Of a stretch of 36,587 nt of DNA, positions 1 through 36,587 are shown in pieces. The position numbers were made by a program, and so were the translations under genes. Source of the DNA: Flavonifractor plautii ATCC 29863. Its GTDB lineage: Bacteria; Bacillota; Clostridia; Oscillospirales; Oscillospiraceae. The stretch spans positions 1 to 36,587 of the forward strand of contig NZ_JH417677.1 in NCBI RefSeq assembly GCF_000239295.1, given 5' to 3'. Under the pieces are notes generated by a model. It searched no databases. It worked only from the letters and a program-made list of their open reading frames with translations, and was not told the origin of the DNA. Numbering within the stretch: position 1 is the stretch's first letter; every line of letters starts with the position of its first letter.

Positions 1-21
1 CAGATGTCCAATATGTATTGT

Positions 22-46
22 AGTCCTACAGCCGTGCGGCAGGACT
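22..46 (+). terminator. possible terminator hairpin of an upstream gene
   Basis: AGTCCT and GCCG (22-27, 31-34) can pair with CGGC and AGGACT (37-46), with a 3-base bulge and a 2-base loop. The sequence after it is T-rich only in part (aatttccttctt). It would end whatever gene lies before the window; its strength is doubtful. Confidence 0.35.
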
Positions 47-60
47 CGTCAATTTCCTTC

Positions 61-89
61 TTGCGCTTTTCTCGATTTTGTGATATAAA
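61..89 (+). promoter_or_regulatory. sigma-A promoter of the T-box/pheST operon
   Basis: A -35 box TTGCGC (61-66) and a -10 box TATAAA (84-89) are separated by 17 bases. Transcription would start near 96 and run into the T-box leader. Confidence 0.75.
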
Positions 90-331
90 TAAGGGCACAT
101 GCGATGAAGGGAAAAAGAGCAGCCCCCGGCCCGGCAGAGAGCGTCCGTCACCGGCTGAAAGCGGATGTGGGGCTGGCCTGTTCGGTTCGTCCTGGAGCGG
201 CCCTGGAGACAGGGACGGTTTTGCCCCACGTTACCGGGGCCAAAGTGCCTGCGCCGCCGGCGCGGGAATTGCGGGTGGTACCGCGGAAGGTTTGCCTTTC
301 GTCCCAATTAGTTGGGAGGAAGGGCTTTTTT
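90..331 (+). promoter_or_regulatory. T-box riboswitch leader, probably tRNA-Phe specific
   Basis: The conserved T-box core (GGGTGGTACCGCGG) lies at 273-286, directly before a Rho-independent terminator. Upstream, the AGAGAG motif of stem I (136-141) and the GCTGAAAGC segment (154-162) are in the usual order. A TTC triplet at 186-188, followed by the typical gtcctggagc segment, is the likely specifier codon, which means phenylalanine and agrees with pheS-pheT downstream. A second TTC lies at 181-183, so the exact specifier position is an inference. Uncharged tRNA-Phe would pair with the specifier and the T-box bulge and so stabilise the antiterminator. Confidence 0.9.
294..331 (+). terminator. 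T-box terminator stem
   Basis: GCCTTTCGTCCC (294-305) pairs with GGGAGGAAGGGC (314-325) with one G-G mismatch and one G-U pair, followed by six T (326-331). Its 5' arm lies next to the T-box core, as needed for a terminator/antiterminator switch. Confidence 0.88.
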
Positions 332-361
332 ATTGCCCAAACCGGAAAGAGGAGCTGGACA

Positions 362-760
362 ATGAAGTCGTTGGAAGAGCGAGACCGCGCCTTGATTGAG
401 GCCGCCGGTGCGGCGATTCGCCGGAACTATGACGGCGAAAACTTCCATCACACCGTAGGCGCGGCCGTGCGGTGCGGCAGCGGCGCAGTTTATACCGGCG
501 TGAATGTGTACTCCATTCACGGCGCATGCGCAGAACAGGTGGCCATCGGCTCCGCCATCACCAATGGCGAGCGGGTTTTGGAAGCAATCGCCGCCGTCCG
601 CGGCAAAGACGGCTCGGAACTGCTGCCCCCGTGCGGCAACTGTCGGCAGCTCCTGGCGGACTACGCGCCGGAGTGTGAAGTAATCCTCCCCGTGAACGGG
701 GTTGCACAAAAGGTTCCGGCAAAGGATCTGCTGCCCTTCGCCTACCATGCGGAAGCCTAA
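362..760 (+). CDS. cytidine deaminase family protein (blasticidin S deaminase-like)
   Basis: This 132-residue protein has the zinc site of the cytidine deaminase fold: C56-A-E58, with Glu58 as proton shuttle, and P-C91-G-N-C94-R-Q. These family members deaminate cytidine or deoxycytidine, or related bases such as blasticidin S; the substrate here is not determined by sequence. The start at 362 is chosen because a good ribosome site (gaggagc) precedes it. An in-frame ATG at 104 would translate through the T-box and terminator and is rejected. The gene is the first one after the T-box and lies 38 bases before pheS, so it appears to be co-transcribed with phenylalanyl-tRNA synthetase, which is an unusual pairing. 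Confidence 0.85.
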   Translation: MKSLEERDRALIEAAGAAIRRNYDGENFHHTVGAAVRCGSGAVYTGVNVYSIHGACAEQVAIGSAITNGERVLEAIAAVRGKDGSELLPPCGNCRQLLADYAPECEVILPVNGVAQKVPAKDLLPFAYHAEA

Positions 761-798
761 TCGTATCCACTACCATTCATCAAGAAGGAGTTTTCCAT

Positions 799-1824
799 AT
801 GAAAGAACAGTTAGCAACCATCCGCTCGGAGGCTCTGGCCGCGTTTGCGCAGGCCGGATCTTCCGCAGAACTGGACGCCCTGCGGGTCAAGTACCTGGGC
901 AAGAAGGGCGAGCTCACTGCCGTACTCAAGCAGATGGGCAAGCTCTCCGCCGAGGAGCGGCCCGCCATGGGCCAGCTAGCCAACGAGGTGCGCGCCGCTC
1001 TGGAGGCCGAGCTGGAGGCCAAGGGCAGGGAGCTGGAGGCCAAGGCGCTGGAGGCCCGGCTGGAGGCCGAGGCGCTGGATGTCACCGTCCCCGGCAAGCC
1101 CGTGACGATGGGCCACCGGCACCCCATGTATATCGCCCTGGATGAGCTCAAGGACATCTTCATCGGCATGGGCTTCACCGTACTGGACGGCCCCGAGGTG
1201 GAGCTGGCCGAGCTGAACTTCGACCGGCTCAACGCCGGTGAGGGGCACCCCAGCCGCGACTGGTCGGACACCTTCTATTTTGACGAGGACAGCCGGGTGA
1301 TGCTCCGCAGCCAGACCTCCCCCATGCAGGTGCGGGCCATGGACTCCATGCCTCTGCCCATCCGCATCATCGCCCCCGGCCGGGTCTACCGCAAGGACGA
1401 GGTGGACGCCACCCACTCCCCCATGTTCCACCAGGTGGAGGGCATGGTCATCGACAAGGGCGTCACCATGGCCGATCTGAAGGGCACCCTCAACACCGTG
1501 GTGGAGCAGCTCTACGGCAAGGGCACCAAGACCCGCTTCCGCCCCCACCACTTCCCCTTTACCGAGCCGTCCTGCGAGATGGACGTGCAGTGCCACAAGT
1601 GCGGCGGCGTGGGCTGCCCCACCTGCAAGGGTGAGGGCTGGATCGAGCTGCTGGGCGCGGGCATGATCCACCCCCGCGTGCTGGAGATGGCGGGCATCGA
1701 TCCCAGCGTCTACTCCGGCTGGGCCTTCGGCATCGGCCTGGAGCGCACCGCCATGCGTCGCTTCAAAATCGCCGATCTGCGGCTGATTTTTGAAAACGAC
1801 GTCCGGTTCCTGGAGCAGTTCTGA
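799..1824 (+). CDS. pheS: phenylalanyl-tRNA synthetase alpha subunit
   Basis: PheS forms the catalytic part of the (alpha-beta)2 enzyme that charges tRNA-Phe in the cytoplasm. The 341-residue length is normal. An N-terminal coiled coil (about residues 1-95) is followed by the class II core: HPM near 113, the motif 2 region with RVYRKDEVDATHSPMFHQVEG, FPFTEPSCEMDV, and motif 3 GIGLERTAMRRF near the end. Between the EPS motif and the GWIELLGAGM segment there are four cysteines in the pattern CxxCGGxGCxxC, a probable zinc knuckle also found in other Gram-positive PheS proteins. A strong ribosome site (aaggag) precedes the start. PheT follows after 138 bases. Confidence 0.97.
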   Translation: MKEQLATIRSEALAAFAQAGSSAELDALRVKYLGKKGELTAVLKQMGKLSAEERPAMGQLANEVRAALEAELEAKGRELEAKALEARLEAEALDVTVPGKPVTMGHRHPMYIALDELKDIFIGMGFTVLDGPEVELAELNFDRLNAGEGHPSRDWSDTFYFDEDSRVMLRSQTSPMQVRAMDSMPLPIRIIAPGRVYRKDEVDATHSPMFHQVEGMVIDKGVTMADLKGTLNTVVEQLYGKGTKTRFRPHHFPFTEPSCEMDVQCHKCGGVGCPTCKGEGWIELLGAGMIHPRVLEMAGIDPSVYSGWAFGIGLERTAMRRFKIADLRLIFENDVRFLEQF

Positions 1825-1841
1825 GGCGCAGTCTCAGAACC

Positions 1842-1912
1842 GTAGGGGCGGCTATCAGCCGCCCGCCCGTTTCCAAATTTGAGCCTGGCGGGCGGATAAT
1901 ATCCGCCCCTAC
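1842..1912 (+). repeat. double-palindrome intergenic repeat between pheS and pheT
   Basis: The 71-base element starts with GTAGGGGCGG and ends with its complement CCGCCCCTAC. The two 26-base arms (1842-1867 and 1887-1912) are imperfect inverted copies of each other, and each arm is itself a palindrome around ctatca or atatta. It has no ORF. This looks like a REP- or MITE-type interspersed repeat. It would form strong hairpins in the pheS-pheT mRNA. Confidence 0.7.
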
Positions 1913-1962
1913 ACCCGGAATCCGTCCGAGGTAAAACAAGAATAACAAGGGAGTTTTCATAT

Positions 1963-4680
1963 ATGAACTTATCTCGCAAATGGCTGGAGGAATTCGTCCA
2001 TGTGGACGCCTCCGACAAGGAGTTCGCCGAGGCCATGACCCTTTCCGGCTCCAAGGTGGAGCTGACCCACGATCTGGGAGAGGAGATCTCCAACGTGGTG
2101 GTGGGCAAGGTGCTGTCTATGGAGCGTCACCCCGATTCCGACCACATGTGGATCTGCCAGGTGGACGCCGGCCGGGAGCAGCCGGTGCAGATCGTCACCG
2201 GCGCCTGGAACGTCCATGTGGGCGATCTGGTCCCCGTAGCCCTGCACAAGTCCACCCTACCCGGCGGCAAGAAGATCGAGAAGGGCAAGCTGCGCGGCGT
2301 GCTGTCCGACGGCATGCTTTGCGGTCTGGCCGAGCTGGGCCTGGACGAGCGGGACTTCCCCTATGCCACCATCACCCCCGCCGCCATTCTGGGGGACTAC
2401 AAGCCCCTGGACAAGGACAAGCCCTCCATCTCCGCCGACATTCAGCCCGGCGACAAGATCTACGGCCCCGTGGTGTGCGCCAGGGTATTGGAGTGTGAGA
2501 CCCAGCCGGACGGCTCCTTCCACACCTGCGCGGACATCGGAACCGGCACGGTCTGCCCGGACACCGCCTGCCCCAACCTGCACGCAGGCGACCTTGTGGC
2601 CTACAACACCAAGACCGGCAGCTACTGTACCCTGGACGACCTTCACGCCCAGCAGGCGGAATTCCCCCACTGCATCCCAGACGGCATCTTCATCCTCCGC
2701 GAGGACTGCAAGCCCGGCGACGATCTCAAGCCCGTCATCAACGCCGACGACCATGTAGTGGAGTTTGAGATCACCCCCAACCGGCCCGACTGCCTGTCCG
2801 TCATCGGCCTGGCCCGGGAGGTGGCCGCCACCTACGACGCCCCTCTCACCCTCCACGAGCCGGTAGTGAAGGGCGGCGGCCCCGGCGTGCTCACCGAGCT
2901 GCTGGACGTGGAGACCCCGGCGGCCGACCTGGTGCCCCGGTACACCGCCCGGATGGTACGCAACGTGAAGATCGCCCCCTCCCCCAAGTGGATGCGGGAG
3001 CGGCTGCGCTCCATGGGCGTGCGTCCCATCAACAACATCGTGGATATCACCAACTACGTCATGCTGGAGTACGGCCAGCCCATGCACGCCTTCGACTACC
3101 GCTATGTGAAGGGCGGCAGAATCATCGTCCGCCGGGCGGAGGAGGGCGAGGAGCTGACCACCCTGGACGGCCAGGTGCGCAAGCTCAATGCCAACCACTT
3201 GGTCATCGCCGACGAGACCCGGGCCGTGGGCCTTGCGGGCATCATGGGCGGCGAGAACAGCGAGATCGTCTCCGACACCGCCGACGTGGTGTTCGAGTCC
3301 GCCTGCTTCGACGGCACCTGCATCCGCAAGGGCGCCCTGGCCCTGGGCATGCGCACCGAGGCCAGCGCCAAGTTCGAAAAGGGCCTGGATCCCATGAATA
3401 CCCTCCCCGCCGTCCAGCGGGCCTGCGAGCTGGTGGAGCTGCTGGGGGCCGGCGAGGTGGTGGACGGCGTCATCGACATCCTCAACTATGTGCCCCAGCC
3501 CCGCACCATCCGCATGGATCCGGAGCGGGTGAATGCCCTGCTGGGCACCGACATCCCCGCCGCGGAGCAGTACAAATATCTGGAGCGGGTGGAGATCCGC
3601 ACCGAGCAGCACGACTTCCCCGACGGCCCCGCCGACGTGGTCATCCCCTCCTGGCGCGCCGACGTGGAGGGCATCGCCGATCTGGCCGAGGAGGTGGCCC
3701 GGTTCTACGGGTACAACAACATCCCCGTCACCCTTATGCGGGGCCAGACCACCCTGGGCGGCTACTCCGCCGAGCAGAAGCTGGAAAACCGGCTGGGCGC
3801 GCTCTGCCGCGCCTTCGGGTATGACGAGATCATCACCTACTCCTTCATCTCCCCCGCCTGCTATGACAAGATCCGCTGGCCCCGCGACTACTCCGCCCGC
3901 AAGAGCTTCCAGATCCTCAACCCTCTGGGGGAGGACACCTCCATCATGCGCACCACCACCCTGCCCTCCATGCTGGATATCCTCACCCGCAACTACAACT
4001 ACCGCAACAAGTCCGCCAGGCTCTATGAGCTGGCCCGGGTCTATCTGCCCGGCAGGGAGGACGGCCTGGCCAACGAGTCCAAGGTGCTCACCCTGGGCGC
4101 CTACGGCGAGGACATGGACTTCTACGCCATGAAGGGGGCCGTCGAGGCCATTCTCAAGGACATCCGGGCTGTAGATATCCATTTTGAGGGTCCCACCGGC
4201 GCGCCCTCCGACGCCTCCTACCACCCCGGCCGCTGCGCCACCGTGTGGAGTGGCAGCGACTGCATCGGCATCTTCGGCCAGATCCACCCCCTGGCGGCCC
4301 AGAACTATGGCGTGGACGCCGAGCTCTACTGCGCCGAGCTCTCCTTTGACGAGCTCCTGAACGCCAAGGGCCCCGATCCCGAGTACGTCCCCCTGCCCAG
4401 GTTCCCCGCCGTCACCCGCGATATCGCCGTGGTGTGCGGTGAGAAGGTCACCGTGGGCGCTCTGGAGGACTGCATCCGCCGGGGAGCCAAGGGCCTGCTC
4501 AAGGAGGTTGCCCTGTTCGACATCTACCGGGGCAAGGGCGTGGACGAGGGCAAGAAGAGCGTAGCCTTTAACCTGACTCTGCGTGCCGACGACCGCTCCC
4601 TCACCAGCGAGGAGGCTGATGCCGACGTGAAGGCAGTTTTGGAGCTGCTGGAGCAGGAGCTGGGTGCTGTTTTGCGGTGA
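1963..4680 (+). CDS. pheT: phenylalanyl-tRNA synthetase beta subunit, with an extra Cys-rich segment
   Basis: PheT is the structural and editing subunit that partners PheS. Domains in order: an N-terminal tRNA-binding OB fold (about residues 40-125), the B3/B4 editing domain with TPNRPDCLSV near 271-280, the B5 domain (about 500-590), the catalytic-like core, and a C-terminal ferredoxin-fold anticodon-binding domain (from PRFPAVTRDIAVV near 808). The protein has 905 residues, about 100 more than usual (B. subtilis PheT has about 804). The excess lies at residues 131-238, between the OB fold and the conserved DGIFILREDCKPGDDL segment. It contains cysteines at 172, 178, 189, 198, 203, 222 and 237. 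A ribosome site (aaggga) precedes the ATG. Confidence 0.96.
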   Translation: MNLSRKWLEEFVHVDASDKEFAEAMTLSGSKVELTHDLGEEISNVVVGKVLSMERHPDSDHMWICQVDAGREQPVQIVTGAWNVHVGDLVPVALHKSTLPGGKKIEKGKLRGVLSDGMLCGLAELGLDERDFPYATITPAAILGDYKPLDKDKPSISADIQPGDKIYGPVVCARVLECETQPDGSFHTCADIGTGTVCPDTACPNLHAGDLVAYNTKTGSYCTLDDLHAQQAEFPHCIPDGIFILREDCKPGDDLKPVINADDHVVEFEITPNRPDCLSVIGLAREVAATYDAPLTLHEPVVKGGGPGVLTELLDVETPAADLVPRYTARMVRNVKIAPSPKWMRERLRSMGVRPINNIVDITNYVMLEYGQPMHAFDYRYVKGGRIIVRRAEEGEELTTLDGQVRKLNANHLVIADETRAVGLAGIMGGENSEIVSDTADVVFESACFDGTCIRKGALALGMRTEASAKFEKGLDPMNTLPAVQRACELVELLGAGEVVDGVIDILNYVPQPRTIRMDPERVNALLGTDIPAAEQYKYLERVEIRTEQHDFPDGPADVVIPSWRADVEGIADLAEEVARFYGYNNIPVTLMRGQTTLGGYSAEQKLENRLGALCRAFGYDEIITYSFISPACYDKIRWPRDYSARKSFQILNPLGEDTSIMRTTTLPSMLDILTRNYNYRNKSARLYELARVYLPGREDGLANESKVLTLGAYGEDMDFYAMKGAVEAILKDIRAVDIHFEGPTGAPSDASYHPGRCATVWSGSDCIGIFGQIHPLAAQNYGVDAELYCAELSFDELLNAKGPDPEYVPLPRFPAVTRDIAVVCGEKVTVGALEDCIRRGAKGLLKEVALFDIYRGKGVDEGKKSVAFNLTLRADDRSLTSEEADADVKAVLELLEQELGAVLR

Positions 4681-4735
4681 GCCCCTTCCGCGTCCGGTCG
4701 AAATCTTAAAGAATCATAAATTTTAAGTCATCCCC

Positions 4736-4764
4736 TTTACAGCGCGTCCTTTTTCCGCTACAAT
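4736..4764 (+). promoter_or_regulatory. sigma-A promoter of ireB
   Basis: TTTACA (4736-4741) and TACAAT (4759-4764) are separated by 17 bases. This lies in the AT-richer gap after pheT, 36 bases before the ireB start. Confidence 0.75.
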
Positions 4765-4799
4765 GGGGAACAGAATGATACACGGGGAGGTGTACCGAT

Positions 4800-5048
4800 A
4801 TGGAGATGGACTACACCCGCAAATTCAGCATCCAAAACGACAAGGACCCAGAGATCAAGAAGATCCTCTCTTCCGTCTACCAGTCCTTGCAGGAAAAGGG
4901 TTACAATCCCATCAACCAGATCGTGGGGTACATCCTCTCGGAGGACCCCACCTATATCACCAACTACAACAACGCCCGCGCCCTGATCCGCAAGCTGGAC
5001 CGGGACGAGCTGCTACAGGAGCTGGTGAAGCAGTATCTGCGCGATTGA
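4800..5048 (+). CDS. ireB: IreB family regulatory phosphoprotein (UPF0297)
   Basis: The 82-residue protein matches the IreB/UPF0297 family along its whole length, including [22 protein letters not shown] and the closing [13 protein letters not shown]. In Enterococcus, IreB is a cytoplasmic substrate of the PASTA kinase IreK and acts negatively on cephalosporin resistance. That role is known for the family and is only inferred here. The start follows a clear ribosome site (ggggaggtg). The gene is flanked by its own promoter and terminator. The ruvX and UPF0473 genes that often follow ireB are not next to it here. Confidence 0.92.
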
Positions 5049-5061
5049 TTGTGTTCCATCC

Positions 5062-5101
5062 AACGTGCGCTGTCGGTGACAGTGCACGTTTTTTCTTTTT
5101 T
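5062..5101 (+). terminator. Rho-independent terminator after ireB
   Basis: AACGTGC (5062-5068) pairs with GCACGTT (5084-5090), and inside it CTGTC pairs with GACAG around a GGT loop. A long T-rich tract follows (5089-5101). Confidence 0.92.
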
Positions 5102-5114
5102 ATTGCACCTGCAA

Positions 5115-5143
5115 CATACAACGGCCCGTCCCTTTGTTAGAAT
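5115..5143 (+). promoter_or_regulatory. possible promoter of the 4Fe-4S protein gene
   Basis: A good -10 box TAGAAT (5138-5143) lies 33 bases before the start codon. The -35 position at 17-base spacing reads CATACA, which is weak. Confidence 0.4.
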
Positions 5144-5176
5144 AGGCCCAGAAACCGACGAAGGAGGCGTTTTCCC

Positions 5177-5878
5177 ATGAAACGCAGAATCATTCATATC
5201 GAGGAATCCAGGTGCAACGGCTGCGGCCTGTGCGCCGCCGCCTGCCACGAGGGCGCCATTGAGATGGTCAACGGCAAGGCCCGTCTCACCCGGGAGGACT
5301 ACTGCGACGGGCTGGGGGACTGCCTGCCCGCCTGCCCCACCGGGGCCATCACCTTTGAGGAGCGTGAGGCCCCCGCCTACGACCATGCGGCGGTCTTGGC
5401 CGCCAAGGCGGCCAGGGCCGCGGACACGCCCCTGCCCTGCGGCTGTCCCGGCAGCCAGAGCCGGGCCATCCGCCGGCCGGAAGCCGCCCCCACCGCTGGA
5501 GATATCCCCAGTGAACTGCGCCAGTGGCCGGTTCAGATCAAGCTCGCTCCGGTTAACGCGCCCTACTTTGACGGCTGTGATCTTCTCATTGCTGCCGACT
5601 GCACCGCCTACGCCTACGGCGCCTTTCACCGGGACTTTATCCGGGGCCGGGTGACCCTTATCGGCTGCCCCAAGCTGGACGAAGGGGACTATAGTGAAAA
5701 GCTCACCGCCATTCTGGCTCAAAACGACATCCGCAGCGTCACCGTTGTACGGATGGCGGTCCCCTGCTGTGGGGGCATTCAGCGGGCCGCCGAGCGGGCC
5801 GTGTCCGCCAGCGGTAAACCGCTCTCCCTCCATACGGTCATTGTGGGCACCGACGGCACGCTGCTCCGCCAGGCTTGA
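5177..5878 (+). CDS. 4Fe-4S dicluster ferredoxin-like protein
   Basis: The 233-residue protein starts with two iron-sulfur motifs: CNGCGLCAAAC near residues 14-24, and a second, looser set (YCDGLGDCLPACPTGA) near 48-63. A central linker rich in Ala and Pro carries a CGCPGSQSR segment. The C-terminal half (about 110-233) includes CPKLDEGDYSEKL and AVPCCGG and resembles the conserved domain found with ferredoxin motifs in many anaerobic Clostridia. It is probably a soluble electron-transfer or metal-related protein; the partner is not evident from the neighbourhood. A strong ribosome site (gaaggagg) precedes the ATG. Confidence 0.85.
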   Translation: MKRRIIHIEESRCNGCGLCAAACHEGAIEMVNGKARLTREDYCDGLGDCLPACPTGAITFEEREAPAYDHAAVLAAKAARAADTPLPCGCPGSQSRAIRRPEAAPTAGDIPSELRQWPVQIKLAPVNAPYFDGCDLLIAADCTAYAYGAFHRDFIRGRVTLIGCPKLDEGDYSEKLTAILAQNDIRSVTVVRMAVPCCGGIQRAAERAVSASGKPLSLHTVIVGTDGTLLRQA

Positions 5879-5951
5879 CACACACTTTACAATTGTGTCT
5901 TCTGTTTTTCCGGCGAAACTTGTATAAGCATACGAATTTCCGCCCCCTCCC

Positions 5952-5980
5952 TTGCAAAGCCCCCGGGAATTCGATATATT
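5952..5980 (+). promoter_or_regulatory. promoter of the purine cluster
   Basis: TTGCAA (5952-5957) and TATATT (5975-5980) are 17 bases apart, followed by further AT-rich -10-like sequence (TATACT, 5980-5985). It precedes the small leader ORF and purE. I found no purine riboswitch core and no clear PurR box. Confidence 0.65.
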
Positions 5981-6010
5981 ATACTCATTCTGGGACAGGG
6001 AGGTAGAGCC

Positions 6011-6085
6011 ATGACGCCGGTGCACGAACTGCGCTCTGGGGTTTGGATCATCAATGGTTCCCGCCTGTCCAATTTTCGGCGGTAA
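6011..6085 (+). CDS. possible 24-residue leader peptide upstream of purE
   Basis: An ATG with a good ribosome site (gggaggt, 5999-6005) opens a 24-codon frame reading MTPVHELRSGVWIINGSR and then LSNFRR, ending in TAA just before the hairpin at 6092-6119. The position between promoter, hairpin and purE fits a leader peptide of an attenuator. The peptide has no run of one amino acid that would betray the sensed signal. It could also be a fortuitous frame. Confidence 0.5.
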   Translation: MTPVHELRSGVWIINGSRLSNFRR

Positions 6086-6091
6086 TAAGTG

Positions 6092-6130
6092 CAGGGTATC
6101 TGTGTAAGCAGATACCCTGATTTATTTTAT
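6092..6130 (+). terminator. terminator-like hairpin (possible attenuator) before purE
   Basis: CAGGGTATCTG (6092-6102) pairs perfectly over 11 bases with CAGATACCCTG (6109-6119) around a 6-base loop. A T-rich but interrupted tail (tttattttat) follows. It lies between the purine promoter and purE, so it can only be useful if it is conditional or leaky. Confidence 0.7.
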
Positions 6131-6169
6131 CGTTTCCTAAAAATTTATTTGGCGCTACAGGAGGGTTTT

Positions 6170-6664
6170 ATGAGCAAAAAAGTTGCCGTCATCATGGGTT
6201 CCGACTCAGATCTGGACACCATGCGCCCCTGCATCCAGCGGCTCAAGTCCTTTGGCATCCCCACAGAGGTCCACATCATCTCCGCCCACCGTACCCCCGC
6301 CGCCGCCGAGCGCTTCGCCTCTCAGGCAAGGGAGAACGGCTTCGGTGCGATTATCGCCGCAGCGGGCAAAGCCGCCCATCTGGCCGGTGTGCTGGCCGCC
6401 TATACCACCCTGCCCGTCATCGGCGTGCCCATCAAGACCTCTATGATGGGCGGGCTGGACTCCCTTCTGTCCATGGTGCAGATGCCCAAGGGGATTCCCG
6501 TGGCCTGCGTGGCGGTGGACGGCGCGGACAACGCCGCCATTCTGTCCGCCCAGATGCTGGCCCTTTCCGACGAGGCCCTGAGCGACCGGCTGGTGCAGTT
6601 CAAGGCCGGCATGGCCGCCGAGGTGGAAGCAAAGGATCATAAAATCCAAATGGAGGAGTTTTAA
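6170..6664 (+). CDS. purE: N5-carboxyaminoimidazole ribonucleotide mutase (class I PurE)
   Basis: PurE converts N5-CAIR to CAIR in de novo purine synthesis. The 164-residue protein has the family motifs GSDSDLDTM near the N-terminus, SAHRTP near 40, AAAGKAAHLAGVLAA near 65 and KTSMMGGLDSLLSMVQMPKGIPVA near 90. The ATG at 6170 follows a strong ribosome site (caggaggg). A GTG at 6089 in the same frame would run through the hairpin and is rejected. No purK is present in the window. purC follows after one base. Confidence 0.96.
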   Translation: MSKKVAVIMGSDSDLDTMRPCIQRLKSFGIPTEVHIISAHRTPAAAERFASQARENGFGAIIAAAGKAAHLAGVLAAYTTLPVIGVPIKTSMMGGLDSLLSMVQMPKGIPVACVAVDGADNAAILSAQMLALSDEALSDRLVQFKAGMAAEVEAKDHKIQMEEF

Positions 6665-6665
6665 T

Positions 6666-7385
<720 letters not shown>

Positions 7386-7388
7386 TCC

Positions 7389-8810
7389 ATGGGCGGTTTC
7401 TTCGGCGCGATTACCAAGCAGGACTGCGTGCTGGACGTGTTCTTCGGTACCGACTACCACTCCCACCTGGGCACCAAGCGGGGCGGCATGGCGGTCTACG
7501 ACCGGAAGGATGGCTTTCAGCGGCAGATCCACAACATTGAAAACACCCCCTTCCGCACCAAGTTCGACAAGGATCTGGCGGAATTTCACGGCTGCTCCGG
7601 CATCGGCTGTATCAGCGACACCGATCCCCAGCCCCTGCTGGTGCGCTCCCACCTGGGCCTGTACGCCATCACCACCGTGGGCATCATCAACAATGCCGAC
7701 GCGCTGGTGGAGCGCTACTTCTCCGACCACGGCCACCAGTTCATGGCCATGAGCTCGGGTAAAGTCAACGCCACCGAGCTGGTGGCCGCCCTCATCAACC
7801 AGAAGGACGATCTGATCTCCGGCATCCGCCACGCCCAGGACGAGATCGACGGTTCAGCCACCATTCTTATTCTGGATGCCGACGGCATCCTCGCCGCCCG
7901 TGACAAGCTGGGCCGCCTGCCCGTGCTCATCGGCCAGGGCGAAAACGGCTGCTGCGTCTCCTTCGAGTCCTTCGCCTACCATAAGCTGGGCTACCATGAC
8001 GCTTACGAGCTGGGCCCCCGGGAGATCGTACGGGTCACGGCCGGCGGCTGGAAGACCCTCTCCCCCGCCGGAGAGCAGATGAAGATTTGCGCCTTCCTTT
8101 GGACCTACTACGGCTACCCCAACTCCAACTACGAGGGGATGAATGTGGAGGTCATGCGCTACCGCAACGGGGAGATCATGGCCCGGGACGAGGTACACCG
8201 GGGCCAACTGCCCAAGGTGGACTATGTGGCCGGCGTGCCCGACTCAGGCGTGCCCCATGCCATCGGCTTTGCCAACCGCAGCGGCAAGCCCTTTGCCCGC
8301 CCCTTCGTCAAATACACCCCTACCTGGCCCCGCTCCTTCATGCCCACCAGCCAGGAGGCCCGCAACCAGGTGGCCAAGATGAAGCAGATTCCCGTGCCCG
8401 AGCTCATTGAGGGCAAGAAGCTGCTCTTTGTGGACGACTCCATCGTCCGGGGCACCCAGCTCCGGGAGACCGTGGAATTCCTCTACGAGTCCGGCGCTGA
8501 GGAGGTCCACATGCGCTCGGCCTGTCCGCCCGTCATGTACGGCTGCAAGTACCTGAATTTCTCCCGCAGCAACTCCGACATGGAACTGCTGGCCCGGCGA
8601 ACCATCCAGGAGCTGGAGGGGGACGAGGGGCAGCAGCATATCGAGGAATACGCCGACGCCTCCACGGAGCGCGGCAGATGCATGCTCCGCGCCATCTGCG
8701 AGAAGCTGGGCTTCGACTCTCTGGGCTACCAGTCCCTGGACGGCCTGCTGGAGGCCATCGGCATCGACCGGGACAAGATCTGCACTTACTGCTGGACGGG
8801 GAAGGAGTAA
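7389..8810 (+). CDS. purF: amidophosphoribosyltransferase, variant without the N-terminal Cys nucleophile
   Basis: PurF makes phosphoribosylamine from PRPP and glutamine, the first step of purine synthesis. The 473-residue protein has an N-terminal glutaminase-like domain (about 1-230) and a phosphoribosyltransferase domain with the PRPP loop FVDDSIVRGTQ near 345-355. Four cysteines stand where the Fe-S ligands of the B. subtilis type enzyme lie: C234, C379 (or C386), C465 and C468. The protein begins MGGFFGAI, whereas classical PurF begins Met-Cys-Gly, with Cys as glutaminase nucleophile after Met removal. The nearest cysteine is C13. This form may therefore use ammonia or a different glutaminase arrangement. 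Its place between purC and purM supports a purine role. Confidence 0.9.
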   Translation: MGGFFGAITKQDCVLDVFFGTDYHSHLGTKRGGMAVYDRKDGFQRQIHNIENTPFRTKFDKDLAEFHGCSGIGCISDTDPQPLLVRSHLGLYAITTVGIINNADALVERYFSDHGHQFMAMSSGKVNATELVAALINQKDDLISGIRHAQDEIDGSATILILDADGILAARDKLGRLPVLIGQGENGCCVSFESFAYHKLGYHDAYELGPREIVRVTAGGWKTLSPAGEQMKICAFLWTYYGYPNSNYEGMNVEVMRYRNGEIMARDEVHRGQLPKVDYVAGVPDSGVPHAIGFANRSGKPFARPFVKYTPTWPRSFMPTSQEARNQVAKMKQIPVPELIEGKKLLFVDDSIVRGTQLRETVEFLYESGAEEVHMRSACPPVMYGCKYLNFSRSNSDMELLARRTIQELEGDEGQQHIEEYADASTERGRCMLRAICEKLGFDSLGYQSLDGLLEAIGIDRDKICTYCWTGKE

Positions 8811-8817
8811 AAACGCT

Positions 8818-9026
8818 CCAAGGGGGACGCTGTCCCCCCTGGATACCCCCCCGCGCCGCCCCCGGCGGCACAGCGGGTTTGATCCCCCCTCACCCGCGCA
8901 CGGCGCAGGTGGTCGCCCGCCGATGGCGGAGCAAGCAGCGGCGTACTCCGGCGAACTGAATTCGCCTGCGGACCTCTTTTGCAATTCTTTTACCCGCAAA
9001 GCGGGTAAAACTCTGCAAGGCTTTTT
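8818..9026. repeat. hairpin-rich intergenic segment between purF and purM
   Basis: The 264-base gap holds no gene but four palindromes: CCAAGGGGGAC/GTCCCCCCTGG (8818-8842), CCGCC/GGCGG (near 8919-8932), GGCGAA/TTCGCC (near 8950-8966), and TTTTACCCGC/GCGGGTAAAA (8988-9010). The last is extended by TTGCA/TGCAA and followed by a short T-run (9022-9026), so it may act as a partial terminator. The density of palindromes suggests REP-like repeat remnants. Confidence 0.55.
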
Positions 9027-9074
9027 CCTCTACCCCAGCGCCCCATTTCCTCATTGTTATCTGGAGGTTTTGAC

Positions 9075-10115
9075 ATGAAGAACTCCCATTCCGAATCCTA
9101 CGCCGCCGCCGGCGTGGACGTCACCGCCGGCTACGAGGCGGTCAACCGCATCAAGCCCCTGGTGGAGTCCACCTACATTCCCGGTGTCATGGGCTCTCTG
9201 GGCGGCTTCGGCGGCCTGTTCGCCCCCAATGTGGCGGGCATGAAGAAGCCCGTCCTGGTCTCCGGTACCGACGGCGTGGGCACCAAGCTGAAAATCGCCT
9301 TTCTCATGGATAAGCACGACACCGTTGGCATCGACTGCGTGGCCATGTGCGTCAACGACATTATCTGCTCCGGTGCCTCTCCCCTGTTTTTCCTGGACTA
9401 CGTGGCTGTGGGAAAGAATGTGCCCAGCCGCATCGAGGCCATCGTCTCCGGCGTCACCGAGGGCTGCCGCCAGGCCGGCTGCGCCCTCATCGGCGGCGAG
9501 ACCGCCGAGATGCCCGGCTTCTACCCCGAGGACGAGTATGATCTGGCCGGCTTCTCCGTGGGTCTGGTGGACGAGTCCGACATGATCGACGGCTCCACCC
9601 TCTGCGAAGGGGATCTGCTCATCGGCCTGTGCTCCAACGGCGTCCACTCCAACGGCTTCTCCCTGGTGCGCAAGGTGCTGCTGGACAACCCCAAGGCTCT
9701 GGATATCTATGTCTCCGAGCTGGGCCGCACCATCGGCGAGGAGCTGCTGCGCCCCACCCATATCTACGTAAAATCCATCCAATGCCTGCGCCAGCACGGC
9801 GTAACTGTCAAGGCCATCAGCCACATCACCGGCGGCGGCCTGTATGAGAATGTGCCCCGCATGATGAAAGAGGGCCTCACCGCCCGCATCCGCACCGCCT
9901 CCTACCCCGTGCCCGCCATCTTCGAGCTCATTCAGAAGTCGGGTGACATCCCCGTGCGGGACATGTATAACACCTTCAACATGGGCATCGGCCTGGTCAT
10001 CGCCATCCCCAAGGATCAAGTGGGCCACGCGCTGGACGTGCTGGCCCGGGCGGGCGAGCAGTCCTACGTCATCGGCGACGTGATCAAGGGCGACGCCGGC
10101 GTGGAGCTGGTCTGA
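9075..10115 (+). CDS. purM: phosphoribosylformylglycinamidine cyclo-ligase (AIR synthetase)
   Basis: PurM closes the imidazole ring, turning FGAM into AIR with ATP. The 346-residue protein has GVDVTAGYEAVNRIKPLV at the N-terminus, the SGTDGVGTKLKIAF segment, DCVAMCVNDIICSGA, LIGGETAEMPGFY and the late ITGGGLYENVPR motif, all typical of the family. The ATG at 9075 is preceded by ggaggt at proper distance; the in-frame ATG at 9054 has no ribosome site. purN starts 11 bases after the stop. The step-4 enzymes PurL/PurQ/PurS are not in the window. Confidence 0.96.
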   Translation: MKNSHSESYAAAGVDVTAGYEAVNRIKPLVESTYIPGVMGSLGGFGGLFAPNVAGMKKPVLVSGTDGVGTKLKIAFLMDKHDTVGIDCVAMCVNDIICSGASPLFFLDYVAVGKNVPSRIEAIVSGVTEGCRQAGCALIGGETAEMPGFYPEDEYDLAGFSVGLVDESDMIDGSTLCEGDLLIGLCSNGVHSNGFSLVRKVLLDNPKALDIYVSELGRTIGEELLRPTHIYVKSIQCLRQHGVTVKAISHITGGGLYENVPRMMKEGLTARIRTASYPVPAIFELIQKSGDIPVRDMYNTFNMGIGLVIAIPKDQVGHALDVLARAGEQSYVIGDVIKGDAGVELV

Positions 10116-10126
10116 GGGCAGGGCGC

Positions 10127-10750
10127 ATGGTACGAATTGCCGTCTTGGTTTCCGGCGGGGGCACCAACCTCCAGGCACTGATCGACGCCCAGAGCCGGGG
10201 TGAGCTGAAAAACGGCCGCATCGCCGCCGTGCTCTCCTCCCGGCCCGACGCCTACGCCCTGGAGCGGGCCGCCCGGGCCGGCATCCCCGGCTATGTGGTG
10301 GCCCGGAAAGACTTCGCCTCCAACCGGGAGATGACCGTGGCCCTGGTGGACAAGCTCCGTGAGCTGAATATCGGGCTGGTGGTGCTGGCCGGCTTCCTGC
10401 ACATCCTTACCGGGGAGATGGTGGCCGCCTTCCCCAACGCCATCCTCAACGTCCACCCCGCCCTCATCCCCTCCTTCTGCGGCGCGGGCTACTACGGCCT
10501 CCACGTCCACGAGGCCGCCCTGGCCTACGGCGTGAAGCTCACGGGCGCTACCGTCCACTTCGTCAATGAAGAGCCCGACGGCGGCCCCATCGTCCTTCAG
10601 AGGGCGGTGGAGATCCTGGAGGGGGACACCCCCGAGGTACTCCAGCGCCGGGTGATGGAGCAGGCGGAGTGGCATATCCTCCCCCAGGCCGTCTCCCTGT
10701 TCTGTGAGGGGCGGCTCCGGGTGGAGGGAAGGATCGTCCATATTTTATAA
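10127..10750 (+). CDS. purN: phosphoribosylglycinamide formyltransferase
   Basis: PurN transfers a formyl group from 10-formyl-THF to GAR. The 207-residue protein starts with the nucleotide loop VLVSGGGTNLQAL. The catalytic triad is visible as N108 and H110 in NVHPALIPSF and D151 in EEPDGGP. Length and motif spacing are normal, apart from a slightly longer loop between H110 and D151 than in the E. coli enzyme. It follows purM closely and is probably in the same transcript. The low-GC pair of genes begins just downstream. Confidence 0.95.
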   Translation: MVRIAVLVSGGGTNLQALIDAQSRGELKNGRIAAVLSSRPDAYALERAARAGIPGYVVARKDFASNREMTVALVDKLRELNIGLVVLAGFLHILTGEMVAAFPNAILNVHPALIPSFCGAGYYGLHVHEAALAYGVKLTGATVHFVNEEPDGGPIVLQRAVEILEGDTPEVLQRRVMEQAEWHILPQAVSLFCEGRLRVEGRIVHIL

Positions 10751-10771
10751 TTTCATAGGAGGTATGGAGAC

Positions 10772-10963
10772 ATGAGCGATCTGCGTCTTCTGGCACTTGT
10801 CCTCAGCGGCGGTTTCCTGTTCTTTGGTGGAATCTGGCTTGGCGGAGACTACGGGCTCGCTCTGTTGCTGCTTGGCTTGGTCGTTCTGCTGGTTCCTGTT
10901 GTTCTGGCGTGTATTTCCCTGATCCGCTGGCTGGTACCTCCTAGCCAAAGCTCTCATGAGTAG
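10772..10963 (+). CDS. small two-helix membrane protein
   Basis: The 63-residue protein has a strong ribosome site (aggagg, 10757-10762) 9 bases before its ATG. Two hydrophobic stretches are visible (about residues 5-25 and 28-52), separated by a short GGDYG turn, with a polar tail ending PSQSSHE. No family is recognised. It lies 21 bases after purN and just before a lipoprotein gene, and may be functionally tied to that gene rather than to purine synthesis. Confidence 0.7.
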   Translation: MSDLRLLALVLSGGFLFFGGIWLGGDYGLALLLLGLVVLLVPVVLACISLIRWLVPPSQSSHE

Positions 10964-10985
10964 TCCAGGTAGGAGATGTCTTCAT

Positions 10986-11750
10986 ATGAAACGAACCGCA
11001 GTCATTGTAATCCTATCTTTGCTTGCAGCATTCGTATTTTCTGCCTGCGCGCCCGCAGCCCCCAGCGGTCAAACGCCTGAATTTTTGAATGACATCGGGA
11101 AAACACTCATCGAATTAAAAAATGAGCATCCAGAAGGCGAAATAATTGAAAGCTTAGATTCATCCCCAGATTGTGCCGCTATATGCTTTGGGGAGCCGGA
11201 GGCGGAATATGCTTATTACTTTTTCGGAACGCAGAGCGGCGATTCTGAAAAGGCCATGAGCGAATGTGAGGAACAGCTGAAATGTGCGGGCTTTGTCACC
11301 ACCGCAAACATACTTTTCCCAGACATGGAAGATGACATGTCCTTTGAAGATTTTTTCTCCTTGATCGGTGTGGACGATTATGAGTATTTCGGGGAAGATA
11401 CGCTTGCAGCAGGTTGGTTAAGATTCATGTATCAAGATATGGAAGTAATGGTGAATACAAACGAAATGACTCCTGGCCGCGGATTACATTTTAATTTTAC
11501 AGGAGCAGAAATCGTGAAGCGTGATGCTCCGGTGTCGATTGCAGACCCAGAAATATTAAATACTAATAGTGACCTAGCGGGTGCAGTTATGTTCGATGAA
11601 ACTATTTTGTTAGAACATATTGCTGCAACTGGTATGTGCATTTCTTTCCCGAGGGATTGTCGAATAATACATCCCCCTGTCTGTAGACTTATTTCAAGAA
11701 TTCCTCACAAATGTTACATTCAGCAAGGCAATAACAGTATGATATCGTAG
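10986..11750 (+). CDS. putative lipoprotein of unknown function
   Basis: The first residues MKRTAVIVILSLLAAFVFSAC form a signal peptide with a lipobox-like end (FSAC), so the mature protein of about 235 residues would be anchored outside the membrane. The body is acidic and rich in Glu/Asp, with repeated Tyr/Phe, and no family is recognised. The ATG at 10986 is preferred over the upstream one at 10956, because the signal peptide begins there and a ggagat site precedes it. Base composition is strikingly AT-rich (19 G+C in 60 at 11101-11160) compared with the GC-rich purine genes. The last 40 or so residues are Cys- and basic-rich and look unlike the rest, so a 3' frameshift or truncation is possible. 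Confidence 0.65.
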   Translation: MKRTAVIVILSLLAAFVFSACAPAAPSGQTPEFLNDIGKTLIELKNEHPEGEIIESLDSSPDCAAICFGEPEAEYAYYFFGTQSGDSEKAMSECEEQLKCAGFVTTANILFPDMEDDMSFEDFFSLIGVDDYEYFGEDTLAAGWLRFMYQDMEVMVNTNEMTPGRGLHFNFTGAEIVKRDAPVSIADPEILNTNSDLAGAVMFDETILLEHIAATGMCISFPRDCRIIHPPVCRLISRIPHKCYIQQGNNSMIS

Positions 11751-11763
11751 AATGGAGATTATC

Positions 11764-12477
11764 ATGAAAAACCTGGATCTTACCGCGCTGCTGCGCGGCA
11801 ACCCCTATCCCGGACGCGGCATCGTGCTGGGCAGCTCTCCCGACGGGGAGAAGTCCGTCGTCGCCTATTTCATCATGGGCCGCAGCGAGAACTCCCGCAA
11901 CCGGGTCTTCGTGGAGACCCCTGACGGCATCCGCACCCAGGCCTTTGACCCCTCCAAAATGACCGACCCCTCCCTTATTATCTACGCCCCTGTGCGGGTG
12001 TTCGGCACCTCCACCATCGTCACCAACGGCGACCAGACCGACACCATCCGCGAGGGACTGGCCGCGGGCAAGACCTTTGCCCAGGCCCTCCACACCCGGA
12101 CCTTTGAGCCCGACGCCCCCAACTACACCCCCCGTATCTCCGGGCTGGTGAAAAAGAACGGTGACTACACCCTGTCCATCCTCAAGAGCGCGGACGGCGA
12201 TCCCGCCTCCTGCCGCCGGTATTTCTTCGCCTATGAGGCCCCCCGCGCCGGGCAGGGCCATTTCATCCACACCTACATGGGCGACGGCACCCCCCTGCCC
12301 TCCTTTGTGGGGGAACCGGAGCAGGTGGAAATCCCCTGCGGCACCCCCGCGGAGTTTGCCGATCTGTTGTGGGACAGCCTCAACCCGGAGAATAAGGTCT
12401 CTCTCTTTGTGCGCTACATCGACCGGAAAACCGGAGATTGGGAGACTGTGATCAAAAACAAGCATGCATCAGCCTGA
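11764..12477 (+). CDS. purO: IMP cyclohydrolase, PurO type
   Basis: The 237-residue protein resembles the PurO-type IMP cyclohydrolase family first known from archaea, with RGNPYPGRGIVLG near the N-terminus and FIMGRSENSRNRVF near residues 37-50. It would close FAICAR to IMP, the last step of de novo synthesis. Normally bacteria use the N-terminal domain of bifunctional PurH for this. The next gene encodes only the other half of PurH, so the two genes together replace it. The ATG at 11764 has a ggag site 6 bases upstream; the ATG at 11752 overlaps that site. Confidence 0.88.
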   Translation: MKNLDLTALLRGNPYPGRGIVLGSSPDGEKSVVAYFIMGRSENSRNRVFVETPDGIRTQAFDPSKMTDPSLIIYAPVRVFGTSTIVTNGDQTDTIREGLAAGKTFAQALHTRTFEPDAPNYTPRISGLVKKNGDYTLSILKSADGDPASCRRYFFAYEAPRAGQGHFIHTYMGDGTPLPSFVGEPEQVEIPCGTPAEFADLLWDSLNPENKVSLFVRYIDRKTGDWETVIKNKHASA

Positions 12478-12481
12478 CGGA

Positions 12482-12531
12482 CGGCCGCAGGCCGCCCCAG
12501 ATACACACAGTCCGAGGGCGGCCCGCGGCCG
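12482..12531. repeat. GC-rich inverted repeat between purO and the AICAR transformylase gene
   Basis: CGGCCGCAGGCCGCCC (12482-12497) and GGGCGGCCCGCGGCCG (12516-12531) are inverted copies with one mismatch, around an 18-base loop. There is no T-run, so it is more likely an interspersed palindromic repeat or mRNA stabiliser than a terminator. Confidence 0.55.
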
Positions 12532-12558
12532 CCGCTCACTTGACGGAGGTTTATCGCA

Positions 12559-13731
12559 ATGACAGAACTGGAACTGAAATACGGCTGCAACCCCAACCAG
12601 AAGCCGGCCCGCATCTTTATGGAGGAGGGCGAGCTGCCTATCCAGGTGCTCAACGGCAAGCCGGGCTACATCAACTTTCTGGACGCCTTCAACTCCTGGC
12701 AGTTGGTGAAAGAACTGAAGGAGGCCACCGGCCTGCCCGCCGCCGCATCCTTCAAGCACGTCTCCCCCGCTGGCGCCGCCGTGGGTACCCCCCTCACCGA
12801 CGTGGAGCGGAAAATCTACTTTGCCGAGGATATGGAGCTCTCCCCCATCGCCTGCGCCTATGTCCGCGCCCGGGGCGCTGACCGGCTGTGCTCCTACGGC
12901 GACTGGGCCGCCCTCTCCGATGTGTGCGACGCCGACACCGCCCGCTACCTGGCCCTGGAGGTATCCGACGGCGTGATCGCCCCTGGCTACACCGACGAGG
13001 CCCTGGCCATCCTCAAAACCAAGCGCAAGGGCGGCTATAATGTGGTGCAGATCGACCCAGACTACGCCCCCAAGGCCGTGGAGCACAAGGACGTCTTCGG
13101 TATCACCTTCGAGCAGGGCCGCAACAGCTTCGCCATCAACGAGGCCCTGCTGGACAACATCGTCACCGACAACAAGGAGCTGCCCGAGTCCGCCAAGCGG
13201 GACATGCTCATCGCCCTCATCACCCTGAAGTACACCCAGTCCAACTCCGTCTGCTATGTGAAGGACGGCCAGGCCATCGGCGTGGGCGCGGGCCAGCAGA
13301 GCCGCATCCACTGTACCCGTCTGGCGGGGAACAAAGCGGACAACTGGCTCCTGCGGCAGCATCCCAAGGTGCTGGGCCTCTCCTTCGTGGACGGCATCCG
13401 CCGTCCCGACCGGGACAACGCCATCGACGTCTACCTCTCCGACGAGTACGAGGACGTGCTGGCCGACGGCGTGTGGCAGAACACCTTTAAAATCCGGCCC
13501 GAGGTGCTCACGGCGGAGGAGAAAAAGGAGTGGATCGCCCGCCAGTCGGGCGTGACCGTGGGCTCCGACGCCTTCTTCCCCTTCGGCGACAATGTGGAGC
13601 GTGCCCGCAAGAGCGGCGTACAGTACATCGTCCAGCCCGGCGGCTCCATCCGGGACGACCATGTCATCGCCACCTGCAACAAGTACGGCATCGTCATGGC
13701 CTTTACCGGGATGCGGCTGTTCCACCACTAA
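12559..13731 (+). CDS. purH: stand-alone AICAR transformylase (PurH C-terminal domain only)
   Basis: The 390-residue protein covers the formyltransferase domain of PurH: it starts with LKYGCNPNQKPARIF, carries the catalytic Lys-His pair in SFKHVSPAGAA (near residues 67-77), TLKYTQSNSVCYVKDGQAIGVGAGQQSRIHC in the middle, and DAFFPFGDNVERARKSGVQYIVQPGGSIRDD near the end. The IMP cyclohydrolase (MGS-like) N-terminal domain is absent. It formylates AICAR to FAICAR, which the preceding PurO-type enzyme would cyclise. The ribosome site is gacggagg. The stop codon overlaps the next start (TAATG). Confidence 0.94.
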   Translation: MTELELKYGCNPNQKPARIFMEEGELPIQVLNGKPGYINFLDAFNSWQLVKELKEATGLPAAASFKHVSPAGAAVGTPLTDVERKIYFAEDMELSPIACAYVRARGADRLCSYGDWAALSDVCDADTARYLALEVSDGVIAPGYTDEALAILKTKRKGGYNVVQIDPDYAPKAVEHKDVFGITFEQGRNSFAINEALLDNIVTDNKELPESAKRDMLIALITLKYTQSNSVCYVKDGQAIGVGAGQQSRIHCTRLAGNKADNWLLRQHPKVLGLSFVDGIRRPDRDNAIDVYLSDEYEDVLADGVWQNTFKIRPEVLTAEEKKEWIARQSGVTVGSDAFFPFGDNVERARKSGVQYIVQPGGSIRDDHVIATCNKYGIVMAFTGMRLFHH

Positions 13732-14507
13732 TGGAGGCACACCGCTACGGTCTGAGCGCCGCCGCTCTCAAATATCTGGCCGCGCTGTTTATGCTGGTGG
13801 ATCATATCGGGATGGTCTTCCCCACCATGCTGACCGAGCTGGGCCTGCCCACCTGGGCGGATGGGCTGCCCCGGCTCATCGGGCGGCTGGCCTTTCCCAT
13901 TTTCGCCTACTTCGTGGCCGAGGGCTGCCGCCGCACCCGCTTCTTCCACCGCTATCTCACCCGGCTGGGAGCGTGTGCCCTTCTCTCCCAGGCGCCCTTC
14001 ACCCTGGCCACCGGCGTCTGGGGCGGAAGTGTGCTCCTCACCTTCATCCTCAGCGCCGGAGCCATCTATGGCTATGAGCGTCTGTCCAAAGCAGAGCACG
14101 GCCCAGCCGTGTGGGCCATTCCCCTATTCGCGGCCTGTGCGCTGGCACTCCTGCTCAACGTGGACTACGGCTTCCCCGCCGTGCTCCTGATCTTCGCCCT
14201 TTACCTCTGCGGTGATAATCGCCGCCGAAAGCTGCTCTGTCTGGGAGTCGGTCTGGCTCTCCTCTATCTGCTCTACCAGCCCCTGATAGGGCTGCTCTCC
14301 CTCCCACTGTTCCGGCCGGACTGGATGGCGGGCTATCTGCTCCATGCCCTCCCTGTGTTCGCTCTCTACGCATTGTGCGCCGAGGCATCCCTCCTTCTGT
14401 TGGCCTGGTACCGTGGGCAATTGGGTGTGCAGAGCAAGTGGTTCTTTTATGTGTTCTATCCCGCGCACCTGCTGGGCCTATGGGCCCTGGGGCTGGCGCT
14501 GAATTGA
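13731..14507 (+). CDS. TraX family membrane protein
   Basis: The 258-residue protein is strongly hydrophobic, with about seven membrane segments. It contains the family pattern of TraX-like proteins: LKYLAALFMLVDHIGM at the start, RLIGRLAFPIFAYFVAEGCRRT near 45-65, and YVFYPAHLLGLW near the end. TraX of the F plasmid acetylates pilin, but chromosomal relatives in Clostridia have no established role. The start overlaps the purH stop (TAATG), so the gene looks translationally coupled within the purine cluster, with no evident metabolic link. Confidence 0.87.
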   Translation: MEAHRYGLSAAALKYLAALFMLVDHIGMVFPTMLTELGLPTWADGLPRLIGRLAFPIFAYFVAEGCRRTRFFHRYLTRLGACALLSQAPFTLATGVWGGSVLLTFILSAGAIYGYERLSKAEHGPAVWAIPLFAACALALLLNVDYGFPAVLLIFALYLCGDNRRRKLLCLGVGLALLYLLYQPLIGLLSLPLFRPDWMAGYLLHALPVFALYALCAEASLLLLAWYRGQLGVQSKWFFYVFYPAHLLGLWALGLALN

Positions 14508-14517
14508 GGTGTAAGCA

Positions 14518-15774
14518 ATGAATGTTTTGATTGTCGGCGGCGGCGGGCGGGAGCACGCCATCGCCTGGGCACTGTCTAAAAGTGAGCAAGTGGAACAGCT
14601 TTACTGCGCCCCCGGCAACGGCGGTATCGCCGCCCTGGCCCAGTGTGTCCCCCTCTCCGCCACCGACGTGGATGGAGTGGTGGCCTGGGCCCAGGCCCAT
14701 TCCATTGATTTTGTGGTGGTGGCGCCGGACGATCCCCTCGCCCTGGGCATGGTGGATGCCCTGGAGGATGCGGGCATTCCCGCCTTCGGCCCCCGGGCGG
14801 ACGCCGCCATCATCGAGGCGAGCAAAATCTTTTCCAAGAATCTGATGGCCAAGTACCACATTCCAACCGCAAAGTATCAAACCTTTACAGAGCTCGCCCC
14901 TGCTCTGGCCTACATTGAGGCCGAGGGCGCGCCCATCGTGGTGAAGGCTGACGGCCTGGCCCTGGGCAAGGGCGTTATCGTGGCCCAGACGGTAGCCGAA
15001 GCCCAGGAGGCCGCCCGTTCCATGATGGACGGCCGCAAGTTCGGCCAGGCCGGCGCCAGGGTGGTCATCGAGGAGTGTATGACCGGCCCGGAGGTCACCG
15101 TGCTGGCCTTCTGCGACGGGGAGCATCTGGTTCCCATGCCCTCCTCCCAGGATCACAAGCGGGCCTTTGACGGCAACCAGGGCCCCAACACCGGCGGCAT
15201 GGGCGCCATCTCCCCCTCTCCCAACTACACGCCCGAGGTGGCCCGCCGCTGTATGGAGGAGATCTTCCTGCCCACGGTGGCCGCCCTCAAGGCGGAGGGC
15301 CGCCCCTTCCAGGGAGTGCTCTACTTTGGCCTGATGCTCACCCCCGACGGCCCCAAGGTGGTGGAGTACAATGCCCGCTTCGGCGATCCCGAATGCCAGG
15401 CGGTGCTCTCCCTGCTGGAGACCGATCTGCTGGACATCTTCCTGGCCTGCCGTAACGGCACTTTGGACCATCTGAACATCCGGTGGAAGGACGGGGCGGC
15501 CTGTTGTCTGGTGCTGGCCTCCGGCGGCTACCCCGGCTCCTACGCCAAGGGTCTGCCCATCACCGGCCTGGAGGATGCCGGACAGCAGGCCGTGGTTTTC
15601 CATGCGGGCACCAAACTGGGAGACGACGGCACGGTGTTCACCAACGGCGGCCGGGTGCTGGGCGTCACCGCCACCGGGCCGGATCTGAACGCCGCGATCG
15701 ACAGCGCCTACGCCGCCGCGGGGCACATCCACTTCCAGGACATGCACTTCCGCACCGACATTGGCCGGGTTTGA
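14518..15774 (+). CDS. purD: phosphoribosylamine-glycine ligase (GAR synthetase)
   Basis: PurD joins glycine to phosphoribosylamine with ATP. The 418-residue protein has the typical start MNVLIVGGGGREHAIAW, an ATP-grasp fold with VVKADGLALGKGVIVA near 140-155, PSSQDHKRAFDGNQGPNTGGMGA near 210-230, and EYNARFGDPECQ near 282-293. Length and motifs are normal. It follows traX by 10 bases and is the last gene of the cluster; the following gap holds a promoter for the next gene. Confidence 0.96.
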   Translation: MNVLIVGGGGREHAIAWALSKSEQVEQLYCAPGNGGIAALAQCVPLSATDVDGVVAWAQAHSIDFVVVAPDDPLALGMVDALEDAGIPAFGPRADAAIIEASKIFSKNLMAKYHIPTAKYQTFTELAPALAYIEAEGAPIVVKADGLALGKGVIVAQTVAEAQEAARSMMDGRKFGQAGARVVIEECMTGPEVTVLAFCDGEHLVPMPSSQDHKRAFDGNQGPNTGGMGAISPSPNYTPEVARRCMEEIFLPTVAALKAEGRPFQGVLYFGLMLTPDGPKVVEYNARFGDPECQAVLSLLETDLLDIFLACRNGTLDHLNIRWKDGAACCLVLASGGYPGSYAKGLPITGLEDAGQQAVVFHAGTKLGDDGTVFTNGGRVLGVTATGPDLNAAIDSAYAAAGHIHFQDMHFRTDIGRV

Positions 15775-15831
15775 AGCCCTTGCGCCCCAAGGGGTGCTAC
15801 TGCTGGTTGTCAAATTGGATGCTCCGGTTGG

Positions 15832-15861
15832 TTGCGTCTATCCGGGCCGTTCTGCTAAGAT
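15832..15861 (+). promoter_or_regulatory. promoter of the XRE-type regulator
   Basis: TTGCGT (15832-15837) and TAAGAT (15856-15861) are 18 bases apart. The gap after purD also has a small GC-rich hairpin near 15782-15800 without a T-run. Confidence 0.55.
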
Positions 15862-15890
15862 GAGCCCAAGAAAAAAGGAGGTTCATCACC

Positions 15891-16688
15891 ATGGAATTTC
15901 GTGAACGGCTCTACCAGCTCCGCAAAGGGCGGGGCATCTCCCAGGAGGAGTTGGCCCACACCGTAGGGGTCTCCCGGCAGGCGGTACAGAAGTGGGAGGC
16001 GGGGGCCGCCACCCCGGATCTCAACAACCTGTCCGCCTTGGCCGACTATTTTGCCGTCAGTTTGGACTATCTGGTGCGGGGAATCGAGCCCGAAAAGCCC
16101 GCAGCCCCTTCCCCTCAGCAGGCTGTCATCCAAAACTACTATAGAGGCTGGCGCTATGAGTACCGCAGCCGCCGCACTCTCTTCGGCCTTCCTCTGGTTC
16201 ATATCAATCTGTGTGACCGCAGTCTGTGTCGGGCCAAGGGGGTCATCGCCATCGGCAACGTGGCCACCGGCCTGATAGCCATCGGAGGCTTTTCCGCCGG
16301 TCTGCTGACCTTGGGCGGATTCAGCGCCGGTCTGCTGGCTCTGGGCGGCCTCGCCGCTGGGGGGATCTCCCTCGGCGGCCTGTCCGTGGGCCTGCTGGCT
16401 GCCTTGGGCGGGGCGGCATTCAGCCTAGGAATTGCCTTCGGCGGCGGCGCTGTCAGCGGCTATGCGGCCCTGGGCGGGGCGGCGGTGGGGCAGTACGCCG
16501 CCGGGGGCACTGCGTTCGGCTCCACCCTCGCTATCGGACGGGACGCATATTCCTCTGCCGCCGGTCTGGCTCTCACCCTGGAGCAGCTTCACGGCTACTC
16601 CCCCGAGGTCCTGTTCCAGATGATCCACGCCCAGCTCCCCGAGGCCCCTGAGTGGGTCGTCCGCCTGCTTCTCTGCGTTTGTCCCTGA
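15891..16688 (+). CDS. XRE family regulator with glycine-rich repeat domain
   Basis: Residues 1-64 form a classical helix-turn-helix (ISQEELAHTVGVSRQAVQKWEAG) of the Cro/C1 type. After a linker comes a basic aromatic segment (YEYRSRRTLFGLPLVHINL) and then about 100 residues of glycine-rich repeats with a 5/10-residue period (GGFSAGLLTL, GGFSAGLLAL, GGLAAGGISL, GGLSVGLLAAL). The C-terminal 40 residues are ordinary. The repeats could form glycine-zipper membrane helices or a solenoid. A DNA-binding domain tied to such a region suggests a membrane- or assembly-linked regulator, but no ligand is known. The ribosome site aaaggagg is strong. A terminator follows. Confidence 0.85.
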   Translation: MEFRERLYQLRKGRGISQEELAHTVGVSRQAVQKWEAGAATPDLNNLSALADYFAVSLDYLVRGIEPEKPAAPSPQQAVIQNYYRGWRYEYRSRRTLFGLPLVHINLCDRSLCRAKGVIAIGNVATGLIAIGGFSAGLLTLGGFSAGLLALGGLAAGGISLGGLSVGLLAALGGAAFSLGIAFGGGAVSGYAALGGAAVGQYAAGGTAFGSTLAIGRDAYSSAAGLALTLEQLHGYSPEVLFQMIHAQLPEAPEWVVRLLLCVCP

Positions 16689-16690
16689 AA

Positions 16691-16722
16691 AAGAGCCCTT
16701 GCGCGGCCGCGCAAGGGCTCTT
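16691..16722. terminator. bidirectional terminator between convergent genes
   Basis: A perfect 32-base palindrome (AAGAGCCCTTGCGCGG and its complement) lies just after the regulator gene, with A-rich sequence on its left and a T/C-rich tail on its right. It would serve the plus-strand gene and probably the minus-strand acetyltransferase gene. Confidence 0.8.
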
Positions 16723-16780
16723 CCCTTATCTGTCTTCTCTGTAAGCTGAACTGTGTCCACCCGTCCCGGTGCCCCTATCA

Positions 16781-17275
16781 TCACCGTTGAGAAATCTCCA
16801 TGTATAGAAGGGGATACGGCGCTCCCTGTTCATCGCAGTCTGTCCTTTTATATACACAGAATCCCATGTGCTCATAAAAACCCTTTGCCTCTGGGTTCTG
16901 TTCATTGACCGTCACGCTCTTAACCCCACAATGCTTCATCCCATATTCAACGAGCAGCCTTCCCAAGCCGTTTCCCCGTTTGTCCGGAACGAGAAACAGC
17001 ATTTCAAGGCGGCCGCCATCTACTCCCATAAATCCGACCGGAGCTCCGCTTTCCTCTCTGGCGATGACAAGCCTTGGAACCAAATTCAGCGCCCCGGGAA
17101 CGTATTCCTTGATCTGTTCTATTTCACGGCTGGATAAAAAGTGGTGCGTTGCCCTCACGGACTGCTCCCAAATTTTCAGAAGCTGCTGGAGCAATGCAGG
17201 CTGCCGTTCCTTCACTTCCGCTATTTCCGTATCCTCACCCCATTTGATTGCATTTCCAACATCAGCCTGCCACAC
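16781..17275 (-). CDS. GNAT family N-acetyltransferase
   Basis: The protein (up to 164 residues) is a GNAT enzyme close to the YjaB-like group: LLKIWEQSVRATHHFLS near the N-terminus, FMGVDGGRLEMLFLVPDKRGNGLGRLLVEYGMK with the acetyl-CoA loop, and NPEAKGFYEHMGFCVYKR. The substrate is unknown. The start is uncertain. The frame is open upstream to the stop codon of the neighbouring DivIVA-like gene, the listed start is a GTG without a clear ribosome site, and family alignment favours a start near the IAEVKERQPALL segment about 18 residues further in. It lies 30 bases after the DivIVA-like gene, in the same direction. Confidence 0.8.
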   Translation of the reverse strand: MWQADVGNAIKWGEDTEIAEVKERQPALLQQLLKIWEQSVRATHHFLSSREIEQIKEYVPGALNLVPRLVIAREESGAPVGFMGVDGGRLEMLFLVPDKRGNGLGRLLVEYGMKHCGVKSVTVNEQNPEAKGFYEHMGFCVYKRTDCDEQGAPYPLLYMEISQR

Positions 17276-17305
17276 AAATGCTGCGGCTTCGGTCAGCCGG
17301 CTTGC

Positions 17306-18028
17306 TTATTTCTCATCCAGTGGGAGTGGGTCCGGTGCACGGTGGGTCAGCTCGGCACAGCAGGACTTGGTCAGCTTGTCCAGTCCCTCATCCTGGCGGG
17401 CCAGCTCCCCGGAGATCTGCTCCAGCGTCTGCCGCACCTGGTCCAGCTCTCCACAGGCCCTGGAAACCGCCGCGTCCATATCAGCGCGCAGGCGGCCGTA
17501 ATTCCCCTGCACCCGGTTCAGCCACTGCTCCACCTCGGCCCGTGTCTTGCGGATGCGCTCCTCCGCCTCCGCCTGAACCGCCTGGGCGCGGCAGTGGGCC
17601 TCCAGCTCGATACCGGCGGTGCGGTCCTTCACCTTCTCATAGGCCGCCGCTGCGGGCCCCGCCTTGGCCAGCTTTTCCTCGCTCTCCTTCAGCTGGGCCT
17701 CGGTATCGGCCAACCGCTGCTTCGCCTTCTCCAGCTCTTCCTCCAGCAGGGAGATCTCCAGCTTGCGCTCCTCCGCCTCCTTGTGGGCGGCGGCCAGCTC
17801 CTCCCGCAGGGCCTGGAGCTCCTTCTCCTTGGCCTCCGTCTGGGCCTGGGCCGCGGCGGTCTCCTCCGCCTGGGCCGCCTTGGCCGCCTCGGCTTCCGCC
17901 AGCTCCCGCCGGACAGCCTCCAGCTTCTCCCGGTGCTCCTGGTTCGACGTCTCAATATAATTCAGCACATCCTGCTTCTGAAACCCGCCAAAGGTGGACG
18001 TGCGGAACTGAAGTTCGGTGTCGCTCAT
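17306..18028 (-). CDS. DivIVA-like coiled-coil protein
   Basis: The 240-residue protein starts with LQFRTSTFGGFQKQDVLNYIE, close to the N-terminal membrane-binding motif of DivIVA/GpsB relatives. A long Glu/Ala/Lys/Arg-rich coiled coil follows (about residues 30-225) with a short tail. DivIVA family proteins bind curved membrane at poles and septa. The role here is inferred from the motif, and the cysteines near 225 are unusual. The ATG at 18028 has an aagggg ribosome site; the GTG three codons upstream overlaps this site. Confidence 0.75.
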   Translation of the reverse strand: MSDTELQFRTSTFGGFQKQDVLNYIETSNQEHREKLEAVRRELAEAEAAKAAQAEETAAAQAQTEAKEKELQALREELAAAHKEAEERKLEISLLEEELEKAKQRLADTEAQLKESEEKLAKAGPAAAAYEKVKDRTAGIELEAHCRAQAVQAEAEERIRKTRAEVEQWLNRVQGNYGRLRADMDAAVSRACGELDQVRQTLEQISGELARQDEGLDKLTKSCCAELTHRAPDPLPLDEK

Positions 18029-18060
18029 ACGGCACACCCCTTTTCTACAGAATCAGAGCT

Positions 18061-18089
18061 ATTTTATCACAATTCCCGCTATAACACAA
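18061..18089 (-). promoter_or_regulatory. promoter of the DivIVA-like gene
   Basis: On the minus strand TTGTGT (18089-18084) and TAAAAT (18066-18061) are 17 bases apart, 33 bases before the start codon. Confidence 0.65.
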
Positions 18090-18137
18090 GCGCCACCCAG
18101 ACCATAGCTATCTGCACAATTCTTTCTTCTCTCTACT

Positions 18138-18166
18138 TGCGGTTTTGCGCAAAATCAACTATAGTT
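18138..18166 (+). promoter_or_regulatory. promoter of cas3
   Basis: TTGCGG (18138-18143) and TATAGT (18161-18166) are 17 bases apart. The cas3 mRNA would have a leader of about 85 bases. This promoter is divergent to that of the DivIVA-like gene. Confidence 0.65.
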
Positions 18167-18258
18167 ATAGTTGGCATTACGGCAAAATGTCCGGTCTATC
18201 GGGCTTATCCGGCGGTATTCTACGTTCAGAAACATTTGAGAACGGAGGTAGTTTTCCC

Positions 18259-20388
18259 ATGACCTATCTGGCCCACATTGCCGGCGACGGCCGGAAACAG
18301 ACGGCGGCGGAGCACCTCAACGGGACGGCGGAGCGTTGCGCCCTCTTTGCCGCTCCCTTTGGCGCGGAGGAGCTGGGTCGGCTGGCCGGCCTGAGCCACG
18401 ACCTCGGAAAATACTCCATGGAATTTCAGCGCCGCCTTGCCGGCGGCCCCAAGGTGGATCACGCCACCGCCGGCGCCTTTGCCTGCTGGCGTATGGGGCA
18501 GCCTCTGGCTGCCTTTGCGGCGGCGGGGCACCACGGCGGCCTCCCGGACGGAGGCACTCAGGGGGATTCCCCGGATGCCGGAACCTTTTGGGGACGGATG
18601 AAGCGCGCGGAACGGGGCATGCTGCCCGACTGCTCCCCCTGGACAGAAGAGATCGCCCTCCCCTCCCCCGCTCCTCCCCCCTGCGGCGCGGAGCCGCTGT
18701 CCCTGATGTTCTTTACCCGGATGCTGTTTTCCTGTCTGACGGACGCGGATTTCCTGGACACCGAGGCCTTTATGGACGGCTCCCCCCGGCCGGAGCACCC
18801 CGCTCCTCTGGATGACCTTTGGGAGCGGCTCCAGCGCCATATCTCCGGCTGGTTTCCCCCTCAGGGAGAGCTGAACTCCCGCCGCTGCGCCGTTCTGGAG
18901 CAGTGTATCCGGATGGGCAAAACCCAGCCCCCCGGCCTGTTTACCCTCACCGTCCCCACCGGGGGCGGAAAGACGGTGGCCTCTCTGGCCTTCGCCCTGG
19001 CCCAGGCTAGGGCCAGGGGACTGCGGCGGATCATCTATGTGATCCCCTACACCTCCATCATCGAGCAGACCGCCCAGGAGTTCCGAACCATCCTGGGGGC
19101 GGAGAACGTGCTGGAGCACCACTCCAACGCCGCCTATGAAATCGACGCCGAGGCCACTCCAAAAACGGTCCGCCTGGCCCAGGCCGCGGAGAACTGGGAC
19201 ATGCCCGTGGTGGTGACCACGGCGGTGCAGTTCTTTGAATCCCTCTATGCCAACCGCCCCTCCCAGTGCCGCAAGCTCCACAACCTGGCCGGAAGCGTCA
19301 TTCTCTTCGACGAGGCCCAGCTGCTCCCCCTCCCCTGCCTGCGGCCCTGCGTCCACGCCATCGCCCAGCTCGTTCAGCATTACGGCGCTTCCGCCGTCCT
19401 CTGTACCGCCACCCAGCCCGCACTGGGGCCGCTCTTTGCAGAGTTCCTGCCCGGCCGTCCGGCGGTGGAGCTCTGTCCGCCGGAGCTGTGTCCCCCGGAA
19501 CCCTTCCGCCGGGTGTGCTTCCGCCAGGCGGGCCGGCTGGACTGGGACACACTGTCCGGACAGCTCCAGCAGCACGAGCAGGTGCTCTGCGTTGTCAACA
19601 GCCGCAAGAGCGCCCAGGAGATCTTTACGCGGCTCTCCGGCGAGGGGAACTTTCACCTCTCTACCCTCATGTATCCCGCCCACCGGCGCGCCAAGCTGGA
19701 GGAGATCCGCCGCCGGCTCAAGGAGGGGCTCCCCTGCCGGGTGATCTCCACCTCCCTGATCGAGGCCGGGGTGGATGTAGACTTTCCAGCCGTGTTCCGG
19801 GAAGAGGCGGGCCTGGACTCCATCCTCCAGGCCGCCGGCCGGTGCAACCGGGAGGGGAAGCGCCCCGTCTCGGAGAGCATCGTCACCCTTTTCCGGGGGG
19901 AAGCCGTCCCGCCGCCTCTGTTTCAGACCGCTATCGGCGCGGGCCGCATGGTGCTGGAGCAGTATGACGACATCGCCTCTCAGGAGGCGATCCAGGCCTA
20001 CTTCCATACGCTCCTGGAGCTGAAGGGGGCGGAAGCGCAGGACATATATGGTATTCTGCCCAAGATTCGCACGGAGCTGTTCCCCTTCCAGTCCGTGGCG
20101 GAGCGCTTCCACATGATCGACAGCCCCACCCGGACGGTCTACATCCCATTGGGCGCGGGCGCGGAGCTGGTCGGACGGCTTCGGGCCGGAGAGCGGAGCC
20201 GGACGCTGTTCCGCCAGCTCGGCCAATACGGCGTATCTATCTACGAAGAGCACTTCGCCGCCCTGGATCAGGCCGGGGATCTGGAGCGGCTGGAGGATGG
20301 CTCCGCTATCCTTGCCACCCTGTCCCTCTATTCAGAGGAAACCGGGCTGTCCCTGGAGGCGGACTGTGGGAAAGCCTTCTTTGTCTAA
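18259..20388 (+). CDS. cas3: CRISPR-associated helicase/nuclease Cas3 (type I-C)
   Basis: The 709-residue protein combines an N-terminal HD nuclease with an SF2 helicase; Cascade recruits it to degrade target DNA. HD residues visible are H19, the H47-D48 pair in LSHDLGKY, H68 in DHATAG and H91-H92 in AAGHHGG. Helicase motifs are TVPTGGGKT (about 230-240), FDEAQ near 351, CTATQPAL, STSLIEAGVDVDFP and QAAGRCNREGK near 523. The ATG at 18259 follows acggaggt; the frame is open upstream to 18145, but the protein start there is not conserved in appearance. A strong hairpin follows the stop and separates cas3 from the rest of the operon. Confidence 0.96.
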   Translation: MTYLAHIAGDGRKQTAAEHLNGTAERCALFAAPFGAEELGRLAGLSHDLGKYSMEFQRRLAGGPKVDHATAGAFACWRMGQPLAAFAAAGHHGGLPDGGTQGDSPDAGTFWGRMKRAERGMLPDCSPWTEEIALPSPAPPPCGAEPLSLMFFTRMLFSCLTDADFLDTEAFMDGSPRPEHPAPLDDLWERLQRHISGWFPPQGELNSRRCAVLEQCIRMGKTQPPGLFTLTVPTGGGKTVASLAFALAQARARGLRRIIYVIPYTSIIEQTAQEFRTILGAENVLEHHSNAAYEIDAEATPKTVRLAQAAENWDMPVVVTTAVQFFESLYANRPSQCRKLHNLAGSVILFDEAQLLPLPCLRPCVHAIAQLVQHYGASAVLCTATQPALGPLFAEFLPGRPAVELCPPELCPPEPFRRVCFRQAGRLDWDTLSGQLQQHEQVLCVVNSRKSAQEIFTRLSGEGNFHLSTLMYPAHRRAKLEEIRRRLKEGLPCRVISTSLIEAGVDVDFPAVFREEAGLDSILQAAGRCNREGKRPVSESIVTLFRGEAVPPPLFQTAIGAGRMVLEQYDDIASQEAIQAYFHTLLELKGAEAQDIYGILPKIRTELFPFQSVAERFHMIDSPTRTVYIPLGAGAELVGRLRAGERSRTLFRQLGQYGVSIYEEHFAALDQAGDLERLEDGSAILATLSLYSEETGLSLEADCGKAFFV

Positions 20389-20392
20389 ACAG

Positions 20393-20428
20393 CAGGGGAG
20401 CGGAGACGCTTCCGTCTCCGCTCCCCTG
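20393..20428. terminator. strong hairpin after cas3 and after the minus-strand crRNA-like RNA
   Basis: A perfect 16-base stem (CAGGGGAGCGGAGACG, 20393-20408; complement 20413-20428) with a 4-base loop starts 5 bases after the cas3 stop. Only short T-runs lie on either side, so it may end both cas3 transcription and the minus-strand RNA, or protect their 3' ends. Confidence 0.75.
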
Positions 20429-20480
20429 TGCCTCCTAATTAATATACATTTCTATATTTCAATCCACGCATGTTGCGACA
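20429..20480 (-). ncRNA. candidate crRNA-like regulatory RNA (shortened repeat plus pseudo-spacer)
   Basis: Reading the minus strand, 20479-20456 is a shortened CRISPR repeat: GTCGCA, then ACA in place of the central 12 bases, then TGCGTGGATTGAAAT. These flanks equal the first 6 and last 15 bases of the array repeat at 26199. The hairpin is reduced to CGCA-ACA-TGCG, but the 11-base 3' handle (TGGATTGAAAT) is intact, so Cas5-type processing remains plausible. The following 27 bases (20455-20429) act as a pseudo-spacer starting ATAGAAATGTATATTAA, and the hairpin at 20428-20393 would close the RNA. A minus-strand extended -10 box places the start of transcription at the first base of the repeat. 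The guide matches a TTC-flanked site upstream of cas5 (see 20512-20548). No second repeat is present. Confidence 0.8.
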
Positions 20481-20486
20481 GAAAAT

Positions 20487-20495
20487 ATTATATCA
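20487..20495 (-). promoter_or_regulatory. extended -10 promoter of the crRNA-like RNA
   Basis: On the minus strand the sequence TGATATAAT (20495-20487) is a perfect extended -10 element. The -35 position at 17-base spacing is weak (TGAATT, 20515-20510). Transcription would start at about 20480, right at the first base of the shortened repeat. Confidence 0.7.
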
Positions 20496-20511
20496 CATGT
20501 TTCAACAAAAA

Positions 20512-20548
20512 TTCATAGATATGTATTTTAAAGAGTTTGACGGATGAC
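20512..20548 (+). promoter_or_regulatory. putative Cascade operator (PAM plus partial protospacer) upstream of cas5
   Basis: TTC at 20512-20514 is the type I-C PAM. From 20515 the plus strand reads ATAGATATGTATTTTAA, against ATAGAAATGTATATTAA in the pseudo-spacer. Matches occur at positions 1-5, 7-12, 14-17, 20 and 21, that is 17 of 21, and one mismatch is at position 6, which is flipped out in type I guides. Beyond 21 the match is lost. A full-length Cascade footprint would cover the -35 box at 20537-20542. A partial match of this kind would be expected to allow binding but not cleavage. Confidence 0.75.
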
Positions 20549-20565
20549 TAACTCTGATGTATAAT
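20537..20565 (+). promoter_or_regulatory. strong promoter of the cas5-cas8c-cas7-cas4-cas1-cas2 operon
   Basis: TTGACG (20537-20542) and TATAAT (20560-20565) are 17 bases apart, which is nearly consensus. Transcription would start near 20572, about 126 bases before cas5. Its -35 box lies inside the putative Cascade operator. Confidence 0.88.
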
Positions 20566-20577
20566 ATAGTCGTCTAA

Positions 20578-20682
20578 ATGAATAGACGCAGGATGGAACG
20601 CCGGGCAGACGTGAGGTCTCATTCACTCTCTACTCCGTCTGCCGGTGCTTCCCCTGTCCAAACAATATATTATGTATTATGA
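20578..20682 (+). CDS. possible 34-codon small ORF in the cas5 leader
   Basis: The frame begins ATG AAT AGA CGC AGG (MNRRRMERRADV) only about 6 bases after the predicted transcription start, so it has no room for a ribosome site. It ends TGA just before the cas5 ribosome site. The start codon lies in the loop of a small hairpin (CGTCT/AGACG, 20571-20588). A longer stem follows (20601-20611 with 20636-20645). The codons AGA and AGG are uncommon in the neighbouring genes. It may be an untranslated leader with a chance frame, or a small toxin-like or leader element. The evidence for translation is weak. Confidence 0.3.
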   Translation: MNRRRMERRADVRSHSLSTPSAGASPVQTIYYVL

Positions 20683-20697
20683 AAGGAGTGAACGCCT

Positions 20698-21360
20698 ATG
20701 TCCATTCAGCTGGAGGTCTGGGGGGATTATGCCCTCTTTACCCGCCCGGAGATGAAAGTAGAACGGGTGAGCTACGATATCATGACCCCCTCCGCCGCCC
20801 GGGGGCTGGTGGAGGCCATCTACTGGCATCCTGGGCTGAGGTGGATCATCGACCGCATCCATGTGTGCGCTCCCATCCGCTTCACCAACCTGCGGCGCAA
20901 CGAGGTCAAGTCCACTCTCTCCGCCCGCTCGGCCCGGACGGTGATGGAGCGGGGCAAGGGAGAGCTGTATCTGTGCACATCCGACGACATTCAGCAGCGG
21001 GCCGCCCTGCTGCTGCGGGATGTGCGGTATGTCATTGAGGCCCATTTTGACATGACCAGTCAGGCCGCCCCCGGAGATAATCCGGGCAAGTTTCAGGACA
21101 TTGTCAAGCGCCGCATCAAAAAGGGGCAGTTCTACCACCAGCCCTGCTTTGGCTGCCGTGAGTTTCCCGCCCATTTCCACTGGTGTGAGGAGCTACCCCC
21201 CTGCCCGAAGGAGCTGCTGGGAGAGCGCGATCTGGGCTGGATCCTGTGGGATATGGACTATACAAATCCGGAGGATATCCGCCCCCTGTTCTTCCGCGGC
21301 ACCCTGCGGGACGGGGTGCTGGAGGTGCCCGCCCGGGACAGCGGGGAGGTGCGGGGATGA
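20698..21360 (+). CDS. cas5c: type I-C Cas5 (Cas5c/Cas5d), pre-crRNA endonuclease
   Basis: Type I-C lacks Cas6, and its Cas5 cuts the repeat RNA and stays on the 5' handle in Cascade. The 220-residue protein shows the family pattern: VWGDYALFTRPEMKVERVSYDIMTPSAARGLVEAIYWHP at the N-terminus (RAMP fold), NEVKSTLS in the middle, and GKFQDIVKRRIKKGQFYHQP followed by CFGCREFPA in the second half. The ribosome site (aaaggag) is good. The ATG of cas8c overlaps the stop codon (ATGA). Confidence 0.95.
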   Translation: MSIQLEVWGDYALFTRPEMKVERVSYDIMTPSAARGLVEAIYWHPGLRWIIDRIHVCAPIRFTNLRRNEVKSTLSARSARTVMERGKGELYLCTSDDIQQRAALLLRDVRYVIEAHFDMTSQAAPGDNPGKFQDIVKRRIKKGQFYHQPCFGCREFPAHFHWCEELPPCPKELLGERDLGWILWDMDYTNPEDIRPLFFRGTLRDGVLEVPARDSGEVRG

Positions 21361-23153
21361 TTTTGCAGGCGTTGACCCAGTATTACGAAACTCTGGTGCA
21401 GGCAGGCGTGCTTGCCGGCCCCGGCTGGGGGCCGGTCAAGGCCTCCTATGCACTCTCTATCGCCGCAGACGGGACGCTGGAGCAGGTTACGTCCATTCAG
21501 ACGGAGCAGCTCCGAGGGAAAAAGACTGTGCTCGCCCCCCAGGTGCTCACGCTCCCTGCTCCGGTCAAACGCACAGTAGGGATCGCCGCCAATTTTCTGT
21601 GCGATAACTCCGGCTACATTTTGGGCGCAGACAATAAGGGCAACCCTCAGCGCTCCCTTGCGTGCTTTGCCGCCTGCAAGGCGCTTCATACCTCTGTTTT
21701 GGGGGGTGTCGCTTCCCCCTCCGCTCAGGCCCTGCTGGCCTTCTTCCGCACCTGGATCCCGGAGTATACACTGGAGCATCCCGCTCTGGCAGAGTATCGG
21801 GAGGACATACTGTCCGGGGCCAATCTGCTCTTCCGTTATAATGGAAGCTATATCCACGAAGATCCCGAGATTCGGCGTGCCTGGGAGCGCCGCTATCGCG
21901 CCGATACCGACAGCCCAAGAGGTATCTGCCTCGTCACCGGCGAGGAAGGGCCGGTGGAGTCCGTTCACCCGGCCATCAAGAATGTGTCCGGCGCCCAATC
22001 CAGCGGCGCAGCTCTGGTCTCTTTCAACGCACCGGCGTTCTGTTCCTACGGCAAGGAGCAGAACCTCAACGCCCCTACCGGCAAATACGCCGCCTTCGCC
22101 TACACGGCCGCCCTTAATTACCTGCTGGCCGACCGGGAGCACGTCTACCGGCTCGGGGACGCCACCGTCGTCTGCTGGGCCAGAGGCGGCGGCGACGCCT
22201 ACCAGGCCTTTTTCGGCGGAGCTCTGCTGGGGGCGCCGACGCCGTACAGCGCCGCGGATCTCCGCGGCATGACCGCACAGCTGTGCCAGGGAATCCCCGT
22301 GGACTTTCAGGAGGACAAGCTCGACCCCAACATGGATTTCTATATCCTAGGCCTCTCCCCCAACGCCGCCCGGCTGTCAGTGCGCTTTTTCCTCCACAAT
22401 ACCTTCCAGGGATTCCTGGATCACATCCAGGCCCACTATGACCGCCTGGAGATCGCTCAGTCCAATGATAATAAATTTGACAACATTCCTCTTTGGCGCC
22501 TTCTGTATGCCACTGTCCGAAGTCAAACCAAATATGAACCAAGTTCATATAAGGAAGCAAAACAAAATTTGGAAAAATATCTCCCTCCAGAACTATCCGG
22601 TGAGATCCTCCGCTCTATTCTCATGAATACCCGTTACCCTGCTACATTACTGAATGGTATTACTTTGCGTATCCGGGCAGAACACGAAATTACACGAAGC
22701 CGAGCTGCCGCCATCAAAGCATGTCTCTTGCAAAATTATCGTTGTCTTCCAATTTATTCCACACTAAGGGAGGTATTGACCGTGGAACTAAATGATTCTT
22801 GCAATTATCAGCCCTATGTTTTAGGCCGGTTATTTGCGGTAATGGAACAAATACAGCTCGCCTCCGCAGATTGGAAATTGAACCGCACAATCAAAGATAG
22901 CTATTTTACCTCCGCCGCAACAACTCCCAAAAATATCTACGCAAAATTGTTTCCACTAAGCGAATATCACATGAAAAAGCTCCTGCGTGATAAGCCCGGC
23001 CTGGCAAATATACTGGGGAAGGAAAAAGGCTCTCTGATTGGCAAATTGACTGCTCCTATTCCTCCGCGTTTTATGCCAGAAGAAACCGACTGTTTCTATA
23101 TCGGATATTATCATCAGAGCAATCAGAAAAAGGAGGAAAAAGAGCATGTCTGA
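21357..23153 (+). CDS. cas8c: type I-C Cascade large subunit Cas8c (Csd1)
   Basis: The 598-residue protein starts MILQALTQYYETLVQAG, typical of Csd1, and has the family segments VSFNAPAFCSYGKEQNLNAPTGKYAAFAYTAALNYLL (about 220-260), FYILGLSPNAARLSVRFFL (about 330-348) and ERTRYPATLLNG-like NTRYPATLLNG near 424. Cas8c recognises the PAM and contacts the target. The start overlaps the cas5 stop by 4 bases, and the upstream open frame to 21246 lies inside cas5. Base composition changes sharply near 22450: G+C is 43 of 60 at 22201-22260 but 23 of 60 at 22501-22560, and the low value lasts to the end of the gene. Confidence 0.95.
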   Translation: MILQALTQYYETLVQAGVLAGPGWGPVKASYALSIAADGTLEQVTSIQTEQLRGKKTVLAPQVLTLPAPVKRTVGIAANFLCDNSGYILGADNKGNPQRSLACFAACKALHTSVLGGVASPSAQALLAFFRTWIPEYTLEHPALAEYREDILSGANLLFRYNGSYIHEDPEIRRAWERRYRADTDSPRGICLVTGEEGPVESVHPAIKNVSGAQSSGAALVSFNAPAFCSYGKEQNLNAPTGKYAAFAYTAALNYLLADREHVYRLGDATVVCWARGGGDAYQAFFGGALLGAPTPYSAADLRGMTAQLCQGIPVDFQEDKLDPNMDFYILGLSPNAARLSVRFFLHNTFQGFLDHIQAHYDRLEIAQSNDNKFDNIPLWRLLYATVRSQTKYEPSSYKEAKQNLEKYLPPELSGEILRSILMNTRYPATLLNGITLRIRAEHEITRSRAAAIKACLLQNYRCLPIYSTLREVLTVELNDSCNYQPYVLGRLFAVMEQIQLASADWKLNRTIKDSYFTSAATTPKNIYAKLFPLSEYHMKKLLRDKPGLANILGKEKGSLIGKLTAPIPPRFMPEETDCFYIGYYHQSNQKKEEKEHV

Positions 23154-24042
23154 TCCTATCAAAAACCGCTATGAATTTGTCATCCTGTTCGACGTGGAGA
23201 ACGGCAATCCCAACGGGGATCCGGACGCGGGCAATATGCCCCGGGTGGATCCGGAGACTGGCCTGGGCATTGTCACCGACGTGTGCCTGAAGCGGAAGAT
23301 CCGCAACTATGTGGAGACGGTGAAGGAGGACGCCACCGGCTACCGCATCTATGTCAAGGACGGCGTGCCTCTTAACCGCAGCGACGCCGAGGCCTACGCC
23401 GCCCTGGACGTGGACGAAAAGACCATCAAGGAAAAGAAAAAGGCCGATCCCGACCTGGATCGGAAAGTCCGGGACTGGATGTGCGCCAACTTCTACGATG
23501 TGCGCACCTTTGGCGCGGTGATGACCACCTTTGTGAAGGCCGCCCTCAACTGCGGCCAGGTGCGGGGGCCGGTGCAGTTGGGCTTTGCCCGCAGCGTGGA
23601 ACCCGTCATTCCCCAGGAGATCACCATCACCCGTGTGGCCATCACCACCGAGGCCGACGCGGAGAAAAAGGGCACTGAGATGGGGAGAAAGTATGTCATC
23701 CCCTATGGCCTCTATCGCTGCGAGGGCTACGTCTCCGCCAACCTGGCCCGCAAGACCACCGGCTTCTCCGAGGAGGATCTGTCCCTGCTGTGGGAGGCAA
23801 TCCTCAATATGTTCGAGCACGACCACTCCGCCGCACGGGGCAAGATGGCCGTGCGGGAGCTGATTGTCTTCCAGCACGACAGCGAGCTGGGCTGCGCCCC
23901 GGCCTGGAAGCTCTTTGAAGCGGTACATGTCACCCGGAGGGATCCCGGTGATCCCGCCCCCGCCCGTTCCTATCAGGATTACTCCGTCACGGTGGACGAG
24001 GCCGCCCTCCCCGCCGGAATCACCTGCCGGCGGATGGGGTGA
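23146..24042 (+). CDS. cas7c: type I-C Cascade backbone subunit Cas7 (Csd2)
   Basis: Cas7 forms the helical backbone that holds the crRNA spacer. The 298-residue protein has the Csd2 start NRYEFVILFDVENGNPNGDPDAGNMPRVDPETGLG, LKRKIRNYV, and FYDVRTFGAVM near 118-128, followed by the RGPVQLGFARSVEPV and EMGRKYVIPYGLYRCEGYVS segments. It overlaps the end of cas8c by 8 bases, has a strong ribosome site (aaaggagg), and returns to the high GC content of the locus. Confidence 0.96.
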   Translation: MSDPIKNRYEFVILFDVENGNPNGDPDAGNMPRVDPETGLGIVTDVCLKRKIRNYVETVKEDATGYRIYVKDGVPLNRSDAEAYAALDVDEKTIKEKKKADPDLDRKVRDWMCANFYDVRTFGAVMTTFVKAALNCGQVRGPVQLGFARSVEPVIPQEITITRVAITTEADAEKKGTEMGRKYVIPYGLYRCEGYVSANLARKTTGFSEEDLSLLWEAILNMFEHDHSAARGKMAVRELIVFQHDSELGCAPAWKLFEAVHVTRRDPGDPAPARSYQDYSVTVDEAALPAGITCRRMG

Positions 24043-24701
24043 ACTTCCGTGAGGAGGAGTTTCTCCCCCTCTCCGGCCTTCAGCACTTTGCCTTCTGCCG
24101 CCGCCAGTGGGCGCTGATCCATCTGGAACAGCAGTGGCAGGAAAATCTGCGCACCATAGAGGGCCAGCTCTTCCATGAGCGTGCCCACGACGCCTCCCTT
24201 CGGGAGCGGCGGGGCGATACTCTGGTTCTCCGCAGTCTGGCGGTGGCCTCCCCTACCCTGGGACTGTCCGGCCAGTGCGACGTGGTCGAATTTCGCGCCG
24301 CGCCAGAGGGCGTCCCCCTCGCGGGCGAGGAGGGCCGCTGGCTGCCCTTTCCCGTGGAGTACAAGCGCGGCCGGCCAAAGCCTCACCAGGCGGACGAGCT
24401 TCAGCTGTGCGCCCAGGCCATGTGTCTGGAGGAAATGCTGTGCTGCCCCGTCCCGGAAGGCGCACTCTACTACGGCGAAACCCGCCGGCGCACTCCGGTG
24501 CGCTTCTCTCCAGAGCTGCGCCGTCAGGTTCAGTCCGCCGCAGAGGAGATGCATCAGCTCTTCCGGCGGGGCCACACCCCCAAAGCCAGGCCGGGCAAGT
24601 TCTGCGGCGCCTGTTCTCTGAAGGAGCTGTGCCTGCCGCAGCTGATCCGGCGGGAGTCCGTATCCGATTATCTGAACCGGGCCATGGAGGAAACGCCATG
24701 A
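24039..24701 (+). CDS. cas4: CRISPR-associated nuclease Cas4
   Basis: Cas4 trims prespacers and sets their PAM and orientation with Cas1-Cas2. The 220-residue protein has a RecB-like core (CDVVEF, VEYKRGRPK, QLCAQAMCLEE). The 4Fe-4S ligands are C20 near the start and C189, C192 and C198 (FCGACSLKELC) at the end. It starts with GTG overlapping the cas7 stop by 4 bases, which suggests coupled translation. Confidence 0.95.
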   Translation: MNFREEEFLPLSGLQHFAFCRRQWALIHLEQQWQENLRTIEGQLFHERAHDASLRERRGDTLVLRSLAVASPTLGLSGQCDVVEFRAAPEGVPLAGEEGRWLPFPVEYKRGRPKPHQADELQLCAQAMCLEEMLCCPVPEGALYYGETRRRTPVRFSPELRRQVQSAAEEMHQLFRRGHTPKARPGKFCGACSLKELCLPQLIRRESVSDYLNRAMEETP

Positions 24702-25729
24702 GACAACTGTTGAACACCCTCTTCGTGACCTCGGAGGACATCTATCTGTCCCTGGACGGCGAAAATGTGGTCGCCAGCCGGGAACATCAGGAGGCCGCCC
24801 GCTACCCGCTCCATACCTTGAGCGGCATTGTCTCCTTCTCCTACCCCGGGGCCTCTCCCGCCCTGATGGGCGCCTGCGCCGAGCGCGGTATCTCTCTGGC
24901 CTTCTGCACGCCGCGCGGGCGGTTTCTGGCCCGGATCGCCGGGAGTACCTCGGGAAACGTCCTGCTCCGGCGTGCCCAGTACCGCACGGCGGACGAGCTC
25001 TCCGCCAGTTGCCGCATTGCCCGCAGTATGATCTTCGGCAAGGTCTATAACGCCCGCTGGAGCATCGAGCGCACCCGAAGAGATCACGGGCTCCGGCTGG
25101 ATTCCGCCAGCCTGACAGCCTCCGCGTCTCATCTGAAAGAGCTTCTCCCCCAAATCGCCGCGGCCGCCTCTCTCGAGCATCTGCGCGGCCTGGAGGGCGC
25201 CGGAGCAACCCTCTATTTCGGGCAGTTAGACCAGCTGATCTTGGGTGAAAAGCCCCTCTTTTCCTACCAAAGCCGCAGCCGCCGTCCGCCGCGGGATCCT
25301 GTCAACGCCCTGCTCTCCTTTGTCTACAGTCTGCTGTCGCACGACTGCGCCTCCGCACTGGAGAGCGTGGGGCTGGATTCCTACGTGGGCTTTCTCCACC
25401 GGGATCGCCCCGGCCGGGCCTCTCTGGCCCTGGATCTGATGGAGGAGCTGCGCCCCTGTATGGCCGACCGGTTCGTTTTAACCCTGATAAACAACCGAAT
25501 GGTGGGGCGGCAGGACTTTGATTTTCTGGAGAATGGGGCGGTCTTTTTGAGCGACTCCGGCCGCAGATCGGTTCTGAAGCGCTGGCAGGAGCGGAAAAAG
25601 GAGCCTCTGACTCACCCCTATCTCCAGGAAAAGCTCTCTTGGGGACTGGTTCCCTATCTCCAGGCGCTGCTTCTGGCCCGCTGCCTCCGCGGCGATCTGG
25701 ACGCCTATCCGCCCTTTTTGTGGAAGTGA
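24698..25729 (+). CDS. cas1: CRISPR integrase Cas1
   Basis: Cas1 with Cas2 inserts new spacers at the leader end of the array. The 343-residue protein matches the type I-C subtype, starting MRQLLNTLFVTSEDIYLSLDG. Metal ligands visible are E166 (LEGAGATLYFG), H234 (GFLHRDRPG) and D246/E249 (LALDLMEELRP). The ATG overlaps the cas4 stop (ATGA); the frame is open far upstream inside cas4, but this is only a shadow. Confidence 0.96.
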   Translation: MRQLLNTLFVTSEDIYLSLDGENVVASREHQEAARYPLHTLSGIVSFSYPGASPALMGACAERGISLAFCTPRGRFLARIAGSTSGNVLLRRAQYRTADELSASCRIARSMIFGKVYNARWSIERTRRDHGLRLDSASLTASASHLKELLPQIAAAASLEHLRGLEGAGATLYFGQLDQLILGEKPLFSYQSRSRRPPRDPVNALLSFVYSLLSHDCASALESVGLDSYVGFLHRDRPGRASLALDLMEELRPCMADRFVLTLINNRMVGRQDFDFLENGAVFLSDSGRRSVLKRWQERKKEPLTHPYLQEKLSWGLVPYLQALLLARCLRGDLDAYPPFLWK

Positions 25730-25736
25730 GGCCATT

Positions 25737-26027
25737 ATGCTGGTTTTGATTACCTACGATGTCAATACGGCGGATGCCGCCGGGCGCAAACGCCTGCGGC
25801 AGATCGCCAGGCAGTGCGTCAACTACGGCCAGCGGGTTCAGAACTCCGTCTTTGAGTGTAAGCTGGATCCAGCCCAGTACAAGCTGCTTCAAGCCAAGCT
25901 GTGCGCAATCATGGACCCCGAACGGGACAGTCTCCGCTTTTATTCCCTGGGAAATCGCTATGAGCAGAAGATCGAGCACTTTGGCTGTAAGCAGACCTAC
26001 CTTCCAGACGAACCTTTGATTTTGTAG
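25737..26027 (+). CDS. cas2: CRISPR adaptation protein Cas2
   Basis: The 96-residue protein has the ferredoxin fold start MLVLITYDVNTAD with the conserved Asp at residue 8, then GRKRLRQIARQCVNYGQRVQNSVFECKLD and SLRFYSLGNRY. It bridges two Cas1 dimers in the integrase. It lies 7 bases after cas1 and is the last cas gene before the leader and array. Confidence 0.96.
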   Translation: MLVLITYDVNTADAAGRKRLRQIARQCVNYGQRVQNSVFECKLDPAQYKLLQAKLCAIMDPERDSLRFYSLGNRYEQKIEHFGCKQTYLPDEPLIL

Positions 26028-26198
26028 CGTGCGAAGTCCAAGATGACACGCCTTCTCCGGCCGGTTCGCACCCAAAAAGCATAAAGGAAAGCTTAATGGA
26101 GCATAGGCGCGTTTGTTTTTGTATGCTCAGCCTTCTTCCCCTTGTGCAAATAAGCAAATTGAGCCAAGCAAACTCCCTGCTCTTTGGTAAAGTTTGCT
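26028..26198 (+). other. CRISPR leader
   Basis: The 171 bases between cas2 and the first repeat are AT-richer than the cas genes and contain no ORF of note. Leader-like features are the A/T-rich blocks at 26081-26100 and 26145-26198. A TAAAGT at 26188-26193 is -10-like, but I find no convincing -35 box at the right distance. Confidence 0.75.
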
Positions 26199-26639
26199 GT
26201 CGCACCCCTCGCGGGGTGCGTGGATTGAAATGTGGCGCTGGCGGACCGGAAGTAAGGAGGAGCAAGTCGCACCCCTCGCGGGGTGCGTGGATTGAAATCA
26301 GTGGTTGTGCTGTACCACCCGGTCAATGGAGGTCGCACCCCTCGCGGGGTGCGTGGATTGAAATGAGAACCGGGCGGCCTTCCCGGAGGAGGGCGAGGAC
26401 GGTCGCACCCCTCGCGGGGTGCGTGGATTGAAATACCTGGGATATGGCCCAGCGCGTCAAGCCGCTGCGTCGCACCCCTCGCGGGGTGCGTGGATTGAAA
26501 TCGGAACGCACGGAAAAGGCTACGGGTTGCCTCCAGTCGCACCCCTCGCGGGGTGCGTGGATTGAAATAGTGAGAAATACGACATCACCAAGCATCCCCG
26601 GTATAAGTCGCACCCCTCACGGGGTGCGTGGATTAACCC
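26199..26639 (+). CRISPR. type I-C CRISPR array, 7 repeats and 6 spacers
   Basis: The 33-base repeat begins GTCGCACCCC, has the palindrome CCCCTCGCGGGG, and ends TGCGTGGATTGAAAT. Six copies are identical (26199, 26266, 26332, 26402, 26469, 26536). The seventh (26607) has one change in the loop and loses its last five bases, as usual at the leader-distal end. Spacers are 34, 33, 37, 34, 34 and 38 bases, at 26232, 26299, 26365, 26435, 26502 and 26569. No spacer matches another part of the window that I could see. Confidence 0.98.
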
Positions 26640-26680
26640 GTCTTACAGAGGCGCCTGAGCCGTTTACAGGAGCCACCGCA

Positions 26681-26728
26681 TAGGGGCGCGGGTTGATTCA
26701 GATTTTTCACCCCGCGCCTCTATTGTTT
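26681..26728 (+). terminator. terminator after the CRISPR array
   Basis: TAGGGGCGCGGG (26681-26692) pairs with CCCGCGCCTCTA (26711-26722), with one G-U pair, followed by ttgttt. It would end the pre-crRNA. Confidence 0.7.
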
Positions 26729-26741
26729 GCGCTTCTTTTCG

Positions 26742-26770
26742 TTGACTGGTCTAGTAGGGAATGATATAAT
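26742..26770 (+). promoter_or_regulatory. sigma-A promoter of the methyltransferase-ecf operon
   Basis: TTGACT (26742-26747) and TATAAT (26765-26770) are 17 bases apart, close to consensus, 40 bases before the start codon. Confidence 0.85.
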
Positions 26771-26810
26771 AGGATGATTATGACAAAAACTATGGTGGGA
26801 AGATCGTATT

Positions 26811-27674
26811 ATGTGGATTTCAACTGACTGGAAGGACTATGAACTGCTGGACTGCGGCGGCGGCGAGCGGCTGGAGCGCTGGGGCAAGTATCTGTTGGTG
26901 CGGCCCGATCCTCAGGCCATCTGGCGTCCGGAGGGGCGGCATCCCGGATGGCGGAGGCACGACGCCCGGTACCAGCGCGCCTCCACCGGAGGGGGCCAGT
27001 GGGTCAAGAAGGAACTGCCCCAGCGCTGGACATTGGGCTACAAGGGGCTGACTCTCAACATCAAGCCCATGAACTTCAAGCATACCGGCGTCTTTCCAGA
27101 GCAGGCAGCCAACTGGGACTTCGCCATGGAGCGCATCCGTTCCGCCGGGCGGCCCATCCGGGTGCTCAACCTCTTTGCCTACACCGGCGCGGCCTCGGTG
27201 GCCTGCGCGGCGGCGGGAGCCGCCGTGTGCCACGTGGACGCGGCCAAGGGCATGGTGAGCTGGGCGCGGGAGAACGCGGCCTCCTCCGGCCTGTCTGACG
27301 CGCCCATCCGCTGGATCGTGGACGACTGCGCCAAGTTCGTGGAGCGGGAGATCCGCCGGGGCCGCCGGTACGATGCGGTTATCATGGACCCCCCCTCCTA
27401 CGGCCGAGGCCCCTCCGGCGAGGTCTGGAAGCTGGAGGAGAACCTCTTCCCCTTTGTGGAGCTGGTAGCCGGGGTGCTCTCGGACGAACCCCTGTTTTTC
27501 CTCATTAACTCCTATACTACGGGGCTGGCCCCCTCGGTACTGACCTACCTGCTGGAGACTCTGGTAGCCCGCCGGTACGGCGGCCGCACCGAGAGCCAGG
27601 AGCTGGGTCTGCCCGTAACCGCCACCGGCCTGGCCCTCCCCTGCGGGGCCACGGGCCGCTGGACTGCCGAATGA
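26811..27674 (+). CDS. class I SAM-dependent methyltransferase (RlmI/RlmL-like)
   Basis: The 287-residue protein has the SAM-binding motif [20 protein letters not shown] (about 120-140), the acidic strand [15 protein letters not shown] and the catalytic MDPPSYGRG near 195, as in the rRNA m5C/m2G methyltransferase families. Unlike RlmI, it has no obvious PUA domain and its N-terminal 80 residues are short. It probably methylates 23S rRNA, but the site is not known. The stop overlaps the ribosome site of ecfA1. Confidence 0.85.
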
Positions 27675-27685
27675 GGAGCTGCGCT

Positions 27686-28540
27686 ATGAACGATGCGATC
27701 ATCAAAACAGAAGAGCTGCGCTTCGCCTACGCGGAGGAGGGCGCGGTCAACCCCTTTGTGCTGGACGGGGTAAGCCTGGACATCGAGGAGGGCTCCTTTG
27801 TGGCTGTGTTGGGTCACAACGGCTCCGGCAAGTCCACCCTTGCCAAGCACCTGAACGCCATCCTGCTGCCCTCCGGCGGCAAAGTCTACGTGGACGGCAT
27901 CGACACCGCCGACGAGGATAAACTGCTGGACATCCGCCGCACCGTGGGCATGGTATTCCAGAACCCGGACAACCAGATCGTTGCCAACGTGGTGGAGGAG
28001 GACGTGGCCTTCGCCCCTGAGAATCTGGGAGTGCCCCCGGCGGAGATCCGCCGGAGGGTGGACGACGCCCTCAAGGCCGTGGGTATGTACGAGTACCGGG
28101 AGCACGCCCCCCACCTGCTCTCCGGCGGACAGAAACAGCGGGTGGCCATTGCCGGTGTCATCGCTATGGCACCCCGCTGCATTGTGCTGGACGAGCCCAC
28201 CGCCATGCTGGACCCCATCGGCCGGGCGGAGGTCATGAAGACCATCCGTGAGCTCAACCGCTCCTCCGGCGTGACGGTAGTGCTCATCACCCACCATATG
28301 GACGAGGCCGCCCAGGCCGACCGGCTGGTGGTCATGGCCAAGGGCCGGGTGGTGGCCGACGGCCCCCCCCGGGAGGTCTTTCAGCGGGTGGAGGAGTTGA
28401 AGGCCGTGGGCCTCACTGTCCCCGAGACCACCGAGCTGCTGTGGCAGCTCCGGCAGGCGGGGGTGGACGTTCCTCTGGACGCACTGAGCGACGAGGAATG
28501 TGCCCAGGCGCTCTTTGATCTGCTGCAAACACGGGCGTGA
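27686..28540 (+). CDS. ecfA1: ECF transporter ATPase EcfA1
   Basis: This ATPase drives energy-coupling factor transporters that take up vitamins and other micronutrients via exchangeable S components. The 284-residue protein has Walker [10 protein letters not shown] (43-51), LSGGQKQR, Walker [14 protein letters not shown] and the switch His in [32 protein letters not shown] is typical of EcfA. The ATG at 27686 has a tgagga site; the ATG at 27671 overlaps that site. ecfA2 and ecfT follow. Confidence 0.95.
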
Positions 28541-28569
28541 CCTGCGGGCATGCACCAAATGATAAAGGA

Positions 28570-29478
28570 ATGAAGCCATTGGAACCGATCATTCAGACGG
28601 AGCGCCTGAGCCACATCTATTCCGCCGGCACCCCCTTTGAACACGGGGCCCTGGTGGACGTGGACTTTACCGCCTACCGCGGGGAGTACCTGGGCATCAT
28701 CGGCCACACCGGCTCGGGCAAATCCACCCTCATCCAGCACCTCAACGGGCTGCTCAAGCCCACCTCCGGCCGCGTCCTCTTCGAGGGCCGGGATATCTGG
28801 GAGAGCAAGGAGCGCACCCGCCAGACCCGCTTCCAGGTGGGACTGGTGTTTCAGTACCCGGAGTACCAGCTCTTTGAGGAGACCATCTATAAGGATATCG
28901 CCTTCGGCCCCAAAAACATGGGGCTGGACGAGGGGGAGGTCGACCGCCGGGTGCGCGAGGCCGCCCAGTTTGTTGGGTTGCGGGAGGACATGCTGGAAAA
29001 ATCCCCCTTTGAGCTGTCCGGCGGACAAAAGCGCCGGGTCGCCATCGCCGGCGTTATTGCCATGGAGCCCTCCGTGCTCATACTGGACGAGCCCACCGCC
29101 GGCCTGGACCCAGTTGGCGTGGCGTCTATTCTGGGCAACATCCACGACTATCACACGGCCAAAAACGCCACTATCATCATCGTTTCCCACTCCATGGAGG
29201 AAGTGGCCCGGACGGTGGACCGGCTGGTGGTGATCAACGACGGCCGGATTCCCTTCTCCGGCGCGCCCCGGGAGGTCTTTGCCCACGGGGACGAGCTGGA
29301 GGCCATGGGCTTGGGCGTGCCCGCCATGACCCGGGTGTTCCACCGCCTGCGGGCCATGGGCGTGGACATCGACCCGTCGGTCTACACCACGGAGCAGGCC
29401 AGAGACGCCGTCCTGGCCAAACTGGGCCATGCCGGTCAGCAGAAGCAGTCTGCTTCCGGCGAAAGGGGGGCGGTGTAA
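28570..29478 (+). CDS. ecfA2: ECF transporter ATPase EcfA2
   Basis: The partner ATPase of EcfA1 (about 302 residues) has Walker A GHTGSGKST (46-54), FQYPEYQLFEETIYKDIAFGPKNMG, LSGGQKRR, VLILDEPTAGLDPVG and VSHSMEEVAR. The start is ambiguous. A GTG at 28537 overlaps the ecfA1 stop, the ATG at 28570 directly follows aaagga with no spacing, and a TTG at 28579 has aaagga at a proper distance. Family alignment favours the last two. Confidence 0.93.
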   Translation: MKPLEPIIQTERLSHIYSAGTPFEHGALVDVDFTAYRGEYLGIIGHTGSGKSTLIQHLNGLLKPTSGRVLFEGRDIWESKERTRQTRFQVGLVFQYPEYQLFEETIYKDIAFGPKNMGLDEGEVDRRVREAAQFVGLREDMLEKSPFELSGGQKRRVAIAGVIAMEPSVLILDEPTAGLDPVGVASILGNIHDYHTAKNATIIIVSHSMEEVARTVDRLVVINDGRIPFSGAPREVFAHGDELEAMGLGVPAMTRVFHRLRAMGVDIDPSVYTTEQARDAVLAKLGHAGQQKQSASGERGAV

Positions 29479-30291
29479 GTGGCATTGAAGGACATTACCC
29501 TGGGCCAGTACTTCCCAGGCAACACCCTGCTCCACCGGCTGGATCCCCGCACCAAGCTGCTGTTCACGGTGGCCTATATTGTGGCTCTGTTTCTGGCCAA
29601 GCAGGTGGTATCCTACGCTATCCTGTTCGTCCTGCTGGCGGTGCTGATCGCTGTGTCCAAGGTGGGCATCAAGAGCATCCTACGGGGGATGAAGCCTATT
29701 TTGATCATCGTCATTATCACCGGCCTGCTCAACCTGTTCTACACCCGGGGCGAGGGAGCGCCGCTGGTCTCCTTCTGGATCTTTACCATCTATCCGGAGG
29801 GCATCTGGGCGGCGGTGTTTATGGTGCTACGCATCGCCATGCTCATCACCTGCACCTTCCTGCTGACCTATACCACCTCCCCCATCCTGCTCACCGACGG
29901 CCTGGAAAAACTGATGGGACCGCTGAAAACCCTCCATGTGCCGGTGCATGAGCTGTCCATGATGATGTCCATCGCCTTGCGCTTCATCCCTACCCTCATC
30001 GAGGAGACGGATAAGATCATGTCCGCTCAGAAGGCCCGCGGCGCCGACTTCGATACCGGCAACCTGCTCCAGAAGGCCAAAGCCCTGGTGCCCCTGCTGG
30101 TACCCCTGTTCATTTCTGCCTTCCGCCGGGCCGACGAGCTTGCCATTGCCATGGAGTGCCGCTGCTACCACGGCGGAGAGGGCCGCACCCGCCTGCGCCA
30201 GCTCAAGCTAAAGGGCATCGACATCGCCGCTCTGGTCTTCGCGGTGCTTCTGTGTGTCGGCATCGGCGTGCTGCGGCACTTTGGACTTTAA
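29479..30291 (+). CDS. ecfT: ECF transporter transmembrane subunit EcfT
   Basis: The 270-residue membrane protein links the ATPases to S components. It starts with GTG directly after the ecfA2 stop. Five or six hydrophobic segments are visible. The coupling-helix motif is ALRFIPTLIEETDKIMSAQKARGADF (about 170-195), with a second Ala-Arg-Gly-like EC-R-CYHGGEGRTR motif near 228-240. It begins LGQYFPGNTLLHRLDPRTKLL, as is normal for EcfT. No S component is nearby, so the module is of the shared (group II) type. Confidence 0.95.
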   Translation: MALKDITLGQYFPGNTLLHRLDPRTKLLFTVAYIVALFLAKQVVSYAILFVLLAVLIAVSKVGIKSILRGMKPILIIVIITGLLNLFYTRGEGAPLVSFWIFTIYPEGIWAAVFMVLRIAMLITCTFLLTYTTSPILLTDGLEKLMGPLKTLHVPVHELSMMMSIALRFIPTLIEETDKIMSAQKARGADFDTGNLLQKAKALVPLLVPLFISAFRRADELAIAMECRCYHGGEGRTRLRQLKLKGIDIAALVFAVLLCVGIGVLRHFGL

Positions 30292-30319
30292 GAAAAAAAT
30301 AATGGGATTTTAAAGCTTT

Positions 30320-30457
30320 ATGAGAAATATTGCGCTACGCTTGATGTATGTGGGGACGGCCTATCACGGCTGGCACCGCAGCGTAAAGCAAACGTGCCGG
30401 CGGCACGTTTGTAGCGTAGGCTCCGCCGGCTGGGCCGGCGGAGAGGAACCGAAGTAG
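30320..30457 (+). pseudogene. duplicate 5' fragment of truA
   Basis: The first 56 bases (30320-30375) repeat the start of truA at 30488-30543. The last 34 of these are identical, and the first 22 differ at several places but encode nearly the same residues (MRNIALRLMYVGTAYHGW against MRNIALKLMYVGTAYHGW). After codon 18 the frame runs into the hairpin insert and ends in TAG at 30455-30457. No good ribosome site precedes it. It is a remnant or a by-product of an insertion. Confidence 0.75.
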
Positions 30458-30487
30458 AACGAAAGACTGGAGACGTGAGAGGCCGTC
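30376..30487. mobile_element. 112-base two-hairpin insert between the truA start copies
   Basis: The insert carries two perfect 10-base-pair hairpins: CAAACGTGCC/GGCACGTTTG (30389-30411) and CTCCGCCGGC/GCCGGCGGAG (30421-30443), each with a 3-base loop. It is flanked by the 56-base direct copies of the truA start. It has no coding capacity, and it may be a small non-autonomous element. Confidence 0.5.
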
Positions 30488-31237
30488 ATGCGAAACATTG
30501 CCTTAAAACTGATGTATGTGGGGACGGCCTATCACGGCTGGCAGGTTCAAAAGAACGCCGTCACCGTGGCGGAGACGCTGGAACACTCCCTGGCCTCGGT
30601 GGTGGGCCACCCGGTCAAATGTACCGGCGCGGGCCGCACCGACGCCGGCGTGCACGCGGAGACCTATATCGCCAATTTCCGCACCTCCTCCTGTATCCCC
30701 TGCGACCGGATTCCCCTGGCGGTGAACACCCGGCTGCCCGATGACATCGTGGTGGTAAAGGCTACCGAGGTGCCCGACGGCTTCAACGCCATCGGCTCCT
30801 GCCTGAAAAAGGAGTACACTTACCGCATCTACAATTCCCACATACGGAACGCATTTTACGTCAACCGCGCCTGGTTCTATCCCAAACACCTGGACGAGAC
30901 TGTGATGCAGCGTGCGGCCTCCCACTTTGTGGGTACCCACGACTTCGCGGCTGTTCGGAGCGTCGGCACCGAAACCCGCACCACCGTGCGCACGGTTCAC
31001 TACTTTAATATCTCCCGCAGCGGAGAACTGATCGAGTGCCGGGTGTGCGCCGACGGCTTTCTCTACAACATGGTGCGCGCCATGGTGGGCACTTGTGTCT
31101 ACGCCGCCGACGGCAAATTCTCCCCCGATGACGTGCCCGCCATTCTGGAAGGCCGCAACCGCACCGCCGCCGGGCCTACTGTACCCGCCGGGGGGCTCTA
31201 TATGACCAAACTGTGGTATCAGGAGGACGTCCTATAG
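30488..31237 (+). CDS. truA: tRNA pseudouridine(38-40) synthase
   Basis: TruA isomerises uridines 38-40 in the tRNA anticodon stem. The 249-residue protein has GTAYHGWQVQ at the start, the catalytic D52 in GAGRTDAGVHA, LKKEYTYRIYN near 112 and DGFLYNMVRAMVGTCVYAADGK near 190-210. Length is normal. The neighbourhood ecfA1-ecfA2-ecfT-truA is common in Firmicutes. Its own 5' end is duplicated 168 bases upstream. Confidence 0.96.
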   Translation: MRNIALKLMYVGTAYHGWQVQKNAVTVAETLEHSLASVVGHPVKCTGAGRTDAGVHAETYIANFRTSSCIPCDRIPLAVNTRLPDDIVVVKATEVPDGFNAIGSCLKKEYTYRIYNSHIRNAFYVNRAWFYPKHLDETVMQRAASHFVGTHDFAAVRSVGTETRTTVRTVHYFNISRSGELIECRVCADGFLYNMVRAMVGTCVYAADGKFSPDDVPAILEGRNRTAAGPTVPAGGLYMTKLWYQEDVL

Positions 31238-31277
31238 CTCACTCTCCTGCCCTTATGTGAACTCTGGAGGTATTTCT

Positions 31278-31358
31278 ATGCCTGCTGCACTGTGGTTCGC
31301 CATCGGCGCCGCCATCCTCTGCGCCATAACGTCAGTCTATTTGGGAACGAAAAAATAA
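31278..31358 (+). CDS. 26-residue single-helix membrane peptide
   Basis: A strong ribosome site (tggagg, 8 bases before the ATG) opens a 26-codon frame reading MPAALWFAIGAAILCAIT then SVYLGTKK and TAA. It is one hydrophobic helix with a basic end. It lies between truA and the DUF5711 gene. The good ribosome site and the clean membrane helix argue that it is real; no function is known. Confidence 0.6.
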   Translation: MPAALWFAIGAAILCAITSVYLGTKK

Positions 31359-31441
31359 TTCTATTGCAGGGCCTGCACAAGCGCCCCTTTTATCTGTGCC
31401 GCTTATGCCTCTGCCGCATGAAATCCATGAAGGAGCATAGA

Positions 31442-32641
31442 ATGGAAGATATCAACGGCAGCCGTCCCAACGCCGCCCCCAAACCCAAAAAGCGCCCCAA
31501 CCGTTTTGTCCGGTTCCTGGCCTTTCTGGTGACACTGGCCCTGATGGTGGGCGCGGTCGCCCTGGTGGCCAACTATGACAAGCTGAATTTTGACTTCATC
31601 AAGCGCTGGTTCTCCTACCGCACCTTGGCGCGCAACGACAGCGGACAGGCGGAGTCCTTTCATTTTGTTGGGGACTCCTCCAACGCCTTTGCCGTCGTGG
31701 ACGGAGATCTTCTGGTCTGCTCCCCCAACACCATCCGGCTGTATTCGGGCAGCGGTCAGGCCTTTGTGGATCAGGCCGTTTCCATGACAAATCCTGTGGT
31801 CAGCACCGCAGGCGGCACCGCTCTGGTCTATGATGCCGGCGGCCGGGAGCTCTTTGTCTACTCCGGTCGGGAGGAGGTCTTTTCCCTCACCCAAGAGGAC
31901 GGCCAGGCCCTCCTGTCCGCCGATGTGAACCAGAACGGCTGGCTGGCCGTCACCAGCCAGGAGAGCGGGCACAAGGGCTCAGTGACGGTCTACGACAACA
32001 GCTACAGTCCTCTGGTGCGCTTCAGCCTGTCCAACCGTTTTGTGATGGACGCCGCCGTTGCCCCGGACAACAAATCGGTGGCTCTGCTCACCATCGGCCT
32101 TACGGACGGTAATTTTGAGAGCCGGGTGGACCTCTATCGCCTGGACCGCACGGAGGAGGAAACGGAGCCGGACTGGACCTGCCCGGTGGGCAACAACGCG
32201 ATTCTTGATCTGCGCTGGACCAGCAGCGGCATTTGGGCCCTGGGTGAGTCCGGGCTCTATATTGTCTCCGGGGACGGCGTGCTCTCCGGCTCCTACGACT
32301 ACGGGGGGCGCTACCTAAAGGCCTTTTCCCTGGACGGGGACGGCACCGCCTCCCTCCTGCTGGGGAAATACCGGGCGGGCAGTACGGCGGAGCTGCTCAC
32401 CATAAACGCTTCAGGTGAGCTGGCCGCTGCCCTCCCCGTAGAGGAGCAGGTACTCTCTCTCTCCGCTGCCGGGCGGTATGTCGGCGTACTCACCGCCGAC
32501 CGGCTGGATATCTACAGCCAGGATCTGGAGCTCTATAACACCCTGAACGGCACACAGAACGCACAAAAGGTTTTACAGCGCTCCGACGGCAGCGCCATGC
32601 TCATTGACAGCACCACCGCCCGCCTCTATGTCCCTCAATAA
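31442..32641 (+). CDS. DUF5711 family membrane-anchored protein
   Basis: The 399-residue protein has a basic Pro-rich N-terminus, one membrane segment (FVRFLAFLVTLALMVGAVALV, about residues 24-44), and a large outer domain made of repeated beta strands resembling a propeller (recurrent VYD, LYS, VYSG and IYS segments). This matches DUF5711 proteins common in Clostridia, whose function is unknown. The ATG at 31442 has aaggag 6 bases upstream; the frame is open upstream to 31292, but without a ribosome site. A CvpA-like gene follows after 17 bases. Confidence 0.82.
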   Translation: MEDINGSRPNAAPKPKKRPNRFVRFLAFLVTLALMVGAVALVANYDKLNFDFIKRWFSYRTLARNDSGQAESFHFVGDSSNAFAVVDGDLLVCSPNTIRLYSGSGQAFVDQAVSMTNPVVSTAGGTALVYDAGGRELFVYSGREEVFSLTQEDGQALLSADVNQNGWLAVTSQESGHKGSVTVYDNSYSPLVRFSLSNRFVMDAAVAPDNKSVALLTIGLTDGNFESRVDLYRLDRTEEETEPDWTCPVGNNAILDLRWTSSGIWALGESGLYIVSGDGVLSGSYDYGGRYLKAFSLDGDGTASLLLGKYRAGSTAELLTINASGELAAALPVEEQVLSLSAAGRYVGVLTADRLDIYSQDLELYNTLNGTQNAQKVLQRSDGSAMLIDSTTARLYVPQ

Positions 32642-32658
32642 ATTCGGAGGAAAACCCT

Positions 32659-33360
32659 ATGGCTTATCTGATTGCTGACGGCCTGATTCTGGCCGTGCTG
32701 CTGCTCTTCGCCCTGGTGGGCGCCCACCGGGGGTTCATCCTGTCCCTGTGCGGTCTGCTGGCCGTGCTGGTGGCTTTTGTGGGCGCCAGCTTCGCCGCCC
32801 GCACTCTCTCTCCTATGGTGGCGGATGCCTTAGAGCCCAAATTCGCCTCGGCCATCGAGGAACAGCTCAACGCCTCCATCCAGCAGCAAGTGGCGGAGGA
32901 GGGCTCCGCTGCCCTGTCCCCCGACGACGTGCCTCTGGACGGGGTACTGAACGCCCTGCGGGAGATGGGCTTTTATGAAACCCTGATCAACACCGTGGAC
33001 AAGGCCGTGGAGAACGGAATGACCTCCGTGGCCGCGAGCGCGGCCGCCGCAGTTGCGGCTGCCATCGCCCAGTCCGCCGCCTACCTGATCCTCTTTCTGC
33101 TGGGCTTCGCCCTCATTCTCATTGCCTGGAAGCTGATCAGCCATGCCCTGGATCTGGTGGCGCGGCTGCCCGGACTACATTTCCTGAACAAGACCTGCGG
33201 CGCGCTGTTTGGCCTGGTGCAGGCCTGCGTCCTTCTGTTTGTGGCGGCCTGGCTGCTGCAATTCTTCGGGCACGTACTGCCTGAGTCCCTGGTAAACCAA
33301 ACCCACCTGCTGAAATTCTTCATGACTACCAATCCCCTCTCCCTGCTCAGCGGCCTGTAA
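32659..33360 (+). CDS. CvpA family membrane protein
   Basis: The 233-residue protein has four or five membrane segments. It starts with IADGLILAVLLLFALVGAHRGFILSLCGLLAVLVAFVGA and has an Ala-rich helix near 125-145 and LGFALILIAWKLISHALDLVARLPGLHFLNKTCGALFGLVQACVLL, as in CvpA/colicin V production proteins. CvpA relatives are linked to envelope homeostasis. The central soluble stretch (about 50-120) is acidic. The ribosome site is ggagg. Confidence 0.85.
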   Translation: MAYLIADGLILAVLLLFALVGAHRGFILSLCGLLAVLVAFVGASFAARTLSPMVADALEPKFASAIEEQLNASIQQQVAEEGSAALSPDDVPLDGVLNALREMGFYETLINTVDKAVENGMTSVAASAAAAVAAAIAQSAAYLILFLLGFALILIAWKLISHALDLVARLPGLHFLNKTCGALFGLVQACVLLFVAAWLLQFFGHVLPESLVNQTHLLKFFMTTNPLSLLSGL

Positions 33361-33397
33361 TCCCGCCCTAAACCAAAGAAAATCAGGTGAAGCTCCT

Positions 33398-33937
33398 ATG
33401 TCCATCCCAAACCTTCTCTCCCTCCTCCGGCTAGTACTGGTGCCGGTCTTTGCCGTCGTCTTCTTTCAGCCCGCTCCAGACGCTCATCGCTGGGCGGTGC
33501 TGATCTATTTAACCGCCTTCCTCACCGATGTAGCTGACGGCTGGATCGCCCGGCACTTCAACCAGATCACCAAGCTGGGGCGGATTCTGGACCCTCTGGC
33601 GGACAAGCTGATGACCTTTACGGTCATTATCTGCATCACCGCCGACGGCATCATCCCTCTGTGGGCGGTCGTCGTCTTTTTCCTAAAGGAGCTGACCATG
33701 GCCATCGGCGGCTATCTCATGTACCAGAAACTGGGTGATGTGATCTCCTCCAACTGGCTGGGCAAGACCTCTACCGGCGTCTTTTTCGTGGTCTGCGCCG
33801 CGCTGGTGCTCTTCCCTGCCATCCCACGCCCCTGGGCCACCGGACTAATCTCCTTCGCCCTGGCCCTCACTCTGGCCGCCCTGTGCAGTTATATCTTCCA
33901 GTACCGGAAGGCTTTAAAGAAAAGAAAACAGGCGTGA
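33398..33937 (+). CDS. pgsA: CDP-diacylglycerol-glycerol-3-phosphate phosphatidyltransferase
   Basis: PgsA makes phosphatidylglycerol phosphate at the membrane. The 179-residue protein begins MSIPNLLSLLRLVLVPVF and carries the complete CDP-alcohol motif: D44, D47, G48, A51, R52, G61, D65 and D69. Several membrane segments follow and a basic tail ends RKALKKRKQA. A related phosphatidyltransferase cannot be ruled out, but the length and start fit PgsA best. Confidence 0.9.
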   Translation: MSIPNLLSLLRLVLVPVFAVVFFQPAPDAHRWAVLIYLTAFLTDVADGWIARHFNQITKLGRILDPLADKLMTFTVIICITADGIIPLWAVVVFFLKELTMAIGGYLMYQKLGDVISSNWLGKTSTGVFFVVCAALVLFPAIPRPWATGLISFALALTLAALCSYIFQYRKALKKRKQA

Positions 33938-33978
33938 TTCATACGCAGTTCATAATTTCGAATTAGAATCATTTCTCT

Positions 33979-33998
33979 GAGGGGACTATTCTCCCCTC
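33979..33998 (+). other. small hairpin before the Clp ATPase gene
   Basis: GAGGGG (33979-33984) and CCCCTC (33993-33998) can pair just before the ribosome site (aaaggag, 34000-34006). A TAGAAT at 33964-33969 is -10-like without a good -35 box. I see no CtsR-type heptad repeat. Confidence 0.35.
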
Positions 33999-34016
33999 CA
34001 AAGGAGCTGAATACAA

Positions 34017-36560
34017 ATGCAACCCACACTTTGTTCCAGATGCCATAAAAATGTGGCCGTGATCTTTATCCAGAAGATGGAGGGCGGGACCACCAAAAGC
34101 GAGGGCCTCTGCCTCAAGTGCGCGAAGGAAATGGGCATCAAGCCCGTGGAAGATATGATGCAGAAGATGGGCATCAGTGACGAGGATCTGGAGGGCCTGA
34201 CCAATGAGATGATGTCCGCCTTCGGCGGCGCCGAGGGCATGGAGGGCCTGATGTCCGCGGAGGAGGCCGACGAAGACGAGGAGGACGAGGGCAAAACCGC
34301 CACCTTCCCCTTCCTCAACAAGCTCTTTGGCTCGGCTCAAAGCCCCCAGGCCCAGCCCCCTGAGCGGGAGCAGCCCCGCGCCGAGCGCGGAGACAAGGAC
34401 AAGAAGGGCGAAAAGCAGCCCAAGCGCAAGTTTTTGGAGAATTACTGCATCTCCCTGACTCAGAAGGCCGCTGACGGCAAGCTGGACCGCATCATCGGCC
34501 GGGACGAGGAGATCCAGCGCACCATCCAGATCCTCAACCGCCGCCAGAAGAACAACCCCTGTCTGATCGGTGAGCCCGGCGTGGGCAAGACCGCCATTGC
34601 GGAGGGGCTGGCCCAGAAGATCTACCAGCGGGACGTACCCTACAAGCTGCTGGACAAGGAGGTCTACCTGCTGGATCTCACCGCCCTGGTGGCGGGCACC
34701 CAGTTCCGCGGCCAATTTGAGAGCCGCATGAAGGGTCTCATCGAGGAGATCAAGAAGCTGGGCAACATCATCCTGGTCATCGACGAGGTGCACAACATCG
34801 TGGGCGCCGGCGACGCCGAGGGCTCCATGAACGCCGCCAACATTCTCAAGCCCGCCCTGAGCCGGGGCGAGATTCAGGTCATTGGCGCCACCACTCTCAC
34901 CGAGTACCGCAAGTACATTGAGAAGGACTCCGCCCTGGAGCGGCGTTTCCAGCCTGTCATGGTGGAGGAGCCCTCCATCGACGACTCCATCAGGATCATT
35001 CAGGGTATCGCCCCTTACTACGAGAAGTACCACTTTGTCTCCATCTCCCCCGAGATGTGCCGCCTGGCCGTGACCATGAGCGAGCGGTACATCACCGACC
35101 GTTTCCTGCCCGACAAGGCCATCGACCTCATTGACGAGGCCTGCTCCGACGTCAACCTCCACAACAAGACCTTGGCCCGGGAGGTGGAGGTGAAAAAGGA
35201 GCTGGATGCCCTGGAAAAAGAGCGGGAAAACCTGATGGTGGAGGCCAACGACCGGGACTACAAGCGGCAGACCACCCTCAAGAACAATGAGCAGCGGCAG
35301 ACCGAGATCCGCCGGGAGCTGAACAAGCTGACCGCCGAGCACGACTCTCTCATGGGTAACCCCGCCACCACCGAAGCCCTGGCGGCCAACGAGCAGCGGC
35401 AGTCCAACTTCCGTCGGGAGCTGGACAACCTGGCCGGAGAGCGGGAGAAGCTCCTCTCCGACGAGGGCAGCAGCCGTGACTATGAGCGGCTGGCCTCCAT
35501 CAAGAGCCGGGAGATCCAGCTTCAGGACGAGCTGAACAAGCTGGAGGCCCAGAGCGCCCCCCCTCTGACGGTAGAGCATCTGGCCCGTGTGATCGAGCTT
35601 TGGACCAAGATCCCCGCCAGCCAGATCCAGGAGGCCGAGTATGAGCGCCTGGCCAAGCTGGAAGACCGGCTGAAGGAGCACCTCATCGGTCAGGACGAGG
35701 CGGTTCACGCCGTGGCCGCCGCTGTCCGCCGTGGCCGGGTGGGCATCGCCTCCAAGCGCAAGCCCGTGTCCTTCATCTTTGTGGGCTCCACCGGCGTGGG
35801 CAAGACCGAGCTGGTCAAGCGGCTGGCCATGGACATGTTCCACTCCCCCGAATCCCTCATCCGACTGGACATGAGCGAGTTCATGGAGAAGTTCGCCGTC
35901 AGCCGCATCATCGGCTCTCCCCCAGGCTATGTGGGCTACGACGAGGCGGGCCAGCTCACCGAAAAGGTGCGCCGCAAGCCTTACTGCGTCATTCTGTTTG
36001 ACGAGATTGAGAAGGCCCACCCCGACGTGCTCAACATTCTGCTTCAGATTCTGGATGACGGCCACATCACCGATGCCCAGGGCCGAAACGTGAACTTCGA
36101 AAACACGGTTATTGTCATGACCTCCAACGCGGGCAGCGATGCCCGTACCTCCGCCGGTTCCGTAGGCTTCGGCCGCACCGCCGACCAGCAGGGCAGGGAG
36201 CGGGCCATGAAGGCCCTGGAATCCTTCCTGCGGCCCGAGTTCATCAACCGCGTGGACGAGATCGTCTACTTCAACAAGCTCACCGAGGACAACTTCAAGG
36301 CCATTGCCGCCATTATGCTCCGTGAGCTCCAGGACGCGCTGAAGGAGAAGGGCATCACCTTCACCTGGGACGACGCGCTGCTGGACTACCTGGTGAAGAA
36401 GTCCTACTCCATGACCTACGGCGCCCGCAATCTGCGCCGCCAGATTCAGAAGGATCTGGAGGACGACATCGCCACCAAGCTCATCGACAGCTACCTCCAT
36501 CCCATCCAGAGCATCCATGCCTCCGCCGACGGAGAGCACCCGGTGCTCACCGCCGAATAA
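34017..36560 (+). CDS. ClpE/ClpC-type AAA+ ATPase with N-terminal zinc finger
   Basis: The 847-residue protein starts with a CxxC...CxxC zinc site (C6, C9, C32, C35) like that of ClpE and McsA, followed by an acidic linker. AAA+ domain 1 has Walker A GEPGVGKT (185-192) and Walker B VIDEVHN (about 253-259). A long coiled middle domain (about 395-520) holds three related repeats ([43 protein letters not shown]). AAA+ domain 2 has GSTGVGKT near 590 and [12 protein letters not shown] near 660. It lacks the double Clp-N domain of ClpC. It would unfold proteins, probably for ClpP. Confidence 0.9.
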
Positions 36561-36587
36561 ATCCAAAAAAGCGCCCCGGCCGCAGCC
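36561..36587 (+). other. start of a possible terminator, cut by the window end
   Basis: After the stop the sequence reads atccaaaaaagcgccccgg, an A-run followed by the first arm of what looks like a GC-rich hairpin. The second arm lies outside the window. Confidence 0.35.

Follow-up and report, generated by a model that had tools for sequence, protein, structure and literature searches.

A candidate crRNA-like autorepressor of the type I-C cas operon in Flavonifractor plautii and related loci

The cas locus and its solitary repeat

The window analyzed here is the whole stretch of 36,587 nucleotides from Flavonifractor plautii ATCC 29863 (contig NZ_JH417677.1). Seven proteins encoded at 18145-26024 pass the cut-offs of the Cas3, Cas5c, Cas8c, Cas7c, Cas4, Cas1c, and Cas2 models, and the curated-model matches (Cas5c, Cas8c, Cas7c, and Cas1c) identify the system as type I-C, the subtype to which an earlier sequence-only reading had assigned it. 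Between cas3 and cas5 we found a repeat-like element with a CRISPR handle, located outside the array but inside the cas locus (Table 1). This pseudo-repeat (minus strand 20479-20456, GTCGCAACATGCGTGGATTGAAAT) had been described as a shortened copy of the array repeat (GTCGCACCCCTCGCGGGGTGCGTGGATTGAAAT), and comparison of the two confirmed that it retains the initial 6 and the final 15 bases, including the 11-nt handle, with ACA in the middle.

Table 1. Features of the cas locus and of the putative creR mini-gene in the window
Feature	Position	Strand	Basis or remark
cas3	18145..20388	+	Upstream of creR; probably outside the regulated transcript
16-bp hairpin, predicted intrinsic terminator of creR	20393..20428		RNA fold
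Guide positions 1-17	20439..20455	-	14/15 readable positions identical to target
5' handle TGGATTGAAAT, 11 nt	20456..20466	-	Repeat comparison; same as array repeat
Pseudo-repeat of creR	20456..20479	-	24 nt; GTC + 4-bp mini-stem (CGCA-ACA-TGCG) + handle
Putative creR -10 box TATAAT, preceded by TGa (extended -10)	20487..20492	-	Sequence
TTC PAM of self-target	20512..20514	+	Guide-target alignment
Target protospacer positions 1-17	20515..20531	+	Guide-target alignment
Predicted promoter of cas5-cas8c-cas7-cas4-cas1-cas2, TTGACG-17-TATAAT	20537..20565	+	Promoter scan
cas5c, presumed processing nuclease	20698..21360	+	TIGR01876
cas8c	21357..23153	+	TIGR01863
cas7c	23146..24042	+	TIGR02589
cas4	24039..24701	+	Protein model match
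cas1c	24701..25729	+	Protein model match
cas2	25737..26027	+	Protein model match
CRISPR array, 7 repeats, last degenerate	26199..26639	+	Repeat search

The element has the layout of a small gene, here called creR. A TGa-TATAAT motif at 20495-20487 (minus strand) is followed after 7 nt by the pseudo-repeat, and judging from the -10 spacing the RNA would start at about 20479, the first G of the pseudo-repeat. The folded RNA contains the 4-bp stem and the 16-bp terminator hairpin, with a folding energy of z = -7.25 against shuffles that is owed mostly to the terminator, and these promoter, stem, and terminator signs would fit a transcribed and processed creR. Read from the other side, the hairpin may also end cas3 transcripts; since it sits behind cas3 as well, cas3 is probably transcribed separately from the cas5-cas2 operon. 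There is one repeat only, and the guide runs into the terminator hairpin with no second repeat, for which reason a canonical array or mini-array was rejected. An Rfam search gave only subthreshold miRNA matches, located on the hairpins.

Other repeated sequences occur in the window. The cas5 leader contains an imperfect 17-bp inverted repeat at 20595-20652 (GGAACGCCGGGCAGACG/CGTCTGCCGGTGCTTCC), and the leaders of two other loci (L180 and L183), similar in length to that of the window, do not align to it. Farther downstream, a 56-nt stretch opening with ATG is present in two copies 168 bp apart with 86% identity (30320-30375 and 30488-30543); the second begins a 249-codon ORF, and the first could be a truncated duplicate of a gene start. 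A 112-nt direct repeat (28117-28228 and 29013-29124, 73% identity) lies in two neighboring ORFs that are probably ordinary paralogous genes.

A guide that matches the cas5 promoter region

The guide (ATAGAAATGTATATTAATTAG) begins at 20455 on the minus strand. As the sequence-only reading had noticed, 17 of its 21 bases are identical to the plus strand from 20515 onward, directly after a TTC, and alignment placed the mismatches at positions 6, 13, 18, and 19. When the score is restricted to the positions readable by type I Cascade (1 to 5, 7 to 11, and 13 to 17; 15 in all), the pair reaches 14/15. No array spacer of the fetched loci (925 distinct ones) attained this score in the same 513-bp region; among 20,000 shuffled window guides, 15 attained it there and none did so with a TTC PAM. 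The seed-plus-PAM pattern TTYATAGANATGTAT occurs a single time in the whole 3.8-Mb assembly, at the self-target.

The near-consensus promoter that had been proposed before cas5 was recovered as the top one of three sigma-70-like sites in 20300-20800. The claim that the footprint of the target site overlaps the -35 box (20537-20542) of this promoter is true of the full 34-nt Cascade footprint, which reaches 20548 and covers the box, but not of the matched stretch (20515-20535), which ends just before it.

Recurrence in related loci

A similarity search with the intergenic DNA against 99 related genomes (its own included) gave one match elsewhere, of 26 nt (E = 8.8e-4), and a strict pattern of the shortened repeat was present in 4 of 250 family genomes, again including its own. 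The strict pattern undercounts because the stems diverge, and it was therefore replaced by a scan of promoter regions for the handle. Loci were collected by a Cas8c search (TIGR01863, E up to 0.001), with hits in 59 of 250 sampled family genomes (52 over the cut-off) and in 56 of 341 sampled class genomes (55 over the cut-off). The family sample provided 60 regions from 56 of 58 other genomes, leaving out the weak fragments of G054 and G192, and the class sample 53 regions from 52 of 53 further genomes, leaving out a weak match in G574. From 552 confirmed named loci, a list limited by similarity to the query, we added the best 80, together with 11 IMG/VR contigs, some of them distant. The resulting 205 loci (window included), minus 4 duplicates and 16 without a promoter region, left 185, which are related to each other and are not independent samples. 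Promoter regions were set without using the guide, as up to 500 nt upstream of cas3 plus the cas3-cas5 gap or, when cas3 was not found, up to 700 nt upstream of cas5. We counted a handle as solitary if it had no more than one mismatch and lacked an array neighbor, and the PAM played no part in picking target sites.

We found 66 solitary handles in 64 of the 185 loci, after excluding 19 handles with an array neighbor; the 121 loci without any may have diverged handles or truly lack the element. Most of the solitary handles (53/66) are antisense to the operon. The sequence-only reading had named as evidence against itself the case of relatives that retain the repeat but not the guide-target match. 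The outcome favors the reading, although some loci go against it (see below): the match to the own promoter region is kept at 12/15 or better by 56 of the 66 handles, compared to 133 of 1,964 swapped guides, and at 13/15 or better by 50 of 66 compared to 17 of 1,964, some of the top swapped-guide scores probably stemming from near-identical relatives. A plausible PAM flanks 53 of the 56 matches (TTC in 41, CTC in 6, TTT in 5, and TTA in 1), TTC being found at 1.4% of control sites; the other three (AGT, GAA, and TAA) may be chance matches. The family sample and the window together comprise 58 loci; a handle is present in 23 of them, always antisense, and for 20 of the 23 the target scores at least 12/15 and has a PAM among TTC, CTC, TTT, and TTA.

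The rest of the mini-gene recurs as well. Pseudo-repeat stems vary in sequence, but 47 of 50 can form one of 3 bp or longer, adjacent to the handle or no more than 2 nt away, with a mean length of 4.3 versus 2.6 in shuffles. A -10 box of at least 5/6 precedes 42 of 53 distinct CreRs (39% of shuffles), the 19-nt spacing from -10 box to handle seen in the window recurs in 14 of the 53, and 33 of 50 have a terminator-like hairpin after the guide, a count made without a shuffle control.

Ten of the 66 handles fall below 12/15. In four (L058, L071, L195, and L216) the handle is antisense and no target was found in the fetched locus; the target region of L071, homologous to that of its relative L068, is altered. 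Two more (L179 and L234) match at 10/10 seed positions after TTC, with the third segment absent. The remaining four (L160, L206, L237, and L260) have a sense-strand handle with one mismatch and are probably chance occurrences or array repeats; L160 and L206 additionally carry a good antisense CreR. The match in L063 is weak.

Some loci differ in strand, PAM, or setting. In five loci under one family label (L142, L143, L146, L147, and L148) the CreRs are on the sense strand upstream of cas3, with the handle GTGAGTTGAAAT and a CTC PAM instead of TTC. Two IMG/VR contigs filed as viral (L261 and L262) have I-C-like cas genes and a CreR-like pair (12/15 and 14/15) and may represent mobile-element-borne systems or host contamination. 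CreR-like guides of L192 (14/15) and L243 (15/15, a Gastranaerophilales MAG) stand behind near-full-length repeats with a neighboring handle, both being among the 19 excluded handles, possibly a young stage in the passage from array spacer to stand-alone CreR. In Coriobacteriales bacterium OH1046 (L234), the guide of a CreR-like element matches a TTC-flanked site upstream of cas5 at positions 1 to 12, so such elements may also occur outside Clostridia.

Pairing rule and covariation

Among 63 distinct guides, those with a target of at least 12/15 and an accepted PAM gave 50 distinct pairs. Identity is 96 to 100% at positions 1 to 5 and 7 to 11, 92 to 98% at 13 to 15, 84% at 16, and 66% at 17; it drops to 32% at position 6 and 16% at position 12, and positions 18 to 32 are at background (12 to 32%, with 24% expected from composition). 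One mismatch of the window guide falls at position 6, which the sequence-only reading had described as flipped out in type I Cascade. The profile holds when the tested positions are ignored in the choice of site (at most two off perfect elsewhere, accepted PAM, n = 30 to 46): positions 1 to 5, 7 to 11, and 13 to 16 match in 90 to 100%, position 17 in 27 of 38, position 6 in 16 of 46, and position 12 in 8 of 46. This is the 5+1+5+1+5 rule that R-loop pairing on a type I backbone predicts.

Antisense or translational regulation, in which the minus-strand RNA would pair with cas transcripts without participation of Cascade, does not account for this profile, since two pairing RNAs would not leave out positions 6 and 12, nor would they need the TTC found at 41 of 56 sites. 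The divergent orientation of creR relative to the operon would suit such regulation, as would the targets inside the predicted leader in some loci (position 1 at +27 to +30 in 5 of 37), but the window target lies upstream of the predicted start site, and we regard this kind of regulation as very improbable.

The covarying guide-target pairs that the sequence-only reading had proposed to look for in related genomes were found. From 56 pairs we formed 17 disjoint sister pairs, with L243, L179, and L234 added for this analysis only. At the read positions, 100 differences were compensated and 18 were not (16 changed on one side only and 2 on both without matching), a ratio that leans toward compensation because the 12-of-15 threshold favors matching at read positions. 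Positions 6 and 12, which are outside the score, had 1 compensated difference and 25 uncompensated (11 single and 14 changed on both sides without matching). For example, L142 and L147 share a genus label, and guide and target have both changed between them at read positions 5 and 16; a change on both sides at position 6, seen between L047 and L049, was not counted as support because that position is unread. By these comparisons, guide and target co-evolve. A decayed, functionless repeat from a lost array would look like this one, an array repeat with its center lost, but it would not retain a covarying guide-target pair, a point on which the covariation already contradicts it, nor would it keep the pattern of readable and unreadable positions, a promoter at fixed spacing, and a terminator. 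Considering all of this, decay is the least probable of the explanations weighed here and can be given hardly any credence.

Position relative to promoters and genes

A predicted promoter above the threshold is present in 37 of the 50 pairs, and in 31 of these, position 1 of the target falls within -60 to +30 relative to the predicted start. Narrow groups can be distinguished: plus-strand sites at -60 to -56 (the window, L047, L076, and L183), seven minus-strand sites at -47 to -40 with the PAM 1 to 8 nt upstream of the -35 box, and 13 minus-strand sites at +5 to +16 with the -10 box under the PAM-distal half. The PAM plus the 34-nt footprint covers a hexamer in 19 of 37, versus 18.7% for random placement, and it is only this full footprint that is enriched; in a stricter test, the 20 bp made up of the PAM plus 17 nt overlap the -35 to -10 stretch in 6 of 50, not above the 11.5% of random placement.

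The place of the element in the locus varies with the cas3-cas5 gap, as measured in 169 loci. With gaps of at least 180 nt, CreRs are within the gap in 37 of 59 loci and upstream of cas3 in none of the 59; with gaps below 180 nt, they are upstream of cas3 in 18 of 110 and within the gap in 0 of 110, the latter partly because a short gap cannot hold one. The element thus seems to travel with the promoter of the operon. Long gaps without a CreR were found in 22 of the 59 loci; looser criteria give one in L179, L192, L234, and L243.

A site at the cas5 promoter would also suit the CreA RNA of a CreTA system, which steers Cascade to repress a small toxin, here leader encoded, and so punishes the loss of Cascade. 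The RNA architecture and the PAM are the same, and the predicted leader of the window (approximately 125 nt from promoter to cas5) contains an inverted repeat. However, no mini-ORF is shared among the six leaders examined for a toxin gene under the targeted promoter: five (the window, L180, L183, L222, and L168) lack an ORF of at least five codons with a Shine-Dalgarno-like motif, and the single six-codon ORF of L186 is unshared. Furthermore, L047, with the same target geometry, has only 41 nt from the -10 box to the cas5 start. A CreTA pair is very improbable, if somewhat less so than antisense regulation or decay.

Proposed mechanism and implications

With a probability of about 0.88, we interpret the element as a CreR of type I-C, a gene dedicated to autorepression by a crRNA-like RNA. 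The autorepressor reading originally put forward gains support from the recurring, covarying guide-target pairs, and the pairing code, the PAM, the covariation, and the placement near predicted promoters are all products of sequence comparison. As far as sequence can reveal a CreR, the I-C element has its features, namely, a handle, a guide to a PAM-flanked site in the promoter region, and co-evolution of the two.

In the mechanism that we propose, Cas5c would cut the mini-repeat to generate the handle, and Cascade (Cas5c-Cas8c-Cas7) would assemble on the creR RNA and bind the TTC-flanked site, presumably without licensing Cas3 because pairing ends after approximately 17 nt. The bound complex would block RNA polymerase at the cas5-cas2 promoter, so that free Cascade would lower its own synthesis; competing crRNAs, or an anti-CRISPR removing Cascade, would raise it. 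The bound site in the window would also overlap the weak -35 region of the creR promoter, and creR may thus limit itself too. Precedents for individual steps have been reported for the type I-C Cascade of Neisseria lactamica, which without Cas3 represses transcription with a single repeat-spacer, to about the same degree as with a repeat-spacer-repeat array, uses TTC and TTT as PAMs, and gives approximately 10-fold repression from a site over the -10 box (PMC10865793).

A broader claim, to which we give even odds, is that RNA-guided autorepression is common and fast evolving in type I-C systems of Clostridia, reaches some other bacteria, follows a strict code, and keeps the R-loop short of Cas3 licensing. 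The natural code would consist of three 5-nt segments, with positions 6 and 12 unread and complementarity extending to about position 17, and selection would hold the R-loop just short of licensing. If true, this would give the system an inbuilt means of sensing free Cascade and, through it, anti-CRISPRs, and the prediction follows that Cascade anti-CRISPRs raise cas expression in these bacteria.

Self-limiting RNA-guided control of cas genes would thereby extend to a common subtype without Cas6. The roughly 50 natural guide-target pairs indicate at which guide positions readability has been conserved in evolution and how far complementarity goes where the need is presumably for binding but not cutting, making the type I-C threshold between binding and cleavage directly testable. 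For the construction of I-C tools, deleting the cas3-cas5 gap may delete a regulator.

Relation to known systems

CreR, a cas-regulating RNA, was reportedly described by Liu et al. in 2023, and a 2023 study by Shmakov is reported to deal with stand-alone repeats with regulatory guides in cas loci, traits that the present element would share. Among the titles and abstracts covered by our literature search, none reports a CreR of type I-C. RNA-guided autorepression of cas genes is in itself a known paradigm (CreR, PMC13131331), with that source reporting CreRs for I-B, I-E, and V-A and another (PMC12737573) calling them widespread across type I and V-A.

Racr RNAs, which are anti-CRISPRs, also have a solitary repeat, and an I-C example exists (RacrIC1, PMC10651486), but a Racr is described there as a phage-borne inhibitor of CRISPR-Cas with no guide to a cas promoter. 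This identity was rejected, as the window element sits between cas3 and cas5 of a host cas locus.

Similar pairing rules are described for CreA RNAs. In the haloarchaeal I-B CreA, positions 6 and 12 are free and positions 1 to 5 and 7 to 11 essential, with the same TTC PAM, and the study includes a form with one repeat and a terminator at its end; this CreA represses a toxin, however, its essential pairing is seed only (10 nt), and most have two pseudo-repeats (PMC8501985). The I-F CreA of Acinetobacter has a 20-nt guide with 17 paired positions (6, 11, and 18 unpaired) and needs positions 13 to 17, which resembles the extent of pairing found here, but its target is a toxin, its complex is Csy, and it has two pseudo-repeats (PMC10097628). 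The candidate I-C element shares with known CreRs the crRNA-like RNA, the partial complementarity to a cas promoter, and the lack of a toxin, as far as those are described in the sources above. It differs from them in its subtype, with Cas5c in place of Cas6, in its single pseudo-repeat with a predicted promoter and terminator of its own, and in a complementarity that extends to about position 17 in 50 natural pairs.
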